From Muricea muricata (Eukaryota; Cnidaria; Anthozoa; Malacalcyonacea; Plexauridae), in the NCBI GenBank assembly GCA_963855995.1, contig OY979719.1, positions 868,001-932,000 of the forward strand: a stretch of 64,000 nucleotides of DNA, given 5' to 3'. The position numbers were made by a program, and so were the translations under genes. Shown here one piece after another: positions 1 to 64,000 of the stretch; position 1 is the stretch's first letter, and each line of letters begins with the position of its first letter. The notes beneath the pieces are model-generated. The model made no database searches. It was not told where the DNA came from and saw only the letters and a program-made list of their open reading frames with translations.

Positions 1-1120
1 AAACCAAGGTAGCTCATTCTAACTTATTCAGACGCAATGTATGCAGCATCCACTATGCTAGCTACCTATTATACTTTTTAGACATTTCGTTATAGCTCTA
101 TCTATTGAATACGGAAATAAGTAAAATACGGTAATAAAACTATAGTTACTCTACAATGCGCCAGAAAAATTATAGTTTTGGTGGTTTTACTACTCGTTAT
201 CTATCTCGAGGAATAGCCAGCAAGTACAGCAGCTAATCAAATGACCGAGCACTTGTATAATATATTAATATGATTTCACTACCATAATAATAATTCATTT
301 ATTAACCTCCATAGATCTCCCTTCACAGCGTGCCAGCAACGTCTTCAATTTTGACAGTAAATACATTGAAATACGCATAGTAAACCACGTCAAAATTTCA
401 CTCCGTTTAAGGTACTGCGATGTCTATTTTTACCAAAAGTTTGTCAATGTTTGCAAGCACTTCCTAGATCGCTCCTTCGCTCGAGCAGTCTAAGACAAAT
501 ATGAGACCATAATTATCCAACATGGGTTTACAAATCTAACAACTGGATCAGCTATTTCCGATCTTAATCAAATGAAATGACAAAACCTTTAATTTTAGAC
601 AAAGCATCCTTTTTTCCTCAACTTCGAGGTGCCTAATTCGGTCATTTGGCAGATTTTGCAAGGCGGTAGTTGCATACAATTTCTGCAAGTGTTACAGAAA
701 AAATGATCTTTTTAAATGGCGGTTTGTTGTTGCAACAAAAAGTAATTATTTGAAACCGCGTGGCACGCGCTGAATTAACTTGGCACGAAAATGTTTAGGC
801 GGGGAAAAAACCGGTATGTTTACAAGCAACAGCTAAAGAATATTTCGGGGTGAAATATCGCCTTTAATTGTGGTTTTTAAGGATGAAATATATGGAATAC
901 TCGTCACGTTTCACAAGACAAAACGTGGAAAGGAGCAGTTACAAGTGATGAAATAACGTCGACTATAATTGGCTATTTAGATGAATTGAGCTTAAGAGAG
1001 ACACTTTGATTGGTTGGCAGTACTTGCTAAGCCTACCAGAGTATAGTGTACTGTAATTTCTGGGAGGTAAACATGTATTTAGCATTACCCACGTAATAAA
1101 ATATTTATTTACTTTTTTAG

Positions 1121-1235
1121 GTTTTACAAAGGCCGTCAAAATGTCAAGACAGAACAAGATATCCGGATAGATCCTGACGAAGAGCCTTCGGAACGAAGAG
1201 TCTCCATACTCTCCTTGATACATATACTGGCATGA
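1121..1235 (+). CDS. Exon-like open segment, unidentified
   Basis: A polypyrimidine tract ending in TTTTTTAG is followed by a 37-codon open frame that reads FYKGRQNVKTEQDIRIDPDE at its start and ends at a TGA. The composition (charged, with DPDEEPSERR) looks protein-like rather than like translated AT-rich DNA. No start codon, partner exon or family was recognised. It may be the 3' exon of a gene starting to the left, a pseudogene fragment or chance. The frame was read directly; the coding status is inference. Confidence 0.2.
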
Positions 1236-1477
1236 CTTTCATACTGGCAAATGTTAGCCTAATATGTTATTGGGAATAACTGCAGATTAATCTACAGATA
1301 CTATACTTCGCGTTATGGCAACTGATTCGGATGCAGTGTTTGTATGATTTGCAGTACTTGCTATCCATAATGGATTACCATGACAATTTCATAGTGTGAG
1401 AGCAAAATGTTGAAAGGCGAGGTAGGAAAACGAACAGATAAATCTACGTTACTAGGGATGTTTTATGCTTTTTCCAG

Positions 1478-1777
1478 AGAAGGGGGTACATTTTAACGGA
1501 AATGAATAAAATTTCGCCTGAGGACATGATAAATTTCGAAGGATCTACTTGGTACTTCCTGGATCACCGGACAAAAGAGTAGTTTTCGACACAGCCGAGG
1601 TCCGAAGACTGGCATGGCCGTGATTCTATTAAAATCGAACTGCATCCGCGTGAATTTCACTTTGATAAGATACTAAATTTATTGCAAATCGACTCGAAAA
1701 CGGATCTTAACCGGTCAGCGTACGTTCAAAGATATCAAAAATCACACAGCTGGTATGAACTTGTAGCTATGTGTTAA
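1478..1777 (+). pseudogene. Open frame of about 99 codons broken by one TAG
   Basis: After a TTTTTCCAG acceptor-like site, one frame runs for 34 codons (including STWYFLDHRTKE), meets an in-frame TAG at 1580-1582, and continues in the same frame for 64 more codons (including EDWHGRDSIKIELHPREFHF and SYVQ-like text, then HSWYELVAMC) to TAA at 1775. Several Trp, His and acidic/basic alternations make it look like protein. The single stop suggests a decayed gene or transposon-derived coding fragment. I do not recognise the family. Confidence 0.25.
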
Positions 1778-4700
1778 GAATGTTTGGCTGGAGGAGTGGC
1801 ATGCTGTCAGCGATTTTTTAACCTCAGTGGAGATTTTTGAGAAAAAGCAAAAAGTCAAACATCATACATCACAAAATCTATACGATCAAACATTACTAGC
1901 GATTGACAGGTGATTCCGGGTAATAACTACAAACAGTAAATGTTACATGGAGTAACAAGTATATCACCACTTGTTACATGTTTTGTATACGTCATTTTCT
2001 GCATGTATCATATTGTAAAAAAGTATTTACATTGCTTATGCAGGAATGTTGCGAAAGAAATCATAGCATTTACTAGGAGCGTTTTCAACGAGAGTTAGCA
2101 GCTAGGAAGAAAATATTATATCATTTAGAGTCCGTTGTAGCTATAAAGTATAAGGCAAACCTGTTTGTGGCAGCATGCATCCTAACAACACTTCCTGTTG
2201 AGGGAAACTGGATTACCTAATCCTGCATTGAAAATCTACGATATTCAAACAAGGATCCGATCTTTCAAATCTGGATTAAATTTAACTCGCATTTTTGGTT
2301 TATCGATATTAGTACATTTTCCTTCATCTCAAAACTTCAGAAACCAGACAATACTTTCCATGGAATACTTTTCAGTGCTTAATAAAGAGACATGCAAATT
2401 AAATAACAAAAATTCTAAAGATCACGTTTCAAGCGTTTATTTAAAACATTATCACAACGAAGTGAAAATGAGCTTCCCAGCATCATGAAAGTAATTAATA
2501 AGACCCACTTAGGTTAAGTACGACATTATTAGATTACAAAATAGCAATTTATCAGTTCCTTTTATACAGTCCCCTTTGTAAAGGCTTCCTAAAAGGCGGA
2601 ATATTCCTTCCTCTTTACATGGTAATAGCCCAACAGAAATTGTTAGACGACAAAGAAAGATGCAAACGTTGATTATGATTGAGAAATGATACACTGTGTA
2701 GACGGCACTTTTGAATTTTGGAGTTGCTTGAATGTAGTTTATGATTGGGTATGTTTGTGATCTCAGAAGTTCAATATTCCTAGTCAAAAGGTTACGGCTC
2801 TATCTTGGAGATTTTTCAACCTTTGATCGAATTCGAAATGTTCCCTGTTGCTATGTTGATCTAATAAAGTTAAACTTTATTACCAATCAAGGTTATATAT
2901 TGCTTAGAGCAAGCATCATCTCACAAGCAGCCCTCATCCTCATGAAAATTGTACGAGTCAACGGTCCATTGAAAGTCACCGGTTTTCTTCAGTAGATAAT
3001 GTTGACAGTGTGGGTTGGAATTGAAACCCCTAAAGTCTAGTTCTCATTCAGGCTGCCTTTAATTTAGCCTTAATTATGGATATGATAGGTTAGTGGAGCA
3101 AGAATGGACCAACCAGGATCCAGGCAGGGCCGAAAACAAAATCCGTAGGATCAAACTTTTGAGTAAATTAATACACCTTTCCTCATACCTTCGAATGACC
3201 ATATACATAGTTTGGAAATTAGGTACTCTTGCCCACTTGCACTCAGGATACACAATCGCCTACGTCGCCTGCTGCTCACAATAGAACTGGTAGTTAAATA
3301 AGGTCTACTGTACTAGGCACAAGATGGCCTTTTCTTACTCGGCATAGGACTTATAATGGGACGCATAACTCAAGATATGTTCTTATACTGTGTATATACT
3401 GTCGTTGCTTTTGTCTTTGTGAAATATATGGGCGGATTACTTTTTACTAGTAAATAATACAGTATCTTTGAAGAAATTCGTGCTACACATTGATAGACAA
3501 TGATGAGATATTTAACCACCAGCAAGGCTGTCGTGCAAGTCAAGAGCATCAGATTTCATAGCAAACATGAAAGTCTTAGAGAGCTGGAAAATGGACAAAC
3601 TCCTTTTCTCATAAAGTTATCAAAGTCCGCATTCCTAGGATGACAACTTTATCAATCAGGATCCAACTCATGCTGCTTGCAGGAAGTTGCTGTTTTATTG
3701 AAAATACTTAACCACTTGAATCAGCAATTTAAACAGAACTATACAATGTATGACAACATTGATAATACAATGGGTTTTTTTTCGATTGAGAAACATGAAG
3801 GTTACCAACTTTCAAAAGGGCTTCGCCAAAACGTAGCCATTTCTTTCAGAGTGTTCTATACCCGCCGAACAGCTGTCGTATATACAGCATTTGTCCAGGT
3901 ATATAAACAGTTTACACGTCCGCGGAGAAGAATTGACTACATGAAACAATTGTTCGGCCCATATACAATTCCCTACAATCACTCACAACTCATCAGCCAT
4001 TAAGTTAAATTAAATTTGACGGGCAATGAGGAATCTCTTATCTGGTATGCATTATAAACGACCTCCCCGTGTGAAAATAATTTAGAAATATTGACTTTTG
4101 GTTTATAGCGGCCAACAGAAACAAATAGAAAATTCCTATGGTTTCTCCTCGATACAGGGATCATATGGACATGAAAAAAAAACTACAAGTTTCTGAATGG
4201 GGTTGTATTTTGTTTATTTTGTAGGGAAAAGACAGCATTTTTTGTACAAGTGCTTTTAGTTGTCCCGCTGATTCAAGTTCTGTAACAAGCTCAAAGGAGA
4301 GAGTTTAACAATACCAAAATATTAACATAAAATTCAAGCTGCTGTGGAAACACACAAATTAGCAATATATGAACAAAGTTACCGACTTTTTGTGCAAAAA
4401 TTCTTCATGAATTGGTCAAAAATTCCACGTAGTGAACAGTATACAAATGACAAAAGTACATAAACCAAATATTGGTAATTTCGTTTTAATTTCCTTCACA
4501 AAACATCAAATTGAGGTACAATTACAGTATCTTAAGGGTGCTATAAAATACATGTGGTTTTATTATATTGCTTAGTTTGCATACAAATTAATGGTATTTC
4601 CTGCCTTTTGATACACGGAATCAAAGGTAACGTTTTAGCTCTCCCAAACTATACAATATTTTGTATACAATATATGTAAAGGTACCACAAAAGACTATAA

Positions 4701-7496
4701 TCAAATTAACTTTCTTCTACAATAAGATGATATCAATAATTTTGCTGACATGATATTCAGCTTGTTACGAGCTGTGCAAAGACGCTATGCTCAGAGTTAT
4801 GCTTGTCTATATTATTGAAACCGTTGTTGGTGAGTTCGAAACCAAAATTACAACACTACAGGAAAACAAGAGAACTATACAACTAGAACATAACTTACTG
4901 CAGTTTAGCGAGAATTAATTTCCAATGGCTGAAGTTTTTTTCTTGTTATGATATTCTGTGAGCGTAGTACAATTCATTGTCTTCGGTTACTTTAACACAC
5001 ACTGGAAACGATGTTGAAAATATCGGCGAAATTCCAAAAATGGGAAACTAAGCCAATATAGATATTTACCGAAACTTCGAGGCGGTATGGATTGAAACAA
5101 TGGATTGTTACGCAAGGCATGTCATAGTAAATCGTGCACAAAACCAATATTGTAAGTCACTAGTTAGATAAAAGACCTAACAAAATTCTCAGGGTGTTCA
5201 TGCTCATTGTTTTTAAGGTGGCGAGACAAAGATTTCATTCTTTTCTCAACATTAATGGACATATATGTTCAAAATGGCAAGATTGCAAACGGGATTCGAA
5301 AACTCCACCTGCCCAGACCCACCTTGCGTGGGGGGGGGGGGGAAACGGAGTCAGAATTGAGGGTCAAACCATTCACGATCACAATGAACGTAATCTGCCA
5401 AAACTGAAGCTCTTTGTCAAGGTATACTTGCTTATAAGTCGACAGTTTGTGGTTGTTGTTAGCCTGTCCAACTAAAACGTCAGCATACATGTGCTATATA
5501 GAACTCATAGCACTAGTTGGGTAAATTAAATACCACATACAAATAAATTAAACAAGGCTTTGCAAAATAAATTACTCTAAAAAGAAACCTATACATGCAA
5601 GATTTTCAATCAAAACTTAACGACAAGTTCATTGTATACTCTGAAAACAAACACTTTTATATATTAATCATATGTAAGATCATTAAGATTAGGCCTAATA
5701 GTTATTCAATTCTGCACATTTCGGCGGCTTTAATTAAACTTATATAGTCCCCATCGCGTTAATATTAAGCTTATAATATCAGAACGATGTTAATTTATCA
5801 TCAAATCCATATTAACATAATTTAGATTCCCACTGGATTGGGAAGAATAGCAGGTAAAACCGCACAGATTGAAACATCCCGTGAATGTACACACGTATAT
5901 CTCGTTTGGATTGTTATTCTGTACAAATTCTTGGCACGAAACCCAGCATGAAGGCTGGTATTTTATTTTTTACAAATTACAGGAAGTTCTTTGTGTGCAC
6001 AACTGCGAAAACAAAGCGATGGGTTTGCACTGAACAAAATAAGGTTAAAGTTCGAATCTTTAGAGTAATATATTAAATAACGCAAGCATGGACAAGGAGT
6101 TTTTTGAAATCAAATCTTCTTCCCAATATCTGTATTTAAAGCGAGTGAGCAACAAGTGCAATAAATATAAATAATACAATATCAAATTTAGTCTTTCATT
6201 TAATAATATAATATCAAATTTAGTTTGCGGAATCAAATATATATTGATGCCATCAATGCAGGACATTATATACAATTTAAGGTAGCTATGATGTAATTAA
6301 CAAAATATTAATAGTGTGAGAGCAAGCCTAAAGCATCCATATACGACATGTAGTTGCTCGTCTAATAAAGTTCCCCAAATACGGAGTCAAAATGACGGCT
6401 ATTAGCATTAATGATTACTGATTTACAGATAATTTTTTCCAAATCGCAAAAAAACCAAATTCTAGCAATGCTATTATGACTATGAGTTGAATAAAATTGT
6501 TCTTAAGATCGTTGTTTTGTTTCTCGTAGAGTCAACACATGCAGTGAAATTAGTATAAATATTGCAATATGTTGATGTTTTATACTATCGCTTCACTTCG
6601 TTTTTATACCATATATATCGTTTTTCACTTCATTTTTTACCAGAGGCATAACAGATTTAATTAGACAGTTAAACTTATTAAGCATTTGTAGCTAGAAATC
6701 ATATATAATTCGTTTCTATACTAGAAAAATACAAAAGTATATAAAATATAATACAGGTGTTATAACAGATCCAAATCAAAAGGCAAAATTAATATCCGGC
6801 TTACTCTGGATACAACACAATGCAATGTTTAAGCATTTTCCTCCTCATATAATATATTAAAACGGAAGTAAACGGTTCGTTTTCTTTTCAAGTTCAATAC
6901 AATACAATACACGCAAAAATGGAACATGAAGAAAAAAATACAGATACAGTATAGAAGACTCATCCAACTAAGTAACATCAAATCTGAGATAGCAAAGGTT
7001 AAATGTTAGCAAAAATTATTTAAACTTAGAGCTCTAGTGAGCAAAATAAAAATACATCTCCCATTCTATCACGATTCTAGCTGCAGAGTCATATATTAAA
7101 CAAATGTTAACCTCGACGTATAAAGTTTTGATTTTTATCCCCATGCAACAAAACACACACATATACACATGGGATGCGTTTAAAATTAAATTCTTTACGC
7201 AGCGTAATTAAAGTTATATTGTCTAGTGAAGTTAAAATGTGCTGTATAAAATCTCAGCAGAACTTTGTTAGTTTACTTCAAGTTATCAAGTTGTTTTTCG
7301 TGCTGTTAGAAGTCGGTTGGCAACAATATCGTGCATAAGATCGCGAGTGTCGAAGATTTAGAGAAAGTACCAATATATGCAAGTGCATGATCTCGTGTCA
7401 TTATGTGTCAAACGCACAATACACACTCACAAAAACACTTCAGCACAACAGTAAATGAGACAGAAACACACGTGAATTCAAGAATGTTGAACTAAC

Positions 7497-7559
7497 CTCT
7501 TTGGACGACTGTTTAACAATGTCTCCTCCATCAGTCTCATCATTTTCGAGTTGATCCAT
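7497..7559 (-). CDS. First coding exon of an unidentified minus-strand gene
   Basis: The minus strand reads ATG at 7559-7557 followed by 21 codons (MDQLENDETDGGDIVKQSSK then E) and a good donor GTTAGT, phase 0. The acidic, hydrophilic N-terminus suggests a soluble protein. The rest of the gene should lie to the left (below 7497), but no matching exon was found in this window, so it probably has long introns or continues beyond position 1. The alternative is a chance ATG beside a donor-like site. The start and donor are seen; gene status is inferred. Confidence 0.45.
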
Positions 7560-7892
7560 ACTTTGTAGCTCTTTCAACAACCTTTGAGTGCTCTAATTAA
7601 TCCACAGAATACAAGCGGTATTTCCCTAAAAGAATACAAAATAAACAAATGCCATTCTGTGTATTAACTCTGCGTGACACTTGGGTTCATACCTCACGGT
7701 GCGCGGGAAACAATGTCTGTGTTTAAAAACATTCCTCACGCAATAACTCGTGATAGCTTTATTTACAGCACGCCCGTTTGGTTCCCACAAAACAATCGGT
7801 ACATAAGCCAAAGCTATGTGATTTTAATCAACAACAAGAATACTATGATTGGGTTGTGTTTTTGTTTTTGGACTTATGGAATACTGTGATAA

Positions 7893-8411
7893 CTTGAGAT
7901 CATAGACAATCTAAGGAATGGACTGGAAACGCAAACTAAAGTTTACGCCACACCCGTGATACGCTTTACTTTGGAACCCTGTAACTTCACTTTAAATACA
8001 TTTCAGGACTCCGTATTTACATATTTTAAACAAGAACAGAAATGTGAATGCAACTATCGACTTTTAAAACTTTTCAGAGAGATAAACAAGGGGGAAAATC
8101 ACCATTTAATGTTTTCCTAAGTCTTTTTCAACAACAACAATGGCGACATTTCTGTAGTCAAAAAGAACGCAAACATTCAGCGTTGGGTTTTAGCTTTGTT
8201 ATATCCATAAAGAATTTTAAAAGTCGATAGTTGCACAGACATTGCCGTTCTTGTTTAAAATCTGTAAATAGAAAGTCCTGAAGTATATTTAAAGTGAAGT
8301 TACAGGGTTCCAAAGTATAGCATATCAGGCCGTATCACGGATGTCGCGTCAGCAACATTGACGCTTTAGCTTGCGTTTCCAGTCCATTCTTTTGATTGTC
8401 TATGTTGAGAT
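7893..8411. repeat. Foldback (MITE-like) element with ~190-bp arms
   Basis: The left arm from 7893 (containing ATGGACTGGAAACGCAA and TTGGAACCCTGTAACTTCAC) is repeated as its reverse complement ending near 8411. Both arms share the run CAACTATCGACTTTTAAAA. Arms of roughly 190 bp flank a ~135-bp spacer. This is the structure of a non-autonomous DNA transposon or foldback element. No transposase is present. The left end lies about 330 bp upstream of the minus-strand first coding exon. Confidence 0.8.
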
Positions 8412-9147
8412 AAAGAGAGCTAAATTATCGATAGCTTTCAAATATAATGATGGACGTTCATTTGAAGAATGAAGAGAATCCTAATTTCCCTTAAATGTCA
8501 TAACTGCAGGTAGTGTGGTAGTTCTAGAAACACAAGTTCTTTTAGTTCGATTCTAACTTGTCTATGACTTGGAATGGTTGATGCAGACAGTAGTGTATCA
8601 AATTCTCTTAGGCCTAGTTCTTCTACAGTCTAATGTTTATATATTTAGATCATAGAGCTGGTAGCTGCGGCGTTTGGAGAACGTCCTTTAAGTGTTGTGT
8701 CTATATATAGACACAGTGATGTGTCTAAATATAGACACAGAGCAATTTTGAAATATTTTCAAAAAAGACGAGAGATGAGGAGAAAATTTGAGACAAGATT
8801 CTGGGTCAAGATTTTACTATAAATACATTGATAATGTTGAGTGACTTCGACCAACCTTCGTTTGCCCTGACCAGGACACGAGAGTTGACAGAACTCCCAT
8901 GCAAACTCTTGCCTCTCAACCCTCTTCAACTCCGATCCTCGCTTGAGAATCAGGCAAATACAATGAACGGAAAGTAGGCATAACAGCAACTCAAATGCTA
9001 GTATCTTGAGTAAATACCATGCAGTTGTACTTTCTATAGACAACAGTTATATAAATATACATGTCACTATAGGAAGATAAATGTTTTTAAATCGTATTAA
9101 TTTTAATAGCCGCCCACTTGGCTGTTATTTGTTTAACTAAGATTACA
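8412..9147. other. Intergenic gap left of SDCCAG8 3' end
   Basis: No gene is visible. Near 8696-8744 two adjacent short palindromes of the form TGTCTAWATATAGACA occur in tandem. The gap holds the presumed 3' flank of the SDCCAG8 homologue, whose stop codon is at 9148. Confidence 0.5.
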
Positions 9148-12100
9148 TCATAAGCTCTTATCTTCATTGTTCGCTTCTACATTGTTTTGTTTAACCTTAC
9201 ATAAAGTATCAACCTCACTTCCCTGTTCATTGGTTGAAATATTTGCCGGCTCTTGGCTAGAATACCGCTGCAATGGTGCGCCCGCTGTCTGGCTGCGTTG
9301 CAAACACTCCAGTTCGTGACTTAAAAATTGCCGGTCTTGCATCACGTCCTTCTGTTTCTTCAGTAGGCTGTAAATCTAAACATAAAATAAAAATCTAATC
9401 AAGGAGTTTTATTTGAATCATAATAAATTGAGAACACACTTCAAAATTCATACCATTTTTAAGGACTTTTTGTTTTCCCGTTTTAAAAACTTCACTTTCC
9501 CAGCCAGGTCGTCGTTTATTTGTGAAAGATTATCTTTTTCTGTTGTTATTTTGCAATTTTGTTTACGAATCGTCTGGAGTTCGCTCGTTAATTCGCTCAG
9601 TTGCTCCCGCCATTTTGTTTTCTCTGATCTGTACGAGGTAGAAAAAGCATTTAAGTGCTTTAGGGCGGCTCAAATGATCCAGCTTGATTTCAATTGGGAC
9701 TTTGATTAATTAAAATAAGTTACCATGCTGTATAAGATTACAATCATTGCTTCAAAACCTTTAGCATGCAAGCATTTTACAATGCAGTCTTGCTAAATTA
9801 TGAACCATGACTTATTTCAAAAGATCAAAATTGTACCAGCAGTGTTTTCAAAATGTTTTTCAGCAGGTTTTGCATGGCCAAAAGTAGGCGATGAGACAGA
9901 TTTAAATATATATTCAAAAAAAAAGTAGACGTCGGAAATCGGAGTTGCAGTCGCATGCGACGGGCTTATTTTGAAAACACTGATCAAGGAGCATCACACA
10001 ATCAGCCCCAAAGGAGACTTCGGTAGCTCCATCGTTTCAGTATAAGTACGACGATTCAGTATAGTGTACCTGTGATTTTCTTTCTTTTCTTCTAATTTGA
10101 GCAGCAATCTTTTATTCTCATCTTTCATGACGGAAGACATTTTCATTTGTGCTTGCAACATTTCCTCGAGTTCCTTTCGCAGTTCAACTGTAAGAAATAA
10201 TGTCTGTCAAAAACTAAACCAATTACGTCTGTACGGAATAGTTTTATGTCAGCTCTAGTAAGGAAGACCTCTTTTTGAAACTATTAAATTTTGTTTAAAA
10301 AGAAACATGAACAAACCGAACTTTGTTTTAACAGGATTATTTTATCAATTCTAAACTGGTTTTCCTTGACCTAAGCTTGCTCTAGATAGTAAAAGGTTTC
10401 CATGGGCCTTACTGTATTTCCTTCTAGATACATGTATCATGTATTAATTCATTTTTGAGTCAGTTTTCTTTGATGTACCGCGGGTTGTATATAGGTTATT
10501 TACCTTATAAATAATTAGATCAAAGTTGCGGAAAAATCTCGAAGAATCTCGACTTAAATTGTTTAAAGTCAAAAGACTCTGCTAGAAAACCTCTTCAAAA
10601 ATGAATTAAGTTAGTTAAATACCTCGAAAGTCGGCATGTATGTCATATACAGCCCTCGGACGCTGCGCGTCCTCGGGGGTTGTATATGACATACATCCCT
10701 TCTTCTCGGTATTTAACTCTACCTTATCATACATGAATCATGTATTATCCAAAGCGGTTAACTTAGACATATTTTTGCTCAACTTAGGCAACATATAGCG
10801 TGTTCAACAAAGACAAATTGTATTTACCATGCTTGCTTTCTGTTTTTTGCAAAGTTTCAAGAAACTGCTGGTCTCGCTGTTCTTCCTGTTTTTTGTAAAA
10901 TTCCCGATTTTCTTCATGAGCAGTTTCCAAGTTCGTCTTGCTCAATGTCAACAAATGAAGCTAAAATATCATAATTGATGGTCATACATCATGGACAATC
11001 TAGGATTACTGTAGAATATTACCACTTATAAATGTTGACGTAAACTCACGCACCTCATTCTCAAGTTGTTTTAATTTCTCTTCTGTTTTCAAGTTTTCTT
11101 CTCGTGTTTCCAGCCAACTTTTCTGGGCTTCAGCTAAACGATATTTCAGTCCTTCGTTTTCGGTCGTCAACGAAATCTTTGCCTGGACAAAATAGGATAA
11201 AATTGAAGCTTACTGTACACTATAAGTAAAACTCAATACTATCAAAGGTGATCATCTGACATCATCATCAATAACAACGCTGCTAAAACGACCACCATTA
11301 CAATTATCTTTATCACTAACAACTGTACCATCGTCAGTAACAATATCACCAGAACGTCCATCATTATCACCACCAGTTCATCATTATCACCACCAGTTCA
11401 TCATTATCACCACCAGTTCATCATTATCACCACCAAGTCGTCATTATCATTATAACCTCCACCAGCCTTTGCCATCATCCTTACACATTGACCATCATCA
11501 CCTTAGACAGTTTTCTGGCGGTATAAAGGCGGGTGGCACAATCGCCATCAGTACAGCCATGCTTTAACCACTGTGATACCACCACCATCAACATGGGTTA
11601 GCCACACCAACCAGCACCAACCAGTCACCAACAACCAGTCACCAACAACCAGTCACGAACGCCTTCCCCATACAGTACCTGCTCGTGTTCTTTAAGTTGT
11701 CGAGCTTGAACATCCTTTATATCATCAAGTTCTTGTTGAACTTTAACATGTTCACGAGTTACCGCGACCATTTCTTCCTTAGAATCTTGTTTCATCTGAA
11801 CAAACGCAGAATATACGAGGGCAATTTAATTTGAAAACGTGAAAATAACAACAAGATGGAAACCAGTGCAACTTCGATATTAACTAAATGCTAGACCGTT
11901 CATTTCAAAAATCAGACAACATCTGTTTGAAATATGGTGGTTTCTTTACTTCACAAATTTCTATGGCACAGATAACGACTTTGGATAAACTAGCCAAGTA
12001 AGATATTAGTAACAGTAACTGAAATTAAACTGGGAAATCAACTAAGCTTTAATTATATTACCTTAACAAAGTCCACGCGAGACGCAGCAAACTCTGCCTT

Positions 12101-15100
12101 TGACTTTTCCAAATCTGATATTAAATTCACCTAGACGAATAGTGATAATGAATGAATGTTAAAGCACCTTTACAAACGGAAGCAGTTTCCTCTTGTTTTG
12201 CAAGATGAGAAATATTTAACGTGGCATTAACAACATCATCGACTTCAGCTCACCTTTTCGCGGGTTACTTTATCAAGTTGATGTTCTTTTTCGTCACACT
12301 TTCCAGTTAAATCTTGGATCTTGACAAAAAGACAATTTGTAGCACTTTAAGGTACAACTGTAACTGAATCTCATGCATTGCCATGTCTTCTGGAACACAG
12401 TTGTATTACTATACCTTGGCTTGGCATATTTGTTTTTCTTTCTCAAACTTTTCTTTTACTTCATCGCATTCACGTTTCCACTTTTCATTTGTAGAAAAAA
12501 CAAGAGCATCGCGTCGTTTCCTTTCGTCTTCAAAACTATTTTCTAACTGTTTGATTTTTATTATCGCCTAGGAGATTCGAGATAAAAAACCCAATTATTC
12601 ACAACCATCACCGCGAGAACGTCTGGCAAAGCCGTGAAGATAAACACGCATTTTCGGCAGTTCATTCTTCTAAGTGTCTATCATTAAACAACTCATCAAA
12701 AACGGCATATGATTGGCATATTATTACAAAGTACAGCTCGTTTTAACCCACTTTTGGCCTTGTGCTGCAGTACTGACTTCACTGCAATCTTGTCTTTACC
12801 TCTGCCTTTTCAAGGTTAGCATTCTCTGCAGTCTCCGCACTTTTCTTCACTTCCATATACGCCTCAAACTCCCGTTGTTGACATTGTTCTAACAATGACT
12901 TGTGCTTGGCTAACATTTCTACAAGCTCATCCCTTTCTCTGATGAGGGAGAAAAATGTGAATCACATTTAAACAAGAAACGTTCAGCGATTTCTACGAGT
13001 TTCGTAATAAACTTGTTACAGGCTTTCATAACTTTGAACTGTATTTGCTTTTAAATTAGCAGACTTTTAAAATTCATGCTATGTTAAATAAGAGAACTTC
13101 TAATGTACATTATCTTACTTGGCGAGTTTATCCAAAGTCGTTTTCTGTGCTATAGATGGTTGTGAAGAAAAGAATAGTCCACCACATTTTAAACAGACGT
13201 TGTCTGATTTCTGAAATGAACATTCTAGCATTTAGTAAACCAATTCAGAGAAAAACTGCAAGACAAAATAAATTATGTTACTATTGTAAGTAAACACTTC
13301 TACAGCTGAAGTTTATCAATCATTTACCAAAAACAGACCTGAGCATTTCCACTATCATTGTTCTTTGCTCTAAAAGAAAAGCAAAAATTTTAGAGTTACT
13401 TCTGTCTGGATTACATAAATGCACTTTGTCCACATTATTTTTGCTGCATATTCTTTAGAGTACTGCACCTGTCGAAAATACTGCTATATACACTATTACC
13501 TACCGACAAGAAACTGCTGAAATTAGATAGTATTACCTTAATAAAGTAGCTATTTAGAAATCTTCACTATTTACCTCAATTGTGACAGAAGTCTTGAAAC
13601 TTGTTCTCTGTAAGAGTCAAGTTCTTTTCTGAAAAGTGCAAATAACACGTTGTTGAGCAATGTACGATCATCAGGTGTGCTCAAAGACAATCAGGGTGAC
13701 AAATCCTCTAAAAAAGTGTTCTGCTGGCTAAGGGACGAAAGAATCAAATGTTTCAAAGGTGGAAGTGCTGCAGCAGCTCCCAGTTGAGTGTGAGAACTAG
13801 TACTTTGTGTCCATTTGTACAGAAAATGGAAAGTGACATAATTACAGGAATAAAAATAATTATATTATAATCACCCGTGAGATTATTATCATTAAGAAAT
13901 TAGAAATTAATGAAAACTCACAAATGCTTTTCATTAATACTTTGAGAACAAACTTGTGTTATATCCTATTAATATCACTTCACTAAATATTTTAATTCTG
14001 AACTTAACTATTTTCATAGTTCATAAAGATTAAGTGCTGTCAATGTCATCGATACGTCTTGCAAATTTTCATAGTCATTTTTGTCAAATAAATCTGCTGA
14101 TTTTTTTAATATTTTAGAATAAAAACAATAAAATTTTGACAAGTTTTGATGAAAAACATTTTACTACATGACATAATACTCGTGAGAATCATAAGATGAA
14201 TGGGATCATTTCTGTGCTGATTAATTTTTAACCAGCATACTGTGCAGATTAATGATTAATCGGCACACACAGTTCTTAACCAATCAAAATCTAGTAAAAA
14301 AGATAACATGACTGTGAGGAGTAGAGGGTACTTTGCAAATTATCAAATAAGAGTTTTAATAATTAATTTGGTTACGGGCCAGGACTCTAACCCTAGCCAC
14401 TACTCTAAGCACTAGCATATTCAGTATATATACCTTGTAGATTCTATAATTGATTCCAAACGATGTGTTTTGTCTTGATTAAGCCTTTTAACCTCATCCT
14501 AAGTCAGAAGCAAAGCAGAGAAAATAAAACAATTAATGGATTTTATCTCAAAGGTGTTTGTCCACCAAAAGGGACTAGTTATACTGAGTGCATGAAAGCT
14601 CCTCATTATTACCAATTCATTCTCCAGCTGATAAAGATATCTTCTATCTTCTTGTTGAACAAACTACAAACAAGAAAAGTCTGATTAGACTCAAAGTTTT
14701 CAAGGTAAACATAACTAAGAATACAAAATCTTTCAGTTGTGTACTTTTACTGTAGATTTATTTCCTTCAGGAGCATCTGGAAAAGTGGAAGACTCTTTCA
14801 ACCGTTTGTAAAGCATCTCATTTTCAGATATCACCTGTTCAGTTCTAAGTCGCAAACCAGATAATGAATCCTGAAAATGTCGGACAGATTGAAAAATGGG
14901 TTGTTCCAGAAAAGGTCCATGTCCCCTCCAAACATCCCACTTCCCCTCTCTGGACATCATATACAAGTTTAAGACATTCTTTAGATCATTCTATTCCCCT
15001 TCTGGGATTTCCCTGCCTTTCCTGCACTGCAAAAATTTCCCCCATGGGTGGGTGTTGGGTCTTTTTTTGGAAGACCTATTATATACATGAAAAAATAAAG

Positions 15101-16193
15101 TGTGCCCCTGATATCAATATTGAATAAGGAAGGGGAAAGCAAGAGTGCAATATTTGCCTTTCAAAACGATATGTAACTATGAACACAAAATTTCGTCCCA
15201 CCAAACACACACACATAACCAATACTAGTACCTGATAAAACACAATTTGTTCTTCCAAAGATTTTGTCAAAACATCACTTTCATGCAACAAATTAACCAT
15301 ATCTTCAACTGATAACATGTTCATCTCATCACTTGATTTAGCTTCCCCTTCTAATTTATTTGTTGATGACTTTCTTTTTTCCAATAATGTTCTTAGATTG
15401 CTTGCTGTGAAATCAACAAAATACAGTACAAAGGTACTGTTACATTCTGCAATTTTCCTTTCAAATGGCAATGCAATTTTACTCTTAAGGGACGTTAATA
15501 ATGGTTAAGACTACTTCATATGTCAAGAAGAGATCAGCAAAATTTTAATGAACATGTGCAATTTTACGTTCCTCAAGAGTGGATCTGTGTTGCAAGCTAA
15601 AAGAAACGTTGCAGAGTGAGGCAGTGTAGCTTAATAATGTTTGAACCAATACAACGATATGTACTTCATATCTTGATACCAGATTCGAAAGTTTGTACTG
15701 TGTGGCAGACATATCTGCCATAAATTTTGATGTCATCTACATTGACTCAGTCACAGTATAGGGAGTGGGCAGTAGGGCCACTCCGCAGTGCAAAGTGTCG
15801 CCTTATCATTATGCAGTTTACTGGCTGCCACCAGCCAGTTCAGCGTTCTTATTGGCCAGAAAATGCAATTGACTGGCTGGCATAATGGTAATGAGAGGCG
15901 TAATGCGATATTCGTGGGCACAAACTTCAATTGAGTGGCCTTACTGTCCATTCCCTATATTGTGACTCAGTCACCCCCCCCCCCCCCCCTTCCAACACAC
16001 ACAGCTCCCCTATTCCCTACCAATCCTCCCATCACTATCATCATTAATTCCAAACAGCACATTATTAAACAACCACAAATTCAATCTTCAAACTCTTACC
16101 AGAGGATTTCCTGGAGCCATCTTGCATACCTTCATGATCTTGATTTTCGTCGATACCATTCAAATTGACACGTTTTCCACCGGATAACTTCAT
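9148..16193 (-). CDS. SDCCAG8: SDCCAG8 homologue (centrosomal coiled-coil protein)
   Basis: This is a multi-exon gene for a long coiled-coil protein of about 690 residues (human SDCCAG8 has 713). The start MKLSGGKRVNLNG is at 16193. Exons: 16193-16100, uncertain exon 2, 15596-15568, 15404-15232, 14870-14745, 14663-14613, 14498-14434, about 13628-13575, about 13369-13339, 13210-13119, 12938-12800, 12567-12415, 12319-12254, 12130-12062, 11795-11679, 11182-11054, 10960-10828, 10187-10070, 9628-9454, 9375-9148. Three segments match the family in order: VEDMVNLLHESD; SDNVCLKCGG followed by KLAKERDELVEML (human has CLKC then LVKERDDLMSAL); and a C-terminal IYSLLKKQ..MQDRQFLSHELECL. In vertebrates the protein sits at centrosomes and basal bodies and is a nephronophthisis/Bardet-Biedl gene. 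The phase between exons 1 and 3 could not be fully resolved. Confidence 0.88.
10609..10727. repeat. Long hairpin in an SDCCAG8 intron
   Basis: ATGTATGTCATATACA near 10637 is mirrored by TGTATATGACATACAT ending near 10696, around a GC-rich centre (CCTCGGACG/CGTCCTCGG). The outer arms (GTTAAATACCTCG / CGGTATTTAAC) extend the palindrome to about 120 bp. It is probably a small foldback element. It lies between the exons ending at 10828 and starting at 10187. Confidence 0.7.
11361..11440. repeat. 20-bp tandem repeat, 4 copies
   Basis: The unit TCATTATCACCACCAGTTCA occurs four times, the last copy diverged, in an SDCCAG8 intron. A second short tandem tract of AGTCACCAACAACC follows at about 11610-11656. 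Both are simple minisatellites. Confidence 0.85.
11881..12007 (+). pseudogene. Inverted copy of an SDCCAG8 exon inside an intron
   Basis: The plus strand here closely matches the minus-strand exon 13210-13119 plus its flanks: CTAAATGCTAGA upstream, ATCAGACAAC, then ACGACTTTGGATAAACT.GCCAAGTAAGAT across the donor. It lies between the exons at 12130-12062 and 11795-11679, in the opposite orientation to the gene, so it cannot be spliced into the mRNA as written. The acceptor AG has mutated (TTTCAG to TTTCAA) and the CxxC motif reads CLKY. It is a decayed inverted segmental duplication of about 125 bp. Confidence 0.85.
15743..15975. repeat. Foldback element with TGACTCAGTCA ends
   Basis: The segment starts TGACTCAGTCAC.GTATAGGGA and ends with the reverse complement. 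Arms of about 40 bp are well conserved (GGCAGTAGGGCCACTC against GGACAGTAAGGCCACTC) and weaker similarity reaches inward. The 11-bp terminus is itself palindromic and contains the AP-1 core TGACTCA. A C run follows at about 15974-15989. It lies in SDCCAG8 between exon 1 and the next coding exon. Confidence 0.75.
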
Positions 16194-16532
16194 AATTTAA
16201 CAACTGTCAAATCACACAATTTTAAGCACCAAAGTAGCATTAACAAAACAAATATCTAACATGAAGTATCACTCTTCTCAGCAACTGAGCTCCAAATAGA
16301 TTATTATAAATAGAATCAAAATCTTTTATTTCTGCGTAGAATTTATGGTGGAGAACATTAATTATCATAAAAATATCGTTTCTTGAGTTTTCGTTAAGTT
16401 TCAGATGTTTTAAAACAGATAAAACGCCATGTACTTTAATGAATTTAAGCTATCCAGTTACTCTGTCTTACCTGTTCGCAGGCAAAAGTGAATGGGATAA
16501 AATCGAAAAGGAACGAGAAACTAGTGGAAAAA
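16194..16532. promoter_or_regulatory. Shared divergent promoter region SDCCAG8/EXOG
   Basis: The start codons of the minus-strand SDCCAG8 homologue (16193) and plus-strand EXOG (16533) are 339 bp apart, head to head, so both promoters and 5' leaders must fit here or overlap. No clear TATA box common to both was seen. The region is AT-rich. Bidirectional regulation is inferred from the spacing only. Confidence 0.6.
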
Positions 16533-18569
16533 ATGAGCGGAAAGTATCGCGCATTTTTCGACATTTTAACAGGGTTTTTTCTGGGCGCTAGCACCGTAAA
16601 AATATATTATGAAAGTGTTAACACAGGTGAAGATAATGAATCTATCAACTTTCGTCAGAATAAGAAAAAGATAGAAGAAATATGTGCTGCACATGAAAAC
16701 TTGAAAGTTGGTAAAAGTGAAAGGAAGATAGGATGGCAAGCTAGTAGAAAACTGGAGGAAGAGGTTATGACTCATGAAGTTTTTAAATATGGCCAGCCAC
16801 ATGGATCCCAAGAAATATTGCGGTATAAAAATCACGTGTTAGCTTATGACACAGCTAGGAAGGTGCCATTATGGGTTGCAGAGCATTTGACAAATGAAAA
16901 GTTAAAGGCAGCTGATGTTCAAGCTGAAAGAACAAAATCAAGTTTCCAACCAGATCCTAACATTCCCACAATATTTCAAGCAAGGAATGAAGATTATTAT
17001 AAAAGTGGCTGGACGAGAGGTCACATGGCACCAGCAGGTGATTAAACCATAAAACACCCAGATATCCCTTCCCAGGGTGCATTGCATGCAAACACCATGC
17101 CAGAGATATGCAAATATTCAAATATATACTATTGTGATTTGTTAAATGCATGCCAGAGATCTCCAGCATGTAGTGAATCCGTTCAGGGTCTGATATTCTA
17201 TTGCTCCTATACTTTCCACATCTTCAACTTTTGGCACCCAAGTTTATACTCCAGGTATATATAGAGCTCATTTTTGCCCAAACTGTATTCATATATTTCT
17301 TTGCAGGTGACAACAAATTTGATCAACAGTCAATGAATGAGACATTTTTCCTGTCAAACATACTGCCACAAAATTATGAAAACAATGCTAACTTCTGGTA
17401 CAGAATGGAAGTTTTTTGCCGGGATCTAACAAAACAGTTTGCTGATGTTTATGTAATCTCTGGTCCTCTGTGGTTGCCATGCCAACAGGATGGAAGAAAG
17501 ATGGTTCAATATGAGGTAAACTATTAATAGCAGCTCAAAAGTAGGCACCCCTCAAAAGCAAGGTCTCCTTCGAAAGTAAGCACCCCTTAAGGCCATTAAT
17601 TTTGAAAGTGAGCAAGGCACTTACTTTTGAGACTCTACAATGGTACAAGGAAAATTCTGGCTAGCAAAATTCCCCAAAATAAGGAAATTTTGGCTTCAAT
17701 CATATCTGTTTTATTACTGGATGCATGGTCTAAGTTTATTTATATAATAATACGTGTTCGTTCTGCATTTTCATTGGTCGCGAGCTGTGTGTTATTAAAG
17801 TACAGACGCACGGATGACGTCAACTGATGGCATGATCTAATTTAGCTAATTTATTTTGCGGGTCTTCACATGATTTTTGCCAACATTATTATAATATAAA
17901 ACAAATAGATTTCATTTTTTTGTGCTTCTGTACTGTAATAGATCACAGATGATGCCACAGCGTGTGAAGAACAAAAAGTCACACACTCGACTGCGTCTCG
18001 TGCGTACTTTTTTGTTCTTCACACGCTATGACGTCATCTGTGATCTATTACAGTACAGACGCACGCAAAAATGAAATCTATTTGTTAATCATATCAGTGG
18101 AAACTAACAGCCTTTATTGGTGAATATTACTACGGAATTTTTCTTATAGGTTATCGGTGATAACAATGTCGCAGTTCCAACACACTTATTCAAAGTTATC
18201 TTAGCCAGTAACTCTACATCAAGTACAACATGGACAGCTGCTTTTGAAGTCCCCAATGAACCAATTGCACATGGCCATGAACTAACAAATTTCCAAGTTT
18301 CTTTGGAAAAGTTGGAAAAAGATTCCGGGTTCAGTTTCTTTGAAAAAATTGATAAACCTAAGTCGAAAAATTTATGTGAAGTAACCGGGTGTAAAATGAT
18401 TTCGAAGGAAGTTATGGAGTCAATTGCGTTCCGAAGAGAGTTGTTAAATGCGCGGGATACGCGACAGTTAGATCAAATTTGGGACAAAATAAAGAACGAA
18501 AATAGAGCAGACAGCACTCTGAATGTTTTGTATGAAAAACGATTGAAAGAACTACAAGGTGACAAGTAG
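16533..18569 (+). CDS. EXOG: EXOG-type mitochondrial endo/exonuclease
   Basis: Three exons (16533-17037, 17307-17515, 18150-18569) encode 377 residues; human EXOG has 368. The first ATG is 16533, giving MSGKYRAFFDILTGFFLGAS, a short basic stretch plus hydrophobic segment typical of the mitochondrial inner-membrane anchor. The DNA/RNA non-specific endonuclease core follows: NEDYYKSGWTRGHMAPAG with the catalytic His at residue 164, then NETFFLSNILPQ with the metal-ligand Asn, YVISGPLWLP, and VAVPTHLFKVIL. The C-terminal EXOG extension (CKMISKE..ESIAFRRELLNAR) is present, which separates EXOG from EndoG. The first residue of the classical DRGH motif is Thr (Ser in human EXOG). A poly(A) signal AATAAA lies at 18617. 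The family processes 5' ends in mitochondrial DNA repair. Confidence 0.95.
17900..18087. repeat. Foldback element in EXOG intron 2
   Basis: ACAAATAGATTTCATTTTT at the left is mirrored by AAATGAAATCTATTTGTT at the right. Inner arms share CTGTACTGTAATAGATCACAG and GCGTGTGAAGAACAAAAA. Total length is about 188 bp with a very short centre. A related fragment (GTACAGACGCAC) occurs at about 17800. It is a typical non-autonomous palindromic element. Confidence 0.85.
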
Positions 18570-19701
18570 TTGATGCTATCATGAGGTAGAACTGATTACT
18601 ATGGCTTGTAATGAAAAATAAAACCTTACATGTACATTTTACTGCGTGAAATTTATTTATACAGCCATCTAATATTGTGTTGTTTGAAGGGCCGTTTACA
18701 CTGGCGATTTAGAACGATTCAGAGCCGTTTGGGTCAAGTGAGGTCACACAAAAATGAGTGAAGATCTTTCTAACTAGACCAAATTTTCAAGCTTCGTGAA
18801 ATGATTTACAGATCTATCTAACCCACGCAGATCTCCACAAAACTCTAATTCGTGAGGCCAGCTTATGTAATTTCGTAAATTGATACTAGTTTATTACTTT
18901 TTAATCACTGTTTTAAATACAAAATAGGTCGTTCTAATTGGTTGACGTTTTCACTAATTAGAGTTAACTTTAATTATAATAATTTTTTTATACAACGGAC
19001 TCCATGGTTAAAAAATAGGATTGTAATCTTATAGATTCATTCCATCGAGTTTACGCTACTTTTATATAAACTACATTCAATAAAATTCTACTTATAAACT
19101 ACAAATTGTATCTCAAATAAATATTAGCTATTTTTAAACTATATTTCGTGCACTATTATGTATATACTTTAACGTACAATTCTTTATCATAGATAACGAC
19201 ATTGTTTTTAGATAAACTTTAAGAAACTGGTAACTATATATGTGTTATTTCTGAGTATCGATAATTATCACATTAACATATAATTTAAAAATGGAATTCA
19301 ACTGATATAATCCATATAGCAGCTACTTCGCATTCATAAAATAATTTAGCCTCAATATTCTGACTTACAGTCATGCAATAAGCGAGCAAGATGTTGAGAA
19401 TTTAAAATTTACTTTGAACATATTTATACAACCAGACAAAAGTTAGCTTTGTTTTCTATTCCAAGCATGTTTTCTATATTGCGAGTGTATTGCCGTTTAT
19501 CTTCCTGTTTTAGCCTTTAATTCTCATTGGAAAATTTGATGGCTATATTTTGGACGCTTTCTTTCTCATATTCAAGTTTCTATCACTACATACTTATTTG
19601 TGTAGTCGTTGCATTTTTCCACGCCAAAAACCCTTTTCTTCTCGGGATCCAAAAACCTGGAATGGCAGTAAGCTGAGAGCTATCGTGTTCAACTATCAAA
19701 A
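18570..19701. other. Intergenic region between convergent EXOG and Notch ligand
   Basis: The two flanking genes converge here. The EXOG poly(A) signal AATAAA is at 18617-18622. The rest is AT-rich, with no coding signal seen on either strand. Confidence 0.6.
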
Positions 19702-22700
19702 TCAGTCCTGTTTTTGAGTGATTATGACGCAATATTCTGACGAATCCGGCGAGTTATCACTACTGCTACCATTGCATTGAATAGCACCATTGCATTCCAC
19801 TATTCCGTTGTCGATCAGCATGCTGAAAAGGTAGTGGGATAGCATATTTAGGTCCTGTAGGAGAGATGATTTCCATGTGCTGGAATAAACCACTATAGTC
19901 GGTGGTCAGCACTCATATGCTCATGTTCTGCCTTCACTGAAATGAATTGTTTACGGTTTGAGTAAGAATACTGCCCCGTCCCACTTATATCGATCATCTG
20001 CGACTCAACCAAAGGGTCATTTTAGATGCCATGAAGATGCTTAACACGCATAATCCACTGGTATAAACATACCGGAGCGCTCTAGTCTTACCTTTTAGAA
20101 TTCTGAGAGGCTTGTAAAATGATTGGATTTAGCACTATCTCGGCCGACGTACAATGCTTTGTAAATTCTGGCTCCGAAGGAATATTATTATTTAAAGTGA
20201 ATTCATTATCGTTCCCCTTGTTATTATCTATTATGTACGATGGTATAAAGCTGTTCCTTATAGCGCGGTTATCTGAAGATAGGGCAAAACTTCTTCGCCT
20301 TCGACGTCGCATCCAAAGAAGACACAACAGACACACTATTGCCAATAACACGAGCACGCCTGGTGGAATGTAGTAGAACAGTTGATCCATATCTAAAAAA
20401 GAACATTTACAGGGGATCTTAGCACTAAATGTTTGATTCGAAAGAACTTTTAAAACTATCTCGACACGTTGCTATACGATCACCTGATACAATTTGTACA
20501 AATGTGATGTATAATGATGTGTATATAATGATGGTGTTTCCTTGAATGGTTAGCAAATACTGTACATTGTATATGCTTGCATATAGAGCAGTGTTGGTAA
20601 AATTGATGTAATATTTTGTGTTGTGACCTGGCTCATTGTTCAATGGGTCTTGATAAAAACGACAGAAAATAGCTAGCAAATTGCTTATACACGCATTGAT
20701 TTAGCAGGGGCATGCAGTCTGAAGATGATCATAATTATTATCTTTACTAAGATCAACTTTTTCACAGAAGTGACTTTTAAGATGGATCTCAAAAAAAACA
20801 TTCTTACCGGAATCTCCTTCATCAGGTCCACGTACATCTTCTGCAAAGAAAACAAACATTGAGACATAGTTAACCTTCGCACTGGCTCTTGCTTCCTTGA
20901 CATTCCATGCTGCAACATACCATTTGTAGCATTACGGCTGATGTTACAAAGAGCTCCTACCCAATTCTCCTCACATATGCATTCAAACGGTTGATGACAG
21001 TAACCGTGATCACACGATACGTTCCTGACACACTCCGTGCAATTTGGACCTTGCCAGCCAAGGTGACACCTGTTAAAGGAGAGCAATGTGTTACCAAGCA
21101 ATGTCACCACACCCCACAAATTTACGTAACACAGCCACTTAAAAATCTGGGAGAGCTAAAGAACATATACCATGAAGAAAGAGCGAGATTAAAGAAACAA
21201 AACCTGCATTCGTTATCTTCGCAATAACCTCGACTTGTGTTGCACGATGTTAAGCAAGGATCTAAGAGGACATAGAAAGCTAATTACTTATCCTGTAGGT
21301 AATCACTTTATAATATATGTATCCACTGTTCGTTCGCGAGAGAGTTGCAATAGAATTTGTGCGACAGTGAATTCAGTCTCCCTATGGAAACGATGGTTTG
21401 GAACTCATTAGAATTACAATGGAAGGCATTATCTATCTTTTTGTTCTGGTTTATGCAAAAATAAGGTTCTTCCTCGTCACGCGCGTATTGTATACTCGCG
21501 TAACTAATCAAACATCTTGGCAATGGCGACATGAACAATTGGGCCATTCAAGAATTGCTACCGGCCTGTAGATTTGGCAAAAACACAGTACATACGTTTT
21601 GCCTAATGGTTGCCGAACATATAGAATGAGTTATATTCTTATTGCAATGAGTATCCAGTCTCCATGGAGACGCAAAATGAATAATTTGCTCAGTCACGTA
21701 AATTATCCAATACTCACCCTTAATCTGACAATTCCGACCAGTGAACCGCCACCTGCACTCACAACGATAGTTGCCATTAGCAACGTCGATGCACTCGCCA
21801 TCATTTTGGCATGGATTCCGCTGACCACAGAAAGACTTTGGTAAGGAGTCATTGCAATTCTCTCCACCCCAGCCCTCCTCGCACACACATTCAAACGGTC
21901 TATTACAATTGCCATGAGTACAATTGATGCTGGGCAGACACTTATTGCAGTTCGGGCCTGTCCAGCCATCTTTACAACTAGAAAATTAACGATTTACGAA
22001 ATCAAAACGATACCAAGGAGACGCGAGGGCACATTCGGATACATATAGCATCATGACTAATTTGTTCATTACCATACACGAATCACCCTAAGCAGGAGTT
22101 GCTGCCACTTTTTTAAACTGGAAATATATTTCCAGAATTGAGAGCTTTGATTTTTACGTACGGGACAGTCGCTCTAAAAATCGCACCAAAGCTAAAAAAA
22201 CAACGTTAAAAAATTTAACCTGCATCGACCTTTACTTGTGCAAACAGCGTTTGTCATATTGCACGTGGGACACATAACTGAAAAAAAAACAAGACACAAA
22301 ATGAAGACATGGAATGAAGATGAGAGGAAGGACCCGAGACAGTGGAATGGGACGGCATAACAAGGTGAAGATGAGACACGTGTTTGACTTACATGTTTCA
22401 CATTTCTCGCCAGTCCAGCCTGACTTACAAACGCACGTGAAATTCCTGCTTTTATCATGACTGCGGCAAGTTCCTTGAATGCACGGATCATAATCTGCGC
22501 AGTAATGTAAATCTACACAAAACGACAAGACATAGAAGACGTTAGGAACGTCGATTTTGGCCCTGTTACACTATACCGGATTACATCGAAGCGTCGTGAT
22601 TTTCTTGTCAGGGGTCGGTAGCATAAAAGGCGTTCAGCTTAACCGGTGGATAAGCAAAAATTCAAAAGCGCTCCTGTTCATCTTTGAACATAATTGAACT

Positions 22701-25700
22701 TAAATTTTATCAACAAAATATGTAGTTCTATGCGTAGTTGTTATGTTCCGACCGAAAAGTTTAGTTTGCTTTCAGTCAATAGTTCATAAGCTCTCTTGAT
22801 ATTTTCTACTTATCCACCGTTTAAGCTAAACGCCTTTTATACAAACGGCCCCATATTAGGATGATGTTTACATTACGCCAATGTAATCCGGTACGTGCCG
22901 CGGAGCACAATCACACCGCTTATTAGTGGTGATACGAGAAGTAATCCGGTATGTGCCGTAACGAGAAAGTCGAGTCTAGACAACAAATCCGGTACGCTCC
23001 GGTGCTACACTTTTGAGTAATTCTTGGAGAACAATAGGAGTTTTACTATGCTAATTAGAAAAAGGGCGGTGACACGAACCAAAACGGCGTGGTGTAAAGT
23101 GTAAACACTGCTATTTTTTCCACCGGTGCGAAAATTAATTCGGTATAATGTAACAAGTGCCCCAGGCGTTGGCAAGCTCAACATTTGAATTCATTGGTAG
23201 CAATCTGCTTATAAAGCACATCAATGTTGGAAGAGATGACTCAGATGAGATTAAAAAAATGAAATTACGACCTTTTCAAGTGAAATCAATTTGGTACGTT
23301 GCTTCGTGGAAATTAGTGACGGTTCCCATTAAAAATTTAATTCTGATTGAGTTCAATAAAATTTACTGTTCGTGTAATAACTGTTGATGTACTCTCCATG
23401 TAGGCCTGCGAACAGGATAGGCCTGCGAACAGGATATATAGATATATATGTATTAGGAGGAGTACGCAATTGTCAGAGTAAAGTTATAACATTTTGGCGA
23501 CGAGAAATACGGTATTATATAGCAGAAATTACAGCATCATGGCAAGTTTATACGGGACAATAGGTCCATTTAACGAGGCGGAGGAGACTTGGGCTCAATA
23601 TGTCGAACGCTTGGAGCAGTATTTCATTGCTAACGACGTGGAAGATGACAAGAAGCAGCGAGCGATTTTCTTAAGTGTCTGCGGTCCCAAAACATATTCC
23701 TTAATACGAGATTTACTGCAACCGAGAAAACCCAGTGCAACGGATATTAAAGAGATCATGGAGACGGTGGCAAGGCATTTTATGCCCAAACCAAACGTGA
23801 TTTTCGAACGGTTCAAGTTTCATAATCGAGAACGACGAGAAGGCGGAAGTGTTACAAGTTACGTAGCAGAATTACGCAAGTTATCCGAACATTGTAATTT
23901 TGGCGAGACGCTAGAGGATATGATACGCGACCGGCTTGTGTGTGGGGTGAAGAACGAAAGTATACAACGAAGGCTGCTTAGCGAACCGGAGTTAACACAT
24001 AAAAGAGCAGTGGAGATAGCCGTGGCACTCGAAACTTCGGCTAAACAAGTTAAAGATTTAGGCGCCAAGAATGACCTTGAAGATCGGTCACTGACGAATG
24101 TAAACAAAGTTAACGAAACACAGCGTTCGGAGGATACGGACAGACATAATAATTGTTATCGCTGTGGAGGAAAACATCGAGCTAGTTCGTGTCGCTTTCG
24201 AGAATCGAGGTGTTTTAAGTGCCAAAAAGTAGGCCACATAGCCAAAGTATGCCGTGGTCAAACAACCGAGCGACAGCAACACGCCGGAAGTGAACGCACC
24301 GGAAAAAGAGATTTCAAACCGGAAGCACATCTAGTAACCTTGAGGGAGGGCTCAGATAGCGAATATAGCTTGTACCAAGTGGGAAAAACGGACAGGGCTG
24401 TAAAAATTGAGTTGGAGATTGCGGGTAAACCAGTGGCCATGATTATTGACACGGGTGCAACAAAAACAATAATAAATGAACAAACATACAATAAATTGAA
24501 AGAAGATTTGCCACCTCTGAATCCATCCTCCGCAGTTCTCACCACCTATACAGGCCACACTATTCCAGTCCTTGGGGAACTACAAGTCCCAGTAATCTAC
24601 GAGAAGCAAAAGAACCACTTGCCAGCTTTAGTGGTCAGAAGCAAAGGTCCTAACCTGTTTGGTCGCAATTGGATGGAAGCCATCAAATTGAATTGGGACT
24701 CAATATTTTGCGTGAACCCAGAGAAAGTGCACAGCCAATTAAAGAAAGTTCTGGATGCCCACAAGGAAGTTTTTGCAGAAGACCTAGGAACATTGAAAGC
24801 TACGAAAGCAAAAATTTATTTAAAGGAAGGGCCACAACCAAAGTTTGTGAAAGCTCGTCCAGTGCCCTATGCTATGAAAGCACCTCTCGAACAGGAGTTA
24901 GAACGACTCGAAAAAGAAGGCATAATAACACCCGTACAGTTCTCAGAGTGGGCGGCACCCATAGTACCAATCGTGAAGTCAGATGGGTCGGTTCGAGTCT
25001 GTGGAGATTATAAGTGCACTATCAATCAAGCTTCGAAACTTGATAATTACCCTATTCCCAAAACGGAAGACCTACTCACTACCTTAGGGGGCAGCCAGAA
25101 GTTTACCAAGCTGGACATGTCCCAAGCTTATCAACAATTGTTGTTAGAAGACGAGTCCAAACAATACACCACAATAAACACACACAAGGGCTTATACCAG
25201 TACAACCGTCTACCATTTGGGGTGTCATCAGCACCGGGAATATTCCAACGAACAATGGAGAACCTATTGCATGGCATACCCTGTGTTATTGTACGGGTTG
25301 ATGACATTTTGGTTGGAGGCAAAGATGATGTCGACCATTTATCCAACCTTGATGCTGTTTTGACAACTCTTTCTGCCGCTGGCCTACGTTTGAAGAAGAG
25401 TAAGTGTGAATTTATGGTGACACAAGTCACTTACTGTGGATACCGCATCAGTGGCCGTGGAGTTGAACCAGTGAAAGATAAAGTCGAAGCCATACAGAAG
25501 GCCCCTGAACCGCAGAACGTTAGTCAGCTACGCTCGTTTCTTGGTATGCTTAACTACTATCATCAGTTTTTACCAAATATAGCCACTACCTTGGAACCAT
25601 TACACCAGCTTCTACGTCAAGGAACTCCCTGGCAGTGGAAGCAAGAACAGCAGAAGGCGTTCGAAAGTGCAAAAGAATTGTTGCAATCCGCTGACCTGCT

Positions 25701-28700
25701 TGTCCATTTCGATCCAGCTAAACCATTAATTTTAGCGACAGATGCCTCGGACTATGGAGTGGGTGCAGTCTTATCTCATCAGTTACCTGATGGCAGTGAG
25801 AAACCAATTGGTTATGCATCGCGATCACTAAACCCAGCTGAACGAAATTATTCGACAATAGAGAAGGAAACTTTGGCTATCCTTTTTGGAGTAAAAAAAT
25901 TCCATCAATTTCTGTATGGCCATCCGTTCACACTCACCACTGACCACAAACCCTTAGAAAGCCTTTTGAGTGCGGAGAAGGGGGTCCCGCCCTTTGCAGC
26001 ACCCCGGGTTCAGCGATGGGCCCTTACCCTGGCAGCTTACGAGTACACTATAAGATACAAAGCGGGGAAGCAAAATGACAATGCAGATGCTTTGAGCAGG
26101 TTGCCCTTAGCAACAATGCCCCAGAACATCCCTCAACCAGGAGAGACAGTGTTACTCATGGATCATTTGGCCGGAACACCCGTATGTAGTGCACAGATCA
26201 AAAACTGGACCAAACGTGACCCTGTGTTGTCAAAAGTGGTGCAATTTACATTACAAGGTTGGCCGACGTCATGTGAGGAAACTGAATTGAACCCGTATAC
26301 AAGACGTAAGTGGGAGCTTAGTGTCGAAGATGGGTGCCTTCTCTGGGGAAGACGAGTGGTAATCCCCCCTCAAGGTAGATCAAGAGTACTAGCAGAGCTC
26401 CATGCAGCCCATCCCGGAGTATCGCGAATGAAAGCCTTGGCACGCAGCTATGTGTGGTGGCCCGGGTTGGATGAGGCCATTGAACAAGAAGTGAGAGGCT
26501 GCGACAAATGTCAGCTACACCAGTCAGCTCCTGCCTCAGCACCACTCCATCCTTGGGAGTGGCCTGGTCAACCATGGACTCGACTACATATTGACTATGC
26601 TGGTCCCTTCCATGGTGAGATGTTTCTAGTGGTGATAGACGCATACTCTAAATGGCTTGAGGTGCACTTAATGAAATCCACAACTTCCCAAGCAACCATT
26701 GAAAAATTGAGGGAAATATTCGCCATGCATGGGCTGCCAATCACAGTCGTTAGTGATAATGGCCCGAACTTTACAAGTCACGAATTCCAACAGTTCCTGA
26801 AAGGCAATGGCATTAAACACGTGACCGTATCTCCCTATCACCCTGCATCTAATGGACAAGCTGAAAGAGCTGTACGAGTTTTCAAGGAGGGGATAGAGAA
26901 AATGGAAGAGGGAACCATGAGAACGAAACTGTCGCGCTTTTTACTGAAGTATAGGATAACGCCTCACACCACAACTGGAGTCGCTCCAGCAGAGTTGCTG
27001 ATGAAAAGACGACTGCGGACGCACTTAGACCAAATACAACCGAAGGTAGTTGAACGCGTTGAGGATAAGCAGTGGCATCAGAAGAAGGCACATGATCAGC
27101 ATGCTAAAGAGCGGATCATCGAAACAGGCGATCACGTGTTCGTGCGAGATTTTCGGAAACCTAAAGCATGGCTGAAGGGCGTGGTCCTTAAATTGACTGG
27201 TCCAGTGTCAGCCCAGATACGACTGGAAAATGGGCAGACCTTGCGAAGACATTTGGACCATATTCGTAAGTGTTATCTTAAACCACAGGAGGGAGACCAG
27301 AATTCTGAAGTGCAGGATCAAGTGATACTCCCATTTGGAGAAGCCCCTCCTCTTCACCAACCCAATGTTGATCGACCCGAACAACCGGGTCTGATTCCTC
27401 CAGTTCAGGATGGTCATGCTCGAAGACAATTACCAGCCCGAGAGCGTCGTGTTCCACAACACCTTCAGGATTATGAACTAGGGAACTAGATCACTACAGA
27501 TTATGAGAGAGTCATTTGAAACTTTTAGAATGTATATACGGACTATGATACGTTGTGTTGGGAATTATAGATAGACTTGGAACTAAAAGGGGAGGAGTGT
27601 AATAACTGTTGATGTACTCTCCATGTAGGCCTGCGAACAGGATAGGCCTGCGAACAGGATATATAGATATATATGTATTAGGAGGAGTACGCAATTGTCA
27701 GAGTAAAGTTATAACAGTTCGGAAGAAAAATTTGCTGTTCTAGTAATAAACGTCGACGGTTAGTAATTAGTCGACGGTTAGTTGCTTTCCACGGGAAATG
27801 CTTCCTGAGTCCAGCTAGTGTGCTGATACTTAGCAAGCGAAAAAATGAAGGGACCTACAGATATTACAATGTTGACCGATCCAGTCCGGCTCACAATCAC
27901 ATCCGCTGTGTGGTTTAGTGCAGGTAGCATGGAGACATTTACTATCAGGTTTACATTCTTCACAAGAAGCTCCTCTCCATCCACTACGACATCTAGACAA
28001 AACACAACATTTTAAAAACTACAACATGCGTCACAAGTCCCCACCTGGAACTCTCGTATGCATGTGCATATGCAAAGCGCATATACTCTATTAAGGCCGG
28101 TTTCCACTCAGGAAAATAGTCTCGGATCGGACCGGATCGGAACAAAATTTAACCTGCTCATGTGCCTTTACAGCCAATTTTCTGTCGGTTTGAGGTAGGC
28201 TGTTCACACGTATAAAATTGCTTCAAAGTGGGCAAAGAATTAATACCAAAGGCGCATGTGCAAGTTAAATTTTGTTCCGATCCGGTCCGATCCGAGGATT
28301 ATTTTCCTGAGAGGAAACCGGCCTTAACCCTCGTTGGCTTAAATCCCAGCGCAAAATAATGTTCAAACAAAACAAAAACAAAAGAGGTAAGGTAAGAATA
28401 ATAATCAAATGACCAGAAACAAATGACCCGAACTTTCATCATAATTTAGACTCAAAATGAACAAGAACAATGCGGAAGAGTCGATGAGATTCAAGTGATG
28501 AGTATTGTACTAAAATATAAGCAAATGCATGCATTCAACAACACATACTGGCAATAGTTCGGTCTTTGGCACTTTCCATTCACACAACCAAGGGGACACA
28601 ATGCTAAATTTTAAAGATTTAAAAACAATTAGAAAAATCTAGCTCATCTAATTAAATGGTACTTGTGGATTGTAATTACTACGTGGCACTATATCGTGCC

Positions 28701-31700
28701 TGGGTAAGTACTTCAATTCCCAAGCACACATGTATTAATTTCGTGCGAGGATCCACTTCAGCATGGGGAAATGAAGTAGTTACCCGTGCATGCTCGAGGT
28801 TGCGGGCTCGAATCACAAGCTTGCCTGGCTCTCTTTTTTTTCAAGTTTTTTTCTTAACTTTTCTTGCATGCAGTCATAGATTTTCATGTTGACTGTTGGT
28901 TCTTCTTTCGTTCTTTACTAGCAAATATTGCCAAAAAATATAAAGTCATGTACGTTATTTTGGCGACTGTCATTCCGCGGCCAACGAAAGAGTTCTTTGT
29001 GTTAAACAAGATGGCGTCCAAGGATACTTCTGACGTCATTTGCAAGCAAGAATTATGTATCAAAGGATAATTTTATGGAAACGTCACGTATATTTATTAT
29101 CGCAAAGCTTTCGAGCCGCAAGCTCGGATTTTTATCAGAGCTAAACGAGCTTGGGGAACAAAAGCTTTGCGATGGTAAATTTACGTGATGTTTCCACAAA
29201 ATTATACTTTGATTGATAATCCCCATGCAAACACACAAGGACCTTATTAGAGAATTATTTACTTACGTTTATCACATTTTCTCCCGCTCCAACCAGGTAA
29301 ACACACTTTCTTTCCATCTGCAAGACATTTAGTATGCCCATATTTATCATCTCTGCCTTCGCACTGTGTAGAACAAAGCTCGCCGTAATAATTCCTTTTA
29401 CATTTCAAACGCAAACGGTACAAAAAGTCGAAAGAAATATTATTCTTGGAGAAATTCTGATGGATGGATCCGTTCGAGTCTAGCGTAGGTAATTCTCCAC
29501 TGTACTTTTTGATCAATGACCGGTTTCCTAACAAAAGGTAAATAATATTTCACGTTTTTTTTTAAATTAAAGTTCTGATTCGATACTTTTCATCATAAAC
29601 TCAGATTAAACACTCACCAGAGCCGGGCGATGCTTCGTCTGAATCATTATCGTAGAAATTTATTAAAAATTTAGTAAATTTCTAAAAAAAAAAGTGAGAA
29701 TCGTGCTGTAGTTACCGTGCTGTAGTTACCGTGCTGTAGTTCCGTGCTGTAGTTCCGTGCTGTAGTTATCGTGCTGTAGTTACCGTGCTGTAGACTGTAG
29801 TTACCGTGCTGTAGTTATCGTGCTGTAGTTACCGTGCTGTAGTTATTGTGCTGTAGTTACCGTGCTGTAGTTACCGTGCTGTAGTTACCGTGCTGTAGTT
29901 ACCGTGCTGTAGTTATCGTGCTGTAGTTACCGTGCTGTAGTTATCATGCTGTAGTTATCGTGCTATAGTTATCGTGCTATAGTTATCGTGCTGTAGTTCA
30001 ATTGTGCTGTAGTTCAATTGTGCTATAGTTATCGTGCTATAGTTAGCCTTTTGAGGTAGAAATAGAATCCTCTGTGAGCAGAATCTATAGATAAATTAAA
30101 TTTTCGGAAATTGATGAAATTTAACAATCCTGCCTGTTATAACTTAATTAGCTTAAAAATATAGAAATTGTGCATCGGTTGAAATTTGAGCTATTCTGCT
30201 GCTTTTATCCCCAGGCTTCGAATGTTTGTCTGTCCGCAATATTTAAATGTTTTTTGTAAAGTTCGCTTGGCAAAAGCTGTCACGTATACCAGCCATGTAT
30301 ATGTGTCGTTAATGTTAATGTGTTTTGGCAAAACCTAATAAATAAGTAAAGAAATTAATAAATAAATAAAATTAGCCAGGCTTAAAACGCTTTGCATAAT
30401 GCGCGCACTACAAGATTTTAGCACGTGCATTCCAGGCGCGCGCTCGACTATCAATTAACTAATTAGATGGTTGTTTCCTAGCAACCATCATTTCGCACAA
30501 TTTTTTCTCGAGAAGAAGTTCTGCAATTGTGCGCTCTTCAAAAATGCTTTTGTTCAAAGATATTGCTATTCAAATATTGCTTTCCATCGTTTGTCTATCC
30601 TCGATAGGCAACGACAACAAGCCGATGAACGCCGAACACGAGTTCGTGCCATCTTCCGCCACAAACAACAGCATTGTGAGCGATGTAAACCACGCACGCA
30701 GCTGTAAGCTAGAAAACTCCATCAGTTCTGGTTTGAGTAAAAGTCGACCTGGTTTAGATTTCCTGGATTTTGATTATAACAACACCTCAATCCAGTGTTT
30801 CCCAACTTTAAAGAAGAACAACATTTCGTTTGAACTTTACAATCTGACGGAACAAACGAAAAATTCGACTGTCACGCGCGAAAATTTACGCTATTTTGGT
30901 AAGACGACAAAAATGTTTTTAATGTTTTGTAAGTCTCTTCCTTTCGTTGACTTCTTCCAAAATGAAACAAGTTTATTAAGTATTCTTTATTTCAGGTGAA
31001 ACATCAAGTGAAGACAACCAAAATATTGGTTTTAAAAGACAGTCCTTCATAAGCGGTAAGGATCAATAGTAAAAAATCAGAGAAGTTAATCCACATTTGT
31101 ACATAGTATATATCACTAAATTTCTCTCAACCCTGTATTTTGCTTTTGTATTTTTAGAAAGTATCAATTACATCTACAGCCTGACCAAATGCCAAAGATT
31201 TTGGATTGCATTAAGTTATATTCTTGCTCTCTGCAAGTGTTATGAAAATAAACCTTGGTAAGATAAATACATTAGAAGCCACAGATTAAACTTTTTTTAG
31301 TAACTGTGGAGTGTGGGGTTAAATGTGCGGTTTTGCGTTGTGTTTACCGCGCTTGTCTTCGAATTCTAGAGTGAAACTTTGTAAAATCTTCGGTGGAACT
31401 TCTCGTCTTAAAATACAATAAAATCAGTAAATGGTATATGTGTTCGGCGTCTTCTCGGACGTTGAAATCATATCTACGTTGGATCTTGGATGAACACCAT
31501 TAAAAAATAGCCTTTTCGGAAATCCGCCAACTTAAGGAAGTGCGGGTTTAGTATAAAAACAATATAATTTTTCCGACAGGTCGATCATCACCAAGACGTT
31601 TTCCAAGTTGCTTTGTAAAGGAAATACAGCACCAACTCCAAAATATAAAATCATATTCTCGGAAAGTGTCGACACCGATATACCCAGAATTCCATCTGAG

Positions 31701-34700
31701 AGAACCATAGCTGTTCAAAACGACATTGCACGTGACGAACACGTGAGCTTTGATGAGCTTAGCACCAACTACTCAATCGATAGCCTCGTGAAAAGTGAAG
31801 TCAACACCGACTTATCATGTGACGAGCACGTGAACAATGACGACGACATCATTGACCAGTCATATGAAAGTCTCGCTAAAGCCGACGCGGAAGTTGCCGC
31901 CATTAATGGCGAATGTACATGCGGCGAATGCTTGAAAATTGATCACGAAAACGCCGAGATGCCATGTGATGATCACGTGAACGATCATGACATAACATGT
32001 GAAAGTCACGTGGATACTGATTACGAAAGCGCTACAACCAGTGTTGACCTGGTTGAACAGCTTCCGGCGTTCATTAGAGTTCCGCCCAATAAGCTTGAGG
32101 TATGCGAGATGGACTGTGGGAAGACAGGACTGATCGTAGACCCGGAATATTGGCACTGGTTAGATCTTCCACACTCAAGTGAGGAGGATCTGACCTCAGA
32201 TGATGGCGGTACTGCAAGTAGCGGGAGAAAGTCAGGGGACAGTTACGGCATGAGCGGTGGCGATGCCAGCAGAGCTGCATCCCACAACTGTTCTCATAGT
32301 TCTGTTCCTGCGGAGAAGATGCCCGACTTCAGTTGTGGTGGATATCCGGTGAACAGTGACGATGCTCATAGCGCTTACCATTTCAACGATACGCCTTCGA
32401 GAAACAGCATTTACGACGAGTTGTTTGAAAGTGATCTGGAGTATGGTGATATTAACTCTGGTTACCATCAAGGCAGTGGTAATTTCTACCTAACACCATC
32501 ACCTTCCAGTGGTGATCATTCTGAACGACAAGAATGGATTCTGGACTGTAGTGATCTGGACGATTACAACCAAACCGGTTGTGCCAGTAGCGTCAATGGT
32601 GGTGATAACAGCTTGGACGATCGTGGTGGGTTCTGGGAAGGTTTAGGCGAAATGACCTGTGCTGTCAGTGTTGCAATTAACAAGTTTGTTCACGAGCTAG
32701 GTTGGTACATTAACACTCTATAAACACTCTAGGTTGGTACATAAACTTTCCTTAAACACTCTTGTCCACCACTACGGACGACTTAAAAGACAGACTGTAA
32801 AAACTGACTAGCTTTTAGGTTACTTTTTGAGACTGCCTAACAAAAGATAATCAACTTGTTCAAAGTTGATGGCCACATGACTGAACAAAATTGCTGTCAG
32901 CATTGAGCAATGTGGGCACCAAAAAAATGTTCAAGCTTGTTTAAATCAACTTTGAAGGAGCGATCATTTTTAACTATGTAACATGTATCAACGAACAAGC
33001 AGATAAAGTATCATTCGCAGCCATTTCATTGATTCTACATTCTAGATGAAAGTTTCGAAAGAGACAACTCTATGCAGCAATTTGATTCAGAACCAAACGA
33101 CACCTGTTATGAAGTTGAAAACAACCTGGCGCTCGAAGCTGAAATCGTCGAAGGAAACATCCTGGACACAGCATCAGAGCAGAGTGTTCGAAACCACGTG
33201 GTTGCTGCCGCCCTTTTCACAGGTACATTTGCATTGCCTTGCTTCATCGCCGCTAAACTACTGAAATAACTGACTTCAAGGAACTTTAATATACTCTTGG
33301 AGGCGTTGTCTTAGAGCATTCATTCTTTGAATAATTTTGTATATGTATATAAATATATTTTATAACTATTTTTATGTATTAGTTCGTAATTTTATCAGTC
33401 GAGAAGCCAACGTCACTTCACATTCCTACGTATTTCCACGCGTCATTTAGTCCCTTCAATCCCATCATCTTTGCGATTACTCTTTCGTATCACGAGCACG
33501 AATGTACCGTTTTGGATTTGAGCACGAATTGGGGGCTGGGATAAAATAACGGAATATTCGTGCGCGTAAAAGAATACCCAACTTCACCTTCCATTGAGGA
33601 ACGCTGTTTTTAATAAAGCTAAGATATCAGATGATGATGGTGCAAAACCCAACCCCTCCCCCCCCCCCCCTTTTCCCGTTGATACGCCCTCCAACGGCAG
33701 CCTTTAACGGTACACAATAACACAATCTAAAAACAAGCAAACGAAAAAAATAAGCCTCATACCGTCGGCATGGTGTCGAAAGATATCGAAAGGAAATTTC
33801 CACTTGAGCTTCCATTAGGCCACGCCAAATTTCCATGGGAATATACAAATTCTGAACTATTACGCAAAATTGTATCCGAATTTACGCAATTAGATGAAGC
33901 TGGAACACAAACGGCAAAAAATACATCGCAATTGTCTGTACAGGATACCGAGTCCTTCTTGCCATCGCAGCACTCGCCAAACTCATCTCTGTTTTGAGGG
34001 TTTGAAAATCCTGTCAATAATATTTCCAATGTGATTGTACCAGATGTGTAACCTTGCATGTTCACCTGAAAAACAAGAGGACTAGTGAGCTCAATATATA
34101 TATATAGCTATTCACAAAAAAGATTGTCCTTTGAGAAGCGAAAACTGTAGACTATGAGCGCGCAAAGGATGGCGGGTTATTGCTTATTTTCCCTTTCAAA
34201 CTCGGAATTATTTCTGTGATATAGCATCAAGGGAACATAGGAAACTAATGACGGCAAATTTATTTGCTACAAAGGTAAATCCGTGGAAATCAGGACCGAA
34301 ATAAACAATAACCAATGATCCTTTGCGCGCTCATAGTTCACAGTTTACGCTTTTGGAAAGACAACCTTAACTGAAATAGCTGTATATCTGGAGTAAGAAC
34401 TGAAGTGTAAAGTTATCGCTTGTGTTTTGATCTAAGGCTTGTTACAGAAATGGTGTCGGTCAAAGGTCTAAAAAAACTTGCGCTTTTTCTCAAGCTCTCT
34501 TGAAATTTTGTCCGACATTCCTTGTGGAACTTCAGTCCTTTGCCTTCAAAAAAGACAAACCTAAGATAGTGAAAATAGAAGCAGCTAAAAGATGTTATAG
34601 AATGTCAATACTAATCCATTATACATTAGTTTTAACGATCAAACCAAACCAGAACCACTGATAAAATGAGGAATTTTAAGTTTAGTTTTGTGAAACTGAA

Positions 34701-34926
34701 CACTGCGTGAATCTATTACAGCAAACCTTGTGCTCCCATAAACTCGGATCTTCATCAGTGCTCAAATAATCTAGTCTTATATAATTTGCCCGCCAGACTC
34801 TCACTACGCAAAACTACAAATTAGAATTACAATGATGGAGAATTGTTTACTTACCTCGGCAAGCAGGAAACAACAAAGTACAATGGACCAAAGGAAGCTT
34901 GAAGAACACTTGGACAAAGAGGCCAT
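19702..34926 (-). CDS. Delta/Jagged-type Notch ligand (MNLL, DSL, 8 EGF, TM)
   Basis: Fourteen exons join in phase to a 681-residue type I membrane protein: 34926-34855, 34065-33763, 29681-29618, 29527-29267, 28603-28549, 27992-27859, 22512-22393, 22277-22220, 21977-21718, 21261-21204, 21069-20921, 20840-20808, 20392-20092, 19879-19702. Order: signal peptide (MASLSKCSSSFLWSIVLCCF); MNLL domain (about 28-147, with TLEILLTGFSNPQ, GECCDG and CDVFFAVC); DSL domain (about 189-231, KCKRNYYGELCSTQC, RDDKYGH, GWSGRKC); eight EGF repeats (about 233-510); a TM helix at about 534-549 followed by RRRRRR; and a ~130-residue cytoplasmic tail ending IITQKQD. EGF1-2, 4-5 and 7-8 are DOS-type pairs. The ligand would act in trans on Notch at cell contacts. 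Introns hold a gypsy element and a nested gene. Confidence 0.93.
22611..22852. repeat. Foldback element in Notch-ligand intron
   Basis: The left arm (GGGGTCGGTAGCATAAAAGG then CGTTCAGCTTAACCGGTGGATAAG) matches the reverse complement of the right arm ending CGCCTTTTATACAAACGGCCCC. Arms are about 55 bp and the total about 240 bp. It is a MITE-like palindrome just upstream (minus strand) of exon 7. Confidence 0.8.
23373..23491 (+). repeat. 5' LTR
   Basis: 119 bp, TG...CA ends (TGTAATAACTG to TTATAACA). Contains an internal tandem duplication of TAGGCCTGCGAACAGGATA and an AT-rich box (ATATATAGATATATATG) that could act as a TATA-like promoter element. Unusually short for a gypsy LTR. Confidence 0.95.
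23495..23512 (+). other. Putative primer-binding site
   Basis: TGGCGACGAGAAATACGG starts three bases after the 5' LTR. TGG complements the CCA tail of a tRNA, as expected for reverse-transcription priming. I did not identify which tRNA. Confidence 0.6.
23539..27489 (+). CDS. Gypsy gag-pol polyprotein (single frame)
   Basis: The first ATG is at 23539 (MASLYGTIGPFNEAEETWAQ), giving 1,316 residues; the frame is open from 23494 but without an earlier ATG. Order along the protein: gag capsid-like region (about 1-200); two CCHC zinc knuckles (about 205 and 224, CYRCGG and CFKCQKVGHIAKVC); retropepsin with IIDTGATKT (about 302); reverse transcriptase with KLDMSQAYQQLLL (about 523) and VDDILVGG (about 587, Val-Asp-Asp in place of the usual Tyr/Phe-x-Asp-Asp context); RNase H with LATDASDYGVGAVL (about 732); integrase with H-H-C-C zinc domain (HPGVSRMKALARSYVWWPGL) and D-D-E core (IDYAGPF, SDNGPN, GQAERAV). 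No stop or frameshift separates gag from pol. The arrangement resembles K02A2.6-like/Mag-type gypsy elements common in invertebrates (family placement is inference). Confidence 0.96.
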   Translation: MASLYGTIGPFNEAEETWAQYVERLEQYFIANDVEDDKKQRAIFLSVCGPKTYSLIRDLLQPRKPSATDIKEIMETVARHFMPKPNVIFERFKFHNRERREGGSVTSYVAELRKLSEHCNFGETLEDMIRDRLVCGVKNESIQRRLLSEPELTHKRAVEIAVALETSAKQVKDLGAKNDLEDRSLTNVNKVNETQRSEDTDRHNNCYRCGGKHRASSCRFRESRCFKCQKVGHIAKVCRGQTTERQQHAGSERTGKRDFKPEAHLVTLREGSDSEYSLYQVGKTDRAVKIELEIAGKPVAMIIDTGATKTIINEQTYNKLKEDLPPLNPSSAVLTTYTGHTIPVLGELQVPVIYEKQKNHLPALVVRSKGPNLFGRNWMEAIKLNWDSIFCVNPEKVHSQLKKVLDAHKEVFAEDLGTLKATKAKIYLKEGPQPKFVKARPVPYAMKAPLEQELERLEKEGIITPVQFSEWAAPIVPIVKSDGSVRVCGDYKCTINQASKLDNYPIPKTEDLLTTLGGSQKFTKLDMSQAYQQLLLEDESKQYTTINTHKGLYQYNRLPFGVSSAPGIFQRTMENLLHGIPCVIVRVDDILVGGKDDVDHLSNLDAVLTTLSAAGLRLKKSKCEFMVTQVTYCGYRISGRGVEPVKDKVEAIQKAPEPQNVSQLRSFLGMLNYYHQFLPNIATTLEPLHQLLRQGTPWQWKQEQQKAFESAKELLQSADLLVHFDPAKPLILATDASDYGVGAVLSHQLPDGSEKPIGYASRSLNPAERNYSTIEKETLAILFGVKKFHQFLYGHPFTLTTDHKPLESLLSAEKGVPPFAAPRVQRWALTLAAYEYTIRYKAGKQNDNADALSRLPLATMPQNIPQPGETVLLMDHLAGTPVCSAQIKNWTKRDPVLSKVVQFTLQGWPTSCEETELNPYTRRKWELSVEDGCLLWGRRVVIPPQGRSRVLAELHAAHPGVSRMKALARSYVWWPGLDEAIEQEVRGCDKCQLHQSAPASAPLHPWEWPGQPWTRLHIDYAGPFHGEMFLVVIDAYSKWLEVHLMKSTTSQATIEKLREIFAMHGLPITVVSDNGPNFTSHEFQQFLKGNGIKHVTVSPYHPASNGQAERAVRVFKEGIEKMEEGTMRTKLSRFLLKYRITPHTTTGVAPAELLMKRRLRTHLDQIQPKVVERVEDKQWHQKKAHDQHAKERIIETGDHVFVRDFRKPKAWLKGVVLKLTGPVSAQIRLENGQTLRRHLDHIRKCYLKPQEGDQNSEVQDQVILPFGEAPPLHQPNVDRPEQPGLIPPVQDGHARRQLPARERRVPQHLQDYELGN
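27585..27597 (+). other. Polypurine tract
   Basis: AAAAGGGGAGGAG lies directly before the 3' LTR, the expected position for plus-strand priming during reverse transcription. Confidence 0.85.
27598..27716 (+). repeat. 3' LTR
   Basis: 119 bp, identical by eye to the 5' LTR, followed at once by the second copy of the GTTCG target duplication. Confidence 0.95.
28091..28327. repeat. Palindromic MITE flanked by TTAA
   Basis: The element begins TTAA-GGCCGGTTTCC and ends GGAAACCGGCC-TTAA. Arms of about 62 bp match almost perfectly (GGATCGGACCGGATCGGAAC in both, then AAAATTTAAC). A TTAA duplication on each side is the hallmark of piggyBac-type insertion. No transposase is present. It lies in the intron between Notch-ligand exons 5 and 6. 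Confidence 0.85.
29059..29213. repeat. Foldback element in Notch-ligand intron
   Basis: ATCAAAGGATAATTTTATGG at the left is mirrored by CCACAAAATTATACTTTGAT at the right. Inner arms share ATCGCAAAGCTTT and AAGCTCG. Total about 155 bp. It ends about 54 bp from the DSL-domain exon donor. Confidence 0.8.
29701..30045. repeat. 14-bp minisatellite, about 25 copies
   Basis: The unit CGTGCTGTAGTTAC repeats about 25 times with variants (TTAT, TTC, CTATAG), mostly in strict 14-bp register. It begins about 20 bp upstream (minus strand) of the acceptor of the small third exon of the Notch ligand, so it occupies the branch-point region or just beyond it. Confidence 0.95.
30473..30485. promoter_or_regulatory. 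RFX X-box-like motif upstream of nested gene
   Basis: GTTTCCTAGCAAC is an imperfect palindrome of the X-box type bound by RFX factors (consensus close to GTTNCC-n-GGNAAC). It lies about 60 bp upstream of the ATG of the nested plus-strand gene. The motif is seen; its function is inference. Confidence 0.3.
30544..33269 (+). CDS. Nested gene: unrecognised secreted/membrane acidic protein
   Basis: Exons 30544-30898, 30996-31055, 31158-31257 and 31580-32723 join in phase on the strand opposite to the host Notch ligand, inside its second intron. The ATG at 30544 starts a signal-peptide-like segment (LFKDIAIQILLSIVCLSS). A hydrophobic stretch in exon 3 (FWIALSYILALC) could span a membrane. Exon 4 is acidic, rich in Ser, Gly and Asp, and repeats a C-D-[ED]-H-V motif (CDEHVN, CDDHVN, CESHVD). 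Read straight, it stops at 32723 (about 552 residues). A further exon at 33045-33269, entered in phase 1, reads DESFERDNS...HVVAAALFTGTFALPCFIAA and would add a C-terminal hydrophobic tail if an exon-4 donor (for example near 32699) is used. No family was recognised. Confidence 0.65.
34104..34385. repeat. Foldback element in Notch-ligand intron 1
   Basis: TATAGCTATTCA at the left and TGAAATAGCTGTAT at the right bound arms that share CTATGAGCGCGCAAAGGAT and GGTTATTG. Total about 280 bp. It is a MITE-like palindrome between the signal-peptide exon and the MNLL exon. Confidence 0.8.
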
Positions 34927-37900
34927 GACGACAGAATGAGCAAACTAAACTTCAGCTGTGAGGATCATGGCCGCTAAAAATGTCACTGGACCGGATGCCG
35001 GCAGTTGCATCAAACAACCAAATCTACGGAAGAGAAAGTCCATTAGCGGAATGAACGGTTATAGCAAAGAAAATTTTGCATACTTTGGGAGATAAGTCGT
35101 TGATACGATAATACCACCATGATTTGATTGAAACCATATGACCTGACGCACAACCTGTCTGACAAACTGTCTATTAACGAGCTGATTTGACCTCTCAAAG
35201 TGTCTGAGCTTAAATGTGTCTTTGGTTTTCGCTTTGATCGTGTCCGTCTATTTATCTCCTTAGCAAACTTCTTTGAATCCTTGAGGCCATTTTGAGGATC
35301 ACACATTGTAAAGTGAATTAAGAATGTAAGGCCAAATCTACTCTAAATTGAGCTTCACCAGTAATGTCGCATTTCACATCTGACAACATAACGCTTCCTT
35401 ATACATGAATAAGATTTTTCAATATCGAATATTTGAAAAGGGGGAATCAGGTGGGTGGTTTTCAAGGATGTCATTTGAACCTAAGAAATACACTTGACCA
35501 CCGCCCTGTATTATAACACCTTCTCCCTGCATTCATGTCATGTTTCACGTTTTAATTTCTTTGAAATTTTGCGTAGGTCGCCACCAACCAATACTAACAC
35601 AGGCTTTGTGAGTGGTTGGTTACATCCATGAAAGACAACCTGAAGAAGGATCATAAACAATGATGACGTTTGTTTCAAAAAACCAATCACAGGTCCTAAT
35701 GATTTTTGGAAGTTCTTGGAATTATATTTTGTGTGAAAATATATAATTATGTTTCAAGAAAAGTCATTTCGCTTCTTGGGCGGTAAGCTTCGTGCGAAAA
35801 AGCTTAACATACGCATAAAACTCGAAAACAAAAACAAAAAGTTCGTTGCGATGACTTATATTGGGGGTGTAGATATTAAATTCCGTGGGAATATCCTGAG
35901 AATACCCTTGGATGTTCGTGTTTGTGACGAGATGTTTTTACGAGCAGTTAAACTGGTTTCAATTAATGTTATCTGAGCCTCGGGTTAAGTAAATATTACA
36001 AATTACAATTTGTTTGCCTTCGATTAGTGTTTTAATAACAATAGTCACGATAAATGGCTCATGGCAATTTGTAATACGAAACTACGTTTCAATTAATGGA
36101 AGACTTTTCTGACTGACACATTGAAATATTCATCACTGAAATATTCAACAATCCGTAATTCTTCTTTGTCTTACAAAGATACCTCTTTTTAATTCAATAC
36201 TAAAAGAGAACGAATACTTATACAAAACAAACATTATATACTGTACAAAACAGGGCCCAGGTTTTTAATGCTGGTTTATTGATAACCCTGGGTTAAAGTT
36301 TAACCAACTATTTCTGTTTCTTCACCTTCTTTTCTTTCAAAACAACAGGAACTACGACTGGTACTATTGTCCAAACAAGACTAATTAGGAATTTTTTTAT
36401 TTACCGCCTTTTGAAGAACTGGCCCCGGCTCTGCTTTCAGTCCTAACCCAGTTCTAATCTTGACTTGTTTCTGCAGATCTGACTAACTAGGTGATCAAGG
36501 AAAAAAACTTAACTGTAACTACACTAACTTCCACCGTCAGATCAGCTACCATTTGTAAGGAAAAAAACCCGACTTCAGCATTCAAATTGTAGACCACAAA
36601 CGGCATGTTATGGTTACGTAAAGTTAAAAATAAACTGCGGCCATGCTTTATGACACGTTCTGGCATGCGATCAGACCCTAACAATTTCGAGCGAACGCTT
36701 CGGTAATTAATTTTCGGAAGGAAAACGGTTACTCAACACCGACAAAACATCAATAGACATATGAGTCCTTATCATTTGAAAAATCAATATTTCGCAGCAT
36801 GTTTAGACTGCGCTGTAACTGCTCGAGACACTTTTTTATCACTGGATCTACTGAAGATCTTAACTTCACTTTTTAAACAAAACGTCTTGGGTTGAATATT
36901 AGTGTTTGCGTTTCGACTTCACGACTAAGTTGGTAAACTCACTGAACTAGAAAATGATTGGAAAGCGCAACCTAGGGAATCGACGTGCAGAAGGTTTGGG
37001 AAATGTTTATCTTAAAAGATTTTTAACACGAGTATAAAAATGGATTTCTTTTCTGTTAGTTTGATAGACCTTTTGCCTACGGTCAGATGAGCTAGAAGCG
37101 AAACCGAATTCAACAAAATCTAAAGACGCTTTTAGTTCCACGTCGAGATATTCAGTATTTAAAATTATGTACACCACTGCTGTATTGTGCTGTCATCTGC
37201 TCATGCATTCGAAATGAGTTTACTGAAGACATTAAACAAAGAATGCCTCATTAGTCAGTCTGTTTGTTTGTTTCTGTTTGCTTGTTTCAACGATTCTCGT
37301 TTCCCATGATGGCTTGAATGCCTCAAGGCTTGATGGTTGATTATGGTTAAAATCAAGAGTAGACGAATGATTTTTTAATGGCAGTCCCTTGTCGACTACT
37401 TGTACCTTGCTCTATGCTTGCTCTACCCTTAGCTGCCAACAGGGTTCAGGATTTTATGCCCAAAGAATTGCGCCGTACTACATTTATATTCTAAAACAGG
37501 ACTACAGGAGTACGGTCTGAAAAGCGCGAATGTAAGTGAGCCTAACTGTAAATAAAAAGCCACAAAAGTATTAAAGTATTAAAGTTGTAATATCTATTTG
37601 CATATTTTTCGGCAACAATTCAGGAAACGTGGGAAAGTAACAATAAAGATGATGCGTGGGCACTTGGCTAGGACAGTCGTCTTTCGTCCTTATTGTATTC
37701 CAATATTTGTCTGGGAAAAAACACCAACGCAAATTTGAAACCGCATGTAAAAATGTGACTTAAAGTCTAAATGTAACATTCTGCAATCACGAGCAAAACT
37801 AATAGACGTTTTATGTGCTATTCATTTTGACACATCTTGGGGGAGGGGGAGAGAGGAAGCAAATGTACTATTTCTTATCATTCGCGAAATCGCAGCAAAA

Positions 37901-40900
37901 AGTGAATTAACAAGTCTTTAGAGGGTACACGTGAGTTCATGATAACCTACTGACTTGTGCTGTATCCATCTATGATCTGACTCGGTACTGTGTATCTCTA
38001 AGGTGAATGAGCAAATTGGAACGGACAAAACTATCCTGAGAGAAGTCTTTTTTAGATTCTTCTCCAAGTAATAGTATTAGATGCAGGACATTGCAATTAA
38101 ATTTAACTAATGAAAATTAAATGTTCACGCTAAGATAAGCAAGATTAATGTTCTCTCGACACAATTTTTTTACCAAATGATCGAAGTAAGATTAATCACG
38201 AATGCAGACAACGGGACGCTACGGGCGTGTTTATCCTAACACTTTATCGTACGTAATGGAACAGGACTGTAAGAAATGTCCAAACAGAATGCCGAAGATT
38301 TGACGATATCTGGATTTTAAAGTAGGTTCTTCTTATGGCAAATGGATAGCGACCTAATTTTGTTTATACTTGAAAGCTGTCTCAGTCCTGCTATTACTGA
38401 AGGAATGTCGCCACTTGTCGTCTAAAAAGGCCCCGCCCACTGGGAAGATCTATAAATATCAAGAGTAAGAACTGGAGTCATGAACAGTGAGTTACAGTCA
38501 TTTTCCTATAAAAATCCGGCCAAATGTAATTTAACAAGTTATACAGAGTGTTCCGGTTGATTTTACGGTCCATGCAGTTGTTCGAACGCTGGTTAACAAA
38601 TTCTTTCTGATAACTGGTGTAACTACTTTCTTAAATTCCTAGTTCTAGCATCATCAATTTACCCCATAGTCATATTTATACTTGTTCCACAGGTACACAG
38701 GATGAACTTTGTTCAAGCCCTCAAGATATAACAGTATATTAATATTCCGTTACGTACTTAACACGAACAATATTCGATTGTGTCGTAATCTAAGCAATAA
38801 TAGGCTTTTGTTTCCAAAATCACACACAAGATTTTATCGTGTCAATCACCATCCAGTTTTAAATACCATCAGTAGAATATGCGCGGTCAGTAAAGATGGT
38901 AATCTTAGAACAAGTCAAGGCATGCAGGTACATATTTCAGACATTATAATTTGTTTTGTACAATTACAGTATAGAATATCCTCCACATACATGCGCGTAT
39001 CAGAAAAGCTCATGCGCACAGCTAATGCTCTTACAGAAGTGCTAAGCGCCTTACTACTTTAAGAGTCAATCTGTCAAAATAAAGCCGCTTTATATGAACA
39101 TTAAGTCTTTTATATACACAACTTTACCCTGCTTAATCTATTTCACTTCAGGCATGCGCAGTTAAAAATAAAACACTAGCCTTATGTTGGTCAGCGCAGT
39201 TTAAAGTAAACAGCAGTTTACAACAAAAGATATTATCCCATCTAAATGATACAAAAAATTACATTTGAATGCATGTCGGAGGAGGGATTAAAGTCAGCTA
39301 GATTTAGTTTTGCTGAGTTACGAGTTCAAACACAACTGGGCGGTGTAGACAATTGTAGCTTTTGAAACGTTTTGTGGGACATAAAAATGGAAAATACTTA
39401 AAACTTGACAGCTTGAATCCCTTTTCAGTATTGGGGCCTTTTCAGAGTGATGAAATCGCTTGAAAAATGCATTGAATGAAAGTTTATGCAGGCCTGGTTT
39501 ATTTTAACACTTTGTCTTTGATCGCAGTTTATGCACATTGCTGGATGGTGTTTCCGTCTTGGACGGATAATACACTTCAACAGGCGGAACCCAAGGATCA
39601 GGAAATATATATTTTAATCAAGATTACGGATATAAAATAACGAGATATATTTACAGACGCTGTGTGTGTGTGCTTTCTAGCATGTCTGTCAAAAGGCGTC
39701 TGCGTTGAAATGATCTTTTTCGTTATTAATAACCACATGCAAATACAATTCGTCCGTCTGTGCATGAATATTTTGAGAAGAAATACCCATGAAGAATGTC
39801 TAGATAACTAATTAAATCGCCCATCAAACATGTACTCAGGTTAAAGTGAGTTTTATCGAAAATTTTTTATAAATTCTTTAAAACTTAACGCTACGAATCC
39901 CTGCTGTTATCACAGAAACAATTCTGGTAGCACGCAGTGGAAGAGTAGTAAATATGTTTGTGAAAATCATTAATAATTCGTGAAGAAAACACAAACGAAA
40001 TCATGAACGTGAAGGAGTCTGTATTTGTGTGATACGGAATTCTCTTGATTTGCATAAACTTTAACTTTGATTTTCTCGTCTTGCATAAGATGTATTTTGA
40101 GACGTATTATAAGATGTACTTCGCCAATAGATTTTTAAAATTGAAGAGTTTCACAAACCATTTACAACACTCGCGTGCGTGTTCTATCAGAACTCTCGCC
40201 TTCAGCTTGAGTTTATATATCAGATACAACACGGGAACTCATGTTGTAAACAGTATGTACTTGGTCTGGGTGGGGGGAGCTCAAATTAAGTAGCAAATTA
40301 AGTATTATAATCAAGTAGCAATAAAAATCGTAAACACGTAAAGCAAAATATGGAAATATTAACGGGCTTTTAAGACTCGTTTGGTTGATACTAATTGTAG
40401 TAATAAAACACAAACCATAGACTATAGTGGTTTTCGCGATGTATAATTGCATTCTGCTCTGAGCCAGTGTGAGATGGCGGCCAGCACTGATGAAATTGTG
40501 TTTCAAATTCGTGCAATACTATCCTTCTAGCCTAATGTAGCAAAACAAACAGGATTTCTAAAAAAACTCTTAAATTTTGGCCGGCGTTGCCCTATTTACT
40601 ATTGTTGTATAAATTGCATGCGTACGGATTGTATGGGTATGTTTCAAACCGAGCAACATTCAATACCACACATTGCTGAGTGTGCTAAACTATTATTATC
40701 CACAGATAAAGCTGACCATGTTAATGATTTGTCCATTTTCTTTCATTTTTTATTACAATTGATAAAATTCTACACGTGACTACATCATATTGATTAGAAT
40801 TGGAGACAGTCGCCCTGGAATGATAGCGCTTTTGACCTTGACAAATATCACAACTTTACAGATCGATAAACAAGAGAAATTGACTTCATGTTATGTATTA

Positions 40901-41559
40901 TTGACATACAACCTCAGTTCACTACGATTTATTTTTTATTTCAATCTAATAATGAAAAATACTTTATTCAGACATCCAAAAGGAATTTCAAAATATTCTA
41001 AACAGGACGCAATACGTTATTGCATAAAATCGATATAATTTATCAGACATGTAAGAGCCTCCCATATCCTCAATAAAGCGCAAGATTTCTTCCTAAACTC
41101 CATTATAGAACTTCCTGAGTGCTCAACAAGTGTCTACGAAAACAACTTATATAAACTATAATACGTCCATACACATCCGCGCTAAATATTCCTTGTGTAC
41201 AAAATATTACAAGTGGAAAATATTAAACAAACCTGCGCGCACGACGCGATTAATGCAAATGTTATGTTTGTCACATTATTGTGGTCACATCGGACGGCAG
41301 TTATGCAAAAACGCGCCGCCAAGCGCCGCAATTACGAATTCGCGCCGATGCTAAATTAACACGCGAACAAAAAACACGCTATCAAATATTTTGATGTTTC
41401 GTCAATTCGCCAATTTGCGTTTAATAATCACGTCTGAACTTTTCGAAGCGCAGTTTGATTCCTTCTCTCATAACTGGTAAATCGTGCCGAACAGACAGTA
41501 AATAAACAAAAATGATACTAGATATAGGAAATAAAAGAATTATATCATCGTAAACTTAC
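34927..41559. other. Gene-poor intergenic region
   Basis: This region begins with the promoter/5' leader of the Notch ligand. No convincing coding exon was found. A TATA-containing promoter-like stretch at 38431-38458 is listed separately. The short open frames have no recognisable composition or motifs. Confidence 0.5.
38431..38458 (+). promoter_or_regulatory. Promoter-like GC box and TATA box
   Basis: CCCCGCCCAC is followed 10 bases later by TATAAATA, a spacing typical of a core promoter. Downstream is a short ATG frame of 25 codons (MNSELQSFSYKN...) without family identity. It may be the promoter of a non-coding RNA or of a gene whose coding exons I did not see. Confidence 0.3.
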
Positions 41560-41597
41560 GTTCCCACCTTCTTCTCGCGTCTTCGTAGAATTTCAGC
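41560..41597 (-). CDS. Possible 38-nt exon, unassigned
   Basis: On the minus strand CATTCTGTAG precedes, and GTAAGT follows, a 38-base segment. Entered in phase 2 it reads LKFYEDARRRWE. Both splice sites are good and the reading is protein-like, but the segment is too short to identify and no joined neighbour was established. Confidence 0.2.
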
Positions 41598-44500
41598 CTA
41601 CAGAATGGGGTTGGTTTTCAGCGCCAGTCTTAGATACGTTTATCTTTAATCTTCAACCAACAGCTGAATTCGTTGAAGATCGAGTCACATCAATCTGAAA
41701 ATGACATTAGTGAAAATTATAATGACTTGGTAATGAGGTGGATCGTTTCGCTGTGGGATATCCGTATTTAATCCGTAACTTAAAGCAATTTGTTTGATTT
41801 CAATGACATAGTAAAACATGGACTCATCGCCTGCAAACTGCACTCGTTTCAAAACAGCGCTAGCTATATTTGAGCCTGATCAACCTGTCGACATAAAAAG
41901 TTGGTTGGCATTACGTTGCCTCATTGCAAATAAAGTTAGTTTAGCTAAGTTTTCTCCTTTGCTATAGGAGGTTTAGCGATTGCGTGTCCCTTTGCTAATG
42001 TATGGGTGTGAACTTCTCAATTTTAAAAGCAGGTCAGGGTTAAGGGCTCACAGTGAGTGTAAAGAAAAAAACCGACTCAATATTTTGTGACATTGCGCAT
42101 GCAATTCCGGCAAGGATCTAGCAACTTAATAATAAGTGCTTAATATCCCCGCTTTCTGTAAAAAGTTCATAAATCTTTGTCTGTAACGAACATTGCCTTT
42201 ACGAACATTGTTTTGCGACGGCCGGTGCTTCGTCGTAGGCCTGTATATGGGCGGTACCTTGGGGACACGCAAGTACCTTGGGGGGCACGCGAGTACCTTG
42301 GGGGCCACGCGACCATGGTCAAACATCACATCCAAAACTGAAAGGTCGCAATTTAATAAGTTGTTTCTCGATAGCTTGTTTTGTTTCCGACATTCGAGAT
42401 ATTACTTGTGATGTAATTTAGTCGGCTCGCGTCTGTATAAATAAAAATAGGTTGTATAGATAAAAGTAGGATGCTCATGTTTCACTTAAATCCTTTCCAC
42501 CAACACCTCTTTTGTCAAGGGAAGTACAATGAACGTTGCGATGGACTCTTCGTAAGAAGTTGCGTTGCTATGATACTCGAGCGGGTCAATAATCTCTTGC
42601 ATTAGTTACGTACCAACATGAATATGATGTGTTTGGTGTCACAAGACAAACTAATACGATCAAGTTGTATTAGCGTTTCAAGACAAGAGTTCTTTCATGC
42701 ACAATTGGCTTCATACAAGTGTTTTGTACCTCCTCAGTGGAGTTATAAGACGATAACACAGCTTATCAAATCAGAAAAGCATTTCGTAAGCGATAAAAAT
42801 GAACATTCTAACAGGATTTCAAGCTTAACACCTTGTTGCAAGAATAATCTGATTTTTTTTATGGGCATCTGTCCCTATCAACACTAAACACGAACTTCAC
42901 CGATCCTTCTAGATCTTTATTTCTCAGCATGGTATATATATTTGGTTTTAGTTTGCCCCAAAAGCAACTAAGTAGTTCGAGTAATCTTCCAGCAATATTT
43001 TTCACAATTTTGCTGACCAGAACAGCGTAAAACAACATTTACTTTAACACAATGTTGAGGATTTAATGTCATTTTATCAAAAGCATCCAAACTCGACTTA
43101 AAAGATCCATTTTATGTTCAAGAATTAAAGAATTATTCATATTACATTTAGAATTACAAATTTCAGAGAATAGAAAGCATTATAGATCTATGCAGACTTA
43201 TGCCTCGAGTCCAGATTTTGTTCCAGGCTCGCTGGCGACACATATATCATCATCTCTCACAGACACAAAACACTGGAACTCATTCTCTCTCTCTAATCAA
43301 GCTTTATGGGCGAAGTGATTCATAAAACGATTGAAAGGTCAACTCATAAAGTTTTTAATTGGCCCATTATGAGGTGTGTTTCAATATGTTTTGTCAATTC
43401 TATAGTATAAGACTAAATTCTAAGTCGGTCAAAGAATTAGAGCACAATAAATAAACAGTTAGCGTAAGATGAATTAATCTTGAAAAAACAAACAAGCGAG
43501 TTTCTTTTCTAAGAGCACGAATGCTATATATAGACAGAGACAATTGAAGTCTTACATGCATACTGGTGGCTAGTTCAACTACTCCCTGGTAAGGCAAGCT
43601 ACTTTGTTTATTATATATCAATATATGCCCAAAAGGTACAAGGTTGAAAGAAATCCTACGTCAAATGATGCTTTTTAAATTTTTCTCTCCGCTTAGGGAT
43701 AATCTAAATGACCTGCGTAGCGGAAAAGAGAGGTGTTATAACGCCTGATGTTAAACATATCAACAAATACTTGAAAGTTAGAAACAAATAATGTGTTTAT
43801 GATCCATCATTCCATTTGACACGCTTGTTTCTACGTTGATTCACGCTTCTACGTCGTGGGCGACCGTTTCAACACAGAATAGGTAATATACAGAAGAGCT
43901 AATCGAGTCAAAATTCAGCTGTATCTCACTGCGAGACGCTATCCTATAAATCCTGCTCAGTGCTGTTCCCTGAATTAACGTTCTCCATACATAGTCGGAT
44001 TTGAGCAGCATTAACGTACAAGCAACATTCCAAAGCGCTGTTGCTTTAGCACAAGCGACACAGTACAGTCGAACAAGCTAACTAATCCAGTTAGATTGCT
44101 CATATGCAGTTTACTGCCGCCTCAACTGTTGACAAACAAAAATATAATGGGTTTCGGGAGAAATGAATCTTCGGTCAATATAATTTTCGGCAGAAATAAA
44201 CCCTGGTCATAATAGTTGATACATATCAGTAGTGCAGAACGTTCGGATGGGGGAGGGGTATATTATATATAAGTATGTACCCCCCTCCCACACACACACA
44301 CACACACACCCAATCTTGCTACGCCAGTGATTACATATACTAAGCTATAGGCCTGGCTATAGGTTAGATGATAGCGCACTACTCGATATAGCGAATGCAA
44401 TGATTTCCTGGACCATTGTACAAAATCTTGAAAAACGATGGAAGACTCATGGGACTAACAATTAGCACAAAAAGAAAGTTTGTTTCCTACATATTGATAT

Positions 44501-46049
44501 ATAATCTGAGTAAAAAAATTCTAATCTGGTCTTGTCTATATACTATAGTGTTTATCCGACATTCGTTGAGCACGATATCCGCAATTTTGTTCAGAGTAAA
44601 TTCTACCAGGAATTTCATCCAGACTTTACGTTCGAAGGTGTTAATCCAACATTTTTCCTTAATTAAAGGCGCCAAAGTTGTTCTGTTTTACACGATTTAC
44701 AAGTCAGTACCCAATTTGCCAAGTAGAAACTTTTATTGATAATAGCCAGCATGCACGGGGACGCTCTGCCCTTTTCTCATATAAACATGTCGTAAGTAAT
44801 TAACTCAAATAGTTAGTTGAACAATATCTGGAAGTAACGCTGCCAGTGTTGGTAGTGCAGTCAAAGGAAGGTCACTGAATGCAATGATACGCGTCCTTTT
44901 ACTACCTGAATCCATAAAAACAGAATTCGACGAGCCAATTGGTCCTTGGACGGATCTTCGCTCGAAATGTCGAATTCTGTTTTAATTAGCCGTTTCAGAT
45001 AGAGAAAAGGACTTATCCTCATATCATGTCATATGAAACAAAATCTTCAGTTGGAACAGAACCAATTAACATGGCAACCGTTACGTAACACAAAAATCGG
45101 CTTAACCTTATCTCAAGCAAATTACGCGACGTTAAAAATAGCAAAATAAGAGCGGAGTTTACGAGAAGTCACGCGATTTAGGAGAACCGGAAATTTAATA
45201 ACGAATGCTCTTTAGGTTTGGTCCAATATTGGTCTATCCCCATTTCCGTCAAACTCAAAATGTTGACAAACATTTTGTAAACAAAAACCAAGTTTTTAAA
45301 TAAACCTGATGTTATATGCTTCACATACATGCAAAACACGCATTTGCTTGAGGTGGTTTCTTTTCCCGGCAGTTCACATACAAACCCAAGCAGCTTATTG
45401 GAGAATGACATGCCTAGCTTATAAACCATCACATTTGATGTGTCTTTTTACGTAAGACACATACCAAATACCCAACACTGGACCTGCCCCCCCCCCCCGC
45501 ATACGAGATATCTTTTCCACGTAGCTATGCTGACACACTGAACCACTACAGTTTATTCTAGATAAGATTACATATTTACTAACTACACTAGACCACGGTG
45601 TTTTAGACATCTGTTTCAGCGGGTAGTTCCGACACGAGCCATGGAAGTTTACTGTATAGTACACTGTTTACATTCCAATGTAGATACTTTAAGAAGGTCT
45701 ACCTTAGAGCAAACAAGTTAACGAAGGCTGTAACTATCTATATATTTGGAACCATCTGGCTAAACCATTAATATCGTCATGTAATTAAATCTCGCGATTC
45801 GATATTATTCTTCCAATTCTTCTAAATTACTGGATTACCACCGTTTAGAAACAATTTTCAAACTCAAACATTTTAATCGCAAATAACTAAAACAACTTAA
45901 ATTTGCAAGGTACACAATAAAACTAAACTCACACTTTCGCTTTAAACCAAAAGTTCAATATCATACAATACATTCCATGACGTTACTGAACTCTATGACT
46001 AAACGCAAAATATGCTAATTTCTATCAATTTAAAAAAATTTGCACATAC
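41598..46049. other. Non-coding stretch
   Basis: AT-rich DNA with CA repeats near 44290, a C run near 45487 and a small palindrome (ACAGAATTCGAC/GTCGAATTCTGT) at about 44919-44985. No gene was recognised. Confidence 0.5.
42253..42312. repeat. ~20-bp tandem repeat, 3 copies
   Basis: Three copies of a unit like GTACCTTGGGGGCACGCGA in a short GC-rich patch. Confidence 0.8.
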
Positions 46050-46122
46050 CTGCAGCAGGTTTTGCCTTCGAATGTTGGTCGCAGTTTCTTTGACAATCGA
46101 TCTTGAGGTCAAACTTTTTAAC
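46050..46122 (-). CDS. Possible coding exon, unassigned
   Basis: A minus-strand segment bounded by TTCGTTAG and GTATGT is open in one frame: VKKFDLKIDCQRNCDQHSKA and four more residues, phase 0 to phase 1. About 650 bp upstream (minus strand) an ATG stands immediately before a GTAAAT donor near 46770, which would splice in frame to give M-VKKFDLK. An upstream in-frame stop fits a 5' leader. No partner exon downstream was confirmed. Confidence 0.25.
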
Positions 46123-46970
46123 CTAACGAAGTAAAACACACACATTATTTGTGCACATCTGACATAAAAATAAACTATTACACAATATGTCGCCGGGATT
46201 TTTGTGATATAAATTAAATCACATTAACAGACGAACCCCAGTATGTTTTGAGTTTATATTCGTGTGTTCCTTCCTCACTGTAGTCTGGTTGTATTCTACG
46301 AGTGTTTATGGTTGTGTCGACACAAAATAAAGACAACACAATTAAATGATATTAATTCCCTAAAGCCCAATTAAGTTAAATCACTTCTGGTGCATATCGA
46401 TTTCACTTTCCGATTTAAAATTTACATTTGTTGATTAATTAGCCTTCTCGCATTACAACTTGCGATGCTCTTCCTGGCACGGCAGGGGTAACCGAATACC
46501 CTAATCGGACAGGTGAATGAAGAGGAGCCAAGATCGCTCCAAAGTGCTGATTGGATGGGTCGGTTATGGCCCTAGTGAGGGAGCAAAATGAAAACAAGCG
46601 CACAGAACTCCAGGTGGGGTGCTCGCAAAGTTATGGGCAGAACTGTACCGGGGTACCTCTTCATTATGTGCTCCTGTATTTTCAAATAATTTAAACTAAT
46701 GAATGTTTTGATTTTATACAAGTCATGATGTTGAGTTGTCGAAAAATAACAGGATACTGTAAAATAAATTTACCATCTGTTTGGTTTTTTAGGACTTCAT
46801 CGTTTCCTTGGCCGTTTCCTGTTTACACGAGTCAGAGCGACTTGAACACTCGCCGAAAACCACAGACAAAATTAGAAGTTATATGTCAGTAAATGGCATT
46901 TTATAGCTTGGACGACAAAGAGAATATCACAATACTATAACAAACAAAAAACAAAGCCAACACTATCACG

Positions 46971-47082
46971 ACACAACACAACACAACACAACACAACACA
47001 ACACAACACAACACAACACAACACAACACAACACAACACAACACAACACAACACAACACAACACAAAAAAAAAAAAAAAAAA
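46971..47082. repeat. (ACACA)n microsatellite plus poly-A
   Basis: About 19 uninterrupted copies of the pentamer AACAC, then about 17 A residues. The long open frame it creates on the minus strand is an artefact of the repeat. Confidence 0.95.
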
Positions 47083-47241
47083 CAAAACAGAACACAAAAC
47101 TATCCTCAGAGATATGAAAAACTATATTCATATTAAATCTAACACTGCAGAGAAGAACGAAAAGACAAGGGGTAACTCGTCAAGTCGTCACGAAAATATT
47201 TCGTGCACTTAAACTGGATAAGACTCGCTACCAATCCCAGT

Positions 47242-47316
47242 TGGCTCGATAGCTCAATTGGTAGAGTAGCGGTCTAGAAACCCGAAGATGCGAGTTCGAA
47301 TCCCGCTCGAGACAAC
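47242..47316 (+). mobile_element. tRNA-derived SINE head or tRNA pseudogene
   Basis: The A box (TAGCTCAATTGG) and B box (GAGTTCGAATCCC) of a pol III promoter are correctly spaced. The ends pair as a near-complete acceptor stem (GGCTCGA/TCGAGAC). The anticodon stem is disrupted, and the apparent anticodon AGA lacks the long variable arm of tRNA-Ser, so it is not a working tRNA. A following hairpin (AACGAG...CCGTTGTT) suggests a SINE body. Confidence 0.55.
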
Positions 47317-48416
47317 GAGTTTTCCGTTGTTCTCTACAGAACACAGCCAAGGCATTTTTTAAGAGATTGAATTGGGAGACCCCCCCCCCCCGCCACACAC
47401 ACACACGCCTGTTAAATATATTACCAATGCGAATAAAAAGATAAAAGCATGTGGTTGTAGGATGTTTCACAACAACAACCTGTGATCAGCACTGGCGCAC
47501 CTGTTTTATGTTCTTAAACTATTGTTCCAATATTACACCTTTTGCTTACATTACTCGCATCGTAACGGAGTGGCTGACGCCTCTTACACTAATCTCTTAA
47601 ATAAAGAATGCCTTGCTCAACTGAACCCACCAAATTAAAACCGAACGCAACAGGACGAAACAAAGTGAATACAGAACCAAACTTGACACAACATAATGGA
47701 ACATCGAGTCAAATGAAACAAAATGACTGAAAAATTTGAAACCTATACATCGAACAAATACCCAAACACAATAGTTCAGAAATAAAGAAGAAAGCATTGT
47801 CCAAGATTAACAATGAAAAAATTCAAGTTGAACATCGAAGGTCAAGACGGTGACGACCATCATATGATATTATTAATTCTAATCAGATTATAATTGAAAA
47901 ATTAATGCGATTTAGCCGTAATGCGATAATCTTGCGATTGGATGAACATTGCAATGTAGTGACGAAAAAGATTCAGAGATCTCAAGGATAGTGTCATAAT
48001 TCATGATCAAAACACATAGTGTTTCACCGGCATATCGTTGTCTTCATAGCACGGTAATAAACGCCAAAGTGTTTGCCCTTATACTAACTCAACTTTAGTG
48101 TCGCATTTCTCAAGTTCATAATCTTACATATATAATATCCTTTTTAGCATCCTTTTATATTTTCCAAGATTATCAATAAACAGGTAGAAAAAATCATTAT
48201 CTGCTTATAATCACCATATCTAAGTCAATTACAAATACAACTTTCTTGCAACTGAAGGAGCACAATAAACGCGCATTGACATCAAACCAGAACATCATCA
48301 ACAATGCAATGATGTTTGTTTACATTAAGGTTGAGAGATAAGTCGAATAAGTAAGCCAAATTTTAAACAATGCTCCTTGTTTTTCTTTGTATTTTCGTTT
48401 CTTAGTTGTTTTTTTT

Positions 48417-48600
48417 GACGGCGCGGATGACGTTAGCCCAATCTATTTCGATAATCTACCATACTGGAGACGAAGAGCGCCATTTTCGTGGCTTCTAAAA
48501 TGGCGGCTATTGCGTCACGTAACAAATGTACACATTGCATTGCGGGTAATCATGCCTCTTCGAACTAAAGTTGATGTGAGTTTGCGGTCAAACGGCCGCG
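48417..48600. promoter_or_regulatory. Possible CpG-rich promoter
   Basis: A locally GC-rich patch carries two YY1-like CCAT cores (CGCCATTTTC, AAAATGGCGGC) and a CRE-like TGCGTCACGTAA. Downstream on the plus strand ATGCCTCTTCGAACTAAAG leads into GAT|GTGAGT, a donor-like site. No further exon was found, so this is only a candidate. Confidence 0.2.
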
Positions 48601-49939
48601 ACAGTTGCAATTCTTGTCCGCTAATATCCTCGGGGGTTTTAGATTTGCAGACGCCAGGTTCAAATTAGAATCAGACAAACCATGTCTCATAATCACCCCC
48701 AAGCTTTACCATGCGAAGTCGCGTCTGACCGAGTGACGACAGGTCACCCACGGGTAGGACGTAGGAGTTGAAAAATTTCAAACTCGAAATGATTTGCATT
48801 CCAAGTATTCTAGCAGAAATTCTCACGAAAATTAAAGCTGCCGCTGTTTATGTCTGCGTGATCAACTGATCCAGCGACAGACACATCAGTGATCAGTGTG
48901 ATTCTCTATGACGCCAATGAGCGCGATGTATAAGATCCCGCTTGGCGCTTGCTATACATTTCATATTAAACATTTATTGCGTTTATACAAGATCTTCTTA
49001 TAAGGCTTGTTGTGATATATCGTAATTCATTCCTAGCTCTAGACTGCATGTCTTCGTGGTTTCATTGTCGGTCATCAATGATGGATTCTGTTCCTGTAAT
49101 TATTTTCTCCCTCAGTGATCTCCCTAAATGATGGGCGATGAATTGCAATATATGAAAAGAAGCCTTCATAAGAGGACGCCAGGATGCTTGTCTAAATGAA
49201 AACCTGAATTCTGAATGGCAGTCTTTATTCCACATTGTTGTTCAGTTTGTGGAACTGATTTTGCCTCCGTGCCTTTGCTTCAAGCACATTTTCTCGACGT
49301 GAACTAGGCTTTAGCCTTGTTTTCACTAGCGAGATATGCACGAGGTCAACGATAAAACAAAGAAATCCAAAGCAAAGAATAAGATCTACAGGTAGTTTAA
49401 GCTTACATAAAACCAACAGGATTTATTTACACAATGATGAACATGATCATTAAACACGTTTGTAGTAAAGGCAGTGGTGAAGACAGCCCACAGTTTGTTT
49501 TTTGGTCATCCTATGCAAATACTTCAATGTTTATAGGCTGTGAAAACAATGAATTGACTAAGACTTCATCTCGCGGCTGCTTGTTGTGGGGAGAGGTGGT
49601 GGGTGGACATCGGCTCGATAAAATCTTACGTTAAACGCACCCACCAATTTTTGGAAGCCAAGCGACGCTCTCTCATATTGATTTGTGCTGTATAGTTCAC
49701 ACACAAGCCTCTATGCTATAAATTCCTTATCTTTTTTCCTCAGTTTCGCATCTGCACGAGTTCATCCATATCCCATTCTTTTCCAAATGAAATTCTTCTT
49801 TACGTGTCAGATTTGATGCTCTGGTAAAGAGGAGAAGAAGTTTAATGAACCGACTTCTCTTGTGTTTTTGTGCAATTTTTTCAATATTTCGTAACAGGAG
49901 TTTTGGATAGAGATACTGACATGTAGGTGCTTGCCCTAT

Positions 49940-52900
49940 TCAGTAACAGTGAAGGAACGATACCTGTGAAGACTGCCCGCCAAACAATCTTCTTCCGAAC
50001 AAACCTCCCCATTGTCCACCTTGTTCCTTTTGTTTTTGACTTAATATTTCTTGCTGTTCACGAAGTTTGGCTTGGTTACGTTTAAACGCTGCTATGACGT
50101 CATCTTCATCACGATAGTAGTCCAAAACAGTACGCACGTCTTGTACGTTAGACGTCGCGATAGCTAGGGAGGATTGGAAGGAAATTAAGCATACATAGAG
50201 GGTTTCTCTGGGTTGGAAAAAAGTGGGGGGGGGGGAGAAAAACGGCCAACTAGAGGGTAATGTCAATTGCTATAGTCAAATCTCTGTTGGAGAAAACTGC
50301 ATTGTGGGAAAACCAAAGTTATTTGGCAAGAATTTACTGACATTTTCTTCAAGTCAGTGTTCTGAAGTGAGGATTACTTGTGCACTGTTATAATCTCACC
50401 CCTGAATTTCACCACCAAAACCCAACAAACAACATTACTCACCCAGTAAAAGAGGAGTTAGATCAAACAGCGTTCTGTCCGAGGAATCACCCTCCCACTT
50501 CTTTAACACAATTGTATTTCGTTCATAGCCAGCAGTTGCCTTAGCGTCACAGTCAATCATAATCACTTTAGACAAATCTCGATTCAGACTTCCCAAGTCC
50601 TGAAATTTGAACAGGCTTTATTGCATTTAAAATGTCTGAACTTTGCACGGAATGGAAGCCAGAAAATATTTAAAAAATTATGCAAAATTTCTTGTTAGAT
50701 ACTCTCTAAAGTGTGTTTCAACAGATCCTTCTCAAAATGACATAAAAGCACAATGTTACACAATGCTTGATTGGCTCTGGGAAAATGTTAAGCCAAACAA
50801 ATTTCAAGTAGCATTGATTTTTCTGCACTTGGTGGCATTATAACATCATAAATGGTGTGTCTCAATTTCAAAACGAGACTTCTGTGAAGTACATAAACCC
50901 ACCTTAACATGTGTACCATTTGTGTACTTTGTAGCATCACGAAACAGACGATATGTTACAAAACCATTTGGATCAAGCCCTTCCAAAATTGGCATTGCAC
51001 CCTGACAAGAAGAAACCAGACATTGTAGTTGATTTCAAGCAGCACATTAATTTTAGTTTCTTCTGTGCTATTCTGGTTCAGTTAGGCCTGCATCAATCAC
51101 AGCCATACCCATGACAGTTCATAATTTTTACTGGAGTGTTGCAATAAATTTTAGGGGGGGGTGTATGAGCTGGTGCTTTGTTTTCTGTTAACTTTCTGTT
51201 CAATTCTTCCTCTTCAAATCTAGAAAAGCCTTTTTTTTCTAAAATTTCCTTGCAAGCAATGGGAACGACACAATATGCTCAAAGCTATGGGAACTCATTG
51301 ATAATAATATTTGGATAGTGGACAATTTATTTCATGAGGGGTACAAATAAGTTGACAAAATGAAGACTTACAAAGCCACTTTCATGTGTGTAGACGACAA
51401 TCTCAAACAACGGTGTTTTGCATTGAGAAAGAAAAGCATCGACACCTGGTCTTTTACGAAACCTCCATCCACTTTGTCGCTGACAAAAGAATGAATAAAA
51501 CAATGAACAAAAGCAAAGAATATAAAAGTTTTTGCACTTTTCAAAATCAGCTAAAATATTGTACAAGATTCAAGATGTAAAATTTCATTCAAATTTTAAG
51601 ACATGACATTGCTCTATGATTGTCTGCATGCTTTCCAAACAAACTAAACTTACATCATATTCAGGATGTATTAGAACATCAGTCATTTCCAGGACAAGTG
51701 TGTACGGTGGTTGATAATATGGTTCGGTCAGAGGCTCCGGCAGAAGTAATTCGCTGGATGGTTCGGCAAATAGCTGGTAAAAATAGGAAGAATTAGGGCC
51801 TGTTTTTGAATTTCTACTTGTAGACCTGTAATTACAGATCCTATATTTTTATGTGCTTTTGACTGTGCCACACCAACACTGGTGATGTTACATGGTTGAC
51901 TGGCTAAAGCTGTACCTTCCATGTGTCTACTACTTGGTCTCTTGCTCGGTAAAGATAAGCCAAAGGGAGAATTTCTGAAACAAGAGCAAGAAAGACTGCT
52001 TCCAGGCTGTGGATAAATTGATTTGTTGATGTTTTGGGTTGGAAGTTGGACATCTTGAATTGAACAAGATTCAGAGTTTCAATTTGCGGCAAAAAGGTAA
52101 GCTACTAAAAGATAACATTACTCACCATCTGCATATGGAGCAACACTCTAAGGAAAAATTTTAATACAATTTGAGAAGATATTTTGACTAAAAAATAAAA
52201 GTTTAGGGCAAAAAAGCTTAGTTTGCTGTTTCAATTACCTTTCCATCAATCCCTGTATCAGGCCAACCTTCAAATATAATAATTTTGAATTTTAAAAATA
52301 CTAATTAATCATCATAGAAATGATGTTACCCTCACAGAGGAAGACAGATAAACTTTGCAGAACAATAACAGAACATTGCTTTTTTTAAGGGGATCCACAA
52401 CTAAATAATTTCCAAATTTATGAATTTTCAACATTTACATAAATTATTGTTTACAACATTCTCTCAGCAGTTCCAGAATTTAAAACCCAAAAAATATTTA
52501 TAAGTGGAAAAAATTGAGCAAAATGTATATCTTGTTAGGGTAAAATCATGGTTTTACCCTGAACAAAAGGGAACCTTTCATTGGCTTCGTTGAGCACTTT
52601 ATTGTTCTGTTGCAGTGTTATTAATATATGTAAAAAAAACATTAAGCTACTTTCCGGTCTGTGGCAAATGTTTAATACACTCATTGTTCGTTTTGTACCT
52701 ATTTTGTTCAACTCCAGCCACTGTAGTCCATATAGTTAATAGTCAATAGTCTTCAAAAAGGTATCCACCGAATAGGATAGAAATTCAGACATAAAAACGA
52801 CGTCTAAGATGAAAAAAGTAGTGTCATACACAACTTCATGTTGCCAACTGATGTCAGTGGCGCCACGAAGAATTACAAATTGCTGCTTCAATATCGACAT

Positions 52901-53708
52901 TTTATGCATTAAATTACGTACGTATTTCGCTTAAATCGATATGGGTGTAACTTTGAAGATCTTTTCCCCCGATAAGCTTAATAAACCATGTATTAATTGA
53001 GGTAGAGTCGAAAAATATTGTTATAAATAGACACAAGTGTTACACGTCCACTTTGTCGTTCATGTTTCTTTGTCGATTTCAGAATTCGTAAAATTGACCA
53101 ATCTAAACATTTGCCACAGACCAGTATTTTCTCAAGCTGCTAAAACTAGGGAGTGTCACCTCCCCCCCCCCCAGGCTCAGTACACCCCTGGTCCCCCCAT
53201 CCATCTTTTGTATTCCAAATCCTCGAATCGCCCCTTAGAAATTTAACAAAACACCCCCCCCCATCACCCTTTTATATCCATGCCCCTAAATAGGGGGTAT
53301 GCCTATGAAATGGGCCATTTGGAGTCTTTTTTTGCAACTAACAATTTGTACTAAATTTCACTGTAATCATTTAATTCTACAGGAAACAAAGCTATACTCA
53401 CCCAGATACCCAACAAGCCCAGCACCGGTTATGATAAAACCAGCACCAACTGATATCCAAGTCCTCGCAGAAGGGCCTTTTCTCTCCTTGGGCTTTTCAT
53501 AGTACCTCCCAATTTGCGAATATCGGGGCAAAAATCTCTTTAAAAATTTTGGCCTACGGCACTGCACAGACAGTTGACGGATATGTAGAGACATTAAACT
53601 CGGGCCTGCACGAATCAAAGTCGCTGCACGCTGAAAACAACATGATTTAACTTTGAAACTTTGAAATGCTGAATTGATGGCCATCTTGTCTTCCCATCCG
53701 ATTCGCAT
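49940..53708 (-). CDS. TIMM50: TIMM50, mitochondrial import receptor subunit of TIM23
   Basis: Nine exons (53708-53402, 52267-52239, 52147-52126, 51974-51916, 51773-51654, 51479-51372, 51001-50903, 50599-50443, 50163-49940) join in phase to 374 residues; human TIMM50 has 353. The Arg/Lys-rich N-terminus ([15 protein letters not shown] or the inner MAINSAF start) is a presequence. TM helix [20 protein letters not shown] lies at about residues 85-104. The FCP1/NIF-like domain follows: [64 protein letters not shown] and [16 protein letters not shown]. The first aspartates of the DxDxT phosphatase motif are absent, as usual for Tim50, so it is a receptor rather than an enzyme. It hands presequence proteins from TOM to the TIM23 channel. 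A CAG|GTATCG near the end could allow an alternative 3' exon. Confidence 0.95.
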
Positions 53709-55021
53709 GTTTCAGCGACAATCCCGAACAATGGAAAAAGACGCCGCAGTTTTTGCTAATTTGCCCTCGTTTGCATCTACGCTGAACATTAGCAGATACA
53801 GGCATCTTCTTCATTCACGATATTTTCTTATAATTTGCACAATTAGTGAAACTGAAAAGGCCCCCATTATATGCGGGTGAGTTACCAGGACAAGCTAGTT
53901 AAAAACTGTACATAATGAAGACTAATGAGACTCTGAAGTCTTTGTTTACAACTCGCTCTGGAACACGCTATTGTGACGCCTTTTGGAAGGTTTTACCACA
54001 TGATAAACTTCATCACAAATTTAGCAAGTGAGGGTTTAGCAAGGGTGTTTTAAAGCTTTTTTACTGAGCACTACAAGTTAGTAGCAACTAGCAATATGAG
54101 CTTCAAGATCTAGATTTGATTACTGAGACGAGTGATCCAAATTTATTCATATCACAGTGACTTGTGGATGGTAATGGGATTAGAACTGATACAGCTGCTA
54201 TCCAGTGTATAAAATTCAGTTTAGTCTAGTTAAGTTTCTATCAAGAGCGCTGGACACTCAGGAAGGGTAGTGACTGTGGCAATACAAAACTGACAAGCAT
54301 GTTCTCGGTACATGTCCTCCCCAGTATAAGTGGAAACAGTTCAGTTCAGGATTCCTTTTCGTCTTGAGATGACAGCAATGTCAATTTAGCTGTGACAAAA
54401 GTTGTACCCAAAACAAATTCGTGTTTATTGTTTATTCAATTAACCTACATATATTCACGTACATTATACGGATATTTTGCTGTACAAAAATGAAATGAAT
54501 TAATTAGGCCCGGGTCGAACTTCTCTCTTCCCTCATGGAACCAACTAAAGCCTGATGATATGGGGAACGTAATAGCCCTGAGGATCTGAATCAATGAATA
54601 GCGCAATATTGATGTTGTCATATTACCTGACACCGCTCGAAGCCCGTACGTATGTCAAATTGAGATGCATAAAAAAACAAAGTGTATAAAACAAAGTATA
54701 CAAAGCGTATAAAAAGAGAGACATTCAACTCCGGTCCTGTATATTTTATAAAACTGATTTTTGGTGTGCTGTATAAATAACATTTAGTTCAATTTTACAG
54801 TAGTGTGTTTATTGTACTGATCATAAATATTAATTGATACTTTTATTACCTTGAACATTTTACGCTTAATTTCCACTAAGCAATTAGATTACTCGATTTC
54901 TAGGAAGTGAAGAGAATGAGAGCGAAAACACCTCATAGAAATCCAACCTAGTCATGTAATCGTCTAATTGTTACTTCCGAATATTGATTATCAATTAATT
55001 AATGGCATCACTCAATATCGA
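53709..55021. other. Intergenic, TIMM50 promoter side
   Basis: Between the TIMM50 start and the stop codon of the downstream-facing carrier gene. AT-rich; no gene recognised. It should contain the TIMM50 promoter at its left end and the 3' UTR of the carrier at its right end. Confidence 0.5.
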
Positions 55022-58000
55022 TTACCGTCCACGACCACTCCCACTTCGCAATATCAGAGTATATGTTGCTAGCGTCGCCGCATTCACTGGAAACGCTCGG
55101 ACTAGAGCAGTGCTAAGCCCTCTGAAGAACACAGGCATCCCTTGTGATTTATATGCTTGTCTGGCACAATCAACCAATCCCGTGTACTTTCCATTAATAT
55201 CAGCTTGAAAACGCGACTTGACCACGTCAAATGGATATGTACTCACCCATGATATCGAGCCCGCAATTCCGCCAGCCATTAACAACTCAAGCACCCCTAA
55301 ATGATGCACGCTGTCTCGGTATGTGGCCATTTTGGAACACATTGTATGATAGGCGACAATATAGACAGCCACCCCCGGCGATTCTCTTGCTGCCGTCGCA
55401 ACAAAGCCATGATATATTCCTCTCACTCCTCCAGCTTTAAAAAGCTTTTTGAAACAGTCCCATGAACCGTTAAAACGTAGCATCTCGTCAGGTGTATGAC
55501 GAATGATGTGTTTGTATTTCATTCCTTGCCCTTGCAGCTGCATTTGAAGTTTCACTAGTTCCATAGGGGACACTATAAGTGACTGGACAAACCCACCAAT
55601 CGCGCCCGACAAAAACAAACCTTTTGCGCCTGGTTCAAGACGGCGATAAACCATTCCTTGTACGCCAAACAGTATCGCGTTCATTGCTGCAAAGCCAGCC
55701 AAAGGTGGCAGCAAACCTTTATACAGACCAAACACCTTTATGGGAAAAATGTGAAATAGTTTTTCAAAATTTGAATCTGGTGCACACAGAGCCCCACCCA
55801 CTCCGAGAGAATTATTTAATAAAGAGGATGACTGGATAGAGTGATAGGTGAAAAACAGATAGTGATCCAACAGAGAGATATTTAATAATGGAGAGAGGGG
55901 CTTAGAAGAGAGAGAGAGATACTTGAAATAGAGAGAGTGGCCTAATGGAGAGGGCCTTGAGATAGAAAGAGTGGCCTAATAGAGAGGTATAGACTTGAGA
56001 TAGAGAGTTGCCTAATAGAGAGGGAGAGACCTAATAGAGAGAGAGAGACCTAATAAAGAGAGTGGCCTAATAGAGAAGGAGAAACGTAATAAGAGAAAGA
56101 GACGGAGGGCTAATAGAGACGGAGAGCAACTTCATAATAGAGAGAGTAACTGGAGATAAAGAGAGTAAGAGTGACCCAAATAGAGAGAGTAACTCAATAA
56201 AGAAAATCAGAATAATAAGAGGGCAACTGCATTAATAGAAAGGGTGATTTAAGAAAAAAGTGTGTTTAAATAGAGAGTTCAAAAGGGAATATGATGTTGG
56301 AGGTTAACTTAGCAGACTGAGAAACGCAGAGAAAGTTTAAGGTCCAAAGCAGTCAAACAGAGGTGAGTTTCCTAATAGAGATAATACGTTATTGGTTATC
56401 TGAAAGCAACGTTGCCAGTGTAGATAGTGCAATAAATAGTATATAAAATAAAAGGTACACAATAGGTTCTTTTACTGACTGTAATGGTAAGTTTTAAGAG
56501 ACATTTCGAATAAACATCCCTCTCAGGGCTCTCCCTAGAAAAGACAGGTAGTAAAAAAACCTAAAGATGATTAGTTGACACAAAGAGGATAAATGATGTG
56601 CTATGAAGAAGGTGACTGCTAACAAAGGCATATCTAACCACACTCACAGATTCCTGTTGGATAATTTTTGAGAAACATTCTATCATTCCAGAATAGCTGC
56701 TTGAGGGTTGAGTTTGCAATCGAACCTATACAAAACAAACAATAGGATTATTCTGATGAAATTGAACAGTTTTAAAAAATTAAAAAAAAGGTATTAAGTG
56801 CACAGTATTACACTTCTTGTCCAGTGGATATCAACACATTGCAAGTTGCAGTCCCTGAAGTGGCTATTAATTACCACAAACAACTGAGAACAGTGAAATT
56901 TTATTTCATAGATTTTAAATCTATATATACTACAACACTATTACATAATTCTCTTAAAACGAATAAATGTTCTTACAAAGGGGAACAATGTACATGAATA
57001 CATACTAAAGAAAGCATTGAAATTTGTAAAAGCAATACTAAATAGCATTGCTATTCTTCCACAGAAGTGAGTATCGAGTACTTATACCAATACAGACTGG
57101 TTTTGTAAGTTTTTAAGTAGAAATAAATTGAGATACATTAGTTATGCCAATTGCAGAAAAAGGATCAATGATGCAGAGTAAGGCTGCCAGAAAGAAGCCC
57201 ATAGGTGCCATCCCTCAAGCCATCAATGAGTTTCTATTAATATCATCTGCACAGCATCTTATTTCACACCTTCTTTAGACTCATATATCACTGCTATTCT
57301 GCTCATACTGGTACCCCCTACCATTCCCCTGATGTCCTGAATTTTATCATGCATGGTGAATGAACAGTGATGAAAATCAGTACCACCTATCCTACAGAAT
57401 TTATACACGTGGCTAGAGATACATATTAATGAGGGATCCTTACTTTAACAGTATCAAATGGATGACCCACTATCACACCTGTTATTCCTGTAAATTACAA
57501 GAAAAAATGGTTTCAATACTAGTTAATAGTATTATTTATGCTATATAGAAAAATATTGCTATATATGGCAATCACACCCTTGCATATTTTTTGATATTTT
57601 TCCTGTACTCAATATTAGCCACACTAACTCAAGTGTCACGAGTTTATAATATCAATTATAGGCTATTAATAATAAAAGAGCAGTGTTTCAACAAAAATAT
57701 TTGTATCTGGGAGATAATGTACAATTACGTATTAAAACTCTCGAATTTAAAGTATATGTTTGCGCAAAATAGGACTACAAATAAACCACAAGTGTTTGTC
57801 TGTATCGGATTAAAGGCGAAACCGATAGGATTTTACGAAGCATACTTCTTCCTTAGTAAAGTACACACTTTTGAACCAAATAAATTATAGTAATACAAAT
57901 TATAAACATAACCCTAAACAAATATGAAAATATTTAGCCATTGCTTGGCTTATGTTGAAATGAGATTCACAAATACACGACGTGTAAACACTTTATCAAC

Positions 58001-58079
58001 ACGTTCAAATCAGGAACATCCAGGAATTAATACGAGTGTGCTTACCTCCGATGGAGCCTGCAAAAAAATCAAGAGCCAT
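55022..58079 (-). CDS. SLC25A29: SLC25A29-type mitochondrial carrier
   Basis: Four exons (58079-58046, 57487-57444, 56725-56648, 55735-55022) encode 289 residues, the normal length for a six-helix carrier. The N-terminus MALDFFAGSIGGITGVIVGH is very close to SLC25A29 (MALDFLAGCAGG). All three signature motifs are present: HPFDTVKVRLQTQ, SPMELVKLQMQLQ and YPFDVVKSRFQAD. P[ML]EL in repeat 2 and the C-terminal RAFPVNAATLATYTL fit the basic amino acid/acylcarnitine-like subgroup (SLC25A20/29/45/47/48). The protein would exchange basic amino acids across the inner mitochondrial membrane, by analogy. The next gene upstream on the same strand (59512-61929) is a paralogue. Subfamily is inferred by residue patterns only. 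Confidence 0.9.
55878..56290. repeat. Degenerate GAGA-rich minisatellite
   Basis: Irregular repeats built around CCTAATAGAGAG and (GA)n occupy over 400 bp of intron 3 of the carrier gene, making the plus strand strongly purine-rich and the transcribed strand pyrimidine-rich. Confidence 0.85.
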
Positions 58080-59511
58080 ACCAAATCTAATAACTCGTGT
58101 ATTGCGCAAACTTCGTCTCAATTACCGAGAGACATGTCAACATCTCAAGAATTAACGTTATCGCAAATGTGGACGTGTATATGGTAATTATAATATAATT
58201 ATAGCCGGCATATGCCGACATGCATGGTTGTTGTGCAGGAGAGATTGGCCACATTCCTGTTCAGGCAAGCGTGACAACACGGAGTCTTGACGGAGCCAAA
58301 ATGTTAAGCTAGCCTTAGCTAGGGATGCTTTGGGATGCTCCAAACAATGGTTGCAACCTGCAAACCACTAAGTAAAATATTTTAAAATTTGCATGATTCA
58401 GCACAAATTTATGGATATGCACAACAGATAAATTTATAGTTCGCTTTTTTCATATGCTTTTACGCCCATGAGATATATTTAGGCAACTTCTGTCAAATTA
58501 AAGCCGCTATGAGCCTAATTTGAACATGAAAGGGCATCAGATTTTTTTTACTCACCCTGCATGTTGCACAGTAACAATTAGCAGAGGATTGTATGCAAAT
58601 TACCAAACCCTCCTAGGTACCTAAAGGCGGATTTCCATTCAGTGCAAAATGTCGCGCGATCGATTTTTAGCGAGCGCTTTCTTTTGAAATGTGTGAAGTC
58701 AACCACAGCTAATGAGAATTGTTCCGCTTGACTGTTTGTAATTCAAAAGAAAGCGCTCGCTAAAAGTCGATCGCGCGATATTTTGCACTGAATGGAAATC
58801 TAAAAGAGCTTTTTCATTAGAGAAGGTCTCCTATCTATCGTAAAATTTATGCAATGTGTCAAAATAACACAGAACGGGCCCATTAGGGAATTGAAGAATT
58901 CAAATTCAAACATGTGGCACTAACACTTCTCTTCAAAGGGTGGGGCCATGGGGGCACTCTGTAGTTGGCAACACTAAAGATGGGAGAGAGAGAGAGGGGG
59001 CTCAACAATTCAGGGTATGGCTGGGTTTCAGGTTAATCATATATTGTATCTATTGACCTGGGTTTTTTGTAGCACAAAGACAAATTTGCTTGCTTCCATT
59101 GGGCACAATATGTGTGACATTGAACACCAAGCATTGTCCTATGTAAAAGTAAAACTGATCTATTGCACAAAAATTTTCTATAGAATGACATATTGGCACG
59201 GTTGATTGATCAAAGATAATTACAACAGACTGTTTAGCTATGTACTGAAAGATCCTATGCTTGTGGACTATGTTTTATCTTAACTGTGCAACTGAAGTCC
59301 ATAACTTCAAGGTACTTCATAATAGTGAAATAATTAACTTATTTTTTAATTTTATATGCTTTTCAATGCAATTCTCTTTTTCTGATGTTATAACAAGTCA
59401 ATGAGTTATAAATATTATTTACTAAATTCATATAAATTTAAAATTACCTAACTACTGCAGTTAAAATAAATGTCCTTTTATATCCATGAATACCCTCAAA
59501 GGTACTACATA
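58080..59511. other. Intergenic between the two carriers
   Basis: Contains the promoter of the 55022-58079 carrier next to 58080, one foldback element (listed) and (GA)n near 58985. No other gene was seen. Confidence 0.5.
58629..58801. repeat. Foldback element between carriers
   Basis: GATTTCCATTCAGTGCAAAA at the left is the mirror of TTTTGCACTGAATGGAAATC at the right. Inner arms share TCGCGCGATCGA and TTAGCGAGCGCTTTCTTTTG. Total about 173 bp with a ~55-bp spacer. Confidence 0.85.
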
Positions 59512-61929
59512 TCACCACATATTATTGTCTTCCCCATAGACAAGCCGTGCGAATAAAACAACTGTACCGAATGTAACAGCATTGGTAGGAAAAGCTCGAA
59601 TAACTGTTGAACTCATTCCTTGGAAAAACATGCCCCATCCTTCGGCACGATAACTCTTTATCGCACAATCTGTACTACTTTTATATATCCCTTTTAAGTC
59701 TGCCTGAAACCTGGACTTGATGACATCACAAGGGTAAGTAACTATCCAAGAGATAACTCCGGCAATCCCGCCAGCCAAAAGGACAGTTACTGGCTTTGGC
59801 TGATCCTTAGTCTCAGACCTAGGCCCAAGTTTACATAGCTCATCATAGCAATAAAAATACACTCCTCCTGCAGGTATTTCACGGACTAAAGTAACACACA
59901 TGCCTTTTGAAATTCCTCTAAGGCCTTCAGTTCTAAATATTTTCCACATGCAGTCTATTGATCCAGTGTATCTTAGTTTTTTCCTTTCTCCGGTTGCCAA
60001 TTTTCGTGGGTCAACACCCTCACCTTGTACTTGTAAACGAATCTTTGCCAACTCTAGGGGGCCGCATATAATTCCCTGTGCCACACCAGAAACACAGCCG
60101 GCCCAAAATACAGCATATGGTACATGCTGCAGACGTCGAAAAGACTCACTGTAAGAACCAAAGACACAGCCATTAATGAATGCTTGCCCAACCAATGGTG
60201 AAGCCATTCCTTTAAATAAACCAGTCACCTGAAATATGACAGACATATAATTGTTAATTCATTTGGTTCACATGCATGTATAAAAATTACAAGAAATTCA
60301 TGCTATGCAACAAGTACAACTTTGTAGGTTCTTTGTAAGTAAAGCAAAACTCACAAACATTATTGAACTCACTGATTCATATTTAACTATTTGTACAACC
60401 GATTGAAAAACTCCACGGTAAATACGCTCACCATGTTTTTGCATCTGAAGTCGAACCTGTAACAGAGAATTGGCATGTTAGACTATTTTTTGACCTTTAG
60501 AAAATTTCTGGCAATGGTAAAAAAAAATTATCAGTAAAATTACAAAATTTACTCTGAGCAAACAACTAAAAAGGCAAAAAATACAGCATCACAAATTTTG
60601 TAGATTGTGTATATTATGATTGAATTGTTCCCATTTTTTAACAAAAATTCAGATCAGCCACATTCTAGATTACAGAGTTTGTCAAAATTGCTTTTGAAAT
60701 ATTTTGTGTTAAAAATCATGGCACCACTAGACACGATTTATAACAATTTTAAACTGTTTTTACAATTCATCATTTAACCTCTTTTAAGACCCATCTAAAC
60801 AGTAATCACATTTTGTGTCTTTGATAGGCTCATGGTGTGCAGTTGCTCATGTGTGCTAATTGTGTCTACCAGCTGCGATCAAAAACTCCCCATCTCTTGA
60901 GTCTGTTCTGCTTCAAGACCTTTGCTAACACTTTATAAGCAAAAGTAAATTATATCTATTTATATGCACCTTTACTGTATCGAAAGGATGTCCAGCAATG
61001 GTTCCTGCCATACCTGTTAAAATAGCAATAAAATGGAGAAGACTGATGAACTAATGTTGCAGCTAATTGTTACTTTTAAATAATATAATCTTAATACCAT
61101 TCTCAATATCATTCTAACCAACTACAGTTGTCATTAGTGTATAAGAATCTTCGACTAATAAATATGTAATGCCAATTACAGTAAGTGTTGGCCATTGTTT
61201 GCGACGTATGTTTACGATAAGATTTCAACTGTTTACGAAATGATACAAATTTCTTGAGCTTTGACCTATTATATAATTATGTTTTTTGCTGTTAGAGACT
61301 GTTTTACGTCCACAATTGCTTTTCTATGCCATGCGATGTACTCTACAAGCAACTCCACATATTTTCCCTTGATTTCAATTTAGGTCTGTGCATAGGCTAG
61401 CTGCTAGAATGCGGGGTGGATAATACACCTGTCCGCCTCAACGACGGGACACGGTACACACCTTTTAATAGACTTATATGTTCATATTTATACAACAGCT
61501 TTTCTACGCAAACAGTCTTAAAAAAAGAAATTCGTTGTTCTTCAAGCATATATAGTTGTAAAATGTAGTAAAATATTGTACTGTCGTTCTTCGTCACTTG
61601 AAATGATATAAACAGCATTGGTCCTTCGGACTTGCGGGCAAAGGTTCTTCCTCTGCGGCTCTGGAAGTTAGTAGTGCTGCTTTAAGATATTGTTTCAAGT
61701 AGTGAAAGATCCTATGCTTTTGTGTGCTTTTAACCCTACTACCGACGCTGGCAACGTTTTAATATTGCAATTACCGGCATTTTGGACACGTGTACTGTAC
61801 AATTTTTTTTATACTATTAAAATGTCATTGCACTGATTGACCAAAAAATATATCACGGTATTTTAATCGTTGTACAATTGACTCACCACCGAGGCATCCA
61901 CCGACAAAATCTATGACATTTTCGTTCAT
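59512..61929 (-). CDS. SLC25A29-like mitochondrial carrier, tandem paralogue
   Basis: Four exons (61929-61887, 61013-60970, 60456-60373, 60228-59512) encode 295 residues. The N-terminus is MNENVIDFVGGCLGGMAGTI. Carrier signatures: HPFDTVKVRLQMQ, GPLELAKIRLQVQ and YPCDVIKSRFQAD, with RAFPTNAVTFGTVVLF at the end. Intron positions and phases match the neighbouring carrier exactly (intron 1 after phase 1 in the GG pair, a 44-nt exon 2, intron 2 after DTVK, intron 3 after ES), so the pair arose by tandem duplication. Substrate is probably a basic amino acid or related cation, but the changed repeat-3 motif (PCDVIK) and a longer insertion (PRKLATGERKK) may mean a different specificity. Confidence 0.88.
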
Positions 61930-62557
61930 TTTTAGGGCGGTTTATTTTCTGCTACAAATTTTCCACCCACGACGAGCGATGTGCAGTGAAGACCGAAGTA
62001 CAACTGTTCTGTTGCTAATGACTAATTGGGGAAAAGAATTTTTTGTTTACGTTTTGGTGGTTAACCGCTGATCAAAGAGTATCACACAATCAAGTGCAAA
62101 ACCGCTGTGTTTAATTTGGGGGATGTACTGGTTTGGCCAATCACGGCTTAGTAGCTTTATCCAATAGTAAAAATGCCTGATGTATGCCGACCAATGAAAT
62201 ATCGGTACTTAATAAACTATTCCTGGAATTCAACTTCCAGGTCAAACCATAGGGTCAAACCTCTACGGATTCAAACGTCCTTGCGTATGATACAAGCTAT
62301 GTGTATTCATGGTTTAATTTAAATGTTAGGATTGAGATAGGATATGCGGACACATACAAATCATGATACTTTTAATCTTTCTTTACTTTACTACAACCTA
62401 TTTTAAAATATTAGAAAGCGTGACAAATTCACGGTATCTAAATGTTTACCTAAATATTTAATTAAAAATGGGACACGTGTAAAAAAATTGTGACGTACAA
62501 GTGCTAAATATCAATCGCTTAGTGTTTGAGAAACTGTTTGTTTTTTTCTAGACAGTA
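61930..62557. other. Intergenic: carrier promoter and MurA 3' flank
   Basis: About 630 bp separate the start of the carrier gene (61929) from the stop of the MurA-like gene (62558), both on the minus strand. No coding signal. Long enough for independent promoters, so the two are not an operon. Confidence 0.5.
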
Positions 62558-64000
62558 TTAGTCCCTCCAAATCGTCTGCAGTTCCATTGCAGCATTACAA
62601 GATCTAAACTTATTAACGAAATCTGCATATCCTCTTTGGACGTGATGTATGCCTTCGATTCTCGTTGTTCCATTTCTTGCAAGCGCTGCCAGTATCAAGG
62701 CTGCGCCAGCACGAATATCACCAGCTTCGACAGGGATTTCAGGCTGCAAAATAACAAACATTTTAAACTGCGGTTAGGATTAGACAAGATTAGGCAACGC
62801 TACGGATTAGAAATGTACTCCGATTCCAGGAATAAATCAACAATTGATTGTTTGCAATTAGCTGCAGATGCATCTCATTATTTCTCTCTGATGACAGGAA
62901 ATACTGCCCATCATGTGCTAATATGTTATCAGCTAGAAAGAATTCTATTGTAAACGTGTAATACGTCTTATGATTTCACACGAAGCAGGACGTGACATGT
63001 CTATTGCGAACAAGCAATTAAAACGATTACCAGTTTGTATTGAAGAATCAGTCGAATTAACATTGGCCACATACTTATACACAATTATTGCATGTCCAAA
63101 AAAAAGAAGCGATTGTATTTGTGAAGAGCTTGTATTTGTGAACTGACATTACCTGCTGATAATTTTGCCGGCCAGCATTTCCACGAATTTTAACTTTTCT
63201 CCTGTTGCGGCTTATTGTCGCACCCAAATTCAAATTTTGCAGTTCCTCAATGTAGCCAAACCTCATGTCGAAGACGGTTTCTTCAATCCATGATTCTCCA
63301 TTGCTGAAGCACATGAGCGCGGCCCACTGAGGGTGGAGGTCGGTAGGAAATCCAGGATACGGTTTCGTCTTAACGCTAACAGGACTTATCGGAAGTAACT
63401 GTTGACTTCTGGCATTTTTCTTTCGTGAAACACAAATGATTCCTCGTGCTTTGCGGATAATGTCCACTCCAGCAGCAAGCAAACGCCAGAATTCTGATTC
63501 CAACAGCTCCAAAATGACTTCGTCTGCGAAATCTCCCATCCTCAATTCAAGGCTCCCACCTATACAGAAATGATCGAATCTCTGGCTAAGCAAAGAAGCT
63601 TTTTGCATTATTCGCAAGCTATCACCCCACCAGCCCTTTGGCAAAACCTATTATATTTAGACAACTTTGTACTATTCTGTACCCTAATCCTATGCAGCAC
63701 AAACTATGCTTGTTATTATGGTAATAATTCCGTGTTCTCAGTACGCGAAATTAAATTTTAATCCAAGCCCTAAATCTAATCAAATCTTCAATCAATCAAA
63801 GTTAAAACATGACAAATAAAACGCTGGTTAGGATTAGGGTTTGGGTTAGGGCTTGGATTAAGATTTATATGAGAACACGGAATTATTACCATTATTATTA
63901 CCTGTAATTACAGCAGCAATTGCGTAAGTCCCAGCTTCAATTCTATCTGGAATTACTGTGTGAGGGATGGGTGTTTTGTCCCAGCCACTTGAAAATGATG
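62558..64000 (-). CDS. murA: MurA-like UDP-GlcNAc enolpyruvyl transferase, 3' part
   Basis: Three exons are visible (64000-63902 running off the window, 63559-63153, 62743-62558) and join in phase to the last ~230 residues. MurA transfers enolpyruvate from PEP to UDP-N-acetylglucosamine, the first committed step of bacterial peptidoglycan synthesis. Motifs in order: HTVIPDRIEAGTYAIAA; KTKPYPGFPTDLHPQ, with the catalytic Asp of the PxFPTD motif (Asp305 in E. coli); ETVFDMRFGYIEEL, with the conserved Arg331 equivalent; GDIRAGAALILAALA, with the Arg371 equivalent; and HHVQRGYADF, with the Arg397 equivalent. The PYPGFPTD and HxxRGY motifs separate it from EPSP synthase. Both introns have GT-AG sites, and the neighbours are animal genes, so it is not bacterial contamination in the assembly. 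The catalytic Cys loop and N-terminus lie outside the window. Confidence 0.92.
63711..63900. repeat. Foldback element with telomere-like core in MurA intron
   Basis: GGTAATAATTCCGTGTTCTC on the left is mirrored by GAGAACACGGAATTATTACC on the right; arms of about 75 bp also share AATCCAAGCCCTAA. The right arm contains GATTAGGGTTTGGGTTAGGG, close to the TTAGGG telomere repeat. The right end abuts the exon donor at 63901 with no spacer, so the donor and first intron bases coincide with the element edge. Confidence 0.8.

Follow-up and report, generated by a model that had tools for sequence, protein, structure and literature searches.

The 64,000-nucleotide stretch of Muricea muricata DNA analysed here (the window, C4:868001-932000 on the 19.2-Mb contig C4, within an assembly of 453 Mb and 74 contigs) raises the question of why an animal genome should hold, and keep, a gene for MurA, an enzyme of the peptidoglycan pathway. 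The gene was examined together with its neighbours, its relatives and the remaining steps of that pathway.

Structure of the MurA gene

The initial annotation had proposed a MurA interrupted by two introns at the right-hand end of the window, and the borders given for these introns proved exact in a spliced model, with GT-AG ends and the reading frame maintained. The N-terminal exon that it expected to the right of the window was found there, with Lys22 and Asn23 kept and the catalytic Cys replaced by Asp. The gene (gene A) is an intact four-exon MurA on the minus strand, running from 62558 to 64983 in window numbering with its first exon beyond the window. Joining the four exons gives a single open frame of 461 codons plus a stop, and all three introns of the minus-strand model are GT-AG. 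The features of the region are as follows.

59515..61929, minus strand: mitochondrial carrier gene (SLC25-type), several exons, start read by eye; outside the transferred set
62558..62743, minus strand: gene A exon 4; Asp369/Arg371 and Arg397 equivalents, stop codon; PF00275 match
62744..63152, minus strand: gene A intron 3, phase 0 (spliced model)
63153..63559, minus strand: gene A exon 3; PYPGFPTD (Asp305 equivalent) and Arg331 equivalent
63560..63901, minus strand: gene A intron 2, phase 1; holds MITE-like inverted repeats
63902-64216 (in-window part 63902..64000), minus strand: gene A exon 2 (spliced model); EPSP_synthase match
64506-64983 in window numbering (C4:932506-932983), minus strand: gene A exon 1, right of the window; start codon, Lys22/Asn23 motif, Cys115 place

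The adjacent mitochondrial carrier gene, also named in the initial annotation, was confirmed by a PF00153 match (E 1e-44) in its 59515-60258 exon, and its ATG at 61929 lies about 630 bp from gene A. Within intron 2, MITE-like nested inverted repeats were observed at window positions 63681-63895 together with telomere-like CCCTAA stretches; the outer arms (63715-63740 and 63870-63895) are 26 nt long and 96% complementary, and the inner arms 22 nt and 95%. As the matching intron of the related database frame P0008 looks much shorter, this element may be a later insertion.

A cluster of three MurA genes

Matches to the EPSP_synthase family were found at eight places in the 453-Mb assembly, all of them at C4:930609-940443, and these belong to three divergent MurA genes lying within 12 kb (C4:930558-941999). 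The eight matched stretches, spread over the three genes, were above the PF00275 cut-off and were the only matches to this family found. The two further genes lie to the right of gene A, on the stretches L009 and L010.

L009 7371-8094 and 8347-8966, plus strand: gene B; one intron, 447 aa, Cys type, intact spliced frame
L010 423-3999, plus strand: gene C; five exons, four introns, Cys type

Genes A and B are divergently oriented, and B and C run in the same direction. The start of exon 2 of gene C is ambiguous, its frame being intact in each of three possible joins. Intron number differs between the genes (three in A, one in B and four in C); an ancestral intron common to A and C is conceivable, as intron 2 of A and intron 3 of C share phase 1, but the alignment sets the two a codon apart. 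GC3 was 0.39-0.42 for the three genes, compared with 0.33 and 0.41 for two host exons. The introns, the 19-Mb contig, the animal neighbours and this host-like composition bear out the earlier claim of a MurA in the animal genome, as a nuclear gene.

Several other features were noted to the right of the cluster. Between gene C and a Nudix ORF, at L010:4751-8118, the mirrored ORF list shows a seeming long inverted repeat of about 3.4 kb overall, whose arms are tandem repeats that translate as KAPHIM-type repeats. The Nudix ORF itself, of YffH/AdpP type (L010:8890-9378, C4:946890-947378), lies 4.9 kb right of gene C and scores 60 bits, below the YffH/AdpP cut-off of 79.6; we take it to resemble NUDT14, and it could act on UDP-sugars, which is offered as a lead only. 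Further right, in L011 (C4:948001-958000), the ORF list suggests a tandem duplicate of a whole block, which holds FMN-dependent dehydrogenase (hydroxyacid-oxidase-like) and DUF4419 ORFs.

Family and fold

In a protein search gene A matched a Paramuricea clavata protein with 66% identity over 98% (E 1.4e-188). In an NCBIfam scan covering genes A and B, gene A scored above the cut-off of the MurA subfamily PRK09369 (399 bits, cut-off 297) and below that of the stricter equivalog TIGR01072 (368 bits, cut-off 393), and gene B was above the cut-off for both. Membership of the AroA/shikimate pathway was rejected for gene A, as the aroA model gave 50 bits against a cut-off of 287. Gene A matched 46 PDB sequences, of which 32 MurA entries came first (199-253 bits), followed by NikO (116 bits) and then 13 EPSP synthases.

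For fold comparison, an AlphaFold model of the Paramuricea orthologue P0002 (A type) was used as a stand-in for spliced gene A. The model, built with 33 aligned sequences, had a pLDDT of 91.4 and a pTM of 0.92, and among the 50 PDB matches listed MurA structures took ranks 1-43, their TM values to the target reaching 0.93; NikO followed at rank 44, with EPSP synthases after it. The gene did not fall into another animal protein family, an outcome that the initial annotation had named as one that would refute it.

Active-site residues

The active site was compared across 38 animal rows and 20 hand-chosen bacterial rows. Gene A carries Lys25, Asn26, Arg95, Arg126, His131, Ser174, Glu200, Asp250, Arg251, Asp338, Glu358, Arg364, Asp409, Arg411 and Arg437, which we take to correspond, in that order, to MurA positions 22, 23, 91, 120, 125, 162, 188, 231, 232, 305, 329, 331, 369, 371 and 397, and Asp119 stands in place of the catalytic Cys115. 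Positions 22, 115, 120 and 397 are numbered in PMC4790336. The PYPGFPTD motif and the Arg positions claimed earlier for gene A are present in the alignment. Lys22, Asn23, Arg120, Asp305, Arg331, Asp369, Arg371 and Arg397 are found in all three Muricea genes; the first seven are invariant in the animal rows covering them (35-37 of 38 each), and 35 of 36 rows keep Arg397, the frame of the remaining one having run into an intron at that point. Odd residues at positions 231 and 397 come from P0137, P0143 and P0008, whose frames likewise read into introns at those places.

Position 115 is Asp in gene A and Cys in genes B and C. Asp occurs in all eight A-type rows covering the position and in one B-type row (P0125 of Dendronephthya gigantea), and Cys is kept in the other 27 animal rows covering it and in 20 of 20 bacterial rows. 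As a B-type sequence also has Asp, the change from Cys to Asp seems to have occurred twice, once in the A type and once in P0125. According to PMC4790336, an E. coli MurA with the Cys115Asp change retains full activity and escapes inhibition by fosfomycin, and Asp is the natural residue in M. tuberculosis, C. trachomatis and B. burgdorferi.

Other positions vary more. Glu329 is replaced by Asp in 25 of 36 animal rows, all of B or C type (Asp in gene C, Glu in its relative P0142); at position 123, Asn occurs in 10 animal rows and Lys in one; and Arg91 is Pro in P0139. Between positions 115 and 120, 30 of 36 animal rows carry two residues more than the 20 bacterial rows, four carry three more and two match them in length. 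The B-type P0125, isoform X1 of D. gigantea LOC114520101, combines Asp for the catalytic Cys with the absence of the loop insertion. Because of the insertion and the Asp for Glu329, the kinetics or substrate of the animal enzymes may differ from those of bacterial MurA.

Relatives and origin of MurA

Two MurA protein searches were evaluated through the best 120 of 7951 and the best 120 of 7988 matches. Among the named rows, a minority of each best 120, octocorals were the only animals, and no hexacoral or other eukaryote was named in either. Paramuricea clavata contributed P0002 (A type) and P0122 and P0123 (B type), all listed with a longest contig of 31,909 bases, and the database name of these proteins already states their identity. 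P0124 and P0125 of D. gigantea are listed as isoforms of the single locus LOC114520101. P0122 and P0123 agree at every one of their first 250 residues and diverge beyond, close to where gene B has its intron; alternative 3' exons, a partial duplication of recent date or an artefact of gene modelling could account for this, and the two stand for at least one gene, not surely two.

Among the other rows, the frames of P0008 and P0137, for each of which a 239,560-base contig is given, run on into introns where A and B have theirs, so that both derive from a relative sharing these introns. P0007 and P0134 (both with a 45,034-base contig) are whole, uninterrupted frames, and the full-length frames on short contigs (P0001, 1,696 bases; P0142, 1,670) may be transcripts.

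A tree of 76 rows was built from the three Muricea genes, 35 rows taken as animal, 34 hand-chosen bacterial rows and four of the six loci obtained in a scan of named bacterial genomes, none of the six being close. The 35 rows, five of them named, were taken as animal because they scored above bacteria or were close fragments, with the close fragment P0189 excluded. One branch (100/100) separated the 38 animal rows from the 38 bacterial rows, a limited sample of bacteria; the split is partly built in, as 30 of the 38 animal rows were labelled by score. Genes A, B and C and the named octocorals all fell inside the animal clade, which contains three subfamilies. A viral donor was also considered and rejected, since the best segment among 10 viral loci reached 41% identity, no better than bacteria. 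The horizontal transfer put forward in the initial annotation is supported by the MurA family and fold, by named relatives that are otherwise bacterial among the rows listed and, within the limit just given, by the tree.

Retention, the second part of that proposal, is likewise supported by intact frames and by catalytic residues conserved across deeply diverged copies. In the close pair of gene A and P0008, 16 of 18 residues were identical at the start of the intron 3 read-through, and the exons were 85% identical over 212 columns, P0008 itself carrying intron read-through; with these values no stronger constraint on exons than on the intron is visible in that pair. The case for retention rests on deeper comparisons, A-type copies being 57-67% identical to each other with whole frames and catalytic residues kept.

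MurB and the rest of the pathway

The Pfam domain MurB_C had a single match in the genome, at C3:20206883-20207257, the contig being 60.7 Mb long (control 10/14 genomes). The gene is an intact, intronless ORF of 339 aa with a GC3 of 0.31, on a contig other than that of the MurA cluster. It scored above two NCBIfam cut-offs (PRK00046, 408 bits, cut-off 277; TIGR00179, 222 bits, cut-off 144.5) and below those of five other murB models. Ser238, Glu335 and Arg163, which we take to be the catalytic residues, are invariant in 20 of 20 aligned rows. About 6 and 10 kb away lie a collagen-repeat ORF (30 bits, cut-off 27.2) and an HYPK-UBA ORF (27.1, cut-off 27); ORFs that look transposon-like by eye in the ORF list are nearer.

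D. gigantea has two MurB orthologues, 75% and 70% identical, so the gene is not private to one genome. In a tree of 56 of the best 120 rows, a six-row clade (100/100) comprised P0234 (identical to the Muricea MurB), P0235, P0236 and P0238 of D. gigantea, P0237 and P0239. This clade, whose stem measures 0.18 changes per column, joined the Bacteroidota-like rows P0240-P0242 (97/90), and Bacteroidota (Pontibacter and others), about 57% identical, lay further out. P0240-P0245 may be bacteria or animals.

The search for MurB-F homologues elsewhere in the assembly, suggested in the initial annotation, was successful for MurB and unsuccessful for MurC-F: Mur_ligase_M (PF08245) and Mur_ligase_C (PF02875) gave no match in the genome at E 0.001 (controls 12/14 and 11/14). 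FPGS, an animal relative of the Mur ligases that we presume to be in the genome, was not reported by this exon-wise search either, so divergent, intron-rich ligases could be missed. The result speaks against easily seen, MurB-like ligase genes, as judged by PF08245 and PF02875, and a full peptidoglycan pathway was rejected as the middle and C-terminal domains of the Mur ligases were not found. At C1:98945141-98947547 (L022-L024) lies an ATP-grasp gene of several exons whose C-terminus resembles that of D-Ala-D-Ala ligases (E 1e-6); it is not assignable to Ddl, the two-stretch Dala_Dala_lig_C match being far below the NCBIfam ligase cut-offs.

Discussion

Two bacterial genes, MurA and MurB, have probably been transferred to and retained in octocorals, which could thus have enzymes able to make UDP-N-acetylmuramic acid (UDP-MurNAc) without peptidoglycan. 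The scheme that we consider rather probable is that gene A and the Cys-type genes B and C would convert UDP-GlcNAc and PEP to enolpyruvyl-UDP-GlcNAc, and that the octocoral MurB, probably acquired separately, would reduce this product to UDP-MurNAc. The enzymatic activities of MurA and MurB, and the coupling of the two steps, are predictions from sequence, and the genes, being on different contigs, need not act together. The presence of MurB favours, without proving, the first role named in the initial annotation, use of enolpyruvyl-UDP-GlcNAc in a new pathway. As MurC-F were not found, the most likely, if conjectural, use of UDP-MurNAc in the animal is as a sugar donor or small molecule and not for peptidoglycan; at a guess, it would then serve a glycosyltransferase or be split by a sugar diphosphatase. 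An Asp-type copy might go on working amid fosfomycin-like compounds, a possible reason for keeping two acid types. The full account, in which two separate transfers give octocoral-made UDP-MurNAc for use outside peptidoglycan, for example by adding muramic acid to glycans of the animal or to a compound that it secretes, with a MurA proof against fosfomycin kept alongside Cys-type copies, is put forward tentatively.

A less likely explanation is that the MurA paralogues have turned to another acceptor or product, as in NikO, with MurB acting separately and no UDP-MurNAc being made. Such a shift would accord with three deeply diverged subfamilies, different general acids, the loop insertion, the Asp that mostly replaces Glu329 in B and C, and a MurB unlinked to the MurA cluster. 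NikO is also a known relative in the fold comparison, and presumably uses a different acceptor from MurA. However, Arg120, His125, Ser162 and Asp305, which we take to surround the substrate, are kept, NikO is a much weaker sequence match than the MurA entries, and D. gigantea too has both MurA and MurB.

Octocorals host bacteria, and it is also conceivable, with lower probability still, that the host provisions or controls a bacterial symbiont through early peptidoglycan precursors. This has been proposed for mealybugs, and Planococcus citri carries murA-F and ddlB (PMC5664097). Against it, MurA and MurB were the only members of the set found in the genome, with no MurC-F, and the occurrence of MurA in at least three octocoral genomes and of MurB in at least two points to a host function rather than to one particular symbiont.

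Inheritance by vertical descent since an early eukaryote, the other animals having lost the gene, appears improbable: the deep split between A, B and C would fit it, but no other eukaryotes were among the named rows in the best 120 of either MurA search, and the stem of the octocoral MurB clade leads to Bacteroidota-like rows. Bacterial contamination or a dying insertion, to which an intronless MurB and the exon constraint not visible in the short A/P0008 comparison might point, was already disfavoured and can be given hardly any weight in view of the size of the two contigs (19.2 and 60.7 Mb), the spliceosomal introns of all three MurA genes, the animal genes nearby, a base composition like that of the host, unbroken reading frames and orthologues in named octocorals.

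The preferred reading, two retained transfers with UDP-MurNAc as the product, can be set beside several known systems. The octocoral enzymes resemble bacterial MurA in fold, length and catalytic residues, and gene A has a counterpart in the Cys115Asp enzyme; they differ in that gene A is an animal nuclear gene with three introns, MurA is present as three paralogues, the Cys loop is longer by two residues and no MurC-F was found in the genome. NikO-type enolpyruvyl transferases, MurA-like enzymes used outside peptidoglycan in antibiotic pathways, belong to the same superfamily, but identity in the fold match was 23-24% and the octocoral residues follow MurA.

Animal mur genes are already known from the mealybug P. 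citri, whose nucleus holds the horizontally acquired bacterial peptidoglycan-pathway genes murA-F and ddlB (PMC5664097). The mealybug has ligases and a nested symbiont, whereas in the present genome no member of the set beyond MurA and MurB was found, MurA has several copies, and the genes are shared among octocorals. The octocoral mtMutS is another foreign gene fixed across the group (PMC8438181), but it is mitochondrial, derives from a giant virus and has an unrelated function. No octocoral MurA and MurB pair was described in the titles and abstract openings of the papers listed in literature searches, and term searches returned nothing on an animal MurA in PMC13342648 (a compendium of metazoan transfers, main text), PMC12855814 and PMC6006793.

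If the preferred reading is true, octocorals are an animal lineage that keeps the two committed enzymes of muramic acid synthesis but no other part of the wall pathway, and their sugar chemistry would be one not known from animals. Muramic acid is known from bacterial cell walls and serves as an indicator of bacteria, and to animals muramyl compounds signal danger. Its use as a bacterial tracer in coral work would then be complicated, and the octocoral MurA and MurB would offer a clear and testable example of part of a foreign pathway being turned to a new purpose.
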